A DNA stretch of 34,640 nt from positions 1-34,640 of the forward strand of contig JAQXQU010000213.1 in NCBI GenBank assembly GCA_029101345.1, written 5' to 3'. The position numbers and the translations under genes are program-made. The notes beneath the pieces were generated by a model. It was not told where the DNA came from and ran no database searches. It worked only from the letters and a program-made list of their open reading frames with translations. Source of the DNA: Erysipelotrichaceae bacterium. GTDB taxonomy: Bacteria; Bacillota_I; Bacilli_A; Erysipelotrichales; Erysipelotrichaceae. Within the stretch, counting starts at the first letter, position 1; every line of letters begins with the position of its first letter. This document shows, piece by piece, positions 1 through 34,640 of this stretch.

Positions 1-1
1 A

Positions 2-232
2 GCCAAACTTGTTCATTATGATAGGGAAAATGATGGCAAGCAGACGCCAATGAGAGGACATCCGGTCTTTATTGCCATGCATGCTTGCGGCTGTTGTTGC
101 CGGGGCTGTCTATATAAATGGTACCGTGTTGCCAAAGAACAGGATTTAAGTGAGGCTCAGCAGTTAAAAATTCTCAATCTCTTGATGAAATGGATTGAAA
201 GAGACCTTAAATATAACCAAAAATGCGATTAA
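2..232 (+). CDS. DUF4186 family protein, C-terminal part (5' end outside window)
   Basis: The reading frame is open from base 2 to the TAA at 230-232, so the gene starts before the window. The visible 76 residues carry the features I associate with DUF4186: a KQTPMRGHPVF segment, then a Cys-rich stretch (HACGCCCRGCLYKW), then a helical tail ending in WIERDLKYN. The clustered Cys and His suggest metal binding, but no biochemical function is established for the family as far as I know. The ATG at position 50 lies inside the conserved segment and has no ribosome binding site, so it is not the real start. The gene is followed by only 30 bases before the next ATG. Confidence 0.75.
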   Translation, partial: AKLVHYDRENDGKQTPMRGHPVFIAMHACGCCCRGCLYKWYRVAKEQDLSEAQQLKILNLLMKWIERDLKYNQKCD

Positions 233-256
233 GTAGTCACCTATTGGATTTATAAT
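228..256 (+). promoter_or_regulatory. putative -10 box for a leaderless transcript of the HD-GYP gene
   Basis: A perfect TATAAT lies at 251-256, and the ATG of the next gene is at 263, six bases further on. There is no purine-rich ribosome binding site in between. The -35 region (about 228-233) is poor. The spacing places the expected transcription start at or next to the ATG. The same geometry recurs at 20346, 23937 and 31062. Confidence 0.4.
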
Positions 257-262
257 AATTAT

Positions 263-1543
263 ATGGATAAAAGAAGACCTTATGCCATTGACTTAACAGA
301 AGAAAAAGCCAATGAATATGTTGCCAAGACCTTGCTGGTATTTTCTGCCGTTCTGGTCTTTGCTTTCTTGCTCAATGAGCTGGATGTCTTCAAGATAACC
401 AAGAGCACAATGCGCTTCTGCACGCCTTTGTGCCTTTTCTTTTCCTTAGTTCCATCAGTATTGGCTCATCATCCGAAAACCAGACATAATTCCGATACAA
501 AATATCTGATGATATTGAATGTCATTGTAGCTTCTGGCATTGTAGTTACAATGCTGAACTTCCATGTGACAGTCATTCTGATTCTGCCTTTGCTGGTATC
601 AACCCAATATCATTCCAAAAGGATTACCGGACTGGCACTTGCTGGCACTTTGATTGATGCAGCAGTTGCTCCATATCTGGGTTGTCTGATCGGCACCTGG
701 CAAAATGACTTCTTTGTCTTCTTGGAACAGGTATCGGGACAATTGAGCTATGAGGCAATAAGGACAGGTACCTATAGTCTGCAGGGTGCTTTGAAACTGC
801 TGCTATTCATTGTCATTCCGACCATCTTCATTCTTTCCATCTATTATGAAATCATTACTTCGATTACCAAGAGTGGTATTGAACTAAACCACTTAAGAAA
901 GAATCTGCAGAAGGAAGTAGACAAGCAGACCCGCAAATTGCTTGAACAGCAGAAGAAATCCCAGCAGACCACCATCGAAATAGTCTCGGCTTTGATTGGT
1001 ACATCCGAAGCCAAGGACATCTATACAGCCGGTCATGGCCAAAGAGTAGCCAATCTATCAGCACGGATTGCCAAGGAATTAGGCTGGTATATTGAAGACA
1101 TTGATGTTCTTTTCATCTGTGCCATTCTTCATGATATTGGCAAGATTGCCATTCCTGATGAAATCCTCAAGTCCAATCGTCGCTTGACCAAGGAAGAATA
1201 TGACAAGGTCAAGCTGCATACAACAAGAGGAAACGAAATCCTCAGTGAAATCAGCAGTCTGCGGCAGGCTTCAACTGTTGCCCTTAACCATCATGAAAGA
1301 TGGGACGGAACTGGCTATCCTAATGGTTTAAAAGGTGAAGAGATTGATGAATTCTCCCGAATTGTATCAGTTGCTGATTCCTTTGATGCAATGACATCCA
1401 ATCGTGCATATCGTAATAATCTGCCAATCGAAAAAGTCATTGATGAATTAAGGAAGGGCAAAGGTACCCAATTTGATCCGGTCATTGCCGAGGTGATGAT
1501 CAAACTGATTAATGAAGGTGAAGTTGAGCCATCATCCAATTAA
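263..1543 (+). CDS. membrane-anchored HD-GYP domain phosphodiesterase
   Basis: A 426-residue protein. Roughly residues 20-210 form several hydrophobic membrane segments. A short coiled linker (about 215-240, rich in K, E and Q) follows, then an HD-GYP domain. Visible signature residues are the HD pair in CAILHDIGKIAIPDE (H290-D291), HHERWDGTGYP (first His about 343, with the GYP triplet) and SVADSFDAMTSNRAYR. HD-GYP enzymes hydrolyse cyclic dinucleotides such as c-di-GMP; whether this organism uses c-di-GMP or another messenger cannot be told from sequence. No GGDEF domain is seen nearby. The start at 263 lacks a ribosome binding site but follows a TATAAT by six bases. The gene ends at a clear terminator, so it is probably monocistronic. 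The N-terminal sensor part matches no family I recognise. Confidence 0.9.
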   Translation: MDKRRPYAIDLTEEKANEYVAKTLLVFSAVLVFAFLLNELDVFKITKSTMRFCTPLCLFFSLVPSVLAHHPKTRHNSDTKYLMILNVIVASGIVVTMLNFHVTVILILPLLVSTQYHSKRITGLALAGTLIDAAVAPYLGCLIGTWQNDFFVFLEQVSGQLSYEAIRTGTYSLQGALKLLLFIVIPTIFILSIYYEIITSITKSGIELNHLRKNLQKEVDKQTRKLLEQQKKSQQTTIEIVSALIGTSEAKDIYTAGHGQRVANLSARIAKELGWYIEDIDVLFICAILHDIGKIAIPDEILKSNRRLTKEEYDKVKLHTTRGNEILSEISSLRQASTVALNHHERWDGTGYPNGLKGEEIDEFSRIVSVADSFDAMTSNRAYRNNLPIEKVIDELRKGKGTQFDPVIAEVMIKLINEGEVEPSSN

Positions 1544-1552
1544 TGGTAGTAT

Positions 1553-1588
1553 GCCTTTTTGGCTAATTATGGTCAAAAAGGCTTTTTT
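1553..1588 (+). terminator. rho-independent terminator after the HD-GYP gene
   Basis: A nine-base perfect stem (GCCTTTTTG at 1553-1561, CAAAAAGGC at 1574-1582) with a 12-base loop is followed at once by six T residues. It lies ten bases after the HD-GYP stop codon. Confidence 0.85.
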
Positions 1589-1622
1589 ATCTCTTATAGG
1601 ATCGATAGCTCATGAAAGGCAA

Positions 1623-1784
1623 TTAAGATGCAAAGCTGATCATAGTTCCAGGATGATCTTGCAAGGCAACACTTAGCATTTCCATGGCCTTATTCTAGAG
1701 CAGCAATAAATCATCAGCGGTCAATGCATCTTCTTGTATCGTAGCAAGGGAATAGTGTAAATTATCTCTTGAGAGGGCAAGTTT
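1623..1784 (-). pseudogene. possible decayed coding remnant between terminator and next gene
   Basis: Read on the minus strand, this stretch gives a protein-like frame of about 53 codons ending in TAA at 1623-1625. It has one internal TAG (1695-1697) and pieces such as IQEDALTADDLLLL and NKAMEMLSVALQDHP. It has no start codon of its own and runs into the promoter and 5' end of the plus-strand gene. The composition resembles the coding style of the neighbours, but chance is not excluded and I recognise no family. Confidence 0.2.
1734..1763 (+). promoter_or_regulatory. putative promoter of the histidine phosphatase gene
   Basis: TTGTAT (1734-1739) and TAAATT (1758-1763) are separated by 18 bases. 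They sit 21 bases before the ATG at 1785, which has a GAGAGG ribosome binding site. The -10 box is a weak match. Confidence 0.35.
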
Positions 1785-2384
1785 ATGAAATTGGTTATTG
1801 TCAGACATGGAAAGACTGAATATGCACGCATAAGGAGATATGCCGGTTCCTTTGATACGCCTTTATCAGATCTGGGTATCAAGGAACTTGAAGAAATCAG
1901 AGAAAAATATGAATATCCCAAGACTTCTCATTACTTCACTTCCAATCTGACAAGAGCTAAGGAGACTTTCAAGATTCTCTATCCCGATAATGATAGCGAA
2001 GGGGCGCTTCCCTTATTGAATGAGCATCATATGGGTGAATTTGAAGATACGCCTTTGATCAGTAATGTCCATGCCTACGATGATTGGCTTTTAGGAAGAA
2101 ATCCTAAGGGGGAAGAAATCTTTGAAGATTTCAGCAGGCGCATCATGGAAGGCATCAAGATGGTCTATCAGCTATCCAAAGGTGAAGACAGCACAATTGT
2201 GGCACATGCTGGCACCATCCGCTGTCTGATTATGAAAAAGGACAAGCTGGTTCCGATGAATTATCGTGACCTCTATATCAAAAACGGCATGGCTTATCTC
2301 TTTGATGTTGATATCAGGGATGATGAAGTCATCATCAATTCCTATCAGGCCTTTGATGGTTCTGATGTCTATCGGAGAGACTAA
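1785..2384 (+). CDS. histidine phosphatase family protein (phosphoglycerate mutase-like)
   Basis: 199 residues. The family signature RHG is at residues 7-9 (VRHGKTE, nucleophile His8). A second basic region TSNLTRAKET follows at about 52-61, an acidic segment HHMGEFED at about 83-90, and the second catalytic His in VAHAGTIRC at about 141. Enzymes of this branch remove phosphate through a phosphohistidine intermediate. Substrates vary widely (cofactor-dependent mutases, alpha-ribazole phosphatase, sugar phosphatases) and the sequence does not decide. The start is supported by GAGAGG about eight bases upstream. Its last base is shared with the ATG of the lipoprotein gene (TAATG), so the two are co-transcribed. 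Confidence 0.85.
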   Translation: MKLVIVRHGKTEYARIRRYAGSFDTPLSDLGIKELEEIREKYEYPKTSHYFTSNLTRAKETFKILYPDNDSEGALPLLNEHHMGEFEDTPLISNVHAYDDWLLGRNPKGEEIFEDFSRRIMEGIKMVYQLSKGEDSTIVAHAGTIRCLIMKKDKLVPMNYRDLYIKNGMAYLFDVDIRDDEVIINSYQAFDGSDVYRRD

Positions 2385-2824
2385 TGAAGAGAATATTCAT
2401 ATTGGTGCTATTGTCCCTTCTGCTTTGTGCTTGCAGTGAAGACAAATTCAATACTTTCAGCTATGCTGGTGAAACAATCACCATAGGCAAGGCCATTGAC
2501 AATGAGAATTATCATGTTGAAGATGACAAACTCTACTTCAATGATAAATATATCGGTACTGTCATCATGGAAGACGATAAGCTAATGGGTCTTGATGTCT
2601 ATTTGTATGATGTCAAAGGTGATATCTGTCTCAATGGTTATCTTTTGACCAAAAGCGTCAAAGAGACCTGTGATTATTTTGGGGGCAAGGTTGAATATAA
2701 AAAAGGTGCAGTCTGCATTATCAATGAAGATGGTGATAATGGGACAAGCACCATGGTTTTCTATGCCAATATCTACGATCAGGTCATTGATGAACTGAAT
2801 CGTTTCAGCATGTATAAATATTAG
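2384..2824 (+). CDS. small predicted lipoprotein of unknown function
   Basis: 146 residues. The N-terminus is a type II signal peptide: KR, then a hydrophobic run IFILVLLSLLL, then the lipobox LCAC with the lipidated Cys at about 17. The mature part is short, acidic and probably beta-rich, with YFNDKYIGTV and a later pair of Cys residues that might form a disulfide. It should be anchored to the outer face of the membrane. A GGAGAG ribosome binding site lies inside the end of the upstream gene, and start and stop overlap (TAATG). Its stop overlaps, tail to tail, the stop of the minus-strand gene at 2821. I do not recognise a family. Confidence 0.75.
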   Translation: MKRIFILVLLSLLLCACSEDKFNTFSYAGETITIGKAIDNENYHVEDDKLYFNDKYIGTVIMEDDKLMGLDVYLYDVKGDICLNGYLLTKSVKETCDYFGGKVEYKKGAVCIINEDGDNGTSTMVFYANIYDQVIDELNRFSMYKY

Positions 2825-3384
2825 CGTCTTTTCTTCTTTTCTTCCTGGGCCTTGATAAAGGAAACGATCGTCAAGTAGCAAGCCAATAGGGCAAAGAGGG
2901 CAGCACCAATTGCAAAGAGAATATTCAAGGTGCGCATGATTCCTGTATAGCCAACCTGGTTCATATTGATGATGATGACAATTGGCAAGGCTATTGCCAG
3001 CAAAGCAGTTGTGGCATTGGACAAGAGACGTTCGGCTTTGCCGTTGCGCTCTATGTAGTTTTCCTTTGCAGGTTTGACAAAATTTTCAATTCTTGCACAT
3101 TGGGGCAAGAATCTCAGATAGAAGAGGAAGGCCATTGCAACATAGGCAATGACACCGGCAATAAGGCCGATAATTCCTTGCCACTCAAATAGATAAGCAG
3201 CAATCAGTCCGACAGATAGAGCTACAACAAACTTTGATGAATAAAATGTGTACTTGCCAACCAATTGATTGGAAATGACATATCCGGCTTTGGAAAAAGG
3301 ACCACAATAGACTGTCCGGTTCCTTTTGTCATGATAAATAAAAAGCCCTTCAATATCACTGGCAGTAGTAATCTTTCTTGGCAT
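2821..3384 (-). CDS. four-TM membrane protein of unknown function
   Basis: 187 residues from the ATG at 3384 (MPRKITTASDIEGLF). There are four hydrophobic segments, at about residues 48-68, 70-90, 120-140 and 150-172, and a basic tail rich in K and R. An ATG further upstream (3423) is in frame but lies inside the TATAAT -10 box (3427-3422), so it would not be on the transcript. I therefore take the inner start, although its ribosome binding site (AGAGG, 13 bases away) is not ideal. The gene converges on the lipoprotein gene and the two stop codons share bases. Function unknown. Confidence 0.65.
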   Translation of the reverse strand: MPRKITTASDIEGLFIYHDKRNRTVYCGPFSKAGYVISNQLVGKYTFYSSKFVVALSVGLIAAYLFEWQGIIGLIAGVIAYVAMAFLFYLRFLPQCARIENFVKPAKENYIERNGKAERLLSNATTALLAIALPIVIIINMNQVGYTGIMRTLNILFAIGAALFALLACYLTIVSFIKAQEEKKKRR

Positions 3385-3421
3385 AAGCTTCAAATAACCT
3401 CTTTCTGAAAACTCTAAAAAC

Positions 3422-3450
3422 ATTATAATCCATATTACAGATTATGTCAT
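3422..3450 (-). promoter_or_regulatory. promoter of the four-TM membrane protein gene
   Basis: On the minus strand, ATGACA (3450-3445) and TATAAT (3427-3422) are 17 bases apart, close to the sigma-A consensus. The predicted transcript start near 3415 leaves a leader of about 30 bases before the ATG at 3384. Confidence 0.6.
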
Positions 3451-3464
3451 TTATTAGCTAATAC

Positions 3465-3496
3465 AATGTAAGCGTTTACTTTAATGCGCTTACATT
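3465..3496 (+). promoter_or_regulatory. large dyad containing a cre site, upstream of the EIIA operon
   Basis: AATGTAAGCG (3465-3474) and CGCTTACATT (3487-3496) form a perfect 10-base inverted repeat around a 12-base spacer. The left arm plus spacer, TGTAAGCGTTTACT at 3467-3480, matches the catabolite-responsive element consensus TGWAARCGYTWNCW at every position. The right arm read on the minus strand is a second, weaker match. CcpA control of a PTS operon is expected. The full symmetry could also serve a LacI-family regulator. Confidence 0.7.
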
Positions 3497-3511
3497 ATTT
3501 GGGATTTTATT

Positions 3512-3531
3512 CACAATTATTGTGCTACAAT
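3512..3531 (+). promoter_or_regulatory. extended -10 promoter and small palindrome before the EIIA gene
   Basis: TACAAT at 3526-3531 is preceded by TG at 3523-3524, giving an extended -10 box. No good -35 box is found at 16-18 bases. A 13-base palindrome, CACAAT-T-ATTGTG (3512-3524), abuts the -10 and could be an operator. Its left half, CACAATTAT, recurs upstream of the EIIB gene at 6372-6380. Confidence 0.45.
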
Positions 3532-3555
3532 TTAGTAGGTAAAGGAGAATAAACA

Positions 3556-3963
3556 ATGGTAGGTATTATTGTTGCTAGCCATGGCCAGATGGCACAGGGC
3601 TTGCTAGACACAACTAAATGGTTCTTTGGCGATCAGCCTCAATTTGAAGCAATCTGCTTGCAACCAGGTCAGGATCTGGAAGAATTTGATCAGATTATCC
3701 AGGATACTATTGCAAGAGTTGATAGCGGCGATGGAGTAATCCTCTTCTGTGATTTATTATTTGGTACTCCATGCAATCGATCAGCATTAGCACTTAGAGA
3801 TGGTGTTGAAGTAATAACTGGCATGAATCTTCCAGTAATTCTTGAATTATTGGGTTGCCGTGAATTCACTGAGGAATCACTCAAGGAATTGACAACTAGA
3901 ATGATTGAAGTAGCAAGAGAAGGTATCAAGGACTTGAAAGCAGTTCTTGATGAAGTTGCTTAA
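3556..3963 (+). CDS. PTS system mannose/fructose/sorbose family, EIIA component
   Basis: 135 residues, the size of a free-standing mannose-family EIIA domain. The N-terminus MVGIIVASHGQMAQG carries the phosphorylated His at residue 9. The middle stretch GDGVILFCDLLFGTPCNRSA matches the conserved D-L-x-G-[GT]-P-x-N region of the fold. It takes phosphate from HPr and passes it to the EIIB protein encoded at 6455. The ribosome binding site AAAGGAG is eight bases from the ATG. It is the first gene of a unit that continues with a dehydrogenase and an aldolase, so the EIIA is separated from its EIIB, C and D partners by about 2.5 kb and a terminator. Confidence 0.92.
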   Translation: MVGIIVASHGQMAQGLLDTTKWFFGDQPQFEAICLQPGQDLEEFDQIIQDTIARVDSGDGVILFCDLLFGTPCNRSALALRDGVEVITGMNLPVILELLGCREFTEESLKELTTRMIEVAREGIKDLKAVLDEVA

Positions 3964-3971
3964 TTAGGTTT

Positions 3972-4007
3972 TAACATCGAAGTGATGTTATACTCCCTCA
4001 TTAGGGA
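3972..4007 (+). other. two small intercistronic hairpins between EIIA and dehydrogenase genes
   Basis: TAACATC/GATGTTA (3972-3978 and 3984-3990, five-base loop) is followed by TCCCT/AGGGA (3994-3998 and 4003-4007, four-base loop). No T tract follows, so these are more likely RNA processing or stability elements, or partial terminators, than full terminators. Confidence 0.35.
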
Positions 4008-4037
4008 AATAGTAGTAAAAGGAAGGTAATTATTAAA

Positions 4038-5084
4038 ATGAAATCTGTTGTAATGGTTGCGCCTAAAAAAGTGGAAATCCGCGAATTGGCTACACCAAAG
4101 CCAGGCAAGAACCAGGTATTGATCAAGGTTGCTGCTTGTAACATCTGTACAGCTGAACAGAGATTCTGGTCAGGTGAATATGGTGAATCAGTATATCCTA
4201 TGAACTTTGGCCATGAATATGCTGGTACTATTGTCGAACTTGGTGAAGACGTAATCGAATCTGCTTATCCTGTAGGTTCAAGAGTTGCAGTCAGAGGATT
4301 AGACGCATGTGGTGCATGTTACTACTGCCGTCATAATGCTCCAAACCTTTGCACTCATAAGCTTAAGAAGTCAAATAACGTTGATATCGATGGCGTCAAG
4401 ATGATGGGCGGTTTATCTGAATATGTCCTTGCTGATATTTCAGGTGTCTACTTCTTATCTGATGATATTGATTTCCATACAGCAATCTTTGCTGAACCTT
4501 TGGCTTGTGTTCTTCAGTCAGTAATGCAGGCTAATATTGAAATGGGTTCAGATGTTGTTGTCATCGGTGGCGGTATCATGGGCATGCTGCACTTGATGTG
4601 TGCAAAATTAAGAGGTGCTAGAGTCATTCTTTCAGAAATGGATGATACAAGAAGAGCATTAGCACTTGAATTAGGTGCTGATGAAGTCATCAACCCACGC
4701 GAAGTTGATGCTGTCCAGGCTGTCAAGGATCTGACAGAAGGCCGTGGTGCTGATACTGTTTTCAATACAACTGCTATCCCAGCTGTTGCCAAGCAGGCTG
4801 TTGATATGTGCGGTTATTTGGGTACAGTCGTTATGTATTCATCTCAGCATCCTAAGAAGGACATTGAAATCTCTCCAAGCTGGTTGCATAGCTCACAGGC
4901 TAAGATTACTGGTACAGTTTCACCTTCAATTGTTTCCTTTGAACAGTCAGTCAATATGCTTAACAAGAAGCTGATTGATCCTTCTAAGCTGTTCTATGGT
5001 GCATTCCCAATTGAAAAGGCTCAGGAAGCTTTTGAAACTGCTGTCCGTCCAGACACATATCGTTGCTGCGTAGATTTTGAATAA
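4038..5084 (+). CDS. zinc-dependent medium-chain dehydrogenase (sorbitol/galactitol-phosphate dehydrogenase type), copy 1
   Basis: 348 residues. The N-terminal GroES-like catalytic domain has the catalytic zinc ligands C37 (CNIC), H59-E60 (GHEYAG) and E153 (FAEPLACV). The structural zinc cluster is C91, C94, C97 and C105, with the classical 3-3-8 spacing. The Rossmann domain begins at about 170 with VVVIGGGIMGMLHL, and an acidic residue after the second strand (LSEMDD) favours NAD(H). These are traits of polyol and polyol-phosphate dehydrogenases. Placed between EIIA and an aldolase, it probably oxidises the phosphorylated substrate. AAGGAAGG precedes the ATG. A close paralogue lies at 8817; the C-terminal halves are far more alike than the N-terminal halves. 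Confidence 0.88.
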   Translation: MKSVVMVAPKKVEIRELATPKPGKNQVLIKVAACNICTAEQRFWSGEYGESVYPMNFGHEYAGTIVELGEDVIESAYPVGSRVAVRGLDACGACYYCRHNAPNLCTHKLKKSNNVDIDGVKMMGGLSEYVLADISGVYFLSDDIDFHTAIFAEPLACVLQSVMQANIEMGSDVVVIGGGIMGMLHLMCAKLRGARVILSEMDDTRRALALELGADEVINPREVDAVQAVKDLTEGRGADTVFNTTAIPAVAKQAVDMCGYLGTVVMYSSQHPKKDIEISPSWLHSSQAKITGTVSPSIVSFEQSVNMLNKKLIDPSKLFYGAFPIEKAQEAFETAVRPDTYRCCVDFE

Positions 5085-5102
5085 TCTTTAAGCATTATCA
5101 AT

Positions 5103-5127
5103 AAAGAGGAGTTTTTTACTCCTCTTT
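5103..5127 (+). terminator. intergenic stem-loop, partial terminator
   Basis: AAAGAGGAG (5103-5111) pairs perfectly with CTCCTCTTT (5119-5127) around a T-rich loop. The 3' side is followed by GCATT and not by a T run, so read-through into the aldolase gene is likely. It may lower aldolase expression or stabilise the upstream message. Confidence 0.5.
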
Positions 5128-5185
5128 GCATTACCAATTAATGGCTAGACCATTGATTATATAAAGAGAAGGAGCGAATAATACA

Positions 5186-6088
5186 ATGTTAGTATCAATG
5201 AAGGAAATTTGCGCTGTTGCAAGAGAAAACCATTTCGGTGTACCTGCATTAGGCGTAAACAACGAACACAGCATCCGTGCTGCTGTTGAAGCTGCTGAAG
5301 AAAAGAATTCACCACTGATTCTCTTAATCACTTATGGTGCACACCCTGACTTTGTTTACTTTGGTCAGACAGCAGCTGAAATTGCCAAGGCATCATTTGT
5401 ACCAGTTGCGACAATCCTTGACCATGGTCCATCTTGGGACACTTGCGTTTGGGCTGTTAGAGCTGGCTTGACTGATATGATGATTGACAAGTCTTCTAAG
5501 CCATATGAAGAAAATGCTGCTGAAGTAAAGGCTGCCGTTAAGCTTGCACATGTTGTTGGCATGGGTGTTGAAGCTGAATTAGGTCATGTTGGTTCAGGTG
5601 AAAACTATGCTGTTGATGGCCATACTGCATTCACTGATCCAGATGAAGCTGTCAAGTTTGTTGAAGAAACAGGTTGTGACTACCTGGCTGTTGCTGTTGG
5701 CACCGCTCATGGTGTTTACAAGGGCAAGCCAGAACTTCACTTCGACTTATTGCAGACATTGAGAGACAAGGTTTCTGTACCACTGGTTCTTCATGGTGGT
5801 TCAGGTTCTGGTGATGAAAACATCACAAAGGCTTGTGAATTAGGCATCTGCAAAGTCAACTTGGCTAATGACCTTTACAGGGGCATGGCTCAGGGTCTGA
5901 TTGATGCTGATATTTCTGGCAATGGCGTTTATATGGCATACAACTTCCTGACTACAGGTTACAAGAATGTTGCTAAGCACTATATGGATGTCTGCAAATC
6001 AACTGGCAAAGCTAGCCTCTACAACATCAAGAACCTTGGCATTACTGGCAAGGGCGTTTCTGAAGACGGTGACGTCAGAGAAGCTTAA
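5186..6088 (+). CDS. class II ketose-bisphosphate aldolase (FbaA/GatY/KbaY family)
   Basis: 300 residues, the normal family length. Class II (zinc) features are seen in order: ILDHGPSWD with the catalytic Asp79 and zinc ligand His80, VEAELGHVGSGE (about 128-139), zinc ligands His175 (GTAHGVYKG) and His203 (LVLHGGSGSGDE), and the phosphate-binding NLAND segment. The family cleaves fructose- or tagatose-bisphosphate, or related ketose-1-phosphates, into DHAP and an aldehyde. The sequence alone does not fix the stereochemistry. The ribosome binding site GAAGGAG is clear. It is the last gene of the first unit and is followed by a strong terminator. With no kinase in the locus, a ketose-1-phosphate substrate is worth considering. 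Confidence 0.9.
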   Translation: MLVSMKEICAVARENHFGVPALGVNNEHSIRAAVEAAEEKNSPLILLITYGAHPDFVYFGQTAAEIAKASFVPVATILDHGPSWDTCVWAVRAGLTDMMIDKSSKPYEENAAEVKAAVKLAHVVGMGVEAELGHVGSGENYAVDGHTAFTDPDEAVKFVEETGCDYLAVAVGTAHGVYKGKPELHFDLLQTLRDKVSVPLVLHGGSGSGDENITKACELGICKVNLANDLYRGMAQGLIDADISGNGVYMAYNFLTTGYKNVAKHYMDVCKSTGKASLYNIKNLGITGKGVSEDGDVREA

Positions 6089-6096
6089 TCAAGAAT

Positions 6097-6131
6097 AAGG
6101 AGAAGCATGGGCTTCTCCTTTTTTGTTTTTT
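6097..6131 (+). terminator. rho-independent terminator after the aldolase gene
   Basis: AAGGAGAAGC (6097-6106) and GCTTCTCCTT (6111-6120) form a perfect 10-base stem with loop ATGG. The run TTTTGTTTTTT follows. It closes the EIIA-dehydrogenase-aldolase unit. Confidence 0.9.
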
Positions 6132-6306
6132 GGCAAACGCTATTCATATAGACAAGGAAATAATCAGATGAAAGTCTGATGATAAACTGAAAAGTTATGG
6201 ACATTTGATTGAAAAGTACAAACAAATGATTTTTTTTGGCAAAATTTCAAAAGAATTTGTGGTAACTTGTCCTCGCATCTGAAGATCATAAAGATTTCAA
6301 ATAACC

Positions 6307-6358
6307 CATAAAATGCGCCTGTTTTTGAATTATTAGCAAACATTTGGCACATTTTATG
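6307..6358 (+). promoter_or_regulatory. long inverted repeat in the control region of the EIIB operon
   Basis: CATAAAATGCGCC (6307-6319) and GGCACATTTTATG (6346-6358) are inverted copies that match at 12 of 13 positions, with a 26-base AT-rich spacer. The arms end about 35 bases before the -35 box. The rest of the 366-base gap between 6089 and 6454 holds the terminator, AT-rich DNA with a small stem (ATCAGA/TCTGAT near 6165-6182), and the promoter; no gene is visible. The repeat could be a paired operator. Part of an arm, AATGCGC, also occurs in the dyad before EIIA. Confidence 0.45.
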
Positions 6359-6393
6359 ACGCTTTTGTTCACACAATTATCACATAGTTTGTG

Positions 6394-6423
6394 TTTACAA
6401 GCGCTTTCAAAATGTTTTATAAT
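6394..6423 (+). promoter_or_regulatory. promoter of the EIIB-C-D operon with an overlapping cre site
   Basis: TTTACA (6394-6399) and TATAAT (6418-6423) are 18 bases apart, a good sigma-A promoter. The minus-strand reading of 6396-6409, TGAAAGCGCTTGTA, fits the cre consensus at 13 of 14 positions. It covers most of the -35 box and the spacer, a position at which CcpA binding would block RNA polymerase. Confidence 0.75.
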
Positions 6424-6454
6424 TAGTTCACAAGTTAATCAAAGGAGATTAAAA

Positions 6455-6949
6455 ATGAGAAACGTAGTATTAGCTCGTATTGATGACAGACTAATCCATG
6501 GTCAGGTTGTCACTGCTTGGCTAAAGAAGACAGATGGTAATCTAATCGTCATTCCAGATGATGGTGTTGCAAAAGATGTATTCATGCAGCGTGTACTTAA
6601 GGCTGCTGCTCCAAAGGGCGTTGATCTTAGAGTTATGACTGTTGCTGATGGTGCAAAATTCCTGCTTGAAGAATCTGCACCTAATGAAAAGGTCGTTATT
6701 CTAGCTAAATATCCAGCAACATATGTATCTTTGATTGAAGCTGGCTGCAAGTTTGATGAAATCGTACTTGGTGGCATGGTAAACAATCCTAAGAGAAAGC
6801 CATTCATTAAGCAGTGTGCATGTACTGATGAAGAAGCAGCAGACATGGAAAAGATTGTTGATGCTGGTATTCATCTTTATTTCCAGCTTGTTCCAGGACA
6901 GACTGTCATTGAATGTGCTGGTCCAATCAAGACTCGCTTAGGCAAATAG
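6455..6949 (+). CDS. PTS system mannose/fructose/sorbose family, EIIB component
   Basis: 164 residues. The N-terminus MRNVVLARIDDRLIHGQVVTAW is the family signature, with the phosphorylated His15 in LIHGQV. The remainder (AKYPATYVSLIEAG, the KFDEIVLGGM region) matches the EIIB fold. It receives phosphate from the EIIA encoded at 3556 and passes it to the sugar during transport by EIIC/EIID. The start at 6455 has AAAGGAGA at the right distance; an upstream in-frame ATG (6344) lies before the promoter and is excluded. It is the first gene of the second unit. Confidence 0.93.
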   Translation: MRNVVLARIDDRLIHGQVVTAWLKKTDGNLIVIPDDGVAKDVFMQRVLKAAAPKGVDLRVMTVADGAKFLLEESAPNEKVVILAKYPATYVSLIEAGCKFDEIVLGGMVNNPKRKPFIKQCACTDEEAADMEKIVDAGIHLYFQLVPGQTVIECAGPIKTRLGK

Positions 6950-7041
6950 GAATTGGTGTTTACAAGGCTTAGCCTTGAGACATATCTCTAACAGGATGGA
7001 AGAGCATGCTGTTTTAGGGATTATAAAGGGAATCTGATTTC

Positions 7042-7059
7042 AGAATCTTCGCAGATTCT
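7042..7059 (+). other. leader hairpin between EIIB and EIIC genes
   Basis: AGAATCT (7042-7048) and AGATTCT (7053-7059) form a perfect seven-base stem with a TCGC loop. Nearby partial copies of the arms (GGAATCTG at 7030-7037, AAGATTCGC near 7070) allow alternative pairings. There is no T run. The 184-base EIIB-EIIC gap is unusually long for this kind of operon and looks structured. Confidence 0.35.
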
Positions 7060-7093
7060 TATCATTACCAAGATTCGCAATAGAAAGGGGAGT

Positions 7094-7129
7094 ATGGTGT
7101 TTAACACAACACACCGTACAAAATTTTGA
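7094..7129 (+). CDS. 11-codon leader ORF just upstream of EIIC
   Basis: ATG at 7094 has a strong ribosome binding site (AAAGGGGAG) directly upstream. The frame MVFNTTHRTKF ends in TGA at 7127-7129, four bases before the ATG of the EIIC gene. The EIIC start itself has no Shine-Dalgarno sequence. The simplest reading is that ribosomes load on the leader ORF and reinitiate at EIIC (translational coupling). It could also be a regulatory leader peptide. No homologue is known to me. Confidence 0.45.
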   Translation: MVFNTTHRTKF

Positions 7130-7133
7130 CTCT

Positions 7134-7862
7134 ATGTCATTATCATTTGCTCAGTGTTTGTTAGTTGGTATTATCTACGCTCTTTGTGGATTCTCATTCC
7201 TTGCCAGCTATACAACTACTTACAGACCTCTGGTCTGTGCAACAATTGTTGGTGCATTCTTCGGCGACATCAAGAAAGGTGCTGAATTAGGCGCTCAGAT
7301 CAACCTTATCTACATTGGCTTCATGTCTGTAGGTGGTTCTTCTCCTGGTGACCCTTGCTTAGCAGGCTGTGTCTCAACAGCATTATGTATTGCTGGTGAC
7401 CTTCCATTGGAAATGGGCTTAGCAATGGCTGTTCCAGTAGGTTTGCTTGGTGGCTTCATCTTCGTCTTCCGTATGACAACAAACTCATTCTTTGCTCGTT
7501 TAACTGAAAAGTTCATCGAACAGGATAAGGATTTGTTCATCCCAACAGTTATTGGCCCATTCATTTACTACATGTTCCTTGCAGTAGTTCCTACAACAGC
7601 TTTATTAGCTTTAGCATCAGGTGCTATGGATAGCTTAGCTGCTGTCTTAAATGGTCCAGTTCTTGCTGCTGTTGCTGTTGTTGGTGGTATGATGCCAGCA
7701 TTAGGTATTGCCATGAACTTATTTGCAATCTTTAAGGGCAATGCGAGAATCTTCTTATTTGTTGGTTTCGCAATGGCTGCTTATTTACACTTACCAGTTA
7801 TGTGTGTAACAATCTTCGGTCTTGCCATGGCTCTTGTTTACACTCAGCTGGCTAAGGAATAA
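7134..7862 (+). CDS. PTS system mannose/fructose/sorbose family, EIIC component
   Basis: 242 residues, very hydrophobic, slightly shorter than typical EIIC proteins of about 250-270. The sequence shows family features: an early GIIYALCGFSFLASYTTTYRP segment, then GAFFGDIKKGAELGAQINLIYIG (the common L-G-D-x-x-x-G-x-x-x-G-A-x-x-x-L-x-[FYW] pattern), then GGSSPGDPCLAG and several further membrane helices. With EIID it forms the membrane channel. The first residues of the mature protein fit the start at 7134, yet no ribosome binding site precedes it; a leader ORF with one ends four bases upstream. Its stop TAA is at 7860-7862. Confidence 0.9.
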   Translation: MSLSFAQCLLVGIIYALCGFSFLASYTTTYRPLVCATIVGAFFGDIKKGAELGAQINLIYIGFMSVGGSSPGDPCLAGCVSTALCIAGDLPLEMGLAMAVPVGLLGGFIFVFRMTTNSFFARLTEKFIEQDKDLFIPTVIGPFIYYMFLAVVPTTALLALASGAMDSLAAVLNGPVLAAVAVVGGMMPALGIAMNLFAIFKGNARIFLFVGFAMAAYLHLPVMCVTIFGLAMALVYTQLAKE

Positions 7863-7873
7863 TGGAGGATCTT

Positions 7874-8692
7874 ATGGAAAACGTTCTAACTAAAAAAGAT
7901 TTAAATAATTCTTGGCTTCGTTGGCAGTGTTTCAATCACTCTGTATACAACTATGAAAGAATGCAGGGTCTCTGCTGCTGCTTATCAATGGTACCAATTG
8001 TCAGAAAGCTTTATCCAAATGATGCTGAAAAGAGAAAAGAAGCATTATTAAGAGAAATGCAGTTCTTCAACACAGAAGTTATCTGGGGTGCTTCAATCCT
8101 AGGTCTAGCTGTTGCAATGGAAGAACAGGTTGCTAGAGGCGAATTAGAAGATCCAGATTCAATCACAGCTGTTAAGTCAGGTTTGATGGGTCCATTCGCA
8201 GGTATCGGTGACACAGTAACTCAGGGTATCTTCACTCCACTTACTATTTCTATCGGTATCGGTTTGACTATGGGTGGTGCTACAGTTGCTGGTCCAATCT
8301 TCCTAGTAGTCGTTCAGGTAGCTTATGCTTTGATTCTTGGTCATATCTCTTGGTTCTTAGGTCATGATAAGGGTGCTGATGCTATCATGTCAATTCTTGA
8401 ATCTGGTGCTATCAACCAGTTGATCCAGGGTGCAGGTATCTTAGGTTGCACAGTTATGGGTGCTCTAATCTCTAACTATGTCAGCGTTAAGTGTGGTATC
8501 AATATCCAGACTGAATATGCTTCATTCAATGTTCAGACAGACTTATTGGATGCATTGCTTCCAAACTTGCTTCCACTATTGACTACATTAGGTTGCTGGG
8601 TTCTTGTTACTAAGGGCTGGTCAACCGCTAAGGTTACTCTTCTAATCTTCGTAGTCGGTATCGTCGGTTCATTACTGCACATCCTTGCTTAA
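7874..8692 (+). CDS. PTS system mannose/fructose/sorbose family, EIID component
   Basis: 272 residues. MENVLTKKDLNNSWLRWQCFNHSVYNYERMQG is a typical EIID start, and KSGLMGPFAGIGDTVTQGIFTPL is the strongly conserved EIID core (G-x-x-G-P-x-A-G-I-G-D). Later parts are membrane helices. An ATG at 7862 overlaps the EIIC stop, but the GGAGG at 7864-7868 lies inside that short extension and is correctly spaced for the ATG at 7874, so I use 7874. Completes the EIIA/B/C/D set. Confidence 0.92.
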   Translation: MENVLTKKDLNNSWLRWQCFNHSVYNYERMQGLCCCLSMVPIVRKLYPNDAEKRKEALLREMQFFNTEVIWGASILGLAVAMEEQVARGELEDPDSITAVKSGLMGPFAGIGDTVTQGIFTPLTISIGIGLTMGGATVAGPIFLVVVQVAYALILGHISWFLGHDKGADAIMSILESGAINQLIQGAGILGCTVMGALISNYVSVKCGINIQTEYASFNVQTDLLDALLPNLLPLLTTLGCWVLVTKGWSTAKVTLLIFVVGIVGSLLHILA

Positions 8693-8730
8693 TTTTTGAT
8701 CGGACATAATCTAAAAATTATCTAAAATAT

Positions 8731-8779
8731 AATAATGCTAACAATCAGAGGAGCAATCCTCAAAGTTGTTAGCATTATT
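8731..8779 (+). other. long intercistronic hairpin with a GNRA loop
   Basis: AATAATGCTAACAA (8731-8744) pairs perfectly over 14 bases with TTGTTAGCATTATT (8766-8779). Inside it, a second stem GAGGA/TCCTC (8748-8752, 8757-8761) is capped by a GCAA tetraloop, and a small asymmetric internal loop separates the two stems. The following sequence is TATTCTC, not a T run. It may be an RNA stability or processing element that sets dehydrogenase levels relative to the transporter, or a weak attenuator. Confidence 0.55.
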
Positions 8780-8816
8780 TATTCTCAGCAAGTTTTTCAT
8801 AAGGAGGAAAGAAAAT

Positions 8817-9878
8817 ATGAAAATGAGAACTGTTGTATCTGTAGCACCTCATACTATCGAAATCCGTGAAGTTGAAAGACCAAAACCAGGTAAGAACCAG
8901 GTGCTTGTTGAAGTAAAATCATGTAACATCTGTACTTGGGAACAGAGAGTATTCGCTGGCGAATACCCATATATGTATCCATTCAATGGTGGTCATGAAG
9001 CAGCTGGTGTCATTTGTGAATTAGGTGAAGATGTCATTCCTGAAGCCTGGCCAGTAGGCACTAAGGTTGCTGTTAGAACATTAGACTCATGTGGTGCATG
9101 CTACTACTGCCGTCATAATGCTCCAAACCTTTGCACTCATAAGCTGAAGAAGTCACCTTCTAACACTCCTTATGAAGGCATCAAGAACCTTGGCGGTTTC
9201 TCTGAATTCATCTGTGTCGATATTGCAGCAGTCTATCCTCTACCTCAGGATATGGACTTCCATAAGGCAATCTTTGCTGAACCTCTGGCTTGTGTTCTGA
9301 ACTCAGTTAACCAGACAAATATTGAAATGGGTTCAGATGTTGTTGTCATCGGTGGCGGTATCATGGGCATGCTGCACTTGATGTGTGCAAAGCTCAAGGG
9401 TGCCAGAGTCATTCTTTCAGAAATGGATGACACCAGAAGAGCTCTTGCTTTGGAATTAGGTGCAGATGCAGTCATCAATCCACGCGAAGTTGATGCTGTC
9501 CAGGCTGTCAAGGATCTGACAGAAGGCCGTGGTGCTGATACTGTCTTCAATACAACTGCTATCCCAGCTGTTGCCAAGCAGGCTGTTGATATGACTGGTT
9601 ATATGGGTACAGTTGTTATGTATTCATCCCAGCATCCAGCAAAGGATATTGAAATCTCTCCAAGCTGGCTGCATAGTTCACAGGCTAAGATCACTGGTAC
9701 AGTTTCCCCTTCAATTGTTTCCTTTGAACAGTCAGTCAATATGCTCAAGAAGAATCTGATTGATACTACCAAGCTCTTCTATGGTTCATTCCCAATTGAA
9801 AAGGCTACTGAAGCATTTGAAACAGCTATGCGTCCAGATACTTATCGTTGTGCTATCGACTTTGATGCTTCAAAGTAG
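8817..9878 (+). CDS. zinc-dependent medium-chain dehydrogenase, copy 2
   Basis: 353 residues from the ATG at 8817, which has AAGGAGG nine bases upstream; an in-frame ATG at 8766 lies within the intercistronic hairpin and is rejected. The domain plan and zinc ligands match copy 1: CNIC, GHEAAG, CGACYYCRHNAPNLC and FAEPLACV, then the GGGIMGM Rossmann motif. The catalytic domain differs from copy 1 at many positions near the active site (WEQRVFAGEY for AEQRFWSGEY, GHEAAG for GHEYAG), while the coenzyme domain is nearly identical, even at silent sites. The two enzymes may therefore act on different substrates or steps with the same cofactor. The next gene begins nine bases after its stop. Confidence 0.88.
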   Translation: MKMRTVVSVAPHTIEIREVERPKPGKNQVLVEVKSCNICTWEQRVFAGEYPYMYPFNGGHEAAGVICELGEDVIPEAWPVGTKVAVRTLDSCGACYYCRHNAPNLCTHKLKKSPSNTPYEGIKNLGGFSEFICVDIAAVYPLPQDMDFHKAIFAEPLACVLNSVNQTNIEMGSDVVVIGGGIMGMLHLMCAKLKGARVILSEMDDTRRALALELGADAVINPREVDAVQAVKDLTEGRGADTVFNTTAIPAVAKQAVDMTGYMGTVVMYSSQHPAKDIEISPSWLHSSQAKITGTVSPSIVSFEQSVNMLKKNLIDTTKLFYGSFPIEKATEAFETAMRPDTYRCAIDFDASK

Positions 9879-9887
9879 GAGATAATA

Positions 9888-11066
9888 ATGAATAATTTTG
9901 AAATCAATATGAAGACAAGAGTCATCTTTGGCAAAGATACTCATCTAAATGTCGGTGCAGAAGTTAGGAAGTATGCTGATTCATGTTTGATTGTCGATGA
10001 TGGCATGCCATTCCTAAAGCCACTTACTGATGTTGTTAAAGCATCATTAGAAGAAAATGGTGTCAAATGGTATGAATTTTCAGAAATTACACCAAACCCA
10101 CCTCTGACTACTTGTCGTAGAGCGATGGAAATGATCAAGGCTAATGGCATTGGCTTTGTTCTTGCTATCGGCGGTGGTTCAACAATGGATGCTGGTAAAT
10201 TCATTGCTTCCCAGGTTACTACTGAGGAAAATCTCATCAACATGAGCTATGGCTGGCAGCCAGAAGTCCTGGTTCCACTTCCTCATGCATGCATTTCAAC
10301 CTTATCCGGTACTGGCTCAGAAGCTGATGGCTGTGCCATGATTGTTGATGACACTGTCAATCCACCAATCAAACACATGGTCTGGAGTTTGAGAATGTGC
10401 TGTGATTTTGCCATTATCAATCCAGAACTGACATATACCCTTCCAAAGAAGCAGACAGCTGCTGGTGGTATGGATATCATGTCTCATTGCTGGGAAACTT
10501 ATATGGTTGAAAACCCTAATGAAGACCTTTCCGACTACTTCCTAGCTGGTATTGTCAAGACTGTCTTGAAGTATGTTCCAATTTGTCTGGAAGATCCAAC
10601 AAACTATCAGGCACGTGCAAACCTTTGCCTTTCCGCTAATGCTTGCATGAACCCAAGCTTCATGTATTCCGGTTCTGCAAACTATTGGATTTGCCATGCA
10701 ATGGAAAATCCAATCACAACCCAGTTCCATGGAACCCATGGTCAGACTTTAGGCTATATTACATTAGCTTATGTCAGATATTGCTATGAACATAATATCA
10801 ATACAACGAAGTTGATCAAGTGGGCAGTTGAATGTATGGGAGCTGAATATGACTTCTTTGAGCCAGCAAGAACAATTCTAGCTGGTGCCGATAATCTGGA
10901 AGCTTGGCTGAAGAAGGTTGGCTTGGCAACTAGATTAAGTGAAGTTGGTATTGATTATGAAAAGGACAATGATCAACTTCGTTTATGTGCTGAAGCTTGT
11001 GTCAATGCTGGTACATGCCGTTTCAGTGTTGATGAAGTCATGGATATTTATGCATTAGTAAAATAA
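9888..11066 (+). CDS. iron-type (group III) alcohol dehydrogenase
   Basis: 392 residues, typical length. The N-terminal dinucleotide domain has GGGSTMDAGK (residues 95-104), the phosphate-binding signature, and STLSGTGSEAD follows at 137-147. Putative metal ligands are D196, H200, H270 and H284 (GGMDIMSHCWE, CHAMENP, HGTHGQ). Members reduce or oxidise small aldehydes and alcohols, including butanol, 1,3-propanediol, lactaldehyde and glycerol types. As the last gene of the EIIB-C-D unit it could reduce the aldehyde left after aldolase cleavage and so recycle NADH, but this is inference. The ribosome binding site AGGAGAT lies just after the upstream stop. Confidence 0.9.
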   Translation: MNNFEINMKTRVIFGKDTHLNVGAEVRKYADSCLIVDDGMPFLKPLTDVVKASLEENGVKWYEFSEITPNPPLTTCRRAMEMIKANGIGFVLAIGGGSTMDAGKFIASQVTTEENLINMSYGWQPEVLVPLPHACISTLSGTGSEADGCAMIVDDTVNPPIKHMVWSLRMCCDFAIINPELTYTLPKKQTAAGGMDIMSHCWETYMVENPNEDLSDYFLAGIVKTVLKYVPICLEDPTNYQARANLCLSANACMNPSFMYSGSANYWICHAMENPITTQFHGTHGQTLGYITLAYVRYCYEHNINTTKLIKWAVECMGAEYDFFEPARTILAGADNLEAWLKKVGLATRLSEVGIDYEKDNDQLRLCAEACVNAGTCRFSVDEVMDIYALVK

Positions 11067-11078
11067 TTGATTTACAAT

Positions 11079-11108
11079 ATACAGGAAGACCTTCGGGTCT
11101 TTCTGTAT
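11079..11108 (+). terminator. stem-loop with UUCG tetraloop closing the PTS operon
   Basis: ATACAGGAAGACC (11079-11091) pairs with GGTCTTTCTGTAT (11096-11108) through one G-T wobble, around a C(TTCG)G tetraloop. Only a weak T-rich tail (TCATTT) follows, so termination may be incomplete. Confidence 0.7.
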
Positions 11109-11127
11109 TCATTTGAGGTGAAAAAAG

Positions 11128-12069
11128 ATGAAGGAACTGCTTATAAGCATGGCTAGTGAATTTGGCCGCAGACATACAATCAGTCAAAAGAAGAGATTCA
11201 CATCATTTTATAAGGCGCAGCTAAAAGCCATTGGCTATACGGTAAAGGAACTGAAAGACAATGCTAAAAAGATGTCCAATTACCTTTTGATTGGTGATAT
11301 GAAATATGCCAAGACCATATTCTTGGCTGGCTATGATACATCAACAAAATCTATCATCCCTGGTTATAAGCACTATCCGTTGAATAATGAAAAGAATGGT
11401 CGCATGGTCTTCCTGGAATCATTAGCTAGAGCTATTGTCGCAATTGGCCTGCTACTGCTAGATCTGCTGGTTATCATCAAGCTGCCATTTATTGAAGGCA
11501 ATGTTTTCCTGACCATTTTAGCTGATGCATTGACGATTGTCATTGTTGCCTTAATGATGCTGGGCATTCCCAATAATTACAATTATGAGAGAAATACAGC
11601 AGCATTGACTCTTCTTTATGATCTGGCTTATGAGGTCCATGACAATAAGAAATGTGCAATTGCCTTAGTGGATAATACCAGCGACAATACTATGGGTTAT
11701 CGCTATATGGAGTCAATGTTAAAGGATTATCGCAATAAGAATATCCTGATTCTTGATTCCATAGCCTATGGTGAAAAGCTTTACTTGGTTTATGATGAAA
11801 AAATGGCAACTGAAGCCAAGAAGATCCTTTCATATCTGACTGATCTTGAGGTTTATGATCTCCCATTAAAGCATTCGGATGCTATAAAATCACCACTCTA
11901 CTTCTATCAGAAGAGTCTGCTATTGACTAGCGGCACTTATAATGGCAAGGAGATTGTTGTCAAGAATGTCAGATCAAGCAGAGACTCAAATGTTGATGTT
12001 GATCGAATGGAGAAGCTCAGGGATGGCCTGGCTAGATATGTCAATGGAGAAAAAGATGATGAAAAATAA
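11128..12069 (+). CDS. M28 peptidase-like membrane protein lacking metal ligands
   Basis: 313 residues. The layout resembles membrane-embedded M28 (aminopeptidase-like) proteins of Firmicutes: a segment NYLLIGDMKYAKTIFLAGYDT, where active relatives typically have ...HYDT; two hydrophobic helices at about 97-145; then NTAALTLLYDLA; then CAIALVDNTSDN, where active relatives have a DNEE-type motif. The His before YD is Gly68 and the expected Glu pair is absent, so metal-dependent hydrolysis is unlikely. This comparison is from memory of the family. The start has GAGGTG eight bases upstream. The gene overlaps the following transporter gene by 14 bases. A scaffolding or binding role is possible; the function is unknown. 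Confidence 0.6.
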   Translation: MKELLISMASEFGRRHTISQKKRFTSFYKAQLKAIGYTVKELKDNAKKMSNYLLIGDMKYAKTIFLAGYDTSTKSIIPGYKHYPLNNEKNGRMVFLESLARAIVAIGLLLLDLLVIIKLPFIEGNVFLTILADALTIVIVALMMLGIPNNYNYERNTAALTLLYDLAYEVHDNKKCAIALVDNTSDNTMGYRYMESMLKDYRNKNILILDSIAYGEKLYLVYDEKMATEAKKILSYLTDLEVYDLPLKHSDAIKSPLYFYQKSLLLTSGTYNGKEIVVKNVRSSRDSNVDVDRMEKLRDGLARYVNGEKDDEK

Positions 12070-12928
12070 AGCCTTATCAGGTCATCTAATGGCCCTTGCC
12101 TGCATCCTCATCTGGGGCTTTGCGGCATCATTTACCAAAATCCTGACCAATAACCTGCCAAATGGTACTGTTCAAATTGTCAGAAGCCTGATGTGCTATG
12201 GTTTCCTATGCGTTCTGAATCATGACAGTATCAAGCTATCCTTCAAGGAAGAACTGCTCTATATTGGCTGTGGTTTCTTTGGCAAAGCTCTTTATCAGAT
12301 CTTTGAACTGAATGCCTATTCAAGAATTCCTGCATCCATTGCCTCTGTTCTGATTTCCACTTCACCAGTCATGATTGGCATTCTCTCAATGCTCATCTAC
12401 AAGGAAAAGCTTAGCAAGTGGTTTATTCCTGGCTTTATTGTTTCAATAGCAGGTATCTGCATGATTTCCATTACAGGTGTTGCTAATCTCAATGCTGACC
12501 CTGTTGGCTTGCTATTTGCAATACTGGTTGCCATGACTTATGCCATCCAGACCATGATCATCAGAAAGATTCTGGCTCTTCCGATCAATGTAACTGCCTC
12601 AACCAGGAGAATTACTTTCTGGGGTATTGTCTTTACAATTCCGATTATGCTGGCTACCCATGAAAGCTTTGACTTTACAGGCATTCTGACTTTGGAAAAT
12701 GTCATTGCCTTCCTCTATGTTGGATTATTGTCTTCAGCTGGTACAGCTCTTTTATGGAACTTCTCCATTACAATTCTTGGAGCTGTCAAGACCAGCATTT
12801 ATATCTATGCCATTCCAGTAGTTGCTGTCATTGCCTCAATGATCATCTTGCATGAGACAATCACACCTGTCATCCTGGCTGGAATAGCCATTACTATTGT
12901 TGGTGTTATCTTATCAGGTAAGAAGTAG
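12056..12928 (+). CDS. EamA/DMT-family transporter (RhaT-like)
   Basis: About 290 residues in ten hydrophobic segments arranged as two repeats, the usual EamA duplication: ALACILIWGFAASFTKIL in the first half and GLLFAILVAMTYAIQTMIIRKIL in the second. Conserved family touches include the SVLISTSPVMIGILSMLIYKE region and AGTALLWNFSI. Drug/metabolite transporters export or import small metabolites; specificity cannot be predicted. The GGAGA at 12045-12049 supports the ATG at 12056, or the one at 12059. The much longer upstream frame overlaps the previous gene and has no other support. It ends nine bases before the tautomerase gene. Confidence 0.85.
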   Translation: MMKNKALSGHLMALACILIWGFAASFTKILTNNLPNGTVQIVRSLMCYGFLCVLNHDSIKLSFKEELLYIGCGFFGKALYQIFELNAYSRIPASIASVLISTSPVMIGILSMLIYKEKLSKWFIPGFIVSIAGICMISITGVANLNADPVGLLFAILVAMTYAIQTMIIRKILALPINVTASTRRITFWGIVFTIPIMLATHESFDFTGILTLENVIAFLYVGLLSSAGTALLWNFSITILGAVKTSIYIYAIPVVAVIASMIILHETITPVILAGIAITIVGVILSGKK

Positions 12929-12937
12929 GAGGGAAAT

Positions 12938-13309
12938 ATGCCAAGCATTCAAGTAACAACACCTAAGCTAACTGAAGAAAAAGCCAATGAATTGGCCAAG
13001 AAAATTCAGGAAGCCATTTATCCTGTCTTAAACAATCGCGAAATCTTTGTTTTCATTAATGAACCTCGCTATTATGTCAATGGCAATCCGGTCGATGGTG
13101 GCTATATCAACGTCAAGCTTGATGCCGCTAATCTGTCAGAAGAAAAGCTTAATGAGGCAGTGAAGGTCCTTTACGAAGCTACTACAGCTGTTCTTGGTGA
13201 ATTGCGCTTCATCTTCGGTTACACAAATACGCCACTTGACCATGTTGGTGTCAATGGCTATATGATCAACGAGTATCGAAGGCTAAAAGCCGAAGGAAAA
13301 CTCCAGTAA
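12938..13309 (+). CDS. tautomerase superfamily (MIF/4-OT-like) protein
   Basis: 123 residues. After Met removal the chain begins with proline (MPSIQVTTP), the catalytic base of the tautomerase superfamily. The remaining beta-alpha-beta pattern, KLTEEKANELAKKIQEAIYPVL then EIFVFINE, then a second similar half (LSEEKLNEAVKVLYEATTAVLG, RFIFGY), fits a MIF-sized protein of two beta-alpha-beta units. Its reaction is unknown; relatives act on enol or keto forms of 2-oxo acids. AGGAGGG lies directly upstream. It ends at a bidirectional terminator. Confidence 0.7.
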   Translation: MPSIQVTTPKLTEEKANELAKKIQEAIYPVLNNREIFVFINEPRYYVNGNPVDGGYINVKLDAANLSEEKLNEAVKVLYEATTAVLGELRFIFGYTNTPLDHVGVNGYMINEYRRLKAEGKLQ

Positions 13310-13310
13310 T

Positions 13311-13340
13311 AAAAAATCAGGTGCTGAACCTGATTTTTTT
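13311..13340. terminator. bidirectional terminator between convergent genes
   Basis: AAAAAATCAGGT (13311-13322) pairs with ACCTGATTTTTT (13328-13339) around a five-base loop. It has a T run on the plus strand and, by symmetry, one on the minus strand. It separates the tautomerase gene from the minus-strand gene ending at 13344. Confidence 0.9.
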
Positions 13341-13343
13341 CAT

Positions 13344-14051
13344 TTAGTCTTTCTTGTTGAGGTAGACAATATCGTCTTCGTCTTTCTTAGGCTCTTCAGC
13401 TTTTGGCGCTTCATCAGCCTTTAGGACATTTCTTAGGACATCCAATCCCTTTTCAGCAATATCAATGGTTGTATCCTTGGCCTTGTCGATCTTGGACTGG
13501 ATTTCTGGTGAATTAAGATAATCCTGAATCTTTGTTGAAAGCTCTTTTAGTGATGAGGCAAAGTTCTGGACATTTTCATTTTCCATTAGCTTATCAAGAC
13601 CTTCCTTGATATCAGCCTTGATTTTTGATAAGTCAACTTCAAGCTTGTCTTCAACCTCCTCAGCAGTTGCTTCTTCCTTGGTTTCAACTGCTTCCTTGAT
13701 TTCAACTGCTTCCTTGGTTTCTTCTTCGGCTGGCTTGTTATCATCAAGTGATTCAATGACCTTGTTCTTGAGCTCTTCAATCTTGTTGGCGGTAAATGTT
13801 GCGGCATCATTGCACTTATTTACAACTTTCTCGAGGAAAGAATTAAATTCTTCTTCATTGATTTGGCTATTGGCAACTTCCTTGACCTTATTGATAGCTG
13901 TATTGATGGCAGTTACTGTCTTTTCAGTGATGTTCTTCACCATTTGTCCATCATCATCAGATAGAGCTTCCAGCTTGGCTGAAGCCTTTTCCTTGAGATT
14001 AAAGACCATTTCCTCCATCTGCTTGATTGCTTCTTCAAATCTATTATTCAT
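13344..14051 (-). CDS. acidic, helix-rich protein of unknown function
   Basis: 235 residues from ATG at 14051, which has AGGAGGT upstream on the minus strand; a longer frame to 14078 is not supported by a ribosome binding site. Almost the whole chain is predicted helical and charged (K, E, D), without membrane segments, and probably forms coiled coils or an amphipathic bundle. The middle (about residues 112-140) is made of short KEAVE/KEE repeats and is encoded by a tandem 18-base repeat. The general look recalls phasin-like or apolipoprotein-like proteins, but I cannot assign a family. A TATAAT at 14075-14070 (minus) is a likely -10 box. Confidence 0.7.
   Translation of the reverse strand: MNNRFEEAIKQMEEMVFNLKEKASAKLEALSDDDGQMVKNITEKTVTAINTAINKVKEVANSQINEEEFNSFLEKVVNKCNDAATFTANKIEELKNKVIESLDDNKPAEEETKEAVEIKEAVETKEEATAEEVEDKLEVDLSKIKADIKEGLDKLMENENVQNFASSLKELSTKIQDYLNSPEIQSKIDKAKDTTIDIAEKGLDVLRNVLKADEAPKAEEPKKDEDDIVYLNKKD
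13664..13719 (-). repeat. short tandem repeat, 18-base unit, inside the acidic helical protein
   Basis: Two copies of an 18-base unit are nearly exact (plus-strand TTTCAACTGCTTCCTTG beginning at 13682 and at 13700), with a degenerate third copy upstream (about 13664-13681). The unit encodes six residues, so copy-number change would keep the frame. Confidence 0.6.
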
Positions 14052-14127
14052 AAGATACCTCCTAAACCAATTATACAACCGACATATTCAAAAGGAATCA
14101 TCATCTTTGGAACAATAGATTAAGATA

Positions 14128-15333
14128 TTATGATGTTTTAGCAAGATACTCCTTGAAAGCCAGAGCCATATTCCTGACTCCTTCTTCAAGCCGCTTGTCA
14201 TCGACAAAGGAGAAGTTGACACGGCAATGGTTCTTTTCAATTTCATTGGCATAGAATGGTTCACCAGGGACAAATGCTACCTTGTGCTTGATGCATTCCT
14301 TCAGAAGTTCTTGGGAATCAACATTAGTTGGGAAAGTGATCCAGAGGAAGAGGCCACCATTAGGATGAGTCCAGCTGACTTCCTTTGGCATATATTTCTC
14401 TAGACACTTAAGCATGACATCACGACGATGGCCATAGACCTTGATGATTTCCTTGATGTGTTCTTCAATATCAGTAACATCGAGGAATTCAGAGGCAATA
14501 TATTGCGTTAGGGTATTGGGCTGCAGGTCAGCTGCCTGTTTAGCAATAATTACCCTGGAAATGATTTCCTTGTCAGCAATCATCCAGCCCAGACGGAAGC
14601 CAGGGGCGAGTATCTTGGAGAAGGTACCCAGGTAGATGACTCTTCCTTCATCATCAAGAGAAAGAAGGGTTGGGGTCCGGCTTCCTTCGTAGCGAAGTTC
14701 TGTATATGGTGAATCCTCGATAATCATCAACGATGTACCTCGGACAGCATCCATCAATTGAATCTTGCGATATAGAGGCATGGAAATGCCAGTTGGGTTC
14801 TGGAAGTCTGGAATGGTATAGAGAAACTTGGCTTCAGGATAAATTGCCAGTTTCTTCTTAAGATCCTCAATGATAATGCCATCTTCATCCATTTCTATTT
14901 CAACTATTCTGGCTTCATAGGAATGGAAGGTGTTGATAGCTGCCAAATAGGTTGGCTTTTCAACAAAGACGACATCGCCTTTGTTACAGAAGATCTTGCC
15001 AACAAAATCCAAGCCCTGCTGGCTGCCGGAGACCATGGCAATATTATCCAAAGTCAGGCCACTGACTCCCATCTTGGTCTCCATACGCCCAATAATCTGC
15101 TTGCGAAGGGCAGTTAAACCTTCAGTATTGGAGTATTGCAAGGCACTTTGGCCATATTCTTCCAAGACTTTGGCTGATACCCAGGAGATTTTGCCTTTTG
15201 GGAAGACTTCAGGTGCTGGCAAGCCACCGGCAAAGGAAATGATATCAGAACCATTAGCTAATTTGAGGATTTCACGGATTGCCGAAGGCTCCATATTATT
15301 GAAGCGATCGGCATAGTTGACTTGAAATTTCAT
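14128..15333 (-). CDS. PLP-dependent aminotransferase, fold type I (AroH/2-aminoadipate aminotransferase-like)
   Basis: 401 residues. Opening features match the group related to MocR C-terminal domains: MEPSAIREILKLA and ISFAGGLPAPEVFP, then LQYSNTEGLTALRKQI. The PLP lysine lies in GTFSKILAPGFRLGW at about 235-250, with PHQNPTG-like DFQNPTGISMPL earlier. There is no DNA-binding domain, so it is an enzyme, not a regulator. It transfers amino groups between an amino acid and 2-oxoglutarate or another keto acid. The start at 15333 has GGGAGA upstream and lies 11 bases after the glutamine synthetase stop, so it is the third gene of the Asn T-box operon. Confidence 0.88.
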   Translation of the reverse strand: MKFQVNYADRFNNMEPSAIREILKLANGSDIISFAGGLPAPEVFPKGKISWVSAKVLEEYGQSALQYSNTEGLTALRKQIIGRMETKMGVSGLTLDNIAMVSGSQQGLDFVGKIFCNKGDVVFVEKPTYLAAINTFHSYEARIVEIEMDEDGIIIEDLKKKLAIYPEAKFLYTIPDFQNPTGISMPLYRKIQLMDAVRGTSLMIIEDSPYTELRYEGSRTPTLLSLDDEGRVIYLGTFSKILAPGFRLGWMIADKEIISRVIIAKQAADLQPNTLTQYIASEFLDVTDIEEHIKEIIKVYGHRRDVMLKCLEKYMPKEVSWTHPNGGLFLWITFPTNVDSQELLKECIKHKVAFVPGEPFYANEIEKNHCRVNFSFVDDKRLEEGVRNMALAFKEYLAKTS

Positions 15334-15344
15334 AGGATTCTCCC

Positions 15345-17393
15345 TTAGTAAAGCATTTCCGGATAGGTTGGAAGCTTATAGACGTCCTTGGAGGCAATCT
15401 TTTCATAATCGTTGATCAGACCTTTGATCTTATCAATCAGTGGAACAATTGTCTCTCTGGCCAATAAGCCCTTAGCAAGGCTTTCATCTTCCTTGTTCAG
15501 CTTAGAATAAGCCATTCTTAATTCATCAAGAGCCAAAGCCAATTCATCAAGCATAATAATCAGCTGTTCTTTGCGCTTCTTGGCAAAGCTGGAGGCAGTA
15601 AGAGCGGCTTTGTTGGTGATTTCCTTTTCCATGAATGGAATAATATGGCTTTCAGCCATATACAGCATGGTCTTGGCTTCCAGTGATATTGATGATACAT
15701 ATTGTTCAGCCAATACTTCCTTGTGGGCCTTCATTTCCGTTTCAGTAAGGATGCCATAGCCTGTCAGAAGATCGACATTCTTCTTGTCATCAAATCTGGC
15801 AATGGCTTCAATTGAAGACTTGATATTAGGAAGACCTCTTCTTTTCGCTTCCTTGACCCATTCTTCAGAATAGCCATTCTTTGAGAAGATGACTTTGCCA
15901 TGGTCTTTGAAGACTTCCTTGACATAATCAATGATGATTTCCTTGTATTCCTTTTCAGATCTTCCTTGGAGTTTCTTAAGGAATTCATCAATGCTTGAAG
16001 CTATGATCGTATTAAGGACCACATTGGCAAATGAAGGTGAGGCTGAAGAACCCAGCATTCTGAATTCAAACTTATTGCCGGTAAAGGCAACTGGTGATGT
16101 CCTGTTGCGGTCGGTTGCATCCTTTGGAATGTAGGAAAGACCACTGATTGGTTCGCTTGTTACGGTATCCTTTCTGCCTTCAACTACTTCGTCAATGATG
16201 CTTTCGACAAAATCACCAAGGAAAATGGAAATGATGGCAGGTGGTGCCTCGTTGCAGCCAAGACGGAAGTCATTGCCAGGATTAGCAGCTGATAGCCTTA
16301 ATAATTCAGGATAGCTGTCAACAGCTTTGACAAAGCAGGAGACAAAGAGCAGGAATTTGAGGTGATCCTTTTCACTCTTGCCAGCATCAAAGACATTGAC
16401 GCCAGTATCGGAGACCAATGACCAGTTGTTATGCTTGCCTGAGCCGTTAATGGAATCAAAAGGCTTTTCATGCAGCAGACAGGCATAGCCATGCTTATAA
16501 GCCACACGTTTCAGGATATCCATCACCAATTGGTTCTGATCAACAGCCACATTGGCATCACAGAAGATTGGTGCCAGTTCAAATTGCATTGGTGCTACTT
16601 CGTTGTGCTCAGTCTTAATGAAGATGCCGAGCTTCCATAATTCATCATTGACTTCTTTCATGAAAGCCTGGACCCGAGTAGGAATGGCGCCAAAGTAGTG
16701 ATCATCAAATTCCTGTCCTTTCGGAGCCGCATGACCAAATAGTGTACGGCCCGTCAAAATAAGATCCATTCTTGACTTATAAAGTGGACGATCAATCAGG
16801 AAGTATTCCTGTTCTAATCCAATCATTGGTGTTACTATCTTGACATCGGCATAGCCAATCTTTCTTAAGAGTTCACTGGCTTTATCAGATACAAGGGCAA
16901 TTGATCTTAATAGCGGTCCCTTCTTATCAAGCGATTCACCATGATAGGAGACAAAGACCGATGGAATGCAAAGCACACCATCCCTGATAAAGGCAGGTGA
17001 TGTCAAATCCCAATAGGTATAGCCCCGGGCTTCAAAAGTTGAACGAAGGCCACCGCTTGGAAATGATGAGGCATCGGGTTCACCCTTGATCAAAGTCTTT
17101 CCATCAAAACGTAAAATGGCCTTGCCATCCTTGTCCTTATCGATGAAAGCATCATGCTTTTCAGCTGTTGAACCTGTCAAAGGCTGAAACCAATGGGTGA
17201 AATGGGTACAGCCCTTGCCAATGGCCCATTCCTTCATGCCATGGGCAATGGCATCAGCTGTTGGCTTATCCAGAGGCATTGAGGTTTCCAAGATCTCGAG
17301 GTAGCGGTTGTAGACATCTTTTGGCAGATATTCCTTCATGACCTCATTAGTGAAGACCATTGAGCCAAAATCCTTGAATGCAGTTTTTTCCAT
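15345..17393 (-). CDS. glnN: glutamine synthetase type III
   Basis: 682 residues, close to the 700-residue GSIII size and far larger than GSI. Recognisable parts are GSMVFTNEVMKEYLPKDVY near the N-terminus, HWFQPLTGSTAEKHD, an EQEYFLID segment, and the catalytic INGSGKHNNWS region. The C-terminal helical part includes KKRKEQLIIMLDELALALDEL. It makes glutamine from glutamate, ammonia and ATP in the cytosol. The AAGGAG ribosome binding site is clear. It begins 11 bases after the asparagine synthetase stop, so its glutamine can feed the amidotransferase encoded just upstream. No glutamine-sensing (GlnR/TnrA) box was seen; control seems to come from the T-box. Confidence 0.93.
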   Translation of the reverse strand: MEKTAFKDFGSMVFTNEVMKEYLPKDVYNRYLEILETSMPLDKPTADAIAHGMKEWAIGKGCTHFTHWFQPLTGSTAEKHDAFIDKDKDGKAILRFDGKTLIKGEPDASSFPSGGLRSTFEARGYTYWDLTSPAFIRDGVLCIPSVFVSYHGESLDKKGPLLRSIALVSDKASELLRKIGYADVKIVTPMIGLEQEYFLIDRPLYKSRMDLILTGRTLFGHAAPKGQEFDDHYFGAIPTRVQAFMKEVNDELWKLGIFIKTEHNEVAPMQFELAPIFCDANVAVDQNQLVMDILKRVAYKHGYACLLHEKPFDSINGSGKHNNWSLVSDTGVNVFDAGKSEKDHLKFLLFVSCFVKAVDSYPELLRLSAANPGNDFRLGCNEAPPAIISIFLGDFVESIIDEVVEGRKDTVTSEPISGLSYIPKDATDRNRTSPVAFTGNKFEFRMLGSSASPSFANVVLNTIIASSIDEFLKKLQGRSEKEYKEIIIDYVKEVFKDHGKVIFSKNGYSEEWVKEAKRRGLPNIKSSIEAIARFDDKKNVDLLTGYGILTETEMKAHKEVLAEQYVSSISLEAKTMLYMAESHIIPFMEKEITNKAALTASSFAKKRKEQLIIMLDELALALDELRMAYSKLNKEDESLAKGLLARETIVPLIDKIKGLINDYEKIASKDVYKLPTYPEMLY

Positions 17394-17404
17394 AATTTTT
17401 CTCC

Positions 17405-18979
17405 TTATTTACCACTGTTTCCATAATTTGCAAGAACTCTTGCTGAAGGATCATTGACATCACAACCCGTCCAATCCTTGTTCGGCATCCAGAAATCCTT
17501 GATCATTTCTGCTTGGTTAGGGTAATGAGATTCGAATATTTCCCGATAGAGCAGGGATTCTTTTGTGAAAGGCTTATTAAAGCTGTAATTATTGCATTTG
17601 CTGGCAAACTCTTCATCACTGTAGAGATTGTTCGCATATTCCTTGATGTCATCAACCATTGAATGGCCGACAGCATCAGAGAAGGCGGCTTTTTCGCGCC
17701 AAAGGATCTCTTCTGGCAATAGCTTGTCCTTGCTGAAAGCTCTTCTTAGCAGATATTTGCCGATGCCATAGCTGTTGACCTTGTACTTTGGATTAATTGC
17801 CATGACATATTTGACAAAAGCCAAATCACCAAAAGGAACCCTTCCTTCCATGGAATTATCAGATATGCAACGATCAGCTCTAAGAACATCATACATATAT
17901 AGTTCATCAACCCGCTTCTTGGCTTCCATTTGGAAAGCAAGAGGAGTAGGGGCATAATCGGTATATTTATAGCCAAAGAGTTCATCGGATATTTCACCAG
18001 TCATCAGCACTTTGATATCAGTGTTCTCTTTGATCTTCTTACAGCAAAGATACATGCCAAGGGAAGCTCTGATGGTAGTGATATCATAGGTAGCCAGAAT
18101 CTCAATGACCTTATCAAGGCTTTTGAGCACTTCGTTCCTGTTCATATAGAACTCCTGGTGAAAAGAGCCAATATAATCCGCTACTTTCCTTGCATATTTA
18201 AGATCAATGGCATCCTTCTCCATGCCAATGGCAAAGGTTCTGATCTTCTTGTTTAAGGCTTTGGCTGCAATTGCACAAACAAGGCTTGAATCAAGGCCCC
18301 CTGATAAAAGAAAGCCTAATGGAGCATCACTATCCAGCCTTTTGATAACACCTTGGCATAATTTGTCCCTGATATTATCACAAATGACATCGATGTCATC
18401 AGCAAGATATTCATCAACAGTGGTCAGGTCAGCATATCTTATGAATTTTCCATCCTGGTAATAGTGACCCGGAGGAAAGGGAATGATCTTATTGACCAGG
18501 CCTTCAAGATTGATGGCCTCTGAGGCAAAGATGATGCCACCATCTTCAGGATAGCCATAGAAGAGGGGACGGATGCCTATGGGGTCTCTGGCAGCTATGA
18601 GCTTCTTGCCATCAGAAATGATGAGGGCGAATTCAGCATCCAGTTCCTTGAACATTTCGGTACCCATTTCAAGATATAGAGGCAAGAGAATTTCACAATC
18701 TGATTCAGATTTGAACTGGTATTTGTCTTCCAGCTTCTTCTTGATTGATCGAAAGCCGTAGATTTCACCATTGCAGACAATTGCCAGCTCATCCCTTTCA
18801 AATGGCTGCATGCCTTCCTTATGAAGACCCATGATTGCCAAACGATGGAATCCCAGAACTGTATTGCCATATTCTTTGATTCTAGTATCATCAGGACCAC
18901 GATGAATTGATTTATAGAAGTGTTGGCGCATATGCTGTTTGCCAAACTGTGATTTTTCAATACCCATGATTGAACACAT
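17405..18979 (-). CDS. asnB: glutamine-hydrolysing asparagine synthetase
   Basis: 524 residues in two domains. The N-terminal class II glutamine amidotransferase domain has the nucleophile Cys2 (MCSIMG), then HRGPDD and CNGEIYG. The synthetase domain has the ATP pyrophosphatase loop LLSGGLDSSLV at about 225-235, followed by TFAIGM and LMTGEISDELFGYKYTD. It converts aspartate, glutamine and ATP to asparagine. The start at 18979 sits directly after the T-box hairpin: the ribosome binding site AGGGGGG is part of the hairpin stem and the U tract abuts the ATG. First gene of a three-gene operon with glnN and an aminotransferase. Confidence 0.95.
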   Translation of the reverse strand: MCSIMGIEKSQFGKQHMRQHFYKSIHRGPDDTRIKEYGNTVLGFHRLAIMGLHKEGMQPFERDELAIVCNGEIYGFRSIKKKLEDKYQFKSESDCEILLPLYLEMGTEMFKELDAEFALIISDGKKLIAARDPIGIRPLFYGYPEDGGIIFASEAINLEGLVNKIIPFPPGHYYQDGKFIRYADLTTVDEYLADDIDVICDNIRDKLCQGVIKRLDSDAPLGFLLSGGLDSSLVCAIAAKALNKKIRTFAIGMEKDAIDLKYARKVADYIGSFHQEFYMNRNEVLKSLDKVIEILATYDITTIRASLGMYLCCKKIKENTDIKVLMTGEISDELFGYKYTDYAPTPLAFQMEAKKRVDELYMYDVLRADRCISDNSMEGRVPFGDLAFVKYVMAINPKYKVNSYGIGKYLLRRAFSKDKLLPEEILWREKAAFSDAVGHSMVDDIKEYANNLYSDEEFASKCNNYSFNKPFTKESLLYREIFESHYPNQAEMIKDFWMPNKDWTGCDVNDPSARVLANYGNSGK

Positions 18980-19245
18980 AAAAAAGCACCCCCCTAGTAG
19001 TCACTTATCCTGTTTCAGGACGAATGACCAAAATGGTGGTGCTACCTGCATTCATTGACATTTGTTCAAAGGTCCTTCAACCTTCTCTCTACTAACGTAA
19101 GATATCCGGCTTCCCTACTCATTGCTTTTCGAGTCGCAGCTGCTAGAGTGTTTATTCATTATCATCTTCGTACTGGCTTGCACCAACCACCAGCTCTCTT
19201 TAATCCGGGTGATAACTACTTCTCTCCGTCATCGCTATAATCAAT
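18980..19245 (-). promoter_or_regulatory. T-box riboswitch leader, Asn specifier
   Basis: Read on the minus strand from about 19245. Stem I has AGTAG near its base, the AG box AGAGAG (about 19199-19194) and the distal GGTTGGTGCAAGCC. The return strand is TGATAATGAATAAACACTCT, where TGATAA pairs with the earlier TTATCA. The base directly before the lower helix is the purine expected after a specifier, which makes the specifier AAC (19152-19150), an Asn codon. The T-box region CAGGTAGCACCACC (about 19050-19037) is followed by a long stem from GCACC (19042-19038) to GGTGC (18990-18986) and six U residues (18985-18980). This is fitting for an asparagine synthetase operon. Confidence 0.85.
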
Positions 19246-19251
19246 GAAGTC

Positions 19252-19281
19252 ATTATATTCCTAGATCTTTAGGGAAATCAA
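19252..19281 (-). promoter_or_regulatory. promoter of the asnB-glnN-aminotransferase operon
   Basis: On the minus strand, TTGATT (19281-19276) and TATAAT (19257-19252) are 18 bases apart. The expected transcript start near 19245 matches the beginning of the T-box leader. Confidence 0.7.
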
Positions 19282-19480
19282 TAATAAAATGAAAAAATGC
19301 AAAAAATAATGAAAACAATGGAAATAAAAATACATTTCTTTCAATGAATCTGCTTTTTTCAGCAGAAAAAGCAAAAATAACTATAAATTTCTCTAAAATT
19401 CATATTTTCAAACCAAATGTTTTTATTGTAGAATAAGGCATAGGTTTTTATAAATGAAATAATTTTCTGTAAATTATTTC
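19282..19480 (+). promoter_or_regulatory. AT-rich intergenic region with promoter and leader hairpin for the 19494 gene
   Basis: No gene is visible in this AT-rich stretch between divergent transcripts. A possible promoter is TTTTCA (19405-19410) with TAGAAT (19429-19434). Within the leader, GAAATAATTT (19456-19465) and AAATTATTTC (19471-19480) form a perfect 10-base stem with a five-base loop that ends right before the GGGAGGA ribosome binding site. An additional stem, TCTGCT/AGCAGA, lies near 19348-19365. Confidence 0.4.
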
Positions 19481-19493
19481 GGGAGGATTCAAC

Positions 19494-20297
19494 ATGGGAA
19501 TCTTTGATCTGTTAAGTGGTAAGGAAGATCTCCGCAAGGGTGGCAGTGATTGTCAATTCAACGGCTACCTTGAAGATTACTTTGATTCTCTGGAGGAGGG
19601 ACCAGTCAAGGAAGTGCTGGGAGCTCTGTTCGCTAAAGACAACAGTCTGAAAATTATCGTTAAGCTTTACCTTGGAGTTTCAAAGAATTCCATCTCCAAT
19701 GCCATTATTCGCTATAAGGACATCTTCAAGTTCGAGAATAAGGCAATGGCCATTCCTTATATTGTCTATGGCAAAAAGGATGGCAAGGAAAAGGCTTTGA
19801 TTCTGGTGGATGATGATTATATCTATGCCAAAGGTCTCTACTATTCCCTGACTGAACCGGCAAGTGCTTTCCAGGAGGTCAAGAATGACTGTGTTGCCCT
19901 TGATTTTTCAAACAAGGAATTAATACTTGATGTTTATGACGCACTCTTTTACAAAAGAGCTGGTCAGATTCAAAGGGATATTGACAAGCGCTATTTCGCT
20001 GATTATGATTCCTCATTTGCCAAGGCTTTGGCCTTATCGAAGGATATTGGCGATAGTTGCCTGGAAGGAGCAGCTAATGCGGATGATAAGGAAGAATATA
20101 TCAGAAGCTGTGTTGCCAAGTGGTTCCTGATCAAGAAATTTGTCTATGTCCAATATATGGTTGACAAGGACATCCTGGCTAGCCGCCATGAAGGAAATGT
20201 CAAGCAGCAAAGAAACAAAGCGAAGGAAAATGCCGATGCTATCAGATTCACATCAGTGTCGGACATGTGGCGCTATCGCAGTTATCAGAAGGGTTAG
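19494..20297 (+). CDS. unknown cytosolic protein
   Basis: 267 residues, start supported by GGGAGGA. There is no signal peptide and no membrane segment. The first half is mixed alpha/beta, with two strand-like stretches IPYIVYGKKDGKEKALILVDDDYIYAKGLYYSL. The second half is helical and charged, with LFYKRAGQIQRDIDKRYF and a basic C-terminus. I recognise no domain. The gene has its own promoter and leader hairpin and a terminator that overlaps its stop codon. It lies immediately before the XpaC-AAA group on the same strand, which suggests, but does not show, a shared role. Confidence 0.7.
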   Translation: MGIFDLLSGKEDLRKGGSDCQFNGYLEDYFDSLEEGPVKEVLGALFAKDNSLKIIVKLYLGVSKNSISNAIIRYKDIFKFENKAMAIPYIVYGKKDGKEKALILVDDDYIYAKGLYYSLTEPASAFQEVKNDCVALDFSNKELILDVYDALFYKRAGQIQRDIDKRYFADYDSSFAKALALSKDIGDSCLEGAANADDKEEYIRSCVAKWFLIKKFVYVQYMVDKDILASRHEGNVKQQRNKAKENADAIRFTSVSDMWRYRSYQKG

Positions 20298-20313
20298 AAA
20301 CCCTTCTTTTTAT
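20287..20313 (+). terminator. rho-independent terminator overlapping the stop of the 19494 gene
   Basis: AGAAGGGTT (20287-20295) and AACCCTTCT (20299-20307) form a perfect nine-base stem with a three-base loop, followed by TTTTATT. The TAG stop (20295-20297) lies at the top of the hairpin. Confidence 0.88.
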
Positions 20314-20321
20314 TAGCTCAT

Positions 20322-20351
20322 TTAATAAATGAATCAATGATGTTGTATAAT
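20322..20351 (+). promoter_or_regulatory. promoter of the XpaC gene, probably leaderless transcript
   Basis: TTAATA (20322-20327) and TATAAT (20346-20351) are 18 bases apart. The ATG at 20359 begins seven bases after the -10 box and no ribosome binding site is present, so the transcript probably starts at or beside the start codon. Confidence 0.5.
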
Positions 20352-20358
20352 GTTAGAT

Positions 20359-21351
20359 ATGAGAAGAAGAAACCAGATTAACATTTTTCCCTTCATTCTG
20401 TTGATATTTATCGCCCCAAGTCTTATCAGTAGCTTGATTGGCGGCCTCTTCTGGGCAATAGAAGCAATATTGCCGTTTGCCATGATCATCTTCATTGGTG
20501 TGATGATTTCCATGACTGTTGCTGGTTCCAAACAGAGCCGCTCCAGCCGCTCATCTACCAGTCGAAATAATAAAGGCAAGAGTTCTGTTCGTGAAAAGAG
20601 CCGCTTTTCCAATCGGGAAATGGCCATGATTGACCGCAAGCTCAAGGACTATTTCGAGAATAATGCATCATTATTGATTGCTGATGACATTGCTTTGACA
20701 ACAGGAAAGGGATTATATACAAGTGTTGATGACCTCTATCTGACCTATCGGGATGAAAGGGTTGTCAAGCTTTCAGAATACAAGCTCTCCTATCGGGAAG
20801 TCTATAATCAGATTACCGATCTGCTTTTGGAATTTGCCAAGGAAGTGCCAGTCAAGGAAAAGGCATCAAAGAAGAAGGAAACAGAAAGTTCTGAAGAAGT
20901 CAAACGGCCTAAGAAGGAAGAGCCAAAGCTTTCAACTGCTGTTGAATATATCAATAGGATTGATACTTTGAACAAGGCTATTCCCAATGAGGAAATTACC
21001 AATGGCCTCTATCAGACCTGTGATCTTTTAAAGCAGATTGATTTGTCCAATAGTGAAAAGAAAAGCGAAAAACTCAAGAAACTCTATGACTACTATCTGC
21101 CAATTCTTGTTAACATCCTGGAAAAATACCATCAGCTTGATTCTTCGCCAATCAAAGGTGAAGAGCTTGAAACCTGCAAGACCCAGTTAATCAAGACCAT
21201 TCTTCTGATCAACCAGGCCCTAAAGACAATCTATTCTTCACTGCATGAAGAAGACTATATGAATCTCAATGCAGATATCACAACTCTGCAGTCATTATTG
21301 AAGAAGGATGGCTTGGTCGATAATCCTTTTGGAGGTGATGATAATGAGTAG
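20359..21351 (+). CDS. XpaC family protein (5-bromo-4-chloroindolyl phosphate hydrolysis protein family)
   Basis: 330 residues. Two hydrophobic helices at about residues 8-26 and 29-53 anchor the protein, then come a Ser/Arg-rich linker and a charged Lys/Glu stretch. The last third has the XpaC hallmark pattern: LYDYYLPILVNILEKYHQL, then helices with LINQALKTIYSSL, then MNLNADITTLQSLLKKDGL. The true role of XpaC is unknown; in many Firmicutes it is next to telA (tellurite/toxic-anion resistance). No telA is seen here; a protein of unknown family and an AAA+ ATPase follow instead. An ATG at 20350 overlaps the -10 box, so I use 20359. It overlaps the next gene by eight bases. Confidence 0.75.
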   Translation: MRRRNQINIFPFILLIFIAPSLISSLIGGLFWAIEAILPFAMIIFIGVMISMTVAGSKQSRSSRSSTSRNNKGKSSVREKSRFSNREMAMIDRKLKDYFENNASLLIADDIALTTGKGLYTSVDDLYLTYRDERVVKLSEYKLSYREVYNQITDLLLEFAKEVPVKEKASKKKETESSEEVKRPKKEEPKLSTAVEYINRIDTLNKAIPNEEITNGLYQTCDLLKQIDLSNSEKKSEKLKKLYDYYLPILVNILEKYHQLDSSPIKGEELETCKTQLIKTILLINQALKTIYSSLHEEDYMNLNADITTLQSLLKKDGLVDNPFGGDDNE

Positions 21352-21922
21352 ACCTGATATCTTTGATCTAGTTGAAGAAGTAGAACGTCAGAAAAAAGCA
21401 CCTGTCAATAACAATCGTGATAGTGATCAGGACATTGATGACCTCTTTTCCATGCTTGATGAAGTGGAAAAGGGAGGCTTTGCAACTATTGATGAAGTCA
21501 GATCCAAAGTCAATGACATCAATGGCAATGATTATGTCAATATCAAACAGGAACCAATATCAAAGTCATTGCGCAATAAGCGTCCCCTTCTGCCTAAGAA
21601 TTATGGGGAATATGATACCCGTTTTGAATGTTTCAAGCGTTTGATTGAAGGTGTCTCCTATGAAGGCAATTCATCAGAATATATTGGCGGTCATCGGGAA
21701 GCACTGGAAAAATACTATCAGGATGCATCTGTCAATTCCCAGAACCTGCAATTGACTATGGGAAGAGTCAATGATGAGATCAACAACTTTGGGCCACGCA
21801 ATACCGTCTATGCCAAGGGCTATTATGATGGCTTATTCTATGTCTTGCAGGCATTGACCAAATCCAAGGAGCTTCTCATGAGCAAGATTACTGTTCGTTT
21901 GAATAAGGCATTGAGGAACTGA
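21344..21922 (+). CDS. unknown protein encoded between XpaC and AAA+ genes
   Basis: 192 residues from the ATG at 21344, preceded by GGAGG (21331-21335); it overlaps the xpaC stop by eight bases. The first 85 residues are acidic and probably disordered (NNNRDSDQDIDDLFSMLDEVEKGG). The rest is likely a helical domain, with YDTRFECFKRLIEGVSYEGNSSEYIGGHREALEKYY and YAKGYYDGLFYVLQALTKSKELL. I know no family. The close coupling on both sides (one base to the AAA+ gene) argues that the three products act together, perhaps with this one as adaptor. Confidence 0.7.
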   Translation: MSRPDIFDLVEEVERQKKAPVNNNRDSDQDIDDLFSMLDEVEKGGFATIDEVRSKVNDINGNDYVNIKQEPISKSLRNKRPLLPKNYGEYDTRFECFKRLIEGVSYEGNSSEYIGGHREALEKYYQDASVNSQNLQLTMGRVNDEINNFGPRNTVYAKGYYDGLFYVLQALTKSKELLMSKITVRLNKALRN

Positions 21923-21923
21923 A

Positions 21924-23912
21924 ATGAAAAGAGATGAAGAAAGACAGAAGCTTCTTGATGAAGTATTGAATAATCGCAGAACCTATTCCAACATCTATGG
22001 TGATTCCATGGATGTTTTGAAAAATACCGAAAGTGAATTGAATGCTCTTTTAAGGGAGAATCAGAAGGAACTTGATAAGCTTACTAGCAATTTCAATTAT
22101 TCTGATGAAGATCTCAATCTCCTCAAAAAGGAAATTGAACAGGACTTCGGTGTCGCCATTGCAGAAACACCCAAGACAGTTGTAATGGGCAAGGCTTCCA
22201 GGGAAGTCTTTGTGACGATTGAAAATGGTCTGAAAGCCAGGATTGTCGGTCAGGATGAAGCCTGCCATAATCTCTGCATTGCCTTTAGAAGGCCATATAT
22301 TGTAGGTTCTGATCCAGCAAAAATCAGAAATTCCATCATTGTCTATGGTTCCAATGGCACTGGCCGTCATAAGATGGTTGAAACCATGGCCAATCTTTTA
22401 AAGGAAAATGGATTAACGACAAATAGTGATATTGTTCATCTTGATATGAGCCGTTATACATCATCATCCCAGGATTCCTTATTCCTGCAGGACCTTTATG
22501 TTGCCTTGAATTCACCTTCGCCAATTGTCATGGTTGAAAGTTTCGAGGAGGCGAGCCCTATCTACAACCGCATGCTAAGTGAACTGGTTCTGCAAGGAAA
22601 ACTGGTCTTAAGCAAGCGTTATAATCTTGTCAATGGTCAGCTTCATGAAGCCTCATCAAAGCTGACCAAGGATGTCATTGATACCATGGCTGGCAATGAT
22701 AAGACTTTGGTCTTTGTCACAGAGCTGAAACCTGCCAAGATGATGGATATCTTTGGCAAGTCCTTTATTGATCATATTGATGATCGCATCTATTGTGAGA
22801 AGCTTTCGATTGAGGCAGTAAATGTCATTATTGAGCAGCTGATTGATGATCTGAAAATCAAATGCACTTCCCAGCTTGAGACAGCACTTCAAGTTGATAG
22901 CTCTTTGAAGTCGTTCCTTGTCAATTCCTATGAGCCTAATGATGGCATTGATTCCATTGCGCCAATCATTGATGAAATCTATAATAGCCTAGTCAATCTG
23001 ACCTTAAGGGAAGGTGATATTGACAGCGTTGAAGTCATTTATAGTGATAAGATCATGGCCAAGTACAACAACAAGGAAGCTGATTTAGGCATTCTTGAGG
23101 ACAATAGCCAGGAAAGAATGGAAATTGAAAAGGAACTTAACGATATCGTTGGTTTGAAGCCAGTCAAGGAATATCTATTAAGCCTGGAAGATCAGGTCAA
23201 GGCCAATGCCTTAAGAAAGAAGAAGGGCTTAAAGACCACAGAAATCTCCAAGCATATGATCTTTACTGGCAATCCTGGTACTGGCAAAACGACAATTGCC
23301 CGGATTGTTTCCCGCATGATGAAAGCCTGTGGCATCCTCAAGCAAGGACAGCTTGTTGAAGTCACCAGAGCAGATCTTGTTGGCAAATATGTTGGCCATA
23401 CTGCTCCACTGACAATGTCAGTCATTCAGTCGGCTTTGGGTGGTGTGCTCTTCATTGATGAAGCCTATTCACTATATCGAGGAAAGGATGATTCCTTTGG
23501 CTTAGAGGCTATTGATACTCTGGTCAAGGCAATGGAAGACCATCGTGATGATCTGATTGTCATTCTGGCAGGCTATTCCAAGGAAATGGCAGACTTCCTG
23601 ACTGCCAATTCCGGTCTAAAGTCCCGTTTTGCCAATCAGATCGAATTCCCTGATTATACAGGTGAGGAACTGATGCTGATAGCCAAATCAATTGCCAAAG
23701 GCAAGGATTATCTCATCAATGATGATATGACACTGCCACTGACTGAATATTTCACTATGATTCAGGCCAAGGCGGAAGCTACCAGTGGCAATGGCCGTCT
23801 AGCCCGTAATGTGGTGGAAGCCGCAATCCTAAAACAATCCAAGCGCATTATGGACAATCCGGATGCTGATCTCAATGTCCTGTTGCCAGAAGACTTCAAT
23901 CTCACACTCTAA
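21924..23912 (+). CDS. two-module AAA+ protein: degenerate Clp-type module fused to active CbxX/SpoVK-type module
   Basis: 662 residues. Residues 1-85 are coiled coil. Residues about 105-360 follow the ClpA/B D2 plan (ARIVGQDEACHNLCIAFRRP, a P-loop position, a Walker B position, then FGKSFIDHIDDRI and a small helical domain). Here the Walker A is GSNGTGRHK (from 142; Lys and Thr lost) and the Walker B is VMVESFEEA in place of a DE pair. Residues about 410-660 are a CbxX/CfqX (SpoVK) domain with intact Walker A GNPGTGKTT (449-457), Walker B GGVLFIDEAYSL (507-518), sensor ILAGYSKEM and arginine finger SGLKSRF. It is probably a hexameric remodelling ATPase that uses the first module for assembly or substrate binding. 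One base separates it from the upstream gene. Confidence 0.85.
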   Translation: MKRDEERQKLLDEVLNNRRTYSNIYGDSMDVLKNTESELNALLRENQKELDKLTSNFNYSDEDLNLLKKEIEQDFGVAIAETPKTVVMGKASREVFVTIENGLKARIVGQDEACHNLCIAFRRPYIVGSDPAKIRNSIIVYGSNGTGRHKMVETMANLLKENGLTTNSDIVHLDMSRYTSSSQDSLFLQDLYVALNSPSPIVMVESFEEASPIYNRMLSELVLQGKLVLSKRYNLVNGQLHEASSKLTKDVIDTMAGNDKTLVFVTELKPAKMMDIFGKSFIDHIDDRIYCEKLSIEAVNVIIEQLIDDLKIKCTSQLETALQVDSSLKSFLVNSYEPNDGIDSIAPIIDEIYNSLVNLTLREGDIDSVEVIYSDKIMAKYNNKEADLGILEDNSQERMEIEKELNDIVGLKPVKEYLLSLEDQVKANALRKKKGLKTTEISKHMIFTGNPGTGKTTIARIVSRMMKACGILKQGQLVEVTRADLVGKYVGHTAPLTMSVIQSALGGVLFIDEAYSLYRGKDDSFGLEAIDTLVKAMEDHRDDLIVILAGYSKEMADFLTANSGLKSRFANQIEFPDYTGEELMLIAKSIAKGKDYLINDDMTLPLTEYFTMIQAKAEATSGNGRLARNVVEAAILKQSKRIMDNPDADLNVLLPEDFNLTL

Positions 23913-23933
23913 GGCGTTCAATACGCCTTTTTG
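23911..23933 (+). terminator. short terminator after the AAA+ gene
   Basis: AAGGCG (23911-23916) pairs with CGCCTT (23924-23929), followed by TTTG. It overlaps the AAA+ stop codon. The tail also contains the next promoter's extended -10, so the region is very compact. Confidence 0.65.
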
Positions 23934-23942
23934 TGTTAAAAT
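23934..23942 (+). promoter_or_regulatory. extended -10 promoter for leaderless mnmE
   Basis: TG (23934-23935) plus TAAAAT (23937-23942) makes an extended -10 box ending six bases before the mnmE ATG. No ribosome binding site is present. The MnmE N-terminus is conserved in length, so the start codon is not in doubt. Confidence 0.5.
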
Positions 23943-23948
23943 ACCACT

Positions 23949-25265
23949 ATGATATATGATACAGTCTGTGCTATTTCCACCGCTTTGAAGCAAGGTGCCA
24001 TCTCCATTGTCCGCATGTCTGGTGCTGACAGTTTTGAAATCATCAGGGAAGTGGCACATCTTGAAAGAGATAAAATCAAGCCCAATACCATCATCTATGG
24101 CCATATCTATGATGATGATCAGATGCTTGATGAGGTGCTGATTTCCTTTTTCAAGGCACCAAAATCCTATACGGGAGAGGATATGGTGGAAATCAATTGC
24201 CATGGTTCCATCTATGTGACAAGGACAATCCTTAATCTTTTGCTCAAAAAGGGCTGTCGATTAGCGGAACCTGGTGAATTTACCAAACGAGCTTATTTAA
24301 ATGAGCGTATCAGCTTGTCAAAAGCTGATTCCATCAATGACCTGATCAAGGCGGACAATGCCATCAGTGCCAAGAATGCCTTAAGAGGCTTGAATGGCTC
24401 AGTTGAAAGGCTGCTTGAACCAATCTATCAGGAGATGAAGGATGTCTTGGCTATGATTGAAGTCAATATCGACTATCCCGAATATGAAGATGAAAGGCAG
24501 ATGAGCAATGATGTCATCAAGCCTTATCTCAGGAAGTGGATCAATCAATGTGAAGAGATGGTAGAAAAGGCCGAAAGGTTCAGGATAGTCAAGGATGGTA
24601 TCAAGACTGTCATCATTGGCAAGCCAAATGTTGGCAAATCATCCCTGTTGAATGCATTGATAGAAGAAGACAAGGCTATTGTAACTGATGTTGCCGGCAC
24701 AACAAGAGACCTTGTTGAAGGAAGAGTCAAATTAAAGAACATAACACTGGATCTGATCGATACTGCCGGCATTAGAAACAGTGCTGATAAGATCGAAAGA
24801 ATCGGTATCGAAAAGTCACTGAAGGCTCTGCAAGAGGCTGAACTTGTTCTTCTGGTCCTTGATGCCAGCAATCTCAGTGATGAAGACGAAGAACTGCTGG
24901 AACTGACTAGGAATCATAAGCGTCTTGTCATTTATAACAAGTCAGACCTCAAAAAGCAGGATGGCCTGTCCATTAGTGCCAAAAACAATGAAATCAGTGC
25001 CTTGGTTGATAGGATCAATGAAATGTATCAGGATGATATCCTGCTAGCTGATGAGGATATTCTCAATAATGAAAGGCAGATTGCCCTTATGAAAAGTGCC
25101 TTGGAACATCTTAGGTCCATGTATCTTAATATTGATGAACTCTTTGTCGATGTCATTGCAGTTGACTTGCAGGAAGCCTTCCATGACTTATGTCAGATCA
25201 ATGGCATTGAATATCAGGAAGATCTGATTGACCATATGTTCAGAAATTTCTGTTTAGGAAAGTAG
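23949..25265 (+). CDS. mnmE: tRNA uridine-5-carboxymethylaminomethyl modification GTPase MnmE
   Basis: 438 residues. The N-terminal formyl-THF-binding domain starts MIYDTVCAISTALKQGAISIVRMSG and has the TGEDMVEINCHGS segment. A helical domain follows, with an inserted G domain: G1 GKPNVGKSSL (from 224), G3 DTAGIR, G4 NKSD. The C-terminus ends in FCLGK, where the family has C-[IL]-G-K. With MnmG it modifies the wobble uridine of certain tRNAs. The start lacks a ribosome binding site. tatD follows after five bases, so the unit continues. MnmG is not in the window. Confidence 0.96.
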   Translation: MIYDTVCAISTALKQGAISIVRMSGADSFEIIREVAHLERDKIKPNTIIYGHIYDDDQMLDEVLISFFKAPKSYTGEDMVEINCHGSIYVTRTILNLLLKKGCRLAEPGEFTKRAYLNERISLSKADSINDLIKADNAISAKNALRGLNGSVERLLEPIYQEMKDVLAMIEVNIDYPEYEDERQMSNDVIKPYLRKWINQCEEMVEKAERFRIVKDGIKTVIIGKPNVGKSSLLNALIEEDKAIVTDVAGTTRDLVEGRVKLKNITLDLIDTAGIRNSADKIERIGIEKSLKALQEAELVLLVLDASNLSDEDEELLELTRNHKRLVIYNKSDLKKQDGLSISAKNNEISALVDRINEMYQDDILLADEDILNNERQIALMKSALEHLRSMYLNIDELFVDVIAVDLQEAFHDLCQINGIEYQEDLIDHMFRNFCLGK

Positions 25266-25270
25266 GTTTT

Positions 25271-26029
25271 ATGAATTATCTTGACTCCCATTGCCATATC
25301 AATGATGCAGCCTTCAAGGATGATCTGACGATTGTACTTGATAATATGGCCAAGGCTGATGTCAAAAAAGCTTTGATTGTATCATCCTTTATTGAAGACT
25401 ATCAATATGCCAAGGCCATTAAGCATCCTGAGCTGAGCTTTAAAAAATCTTTGGGCATCTATCCTGATAATGTTGATGAATGCAATGATGAAACATTAGC
25501 AGCATATTATCAGTATTTCAAGGAAGCAGATTGTACTGCTATTGGGGAAATAGGCCTTGATTACCATTGGAACAACACCAATAAGGAGCGTCAGCAGTAT
25601 TTCTTCGACAAGCAATTGTCAATGGCTGAAGAACTCGGCAAGCCCGTTATCATTCATACCAGAGATGCGGCACAGGATACCTATGACATCCTCAAAAGGC
25701 ATCATTGCCAAGGAGTCATGCATTGCTTCTCGGAGAAAAGGGAGATGGCCAAGCTCTTTTTGAAACTAGGCTATTATCTATCGTTTTCTGGCACCATTAC
25801 CTTCAAGAATGCCAAGGAACCACCAGAAGTTGTCAAGATAACACCACTTGAGCGTCTGCTGGTTGAAACCGATTGTCCTTATATGGCACCAGTTCCATTA
25901 AGAGGAAAGCGCAATGAGCCATCCTTTGTTGTTCATACAACAAGAAAGGTGGCCGAACTATTGATGATGGATGAAGAGGAATTGCTAAGGGTCATCAATC
26001 ACAACTATGATAGGCTATTTGGCGAATAA
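25271..26029 (+). CDS. tatD: TatD family metal-dependent hydrolase
   Basis: 252 residues. Metal-site motifs in order: LDSHCHIND at the N-terminus, GEIGLDYHW at about 97-105, VIIHTRDA at about 127, MHCFS at about 153, and ETDCPYMAP at about 205. Family members are TIM-barrel 3'-5' DNases or RNases, and some D-aminoacyl-tRNA-related functions have been claimed. The start is five bases after the mnmE stop with only a weak ribosome binding site (AGG), consistent with co-translation. Confidence 0.92.
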   Translation: MNYLDSHCHINDAAFKDDLTIVLDNMAKADVKKALIVSSFIEDYQYAKAIKHPELSFKKSLGIYPDNVDECNDETLAAYYQYFKEADCTAIGEIGLDYHWNNTNKERQQYFFDKQLSMAEELGKPVIIHTRDAAQDTYDILKRHHCQGVMHCFSEKREMAKLFLKLGYYLSFSGTITFKNAKEPPEVVKITPLERLLVETDCPYMAPVPLRGKRNEPSFVVHTTRKVAELLMMDEEELLRVINHNYDRLFGE

Positions 26030-26064
26030 TGACTTATAATTAGTATGTTTTAGGAGGAATAATC

Positions 26065-26901
26065 ATGCAGTTTGCTGTGTACTTGCTGATGTCGGCAATG
26101 ATTGTCTATATGATGTATCGCAATGTCAAGCTCTTGAAAAGAGCTAAGCATAATCGTCGCTATGTTGAGGCATATGATGCCATTCTCAAGGAGAATCCGG
26201 ATGCCTATAAGCTGGTCAATGATTTTCTAGCTAGCGAAGAACATGAAGAATATATCAATAAGGGTCTCTTGTTAAAGCTTTTGCTGGAAGAAGATGTTGA
26301 AGGCGAAGCCTATAAGGATACGCTAACCAGAATTGATCTGACCCCGCTTTTCTTTGATAAGGGCCATATTAATAAGGAAAAGCTGCAGCTTAATTCTGAT
26401 GCTTTCATGTGGATGATTCTGGCTTTATGCAAAGCTGTGGAATTTGACTTGAGTGATGTGTCTGATGGCTTGATGTCAAAACTGTCAGCCTTTGAAGATT
26501 CCTTGGGCAACCAGCTGGAATACCACCTGGTCAAGGGTGTCTATGAATGTCTTAATGACAAGGGTGAGGGCAAGTTCCTCAGTGACCTCTTGGCTGGTGA
26601 TTATCCTTCATTCATGTATGACAAGCGCATGATCGGCCTTTACAAGCGTTTAGCTGCTGTTGTTTTGGCTTATCGCAACCGTCTTGAAGATGAATACTTC
26701 CAGAATGACCTCTATGAATTTGCCAAGACGACAATGGGCCGTCTGGTAATGAAGGCTTTAGATCTATATGATACTTATATTACCAATGCTGAGATCATTG
26801 AAGACGGCAAAACGGAAGATGTTCTGGAAATTGCTGACCAAGGCAATGAAGAGGCCAATGATCAGAGCAATGAAGATGGTGATGGTCAGGGAGAAGAATG
26901 A
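26065..26901 (+). CDS. membrane-anchored protein of unknown function
   Basis: 278 residues, with a good AGGAGGA ribosome binding site. One N-terminal membrane helix (residues about 2-19) is followed by a basic stop-transfer region (KLLKRAKHNRR), so the remaining helical domain is probably cytosolic. The body has repeating helical segments of about 30 residues, perhaps a TPR-like array. The last 25 residues are highly acidic and polar. The stop overlaps the start of pth by four bases (ATGA). No family recognised. Confidence 0.75.
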   Translation: MQFAVYLLMSAMIVYMMYRNVKLLKRAKHNRRYVEAYDAILKENPDAYKLVNDFLASEEHEEYINKGLLLKLLLEEDVEGEAYKDTLTRIDLTPLFFDKGHINKEKLQLNSDAFMWMILALCKAVEFDLSDVSDGLMSKLSAFEDSLGNQLEYHLVKGVYECLNDKGEGKFLSDLLAGDYPSFMYDKRMIGLYKRLAAVVLAYRNRLEDEYFQNDLYEFAKTTMGRLVMKALDLYDTYITNAEIIEDGKTEDVLEIADQGNEEANDQSNEDGDGQGEE

Positions 26902-27452
26902 AGGTTATCGTTGGTTTAGGAAATCCTGGCAAGGAGTATCAGAACACCAGGCATAATGCTGGCTTTGATGTCATTGATCTTATCTGCCAGGAATTAGGAG
27001 TTACGCTTGATAAGACCAAGTTCAAAGCTCTTTATACTACTGTTTTCAAGAATGGCAAGAAGGCAATTCTTGTCAAACCTCTGACTTATATGAATCTGAG
27101 CGGGGAAGCTGTCAAGCCTCTGCTCAACTATTTTGAAGCTGAAGCAAGTGATCTGATTGTCATCCATGATGATCTGGATCTGCCTATTGGAAAACTGCGT
27201 CTTAGGGAAAAAGGTTCAAGTGGCGGCCAGAAGGGCATGGGCAATATCATTGATCTTTTAGGTACCAAGGATATCTGCCGCATTCGGGTAGGCATTGCCA
27301 ATAACAAGCAGATTGATACCAAAGATTATGTCTTGGGCAAAGTAGCCAAGGATGATCGCCCTATGTATGAAGAAAGTCTCAAAAAGGCCAAGGATGCGGC
27401 TATCTTTGCGATTGACCATGACTTCAGCTTAACAATGAATCATTTCAATTAA
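26898..27452 (+). CDS. pth: peptidyl-tRNA hydrolase
   Basis: 184 residues, standard size. VIVGLGNPGKEYQNTRHNAGFDVID has the catalytic His20 and the substrate-binding Asn10. The family motifs LVKPLTYMNLSGEAV (Asn at about 69), HDDLDLP and SSGGQKGMGNI are all present. It frees tRNA from dropped-off peptidyl-tRNA. The GGGAGAAG ribosome binding site lies in the upstream gene. The stop and the mfd start share a base (TAATG). The order pth-mfd-S4-divIC matches Bacillus, minus the sporulation genes. Confidence 0.97.
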   Translation: MKVIVGLGNPGKEYQNTRHNAGFDVIDLICQELGVTLDKTKFKALYTTVFKNGKKAILVKPLTYMNLSGEAVKPLLNYFEAEASDLIVIHDDLDLPIGKLRLREKGSSGGQKGMGNIIDLLGTKDICRIRVGIANNKQIDTKDYVLGKVAKDDRPMYEESLKKAKDAAIFAIDHDFSLTMNHFN

Positions 27453-30400
27453 TGAGATATATCAAGGAACTGCAAAAGCTGCAATTGAAGATGAATGATG
27501 AAAATCATTCATTTTTGTCATACAACTCCTTAACTGAAGAAGCAGTGAAGATTGCCATCAAGGCTACCTATATGCAAGAGCCAATAATTGTCATCAAGGA
27601 AAATGGCTTTATGGCTGAAAGGCTAAAGGAAGTCCTGATGTCCTACTTTGCTTTAGAGGAAGTAGCCCTTTATCTGCCGGAAGAATCATTGCGTGTTGAG
27701 GAGATTGCCTCTTCTTTTGAAAACAGGGCTGCCAGACTGAAGGCCTTATATGATATCCTTTGCCATCAGCCCAAGGTCATCATCACCTCTCCATATGGCT
27801 TTATCAGACATCTGCCTAAAAAGGAGGAGCTGCTAGGCAATATCATCAAAATCAAGGTTGATGAGGAAATCGATCGTGATGAACTGATTGAAAAGCTGAA
27901 GATGATGGGATATGAGAAGACTTCCCATGTTGAAACGCCAATGACTTATGCTTATCGAGGCTATATTGTTGATGTTTTCTCTGTCAATTATCAATTGCCA
28001 ATCCGCATTGAATTCTTTGACAATGTCATTGATTCCCTTCGTTTCTTTGATATCAATAGCCAAAGAACCCTGGAAAACATTAGGGAAGCGGAAATCATCT
28101 TTGCCAAGGATGTCTTTTTCAATGAAGAAGAAAAGAACTATATCAATGCTAATGTGACTGTTGAAAGCGGAGAGATGGAAATTGCTTTGCAATACCTGAA
28201 TGACGATATCTTTGTCCAGAGCCAATATTTCTACCGCTCCTATTTCGAAAACAAGCATTTAAGGGACTATTTTGATCAAAGCATCGTCTATCTTTCTGAT
28301 GAAGAAAAGACCGAGGAACACCTCAGGCTTTTGGCCAATGAGACGATAGCCTATCTTCAGGAAATGCATGAAGAAAAGAAACTGCCATTGCGTTTTTCGG
28401 TCTATGGTGATTTCAAAAGGCTTCTGGCGTCTTCAAAGATGATCAAGGGCGCACCATATGCCAAGACTTCAGAATTTGCTGAAATTGATCTGCCTTATGG
28501 CAATCTTGATTATGTCCTGACTATCATCCAGACGGAAAAATATGCCAAGAAGCTGATAATTCTTGAAGATAAGGAATATGAAAAGACCTATGAGGCTTTA
28601 AAGCGCCTGAAGATTCATTTCAAGGAATACAAGGGCAATCTGAAGGAAGGCATCAACTTGGCCAAGGGCTATTTCTATGGAGGATTTAGCTTAGGTGACT
28701 TTGCCATCTACAGTTCCAGGGAAATCTTCAAGGAAAAACGCCATACCGGACGCTTTGCCAATAAATATGCTGAAGCCAGAACACTTGATTCCTATGAAGA
28801 GCTCAAGCCTGGTGATTATGTTGTCCATGACCAATATGGCATTGGCCAGTTTCTTTCTATCACCAGAAGAGAGGTTGCGGGTGTTACCTGTGATTATCTT
28901 TTGATTGTCTATAAGGGCAATGATGAACTTCTGGTACCTCTATCCCAGTTTTCTTTAGTTCGCAAATATGTCTCCAAGGAAGGTGTGGTGCCAAAATTGC
29001 ATAAGCTTGGTTCCAAGGAATGGAGTGAGACCAAGCACAGGGTAGAAGAGAATGTCAGTGCTATTGCCGAAAGGCTTGTTGAACTATATTCTCTGAGAGA
29101 TTCCAACATTGGCTTTGCTTTTAGCAAGGATGATGAATTGACAGCAGAATTTGAAGATGATTTTGCCTATGAATTGACTGCTGATCAGGAAAGATCCATC
29201 AGGGAAATCAAGGCTGATATGGAAAAGCCCAAGCCCATGGATCGCCTTTTATGTGGTGATGTTGGCTTTGGCAAGACGGAAGTGGCAATCAGAGCAGCTT
29301 TCAAGGCAGTCAAGGATGGAAAACAGGTGGCTTATCTTTGTCCAACAACCATTTTGTCCATCCAGCATTATGAGACCTTCCTTAAACGCTTTGCCAAGTT
29401 CCCAGTCCGCATTGAAGTCATGAACCGCTATATTTCTCCGCTTCATCAAAAGGAAGTCATCAGGGACTTGGCTGAGGGAAAGGTTGATATCCTCATTGGT
29501 ACCCATCGCATTCTTTCAAATGATATCAAGTTCAAGGACCTTGGCCTTTTGATTGTGGATGAAGAACAGCGTTTTGGTGTTGAACATAAGGAGAAGATCA
29601 AGGAATACAAGTCTTCAATCGATGTCTTATCATTAAGTGCAACGCCGATTCCAAGAACCTTGCAGATGTCGCTGATCGGTGTCAGAGGTCTTTCTACTCT
29701 TGATACGCCACCTTTGAACCGTTATCCTGTTCAGACCTATATTGTAACCAAGAGCGAGAATCTGATTGAAGAAGCCATCATGCGTGAACTTGAAAGAAAG
29801 GGTCAGGTCTTCTATCTCTATAACAATGTGGAATTGATCTATGCTGTCGCATCGAAATTAGCCAAGAAGCTGCCTTATGCCAAGATTGGTGTAGCCCATG
29901 GCCAAATGGCTTCTGAAGAGATTGAGGATGTCATGTATCGTTTCCACAACAATGAAATCAATGTTCTGATCTGTACAACCATCATTGAGACCGGTCTTGA
30001 TATTCCTAATGCCAATACCATTATTGTGGAAAATGCCCAGAATTTCGGTTTGGCCCAGCTCTATCAGATCAAGGGACGGGTTGGCAGAAGCGATCGTGTT
30101 GCCTATGCCTATCTGCTGGTACCAGATAAGAAACAGCTGAATGAAAATGGCATTAAGCGTCTTGAGGCCATCAAGGAGTTTACTGCTCTTGGCAGTGGCT
30201 ACAAGATTGCCATGCGTGACCTGACAATCAGAGGAGCTGGTGATCTTCTAGGCGATCGTCAATCAGGTTTTATTGATAATGTCGGTTTGGATCTGTACTT
30301 GTCCATGCTTAACCGGGCCATTAAACTGAAGAAGGGTGAAGAAGTCAAGGAAGAGGAAAAGCAGAAAATCAATGTACCACTATCTTCCTATATTCCTGAT

Positions 30401-30817
30401 ACCTTCTCAGATAATGATTATGAAAAGCTGAATGTCTATCATGAACTCGATGAAATCAAGGACAAGCAGGAACTATTGGAATATTATCTGCAGGTAGCTG
30501 ATGAATATGGCCGTTTGCCAAAGGAAGTGGAAGATGTCTTCAATAAGAAGAAGCTCGAACTGCTGATCAATCTGGAATTGATTGAAAGGATTACCAACCG
30601 CAATGGCCGCTTTACCATTATTTTGACTAGCAAGTATTCCAATCGCATTGACGGCTTGAAACTCTTTGAGTTCTGCAATGGAATTTCCAGGGACATCAAG
30701 ATTGCCTATCATCAGCGATCATTGGAACTAAGCATTGATAACCATCGGGAAAATATTGTCAAGATTTTGAAACTTGTGGATAATCTTGATAAACTTGAAA
30801 AAGATGAGAATAGATAA
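27452..30817 (+). CDS. mfd: transcription-repair coupling factor Mfd
   Basis: 1121 residues, near the family length of about 1150. There is a UvrB-homology region in the first 300 residues, then a CarD-like RNA polymerase-binding domain beginning about 450 (LKPGDYVVHDQYGIGQF). The translocase follows with Walker A GDVGFGKTEVA (from 602), DEEQRFGV (from 703), LSATPIPRTLQMSL, and the later helicase motifs including QIKGRVGRSDR. The C-terminal TRCF domain is present. It removes stalled RNA polymerase and recruits UvrA. The start has no ribosome binding site but overlaps the pth stop, so translation is probably coupled. Confidence 0.97.
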   Translation: MRYIKELQKLQLKMNDENHSFLSYNSLTEEAVKIAIKATYMQEPIIVIKENGFMAERLKEVLMSYFALEEVALYLPEESLRVEEIASSFENRAARLKALYDILCHQPKVIITSPYGFIRHLPKKEELLGNIIKIKVDEEIDRDELIEKLKMMGYEKTSHVETPMTYAYRGYIVDVFSVNYQLPIRIEFFDNVIDSLRFFDINSQRTLENIREAEIIFAKDVFFNEEEKNYINANVTVESGEMEIALQYLNDDIFVQSQYFYRSYFENKHLRDYFDQSIVYLSDEEKTEEHLRLLANETIAYLQEMHEEKKLPLRFSVYGDFKRLLASSKMIKGAPYAKTSEFAEIDLPYGNLDYVLTIIQTEKYAKKLIILEDKEYEKTYEALKRLKIHFKEYKGNLKEGINLAKGYFYGGFSLGDFAIYSSREIFKEKRHTGRFANKYAEARTLDSYEELKPGDYVVHDQYGIGQFLSITRREVAGVTCDYLLIVYKGNDELLVPLSQFSLVRKYVSKEGVVPKLHKLGSKEWSETKHRVEENVSAIAERLVELYSLRDSNIGFAFSKDDELTAEFEDDFAYELTADQERSIREIKADMEKPKPMDRLLCGDVGFGKTEVAIRAAFKAVKDGKQVAYLCPTTILSIQHYETFLKRFAKFPVRIEVMNRYISPLHQKEVIRDLAEGKVDILIGTHRILSNDIKFKDLGLLIVDEEQRFGVEHKEKIKEYKSSIDVLSLSATPIPRTLQMSLIGVRGLSTLDTPPLNRYPVQTYIVTKSENLIEEAIMRELERKGQVFYLYNNVELIYAVASKLAKKLPYAKIGVAHGQMASEEIEDVMYRFHNNEINVLICTTIIETGLDIPNANTIIVENAQNFGLAQLYQIKGRVGRSDRVAYAYLLVPDKKQLNENGIKRLEAIKEFTALGSGYKIAMRDLTIRGAGDLLGDRQSGFIDNVGLDLYLSMLNRAIKLKKGEEVKEEEKQKINVPLSSYIPDTFSDNDYEKLNVYHELDEIKDKQELLEYYLQVADEYGRLPKEVEDVFNKKKLELLINLELIERITNRNGRFTIILTSKYSNRIDGLKLFEFCNGISRDIKIAYHQRSLELSIDNHRENIVKILKLVDNLDKLEKDENR

Positions 30818-31070
30818 GTTTTTAAAAGTTGCAAGAATTCTGAAAAGAAGAACAGTTGGCAAGGAATTGGCCATCAACGACCGTCTTTATGTCAATGGCC
30901 GTTTAGCCAAGGCTGCTACTGATGTCAAAATAGGTGACATTGTTGTCATTGTCTTTGGTCATCGGGAAATTACTATCAGGATTCTTGATATCAGGGAATC
31001 AGCTTCCAAGGAGCAGGCTTCCTCACTATATGAAGTTATTGAAGAAAAAAAGACGGATTTGTATAATTAG
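30804..31070 (+). CDS. S4-domain RNA-binding protein (RqcP/YabO, Hsp15-like)
   Basis: 88 residues from the ATG at 30804: MRIDKFLKVARILKRRTVGKELA is the S4 domain start, followed by VNGRLAKAATDVKIGDIVVI. The small size, single S4 domain and position between mfd and divIC fit B. subtilis YabO (RqcP), which binds stalled 50S subunits with RqcH in ribosome quality control. It overlaps the end of mfd by 14 bases and has only a weak ribosome binding site, so it is probably coupled. A longer in-frame extension into mfd is not supported. Confidence 0.88.
   Translation: MRIDKFLKVARILKRRTVGKELAINDRLYVNGRLAKAATDVKIGDIVVIVFGHREITIRILDIRESASKEQASSLYEVIEEKKTDLYN
31039..31067 (+). promoter_or_regulatory. 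promoter of divIC, leaderless
   Basis: TTGAAG (31039-31044) and TATAAT (31062-31067) are exactly 17 bases apart, inside the 3' end of the S4 gene. The divIC ATG at 31074 begins six bases after the -10 box and no Shine-Dalgarno sequence precedes it. This is the clearest example in the window of a promoter placed to start RNA at the start codon. Confidence 0.6.
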
Positions 31071-31073
31071 AGT

Positions 31074-31409
31074 ATGGCAAAGAAAAAGGATACATCTGTA
31101 AAAGCTATTAATCAGCGCAAGAGAAAGAGAATATTGACTAAGATTGTTTCAATCTTCATTATCATTGTGGCAATCATGATCTTTGGTCAAGTTGGCAAGA
31201 AGCTCTATACCATGCTGTCCTTGCAGAAACAGGCAGAAACTGTTGAACAGGAACTGAAAGCTCTTGAAGATGAGAATGCATCACTGATATCAACTAGAGA
31301 TAAGCTTGAAGATCCTAATTATGTTCAGACTTATGCTAGAGGAGAATATATGTTCTCAAAGGGTGATGAGAAAGTATTCTATCTTCCATCAAATGCTGAA
31401 GGAGAATAA
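31074..31409 (+). CDS. divIC: septum formation initiator DivIC/FtsB family protein
   Basis: 111 residues. A basic cytosolic N-terminus (KKKDTSVKAINQRKRKR) precedes one membrane helix (about 24-42), then a coiled coil (LQKQAETVEQELKALEDENASL). The conserved end EDPNYVQTYARGEYMFSKGDEKVFYLP is the typical DivIC C-terminal region. It acts in the divisome with FtsL and DivIB at the outer face of the membrane. The genomic position after the S4 gene is conserved with Bacillus. It has its own promoter, and a hairpin overlaps its stop. Confidence 0.92.
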   Translation: MAKKKDTSVKAINQRKRKRILTKIVSIFIIIVAIMIFGQVGKKLYTMLSLQKQAETVEQELKALEDENASLISTRDKLEDPNYVQTYARGEYMFSKGDEKVFYLPSNAEGE

Positions 31410-31433
31410 AGCTTCGAAAGAAGCTTTTGTTTT
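31408..31433 (+). terminator. GAAA-capped hairpin between divIC and the NUDIX gene
   Basis: AAAGCTTC (31408-31415) and GAAGCTTT (31420-31427) form a perfect eight-base stem with a GAAA loop, followed by TGTTTT. It looks like a terminator, but the next ATG is at 31436 with no ribosome binding site of its own. If the hairpin folds, the GGAGA at 31401-31405 is brought to an effective distance of about ten unpaired bases from that ATG. Confidence 0.6.
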
Positions 31434-31435
31434 AT

Positions 31436-31969
31436 ATGGAAAAGAAAGCAAGAAGAGAAGAAATCTATCAAGGAAAAGTCATTCATGTCGTAAGGGACGA
31501 TGTTTTGCTTGATGATGGCAAAGTGGCTATCAGGGAAGTAGTCAAGCATAATGGAGGCGTTTGTGTAGCATTAAAGGATCATGATGATGGGAAGTTCTTT
31601 ATGGTCAGGCAGTATCGCTATTGCTTTAAGCGCAAGATGCTGGAATTCTGTGCTGGCAAATTGGAAAAGGATGAAGAACCGCTTGCGGCCATCAAAAGGG
31701 AATGTGAAGAGGAACTGGGCTATCAGGCCGAGAAGATCCAATACTTAGGGGAAATGATTCCAACCTGTGGCTATAGTACTGAAATCATCTATCTCTATTA
31801 TGCTGAGATGGGTGAAGCTGTTGGGCAGCATCTTGATGATGATGAAAGCATTGAGATTCGAAAATATAGTGCAAAGGAAATCGAGGATATGGTGAGGAAT
31901 GGTACAATCAAGGATGGGAAGACCATTTGCCTGCTGTATCATGTGATGATGGAGGGACTTGATGATTAA
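31436..31969 (+). CDS. NUDIX hydrolase, ADP-ribose pyrophosphatase type
   Basis: 177 residues. The start MEKKARREEIYQGKVIHVVRDDV is like the ADP-ribose pyrophosphatase (NudF/YqkG) group. The NUDIX box is complete: GKLEKDEEPLAAIKRECEEELGY fits G-x5-E-x7-R-E-[UV]-x-E-E-x-G-U (U = bulky aliphatic). It should split ADP-ribose, or a related nucleoside diphosphate, to AMP and a sugar phosphate, using Mg or Mn. No Shine-Dalgarno sequence lies at the normal distance. An upstream in-frame TTG (31427) is inside the hairpin and is unlikely. Its end overlaps the next gene by eight bases. Confidence 0.92.
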   Translation: MEKKARREEIYQGKVIHVVRDDVLLDDGKVAIREVVKHNGGVCVALKDHDDGKFFMVRQYRYCFKRKMLEFCAGKLEKDEEPLAAIKRECEEELGYQAEKIQYLGEMIPTCGYSTEIIYLYYAEMGEAVGQHLDDDESIEIRKYSAKEIEDMVRNGTIKDGKTICLLYHVMMEGLDD

Positions 31970-32753
31970 GGATTTTGACCAATTGTTTGAAGAACTGTCA
32001 GATCTGCCTTTTGAAGAGCGTTATGATTATGCCGATCAGTTTTTCACTAATAGCAATTATTATGAATATATCAAAGAGCTTCATGGCAATAAGAAAAGGG
32101 AAGAAAGCCTGAAACTGCTTTTTGATTGCCGTCAGGAACTCTTTGAGAAGGTTGACAGGATTCTTGGTTCGGATGTTCTTTGTGCGGAAGCCTACCTGAT
32201 AGCCATCTTTATCATGCCTGATCTTGATATCAGCAACTACTTCCGGGCTTTCCTGGATGAAAGAATTTGCTATGAGGAACTGGATGCCTTTGATCAGGAT
32301 TCCTATCTGCGTATTCTCAATATGCTTGTGGCCTATCTTATTGATCTTCATAACTACAGCTTTTCCTTGCAGGTTTTGGATATGATCGATAAATATGTGA
32401 CTCCTGACCTATCATCACTGATCAGAAGGGGCTATTGCCTGATGAAACTGGAACGGGCCGATGATTTTTATGACCTCTTCATCCAAAGCAACTTCCGTGA
32501 TCCCCTATTCTGCATCCATCTATTGATAACCTTGCTGAAGGCCAATGATGAAAAAAGAGCCAAAGAAGTCTATTTGGCAATGCTGGAAACCTATCCAGCC
32601 ATCATTGATCTTGTTCAGCCTTGGGAGAATGAAGATGATCCAGTTCTGGCTGTCTTTATGGACGCATTGGATGCGGCAGGTGATGATCTGCTTAGTGTTC
32701 CTTACTTCTTTGATTTCCTTGCATCCTGTACCCAAAAGCCTAATTATTCCTAA
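31962..32753 (+). CDS. helical-repeat protein of unknown function
   Basis: 263 residues from the ATG at 31962, which has GGAGGG five bases upstream in the end of the NUDIX gene. It is almost entirely helical and acidic with no membrane segment. Pairs of helices such as SLQVLDMIDKYVTPDLSSLIRRGYCLMKLERADDFYDLF suggest TPR-like repeats. It is encoded between NUDIX and tmk and probably co-transcribed; no family recognised. Confidence 0.75.
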   Translation: MIKDFDQLFEELSDLPFEERYDYADQFFTNSNYYEYIKELHGNKKREESLKLLFDCRQELFEKVDRILGSDVLCAEAYLIAIFIMPDLDISNYFRAFLDERICYEELDAFDQDSYLRILNMLVAYLIDLHNYSFSLQVLDMIDKYVTPDLSSLIRRGYCLMKLERADDFYDLFIQSNFRDPLFCIHLLITLLKANDEKRAKEVYLAMLETYPAIIDLVQPWENEDDPVLAVFMDALDAAGDDLLSVPYFFDFLASCTQKPNYS

Positions 32754-32768
32754 AAACAGGAGGTATAT

Positions 32769-33062
32769 ATGAGCATTAATATTGATGAATTAGCTAATAT
32801 CAAGGATCTTTTATCAACACTTGATGATGAGAGTGTTCTCTATGTCGAAGAAGATGGTGAAAACAAATATGTCATCATGACTTCTTCCCTTTATGAAGGT
32901 GTAGCTGAGGTTGCCGAAGCCTTGAAAAACGGGGCTGCAACTGCTATCAAGGTTGCCATGCCCAGCTTTGATCTATCCTATGAGGATTATGAAAATATCA
33001 AAAGACAGGTTGATGAAGCTTTGGACAAGGCATTTAGACCTAAGCCAGAAAAGCTTAATTAG
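32769..33062 (+). CDS. small acidic protein of unknown function
   Basis: 97 residues, with a strong AGGAGGT ribosome binding site. The N-terminal part (LLSTLDDESVLYVEEDGENKYVIMTSSLYEGVAEV) is a helix followed by two strands and another helix. This recalls Phd/YefM-type antitoxin folds, but no toxin gene is adjacent, so I give no function. The C-terminus is helical and basic. It ends eight bases before tmk, so it belongs to the same transcription unit. Confidence 0.7.
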   Translation: MSINIDELANIKDLLSTLDDESVLYVEEDGENKYVIMTSSLYEGVAEVAEALKNGAATAIKVAMPSFDLSYEDYENIKRQVDEALDKAFRPKPEKLN

Positions 33063-33070
33063 GAGACAGC

Positions 33071-33694
33071 ATGAAGGGATTGTTTATCACATTTGAAGGA
33101 CCGGATGGTTCAGGCAAGACGACAATTGCCACAAGAGTAGTTGAAGAACTGAAGAAGAGGGGCTTTGAAGTTGTCCATACCAGAGAACCTGGCGGCATTG
33201 ATATTGCAGAACAGATCAGAAATGTCATTCTTGATCCGAAGAATACCAGGATGGATGGCAAGACGGAAGCTTTGCTTTATGCAGCCTCAAGGCGCCAGCA
33301 TCTAGTGGAAAGAGTCTACCCGGCGCTAAATAATGGACAGATTGTCATCTGTGAAAGATTCCTTGATTCCTCCCTTGCCTATCAGGGCTATGGACGTCAA
33401 CTGGGCTTTGATGAAATCCTTTCAATCAATGCTTTTGCGATTGACGGCACCTATCCTGATAAGACCATCTATTTGGCTATTGATGAGGAAAAAGGCCTTG
33501 AAAGAATCAAAGATCGCAGTTTCAAAGACCGTCTGGATAAGGAATCCATTGACTTCCACCATCGGGTAAGTGAGGGATATCAGGAAGTCTTAAGAAGGTT
33601 TTCTGATCGCATATGCATCATTGATGCCAGCAACGATATCGAAACAGTCACCAGTGATTGCCTTAATGTCATAATGGGGCTCATCAATGGTTAA
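33071..33694 (+). CDS. tmk: thymidylate kinase
   Basis: 207 residues. The P-loop FEGPDGSGKTT is at about 8-18, followed by the dTMP kinase signature REPGG, then ERFLDSSLAYQGYGR and the lid-like RIKDRSFKDRLD. It phosphorylates dTMP to dTDP. The ribosome binding site is AGGAG. tmk and holB overlap by eight bases, an arrangement shared with many Firmicutes. Confidence 0.96.
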   Translation: MKGLFITFEGPDGSGKTTIATRVVEELKKRGFEVVHTREPGGIDIAEQIRNVILDPKNTRMDGKTEALLYAASRRQHLVERVYPALNNGQIVICERFLDSSLAYQGYGRQLGFDEILSINAFAIDGTYPDKTIYLAIDEEKGLERIKDRSFKDRLDKESIDFHHRVSEGYQEVLRRFSDRICIIDASNDIETVTSDCLNVIMGLING

Positions 33695-34640
33695 GGAAGA
33701 AATCAAAAAGAAGGAAAGCATTGTCTATGCCACATTAAGAAATGCCCTGCTAAGTGATTCTGTTGCCCATAGCTATCTATTTGCCGGTGACCTTAATCCC
33801 CTAAAGACCAGGACAGCAATTCTTTTAGCGCAAAGCATTGTGGAAGGCAAGGGTGACTTTGCTTGTGAAACCTGCAAGACCTGCAACCGAATCAAGCAGG
33901 GTCTTTATTATGATGTCAGATATCTGGATGGCCGCAAGGAATCAATCAAGGATGAGCAGATTGAAGATCTGCTGAATGAGTTTTCCAGGACTGCTTTGGA
34001 AAAAAGTGGCAAGAAAATCTATATTATTGACAATATCAACCATATGTCAAGCAAAGCTATGAACCATCTTTTGAAATTCATGGAAGAGCCAAGCAGTGAT
34101 AATACTTATGGCATCTTTATTACCGATGATATTGATGGCCTGCTTCCAACAATTGTCTCAAGATGCCAGACCATTACCTTTAAGACCCATGACTTTTCTG
34201 AAGCAAGGGAGCTTTATGAAAATGCAGGTTTTGAGACAATTGATGCCTATCTTCTTGTCAATGTCTTTCACAGCTTCAATGAGGAAATCAAGATAGATGA
34301 CAGCAGCTATTTGTTGGCGCTGGATGCCGTCAAAATGGTGATTGACCATCTGGACACCCCTTATGATCTTCCAGCCTTATTATATAAGCAGTTCTATCTG
34401 CCTTTTGGAAAAGGCCGGGAAAATGGCTTTATGGATGGTAGCGAATATTTCATGAAAATCTTCAGGACCATGCTTGAAGATGCCATTTCTGATAAGCGCC
34501 AGAATGATCATGAATATGATAGCTATTTATCAATCCTGCAAAGAAAACAGCCAGTTGAACTTCTGGGCATTATTAATGACATTTACAGCCGTTTTTCCTC
34601 AAGTGCTGATCGCAAGCTGTTGTTTGACCAAATGGCTTTT
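33687..34640 (+). CDS. holB: DNA polymerase III delta' subunit, 3' end outside window
   Basis: The frame is open from the ATG at 33687, eight bases inside tmk, to the last base of the window (318 codons seen). LLSDSVAHSYLFAG is followed by the zinc-binding CETCKTCNRIKQG, then KIYIIDNINHMSSKAMNHLLKFMEEP and VSRCQTITF, the clamp-loader delta' pattern. The P-loop position reads GDLNPLKTRT and lacks the Gly-Lys-Thr core, so ATP binding is not expected, as is usual for delta' proteins. It belongs to the clamp loader with DnaX and HolA. The tmk-holB pairing supports the call. Confidence 0.92.
   Translation, partial: MVKEEIKKKESIVYATLRNALLSDSVAHSYLFAGDLNPLKTRTAILLAQSIVEGKGDFACETCKTCNRIKQGLYYDVRYLDGRKESIKDEQIEDLLNEFSRTALEKSGKKIYIIDNINHMSSKAMNHLLKFMEEPSSDNTYGIFITDDIDGLLPTIVSRCQTITFKTHDFSEARELYENAGFETIDAYLLVNVFHSFNEEIKIDDSSYLLALDAVKMVIDHLDTPYDLPALLYKQFYLPFGKGRENGFMDGSEYFMKIFRTMLEDAISDKRQNDHEYDSYLSILQRKQPVELLGIINDIYSRFSSSADRKLLFDQMAF

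Follow-up and report, generated by a model that had tools for sequence, protein, structure and literature searches.

A conserved xpaC1-U2-AAA+ operon of Erysipelotrichaceae and its possible role in remodelling TelA-XpaC assemblies

Introduction

What does an xpaC gene, whose usual companion is telA, do beside the gene for a large AAA+ protein? The question is raised by a four-gene cluster (U1, xpaC, U2 and the AAA+ gene, all on the + strand) in a stretch of 34,640 nucleotides from a ruminant-gut Erysipelotrichaceae bacterium; this whole stretch is called the window here. TelA and XpaC are widespread proteins that are induced by envelope stress and linked to resistance, and we know of no biochemical activity for either. 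An earlier note on this DNA had proposed that xpaC, U2 and the AAA+ gene form a tight operon in which XpaC is the membrane anchor, U2 the adaptor and the AAA+ protein a motor in TelA's place, with U1 as a possible fourth partner.

In Bacillus subtilis, the core sigmaW regulon includes xpaC-yaaN (telA) (PMC3498285). In Lactococcus lactis, xpaC-telA1 is part of the CesSR regulon and is up-regulated 10.3- and 3.4-fold on overproduction of membrane proteins, a condition under which the double deletion partly impairs growth (PMC3139573). Induction by envelope stress has been reported only for the homologues of B. subtilis, L. lactis and E. faecium (PMC3498285 and PMC3139573 for the first two). A literature search, which did not reach the main Ter-system review, found no paper joining XpaC, TelA and an AAA+ protein.

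Results

Gene layout and conservation

By the ORF coordinates, U2 starts inside xpaC with an overlap of 8 bases, and the AAA+ gene starts one base past the end of U2 (Table 1). The order xpaC-U2-AAA and its tight spacing recur in nearly every surveyed member of the genus and in many other genera, so the arrangement is more than chance, and the tight operon of the earlier note is a conserved one. The closest link is that of XpaC1 with U2, which are neighbours in 66 loci, whereas U2 and the AAA+ gene are neighbours in 57; the genes overlap or nearly overlap at 65 of the 66 XpaC1-U2 junctions and at all 57 U2-AAA junctions, while the flanking genes differ across species. A scan of the window for RNA elements and tRNAs found none.

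Table 1. Features of the xpaC1 locus, by position in the window
Feature	Position	Strand	Basis
Shine-Dalgarno sequence of U1, GGGAGG	19481..19486	+	direct sequence reading
U1, soluble 267-aa member of an unnamed family, fourth component where present	19494..20297	+	ORF, homologue survey, AlphaFold2
Hairpin resembling an intrinsic terminator, where U1 ends	20287..20307	+	9-bp perfect stem and T-run
Weak degenerate TTAGCACTCGTTTA element, compared with that upstream of xpaC1 in genus members	20313..20330	+	visual comparison
TATAAT -10 element, 7 nt ahead of the xpaC1 start	20346..20351	+	same layout in most genus members
xpaC1, XpaC paralogue	20359..21351	+	PF10112, tree, hydropathy
U2, 192 aa, member of a mostly helical family without a name	21344..21922	+	ORF, homologue survey
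AAA+ protein of 662 aa with two regions of ATPase type	21924..23912	+	ORF, Pfam and NCBIfam matches, motifs
AAA+ N-half, ClpB/ClpC-like, degenerate Walker A GSNGTGRH	21924..23135	+	domain matches, motifs
AAA+ C-half, intact SpoVK/CbbX/EccA-type AAA domain	23136..23909	+	GNPGTGKTT, FIDEAY, YVGHT, GY
Terminator-like hairpin 3' of the AAA+ gene	23911..23929	+	hairpin scan

The conserved start of xpaC1 is the ATG at 20359 (MRRR...) rather than that at 20350, and the position of the TATAAT element relative to it predicts a leaderless xpaC1 transcript. Control of xpaC1 by HrcA through CIRCE was considered and rejected, the upstream element matching one CIRCE arm only. CIRCE sites exist in these genomes.

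The XpaC paralogue

The xpaC product matches PF10112 over residues 173-310 (38.2 bits; Pfam cut-off 29.8), a cut-off below which the XpaC1 proteins of many genus members fall. It is built of N-terminal membrane segments, an inserted domain of about 80 residues and the helical PF10112 domain at the C-terminus. Hydropathy peaks of up to 2.46 within residues 5-58 predict that it is membrane-anchored, as had been supposed. In a tree, XpaC1 separates with support of 100/99 from XpaC2, a second, short XpaC that lies adjacent to TelA. The protein of the window is thus a paralogue distinct from the one next to TelA; XpaC2 was not detected in the window's genus.

U2 and its pairing with XpaC1

U2 matched no family in Pfam or NCBIfam and no fold in the PDB with Foldseek (best E 0.57), and VIA-align gave Z-scores of at most 5.4, which are uninformative. 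The constant partner of U2 is XpaC1. XpaC1-U2 occurs without an adjacent AAA+ gene in nine loci and the AAA+ gene without a detected U2 in seven. The idea that U2 is an adaptor to the motor is only half right. In two genomes the membrane half of XpaC1 is fused to U2; the helical C-terminal domain of XpaC1, the AAA+ protein and TelA were all undetected in both, one of which is only 69% complete.

The AAA+ protein

SpoVK, whose client is MurG, and EccA, whose clients are type VII substrates, belong with CbbX to the group that the C-terminal half resembles. This half matches AAA and AAA_lid_6 and, as in those proteins, forms an ATPase at the C-terminus in which the Walker A and Walker B motifs and the GY sensor 1 are intact; the motifs of the domain are intact in 55-57 of 57 AAA+ proteins. 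The features of this higher-order clade are GY at sensor 1, an Asn upstream of the arginine finger and a sensor-2 Arg (PMC10659427), and the corresponding signatures are GY in 56/57, NSGL[KR]SR in 46/57 and GN[GA]R in 57/57. By these motif criteria the protein can be placed in the SpoVK/CbbX/EccA clade, a group of dedicated chaperones that differ in their N-domains (PMC10659427), and its description as a remodelling-type ATPase is upheld. It matches the three NCBIfam models with E-values of 1e-72 to 1e-92, scores that lie below every equivalog cut-off: 306.7 against 422.95 bits for SpoVK (TIGR02881), 243.4 against 459.25 for CbbX (TIGR02880) and 258.8 against 466.65 for EccA (TIGR03922).

The N-terminal half is unlike the TPRs of EccA or the short N-domain of SpoVK. 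It matches the second ATPase ring of solved ClpB/ClpC structures (E about 1e-8), but in contrast to those proteins its Walker A is degenerate and the active ring comes from another AAA clade. A strict Walker A (GxxxxGK[ST]) is present in only one of the 57 N-halves, that of the window reading GSNGTGRH. The functional Walker A that a ClpB/ClpC-type double-ring unfoldase would have in its ClpB-like region is thus lacking.

U1

U1 is rare, being carried by five of 61 surveyed genomes, yet in all five it lies beside the module, and its standing as a genuine fourth partner is borne out. Of the regulatory signals that had been ascribed to it, the terminator holds, a perfect 9-bp hairpin with a T-run lying at the stop codon; the promoter is a weak match (9/12) in a hit-rich region (25 promoter-like hits where 13.8 are expected). 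Its AlphaFold2 model (pLDDT 92.7) matched no fold in the PDB with Foldseek (best E 0.57), the best E among viral models was 0.17, and no family in Pfam or NCBIfam was matched. With VIA-align, the C-terminal half gave Z-scores of at most 7.3 to a helical bundle, which are uninformative; for the N-terminal half, a CRISPR ancillary nuclease was the one weak match (110 residues at 3.6 A, Z 5.3). A nuclease role was not assigned, since the invariant residues of U1 include no D/E-x-K pair. BamHI appears in its PDB search at an E of about 1.

TelA in the operon and elsewhere

TelA shares the operon in 16 loci from 10 genera of the order, directly after the AAA+ gene or after XpaC2, and the fullest form is U1-XpaC1-U2-AAA-XpaC2-TelA-LemA-like-TPM. 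A TelA directly paired with this xpaC elsewhere was what the earlier note had named in advance as speaking against its reading, and these are such cases. The window genome also retains TelA (1.2e-119), as do most other genomes of the genus, although outside the operon: it lies on another contig (C40), adjoining M28-parB-parA. Replacement of TelA by the AAA+ protein was therefore rejected. Flanking sequence is available at 28 TelA loci of the genus: in 26 of them telA comes directly after parB, and in the other two an M28 peptidase gene directly precedes telA. The window holds the core half of an operon that is widely conserved among Erysipelotrichaceae, and whose telA gene has been relocated to parAB in this genus.

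In a sample of 392 genomes, TelA is present in all 19 that have the AAA+ protein and in seven of the 373 that do not. The motor is thus dispensable for TelA function in general, because these seven have TelA without it.

Discussion

A mechanism can be proposed in which the AAA+ protein remodels TelA-XpaC assemblies, with U2 anchored by XpaC1, in maintenance of the envelope; the case for it seems evenly balanced. XpaC1 would be held in the membrane through its N-terminal hydrophobic segments, U2 would bind the cytosolic part of XpaC1 that lies next to the membrane, and in genomes with U1 that protein would join this sub-complex. The helical C-terminal domain of XpaC1 may recruit TelA, the AAA+ ring or both. 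In the AAA+ hexamer, the ClpB-like N-ring, catalytically dead for the most part, would serve for docking, and the SpoVK/CbbX-type C-ring would be the active one. The hexamer would spend ATP on a client of its own, most probably the TelA-XpaC assemblies beneath the membrane, whose remodelling would serve envelope maintenance and the stress response. The model is favoured by the operon that TelA and this AAA+ gene share in 16 loci, by the clustering of TelA with an AAA+ gene of the same clade in another family of the class, by the presence of TelA in every AAA+ genome of the sample and its retention where it has left the operon, and by the joint absences in the two fusion genomes. Several points count against it: common descent confounds both gene order and co-occurrence inside a single family, seven genomes of the sample have TelA but not the motor, one of the two fusion genomes is incomplete, and TelA, placed next to parAB in the genus, may have taken on a different job there. 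A more specific reading is possible but rather doubtful, namely that this undescribed two-ring AAA+ protein is a motor dedicated to disassembling or activating TelA-XpaC structures beneath the membrane, is served by U1 and U2 and, in one genus, is coupled through TelA to ParAB chromosome partition.

The client may instead be something other than TelA, such as a peptidoglycan-synthesis or secretion enzyme, with XpaC1 and U2 doing no more than bringing the motor to the membrane, while TelA acts in parallel within the same stress regulon. That members of the clade have unrelated, dedicated clients (PMC10659427) is in keeping with this, as is the ability of XpaC1-U2 and of TelA each to occur without the AAA+ protein. 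It nevertheless appears unlikely, since every AAA+ genome in the sample has TelA, both are undetected in the two fusion genomes, and the AAA+ gene adjoins telA in many genera and in another family. The parB neighbourhood of telA in the genus raises the thought of recruitment to chromosome partition or division, TelA linking the ParAB complex to the membrane and XpaC1-U2-AAA remodelling the link. Outside the genus, however, telA mostly belongs to the XpaC/AAA operon or lies at some other place, not by parB, and a gene can come to stand among par genes near the origin through a chance move that descent then fixed, so that this role is improbable. Least probable is ordinary synteny, independent genes being kept together in one bacterial family with no shared complex. 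Close conservation is indeed confined to one order, and U2 and the AAA+ gene can be separated (G355 and G357), but the overlapping or near-overlapping junctions persist despite differing neighbours, an XpaC1-N/U2 fusion exists and the absences of AAA+ and TelA are linked.

The complete operon ties TelA, a known envelope-stress protein, to a membrane protein, two unnamed families and an ATP-driven remodelling motor. A motor always accompanied by TelA in the sampled genomes, together with natural fusions and losses, gives a direct handle on the function of TelA and XpaC, and U1 and U2 gain a context and a testable list of partners. An anti-phage defence system was rejected: U1, XpaC1, U2 and TelA matched no PADLOC family and the AAA+ protein gave only weak generic AAA hits there, U1, XpaC1 and U2 matched nothing in PHROGs, and no phage record contained U2.

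The locus resembles the XpaC-TelA (xpaC-yaaN) operons of Bacillus and Lactococcus in that a PF10112 XpaC-type protein and TelA occur in one genome, and in relatives in one operon. It differs in several ways: its XpaC belongs to a separate paralogue group and carries an inserted domain, there are in addition a two-region AAA+ protein and two unnamed families, and TelA is detached in the window's genus. In a different family of the class, one locus (L334) likewise clusters XpaC, TelA and an AAA+ protein of the SpoVK type, the last lying beside TelA and near XpaC; its AAA+ protein has another N-domain, VWA/solute-binding and unknown membrane genes stand where the window's module has U1 and U2, and the order is XpaC-?-TelA-AAA.

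Genes of the module

The gene positions proposed in the earlier note for U1, xpaC, U2 and the AAA+ gene were borne out, an ORF being found at each of them (table). U1 (267 residues, an optional fourth component) and U2 (192 residues) belong to unnamed families.

Genes of the module in the window
Gene	Position	Remarks
U1	19494-20297	ORF
xpaC (xpaC1)	20359-21351	ORF; ATG 20359 most likely start, because MRRR is the conserved start
U2	21344-21922	ORF; 8-base overlap with xpaC
AAA+ gene	21924-23912	ORF; starts one base after U2

Terminator hairpins lie at the end of U1 and 3' of the AAA+ gene. Pfam matched Halogen_Hydrol (XpaC, PF10112) in XpaC residues 173-310, and AAA and AAA_lid_6 in the C-terminal half of the AAA+ protein. 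The window's U1 and U2 proteins gave no Pfam match, and scanning all alignment members (39 U2, 15 U1) gave only scattered weak matches. In the AlphaFold2 models, U1 (pLDDT 92.7, pTM 0.90) is alpha/beta in its N-part and helical in its C-part; U2 is helical, and its C-terminal region, from about residue 81 to residue 192, is well predicted. Foldseek found no convincing relative of either model, and their middling VIA-align scores neither show kinship nor prove a new fold. Elsewhere in the window, a 278-residue protein (26065-26901; no Pfam match above its cut-off) lies between tatD and pth, a position constant throughout the genus.

TelA and the operon

The earlier note had XpaC paired with the AAA+ protein in TelA's place. 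In relatives, TelA is part of the same operon as XpaC1-U2-AAA. The order is AAA-XpaC-TelA in two outgroups, and XpaC1-U2-AAA-TelA or the full XpaC1-U2-AAA-XpaC2-TelA-LemA-like-TPM in other genera; 16 loci have TelA inside the operon, and a further three have it about 2 kb downstream. In another family of the class, a cluster (L334) has the order XpaC-unknown gene-TelA-AAA+, and its AAA+ protein has a different N-domain. Within the genus, TelA directly follows parB in 26 of the 28 TelA loci with flanking sequence; in the window genome it is on another contig, with an M28 peptidase gene between parB and TelA. Of 392 genomes sampled from the phylum, 19 match the AAA+ N-half profile and 26 match TelA, all 19 falling within the 26 (Fisher p ~7e-27; 3e-9 within listed members of the family). 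These values are optimistic because of shared ancestry, but the direction of the co-occurrence is clear. The AAA-XpaC-TelA operon of outgroup G036 has its AAA+ gene interrupted by an IS30-like transposase gene (L165:4295-5578).

The operon can carry two kinds of XpaC. In a tree of the C-terminal domain, one branch (support 100/99) divides all 45 long proteins (XpaC1, the window protein included) from all eight short, TelA-adjacent ones (XpaC2), and two further ungrouped paralogues fall on the XpaC1 side. What XpaC1 has in addition is a domain of about 80 residues that separates its membrane segments from its helical domain. XpaC2 was not found in genus genomes by PF10112 search, a result that rests on that profile's sensitivity. 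Two genus members have a third XpaC-like paralogue of about 333 residues with another inserted domain (L170:5524-6525, L171:4757-5755), adjoining a PreP-like M16 peptidase in L170.

Conservation and partner sets

The window genome is a 2.2-Mb draft and the survey covered about 35 further genus members, several surveyed genomes being fragmentary. Where relatives have named records, these are mostly metagenome assemblies from the ruminant gut that carry the label Erysipelotrichaceae or Solobacterium; for outgroup L164 the corresponding record is one of Candidatus Stoquefichus (L308). With a single sequence as query, U2 was detected in 32 of 35 other genus members and in no other of the 60 relatives; with a profile, it was detected in 20 genera of the order. 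Among 77 non-redundant loci with module genes, XpaC1 and U2 are adjacent in 66 (overlapping or within 20 bases in 65), and U2 and AAA in 57 (so spaced in all). AAA+ occurs without detected U2 in seven of these loci and XpaC1-U2 without adjacent AAA+ in nine; U2, which the earlier note proposed as the adaptor, is therefore primarily the partner of XpaC1.

Only two loci of the genus do not have xpaC-U2-AAA contiguous. These are fusion loci, in G004 (96% complete) and G024 (69%), where a single 284-residue protein combines the XpaC1 membrane segments, the inserted domain and U2, and U1 overlaps the fusion gene by 4 bases. The PF10112 helical domain, AAA+ and TelA were all undetected in these two genomes. 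This suggests two sub-complexes, one made up of the XpaC1 membrane half, U2 and U1 and the other of the XpaC1 helical half, AAA+ and TelA. U1 was found in five of 61 surveyed genomes, in each case as the gene directly preceding xpaC1 or the fusion; other genera, too, have it close to the module.

A divergent ORF lies 27-161 bases upstream of the module in L037-L066 and other genera (e.g. L038:4398-4982, minus strand). Its product, about 175-340 residues long, is predicted to be soluble and helical and has weak YtxH/apolipoprotein-like matches. Each of the 25 loci checked, one fusion locus among them, has this ORF beside U1/xpaC1, and it is missing at the corresponding position in the window; its protein is possibly a further partner.

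The AAA+ protein and function

The N-half of the AAA+ protein resembles ClpB/ClpC, but only one of 57 full-length proteins has a strict Walker A there. The C-half Walker A, Walker B, pore YVGxT, sensor-1 GY and sensor-2 motifs are found in 55-57 of the 57. Its matches to the SpoVK, EccA and CbbX models are strong, yet under each curated cut-off; it is therefore classed as a member of their clade in its own right and as none of the three. The clade is described as one of dedicated chaperones with variable N-domains (PMC10659427). In genus member G009, two SpoVK-type AAA domains occur in a MORN-repeat protein (L172:4416-6803).

XpaC/TelA homologues are induced by envelope stress in B. subtilis through sigmaW (PMC3498285) and in L. 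lactis via CesSR, where the double mutant has a partial growth defect under membrane-protein overload (PMC3139573); E. faecium xpaC is induced by envelope stress via LiaR (PMC10269926). According to one proposal, TelA forms sub-membrane structures (PMC7824862). Most likely, the module uses ATP to remodel TelA-XpaC assemblies at the membrane; all its contacts, its client and its stress role in these bacteria are what we infer.

Regulation upstream of xpaC1

The following is put forward as a lead. In most genus members a TATAAT box precedes the xpaC1 start by about 7-9 bases and a Shine-Dalgarno sequence is lacking, so their xpaC1 mRNA is predicted to be leaderless, the window (site 20346-20361) included. 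A conserved element, TTAGCACTCGTTTA, one CIRCE arm, lies 43-45 bases ahead of the xpaC1 start codon (e.g. L038:5049) and is specific to this promoter within the genus loci searched. In 421 kb of genus loci there are 13 copies of TTAGCACTC, one arm of the CIRCE operator, against about three expected anywhere at equal base frequencies. All 13 precede xpaC1, and for 12 the distance to the start is 43-45 bases; the copy in the window is degenerate. A -10-like box is also often present directly ahead of the start codon of mnmE (window 23949).
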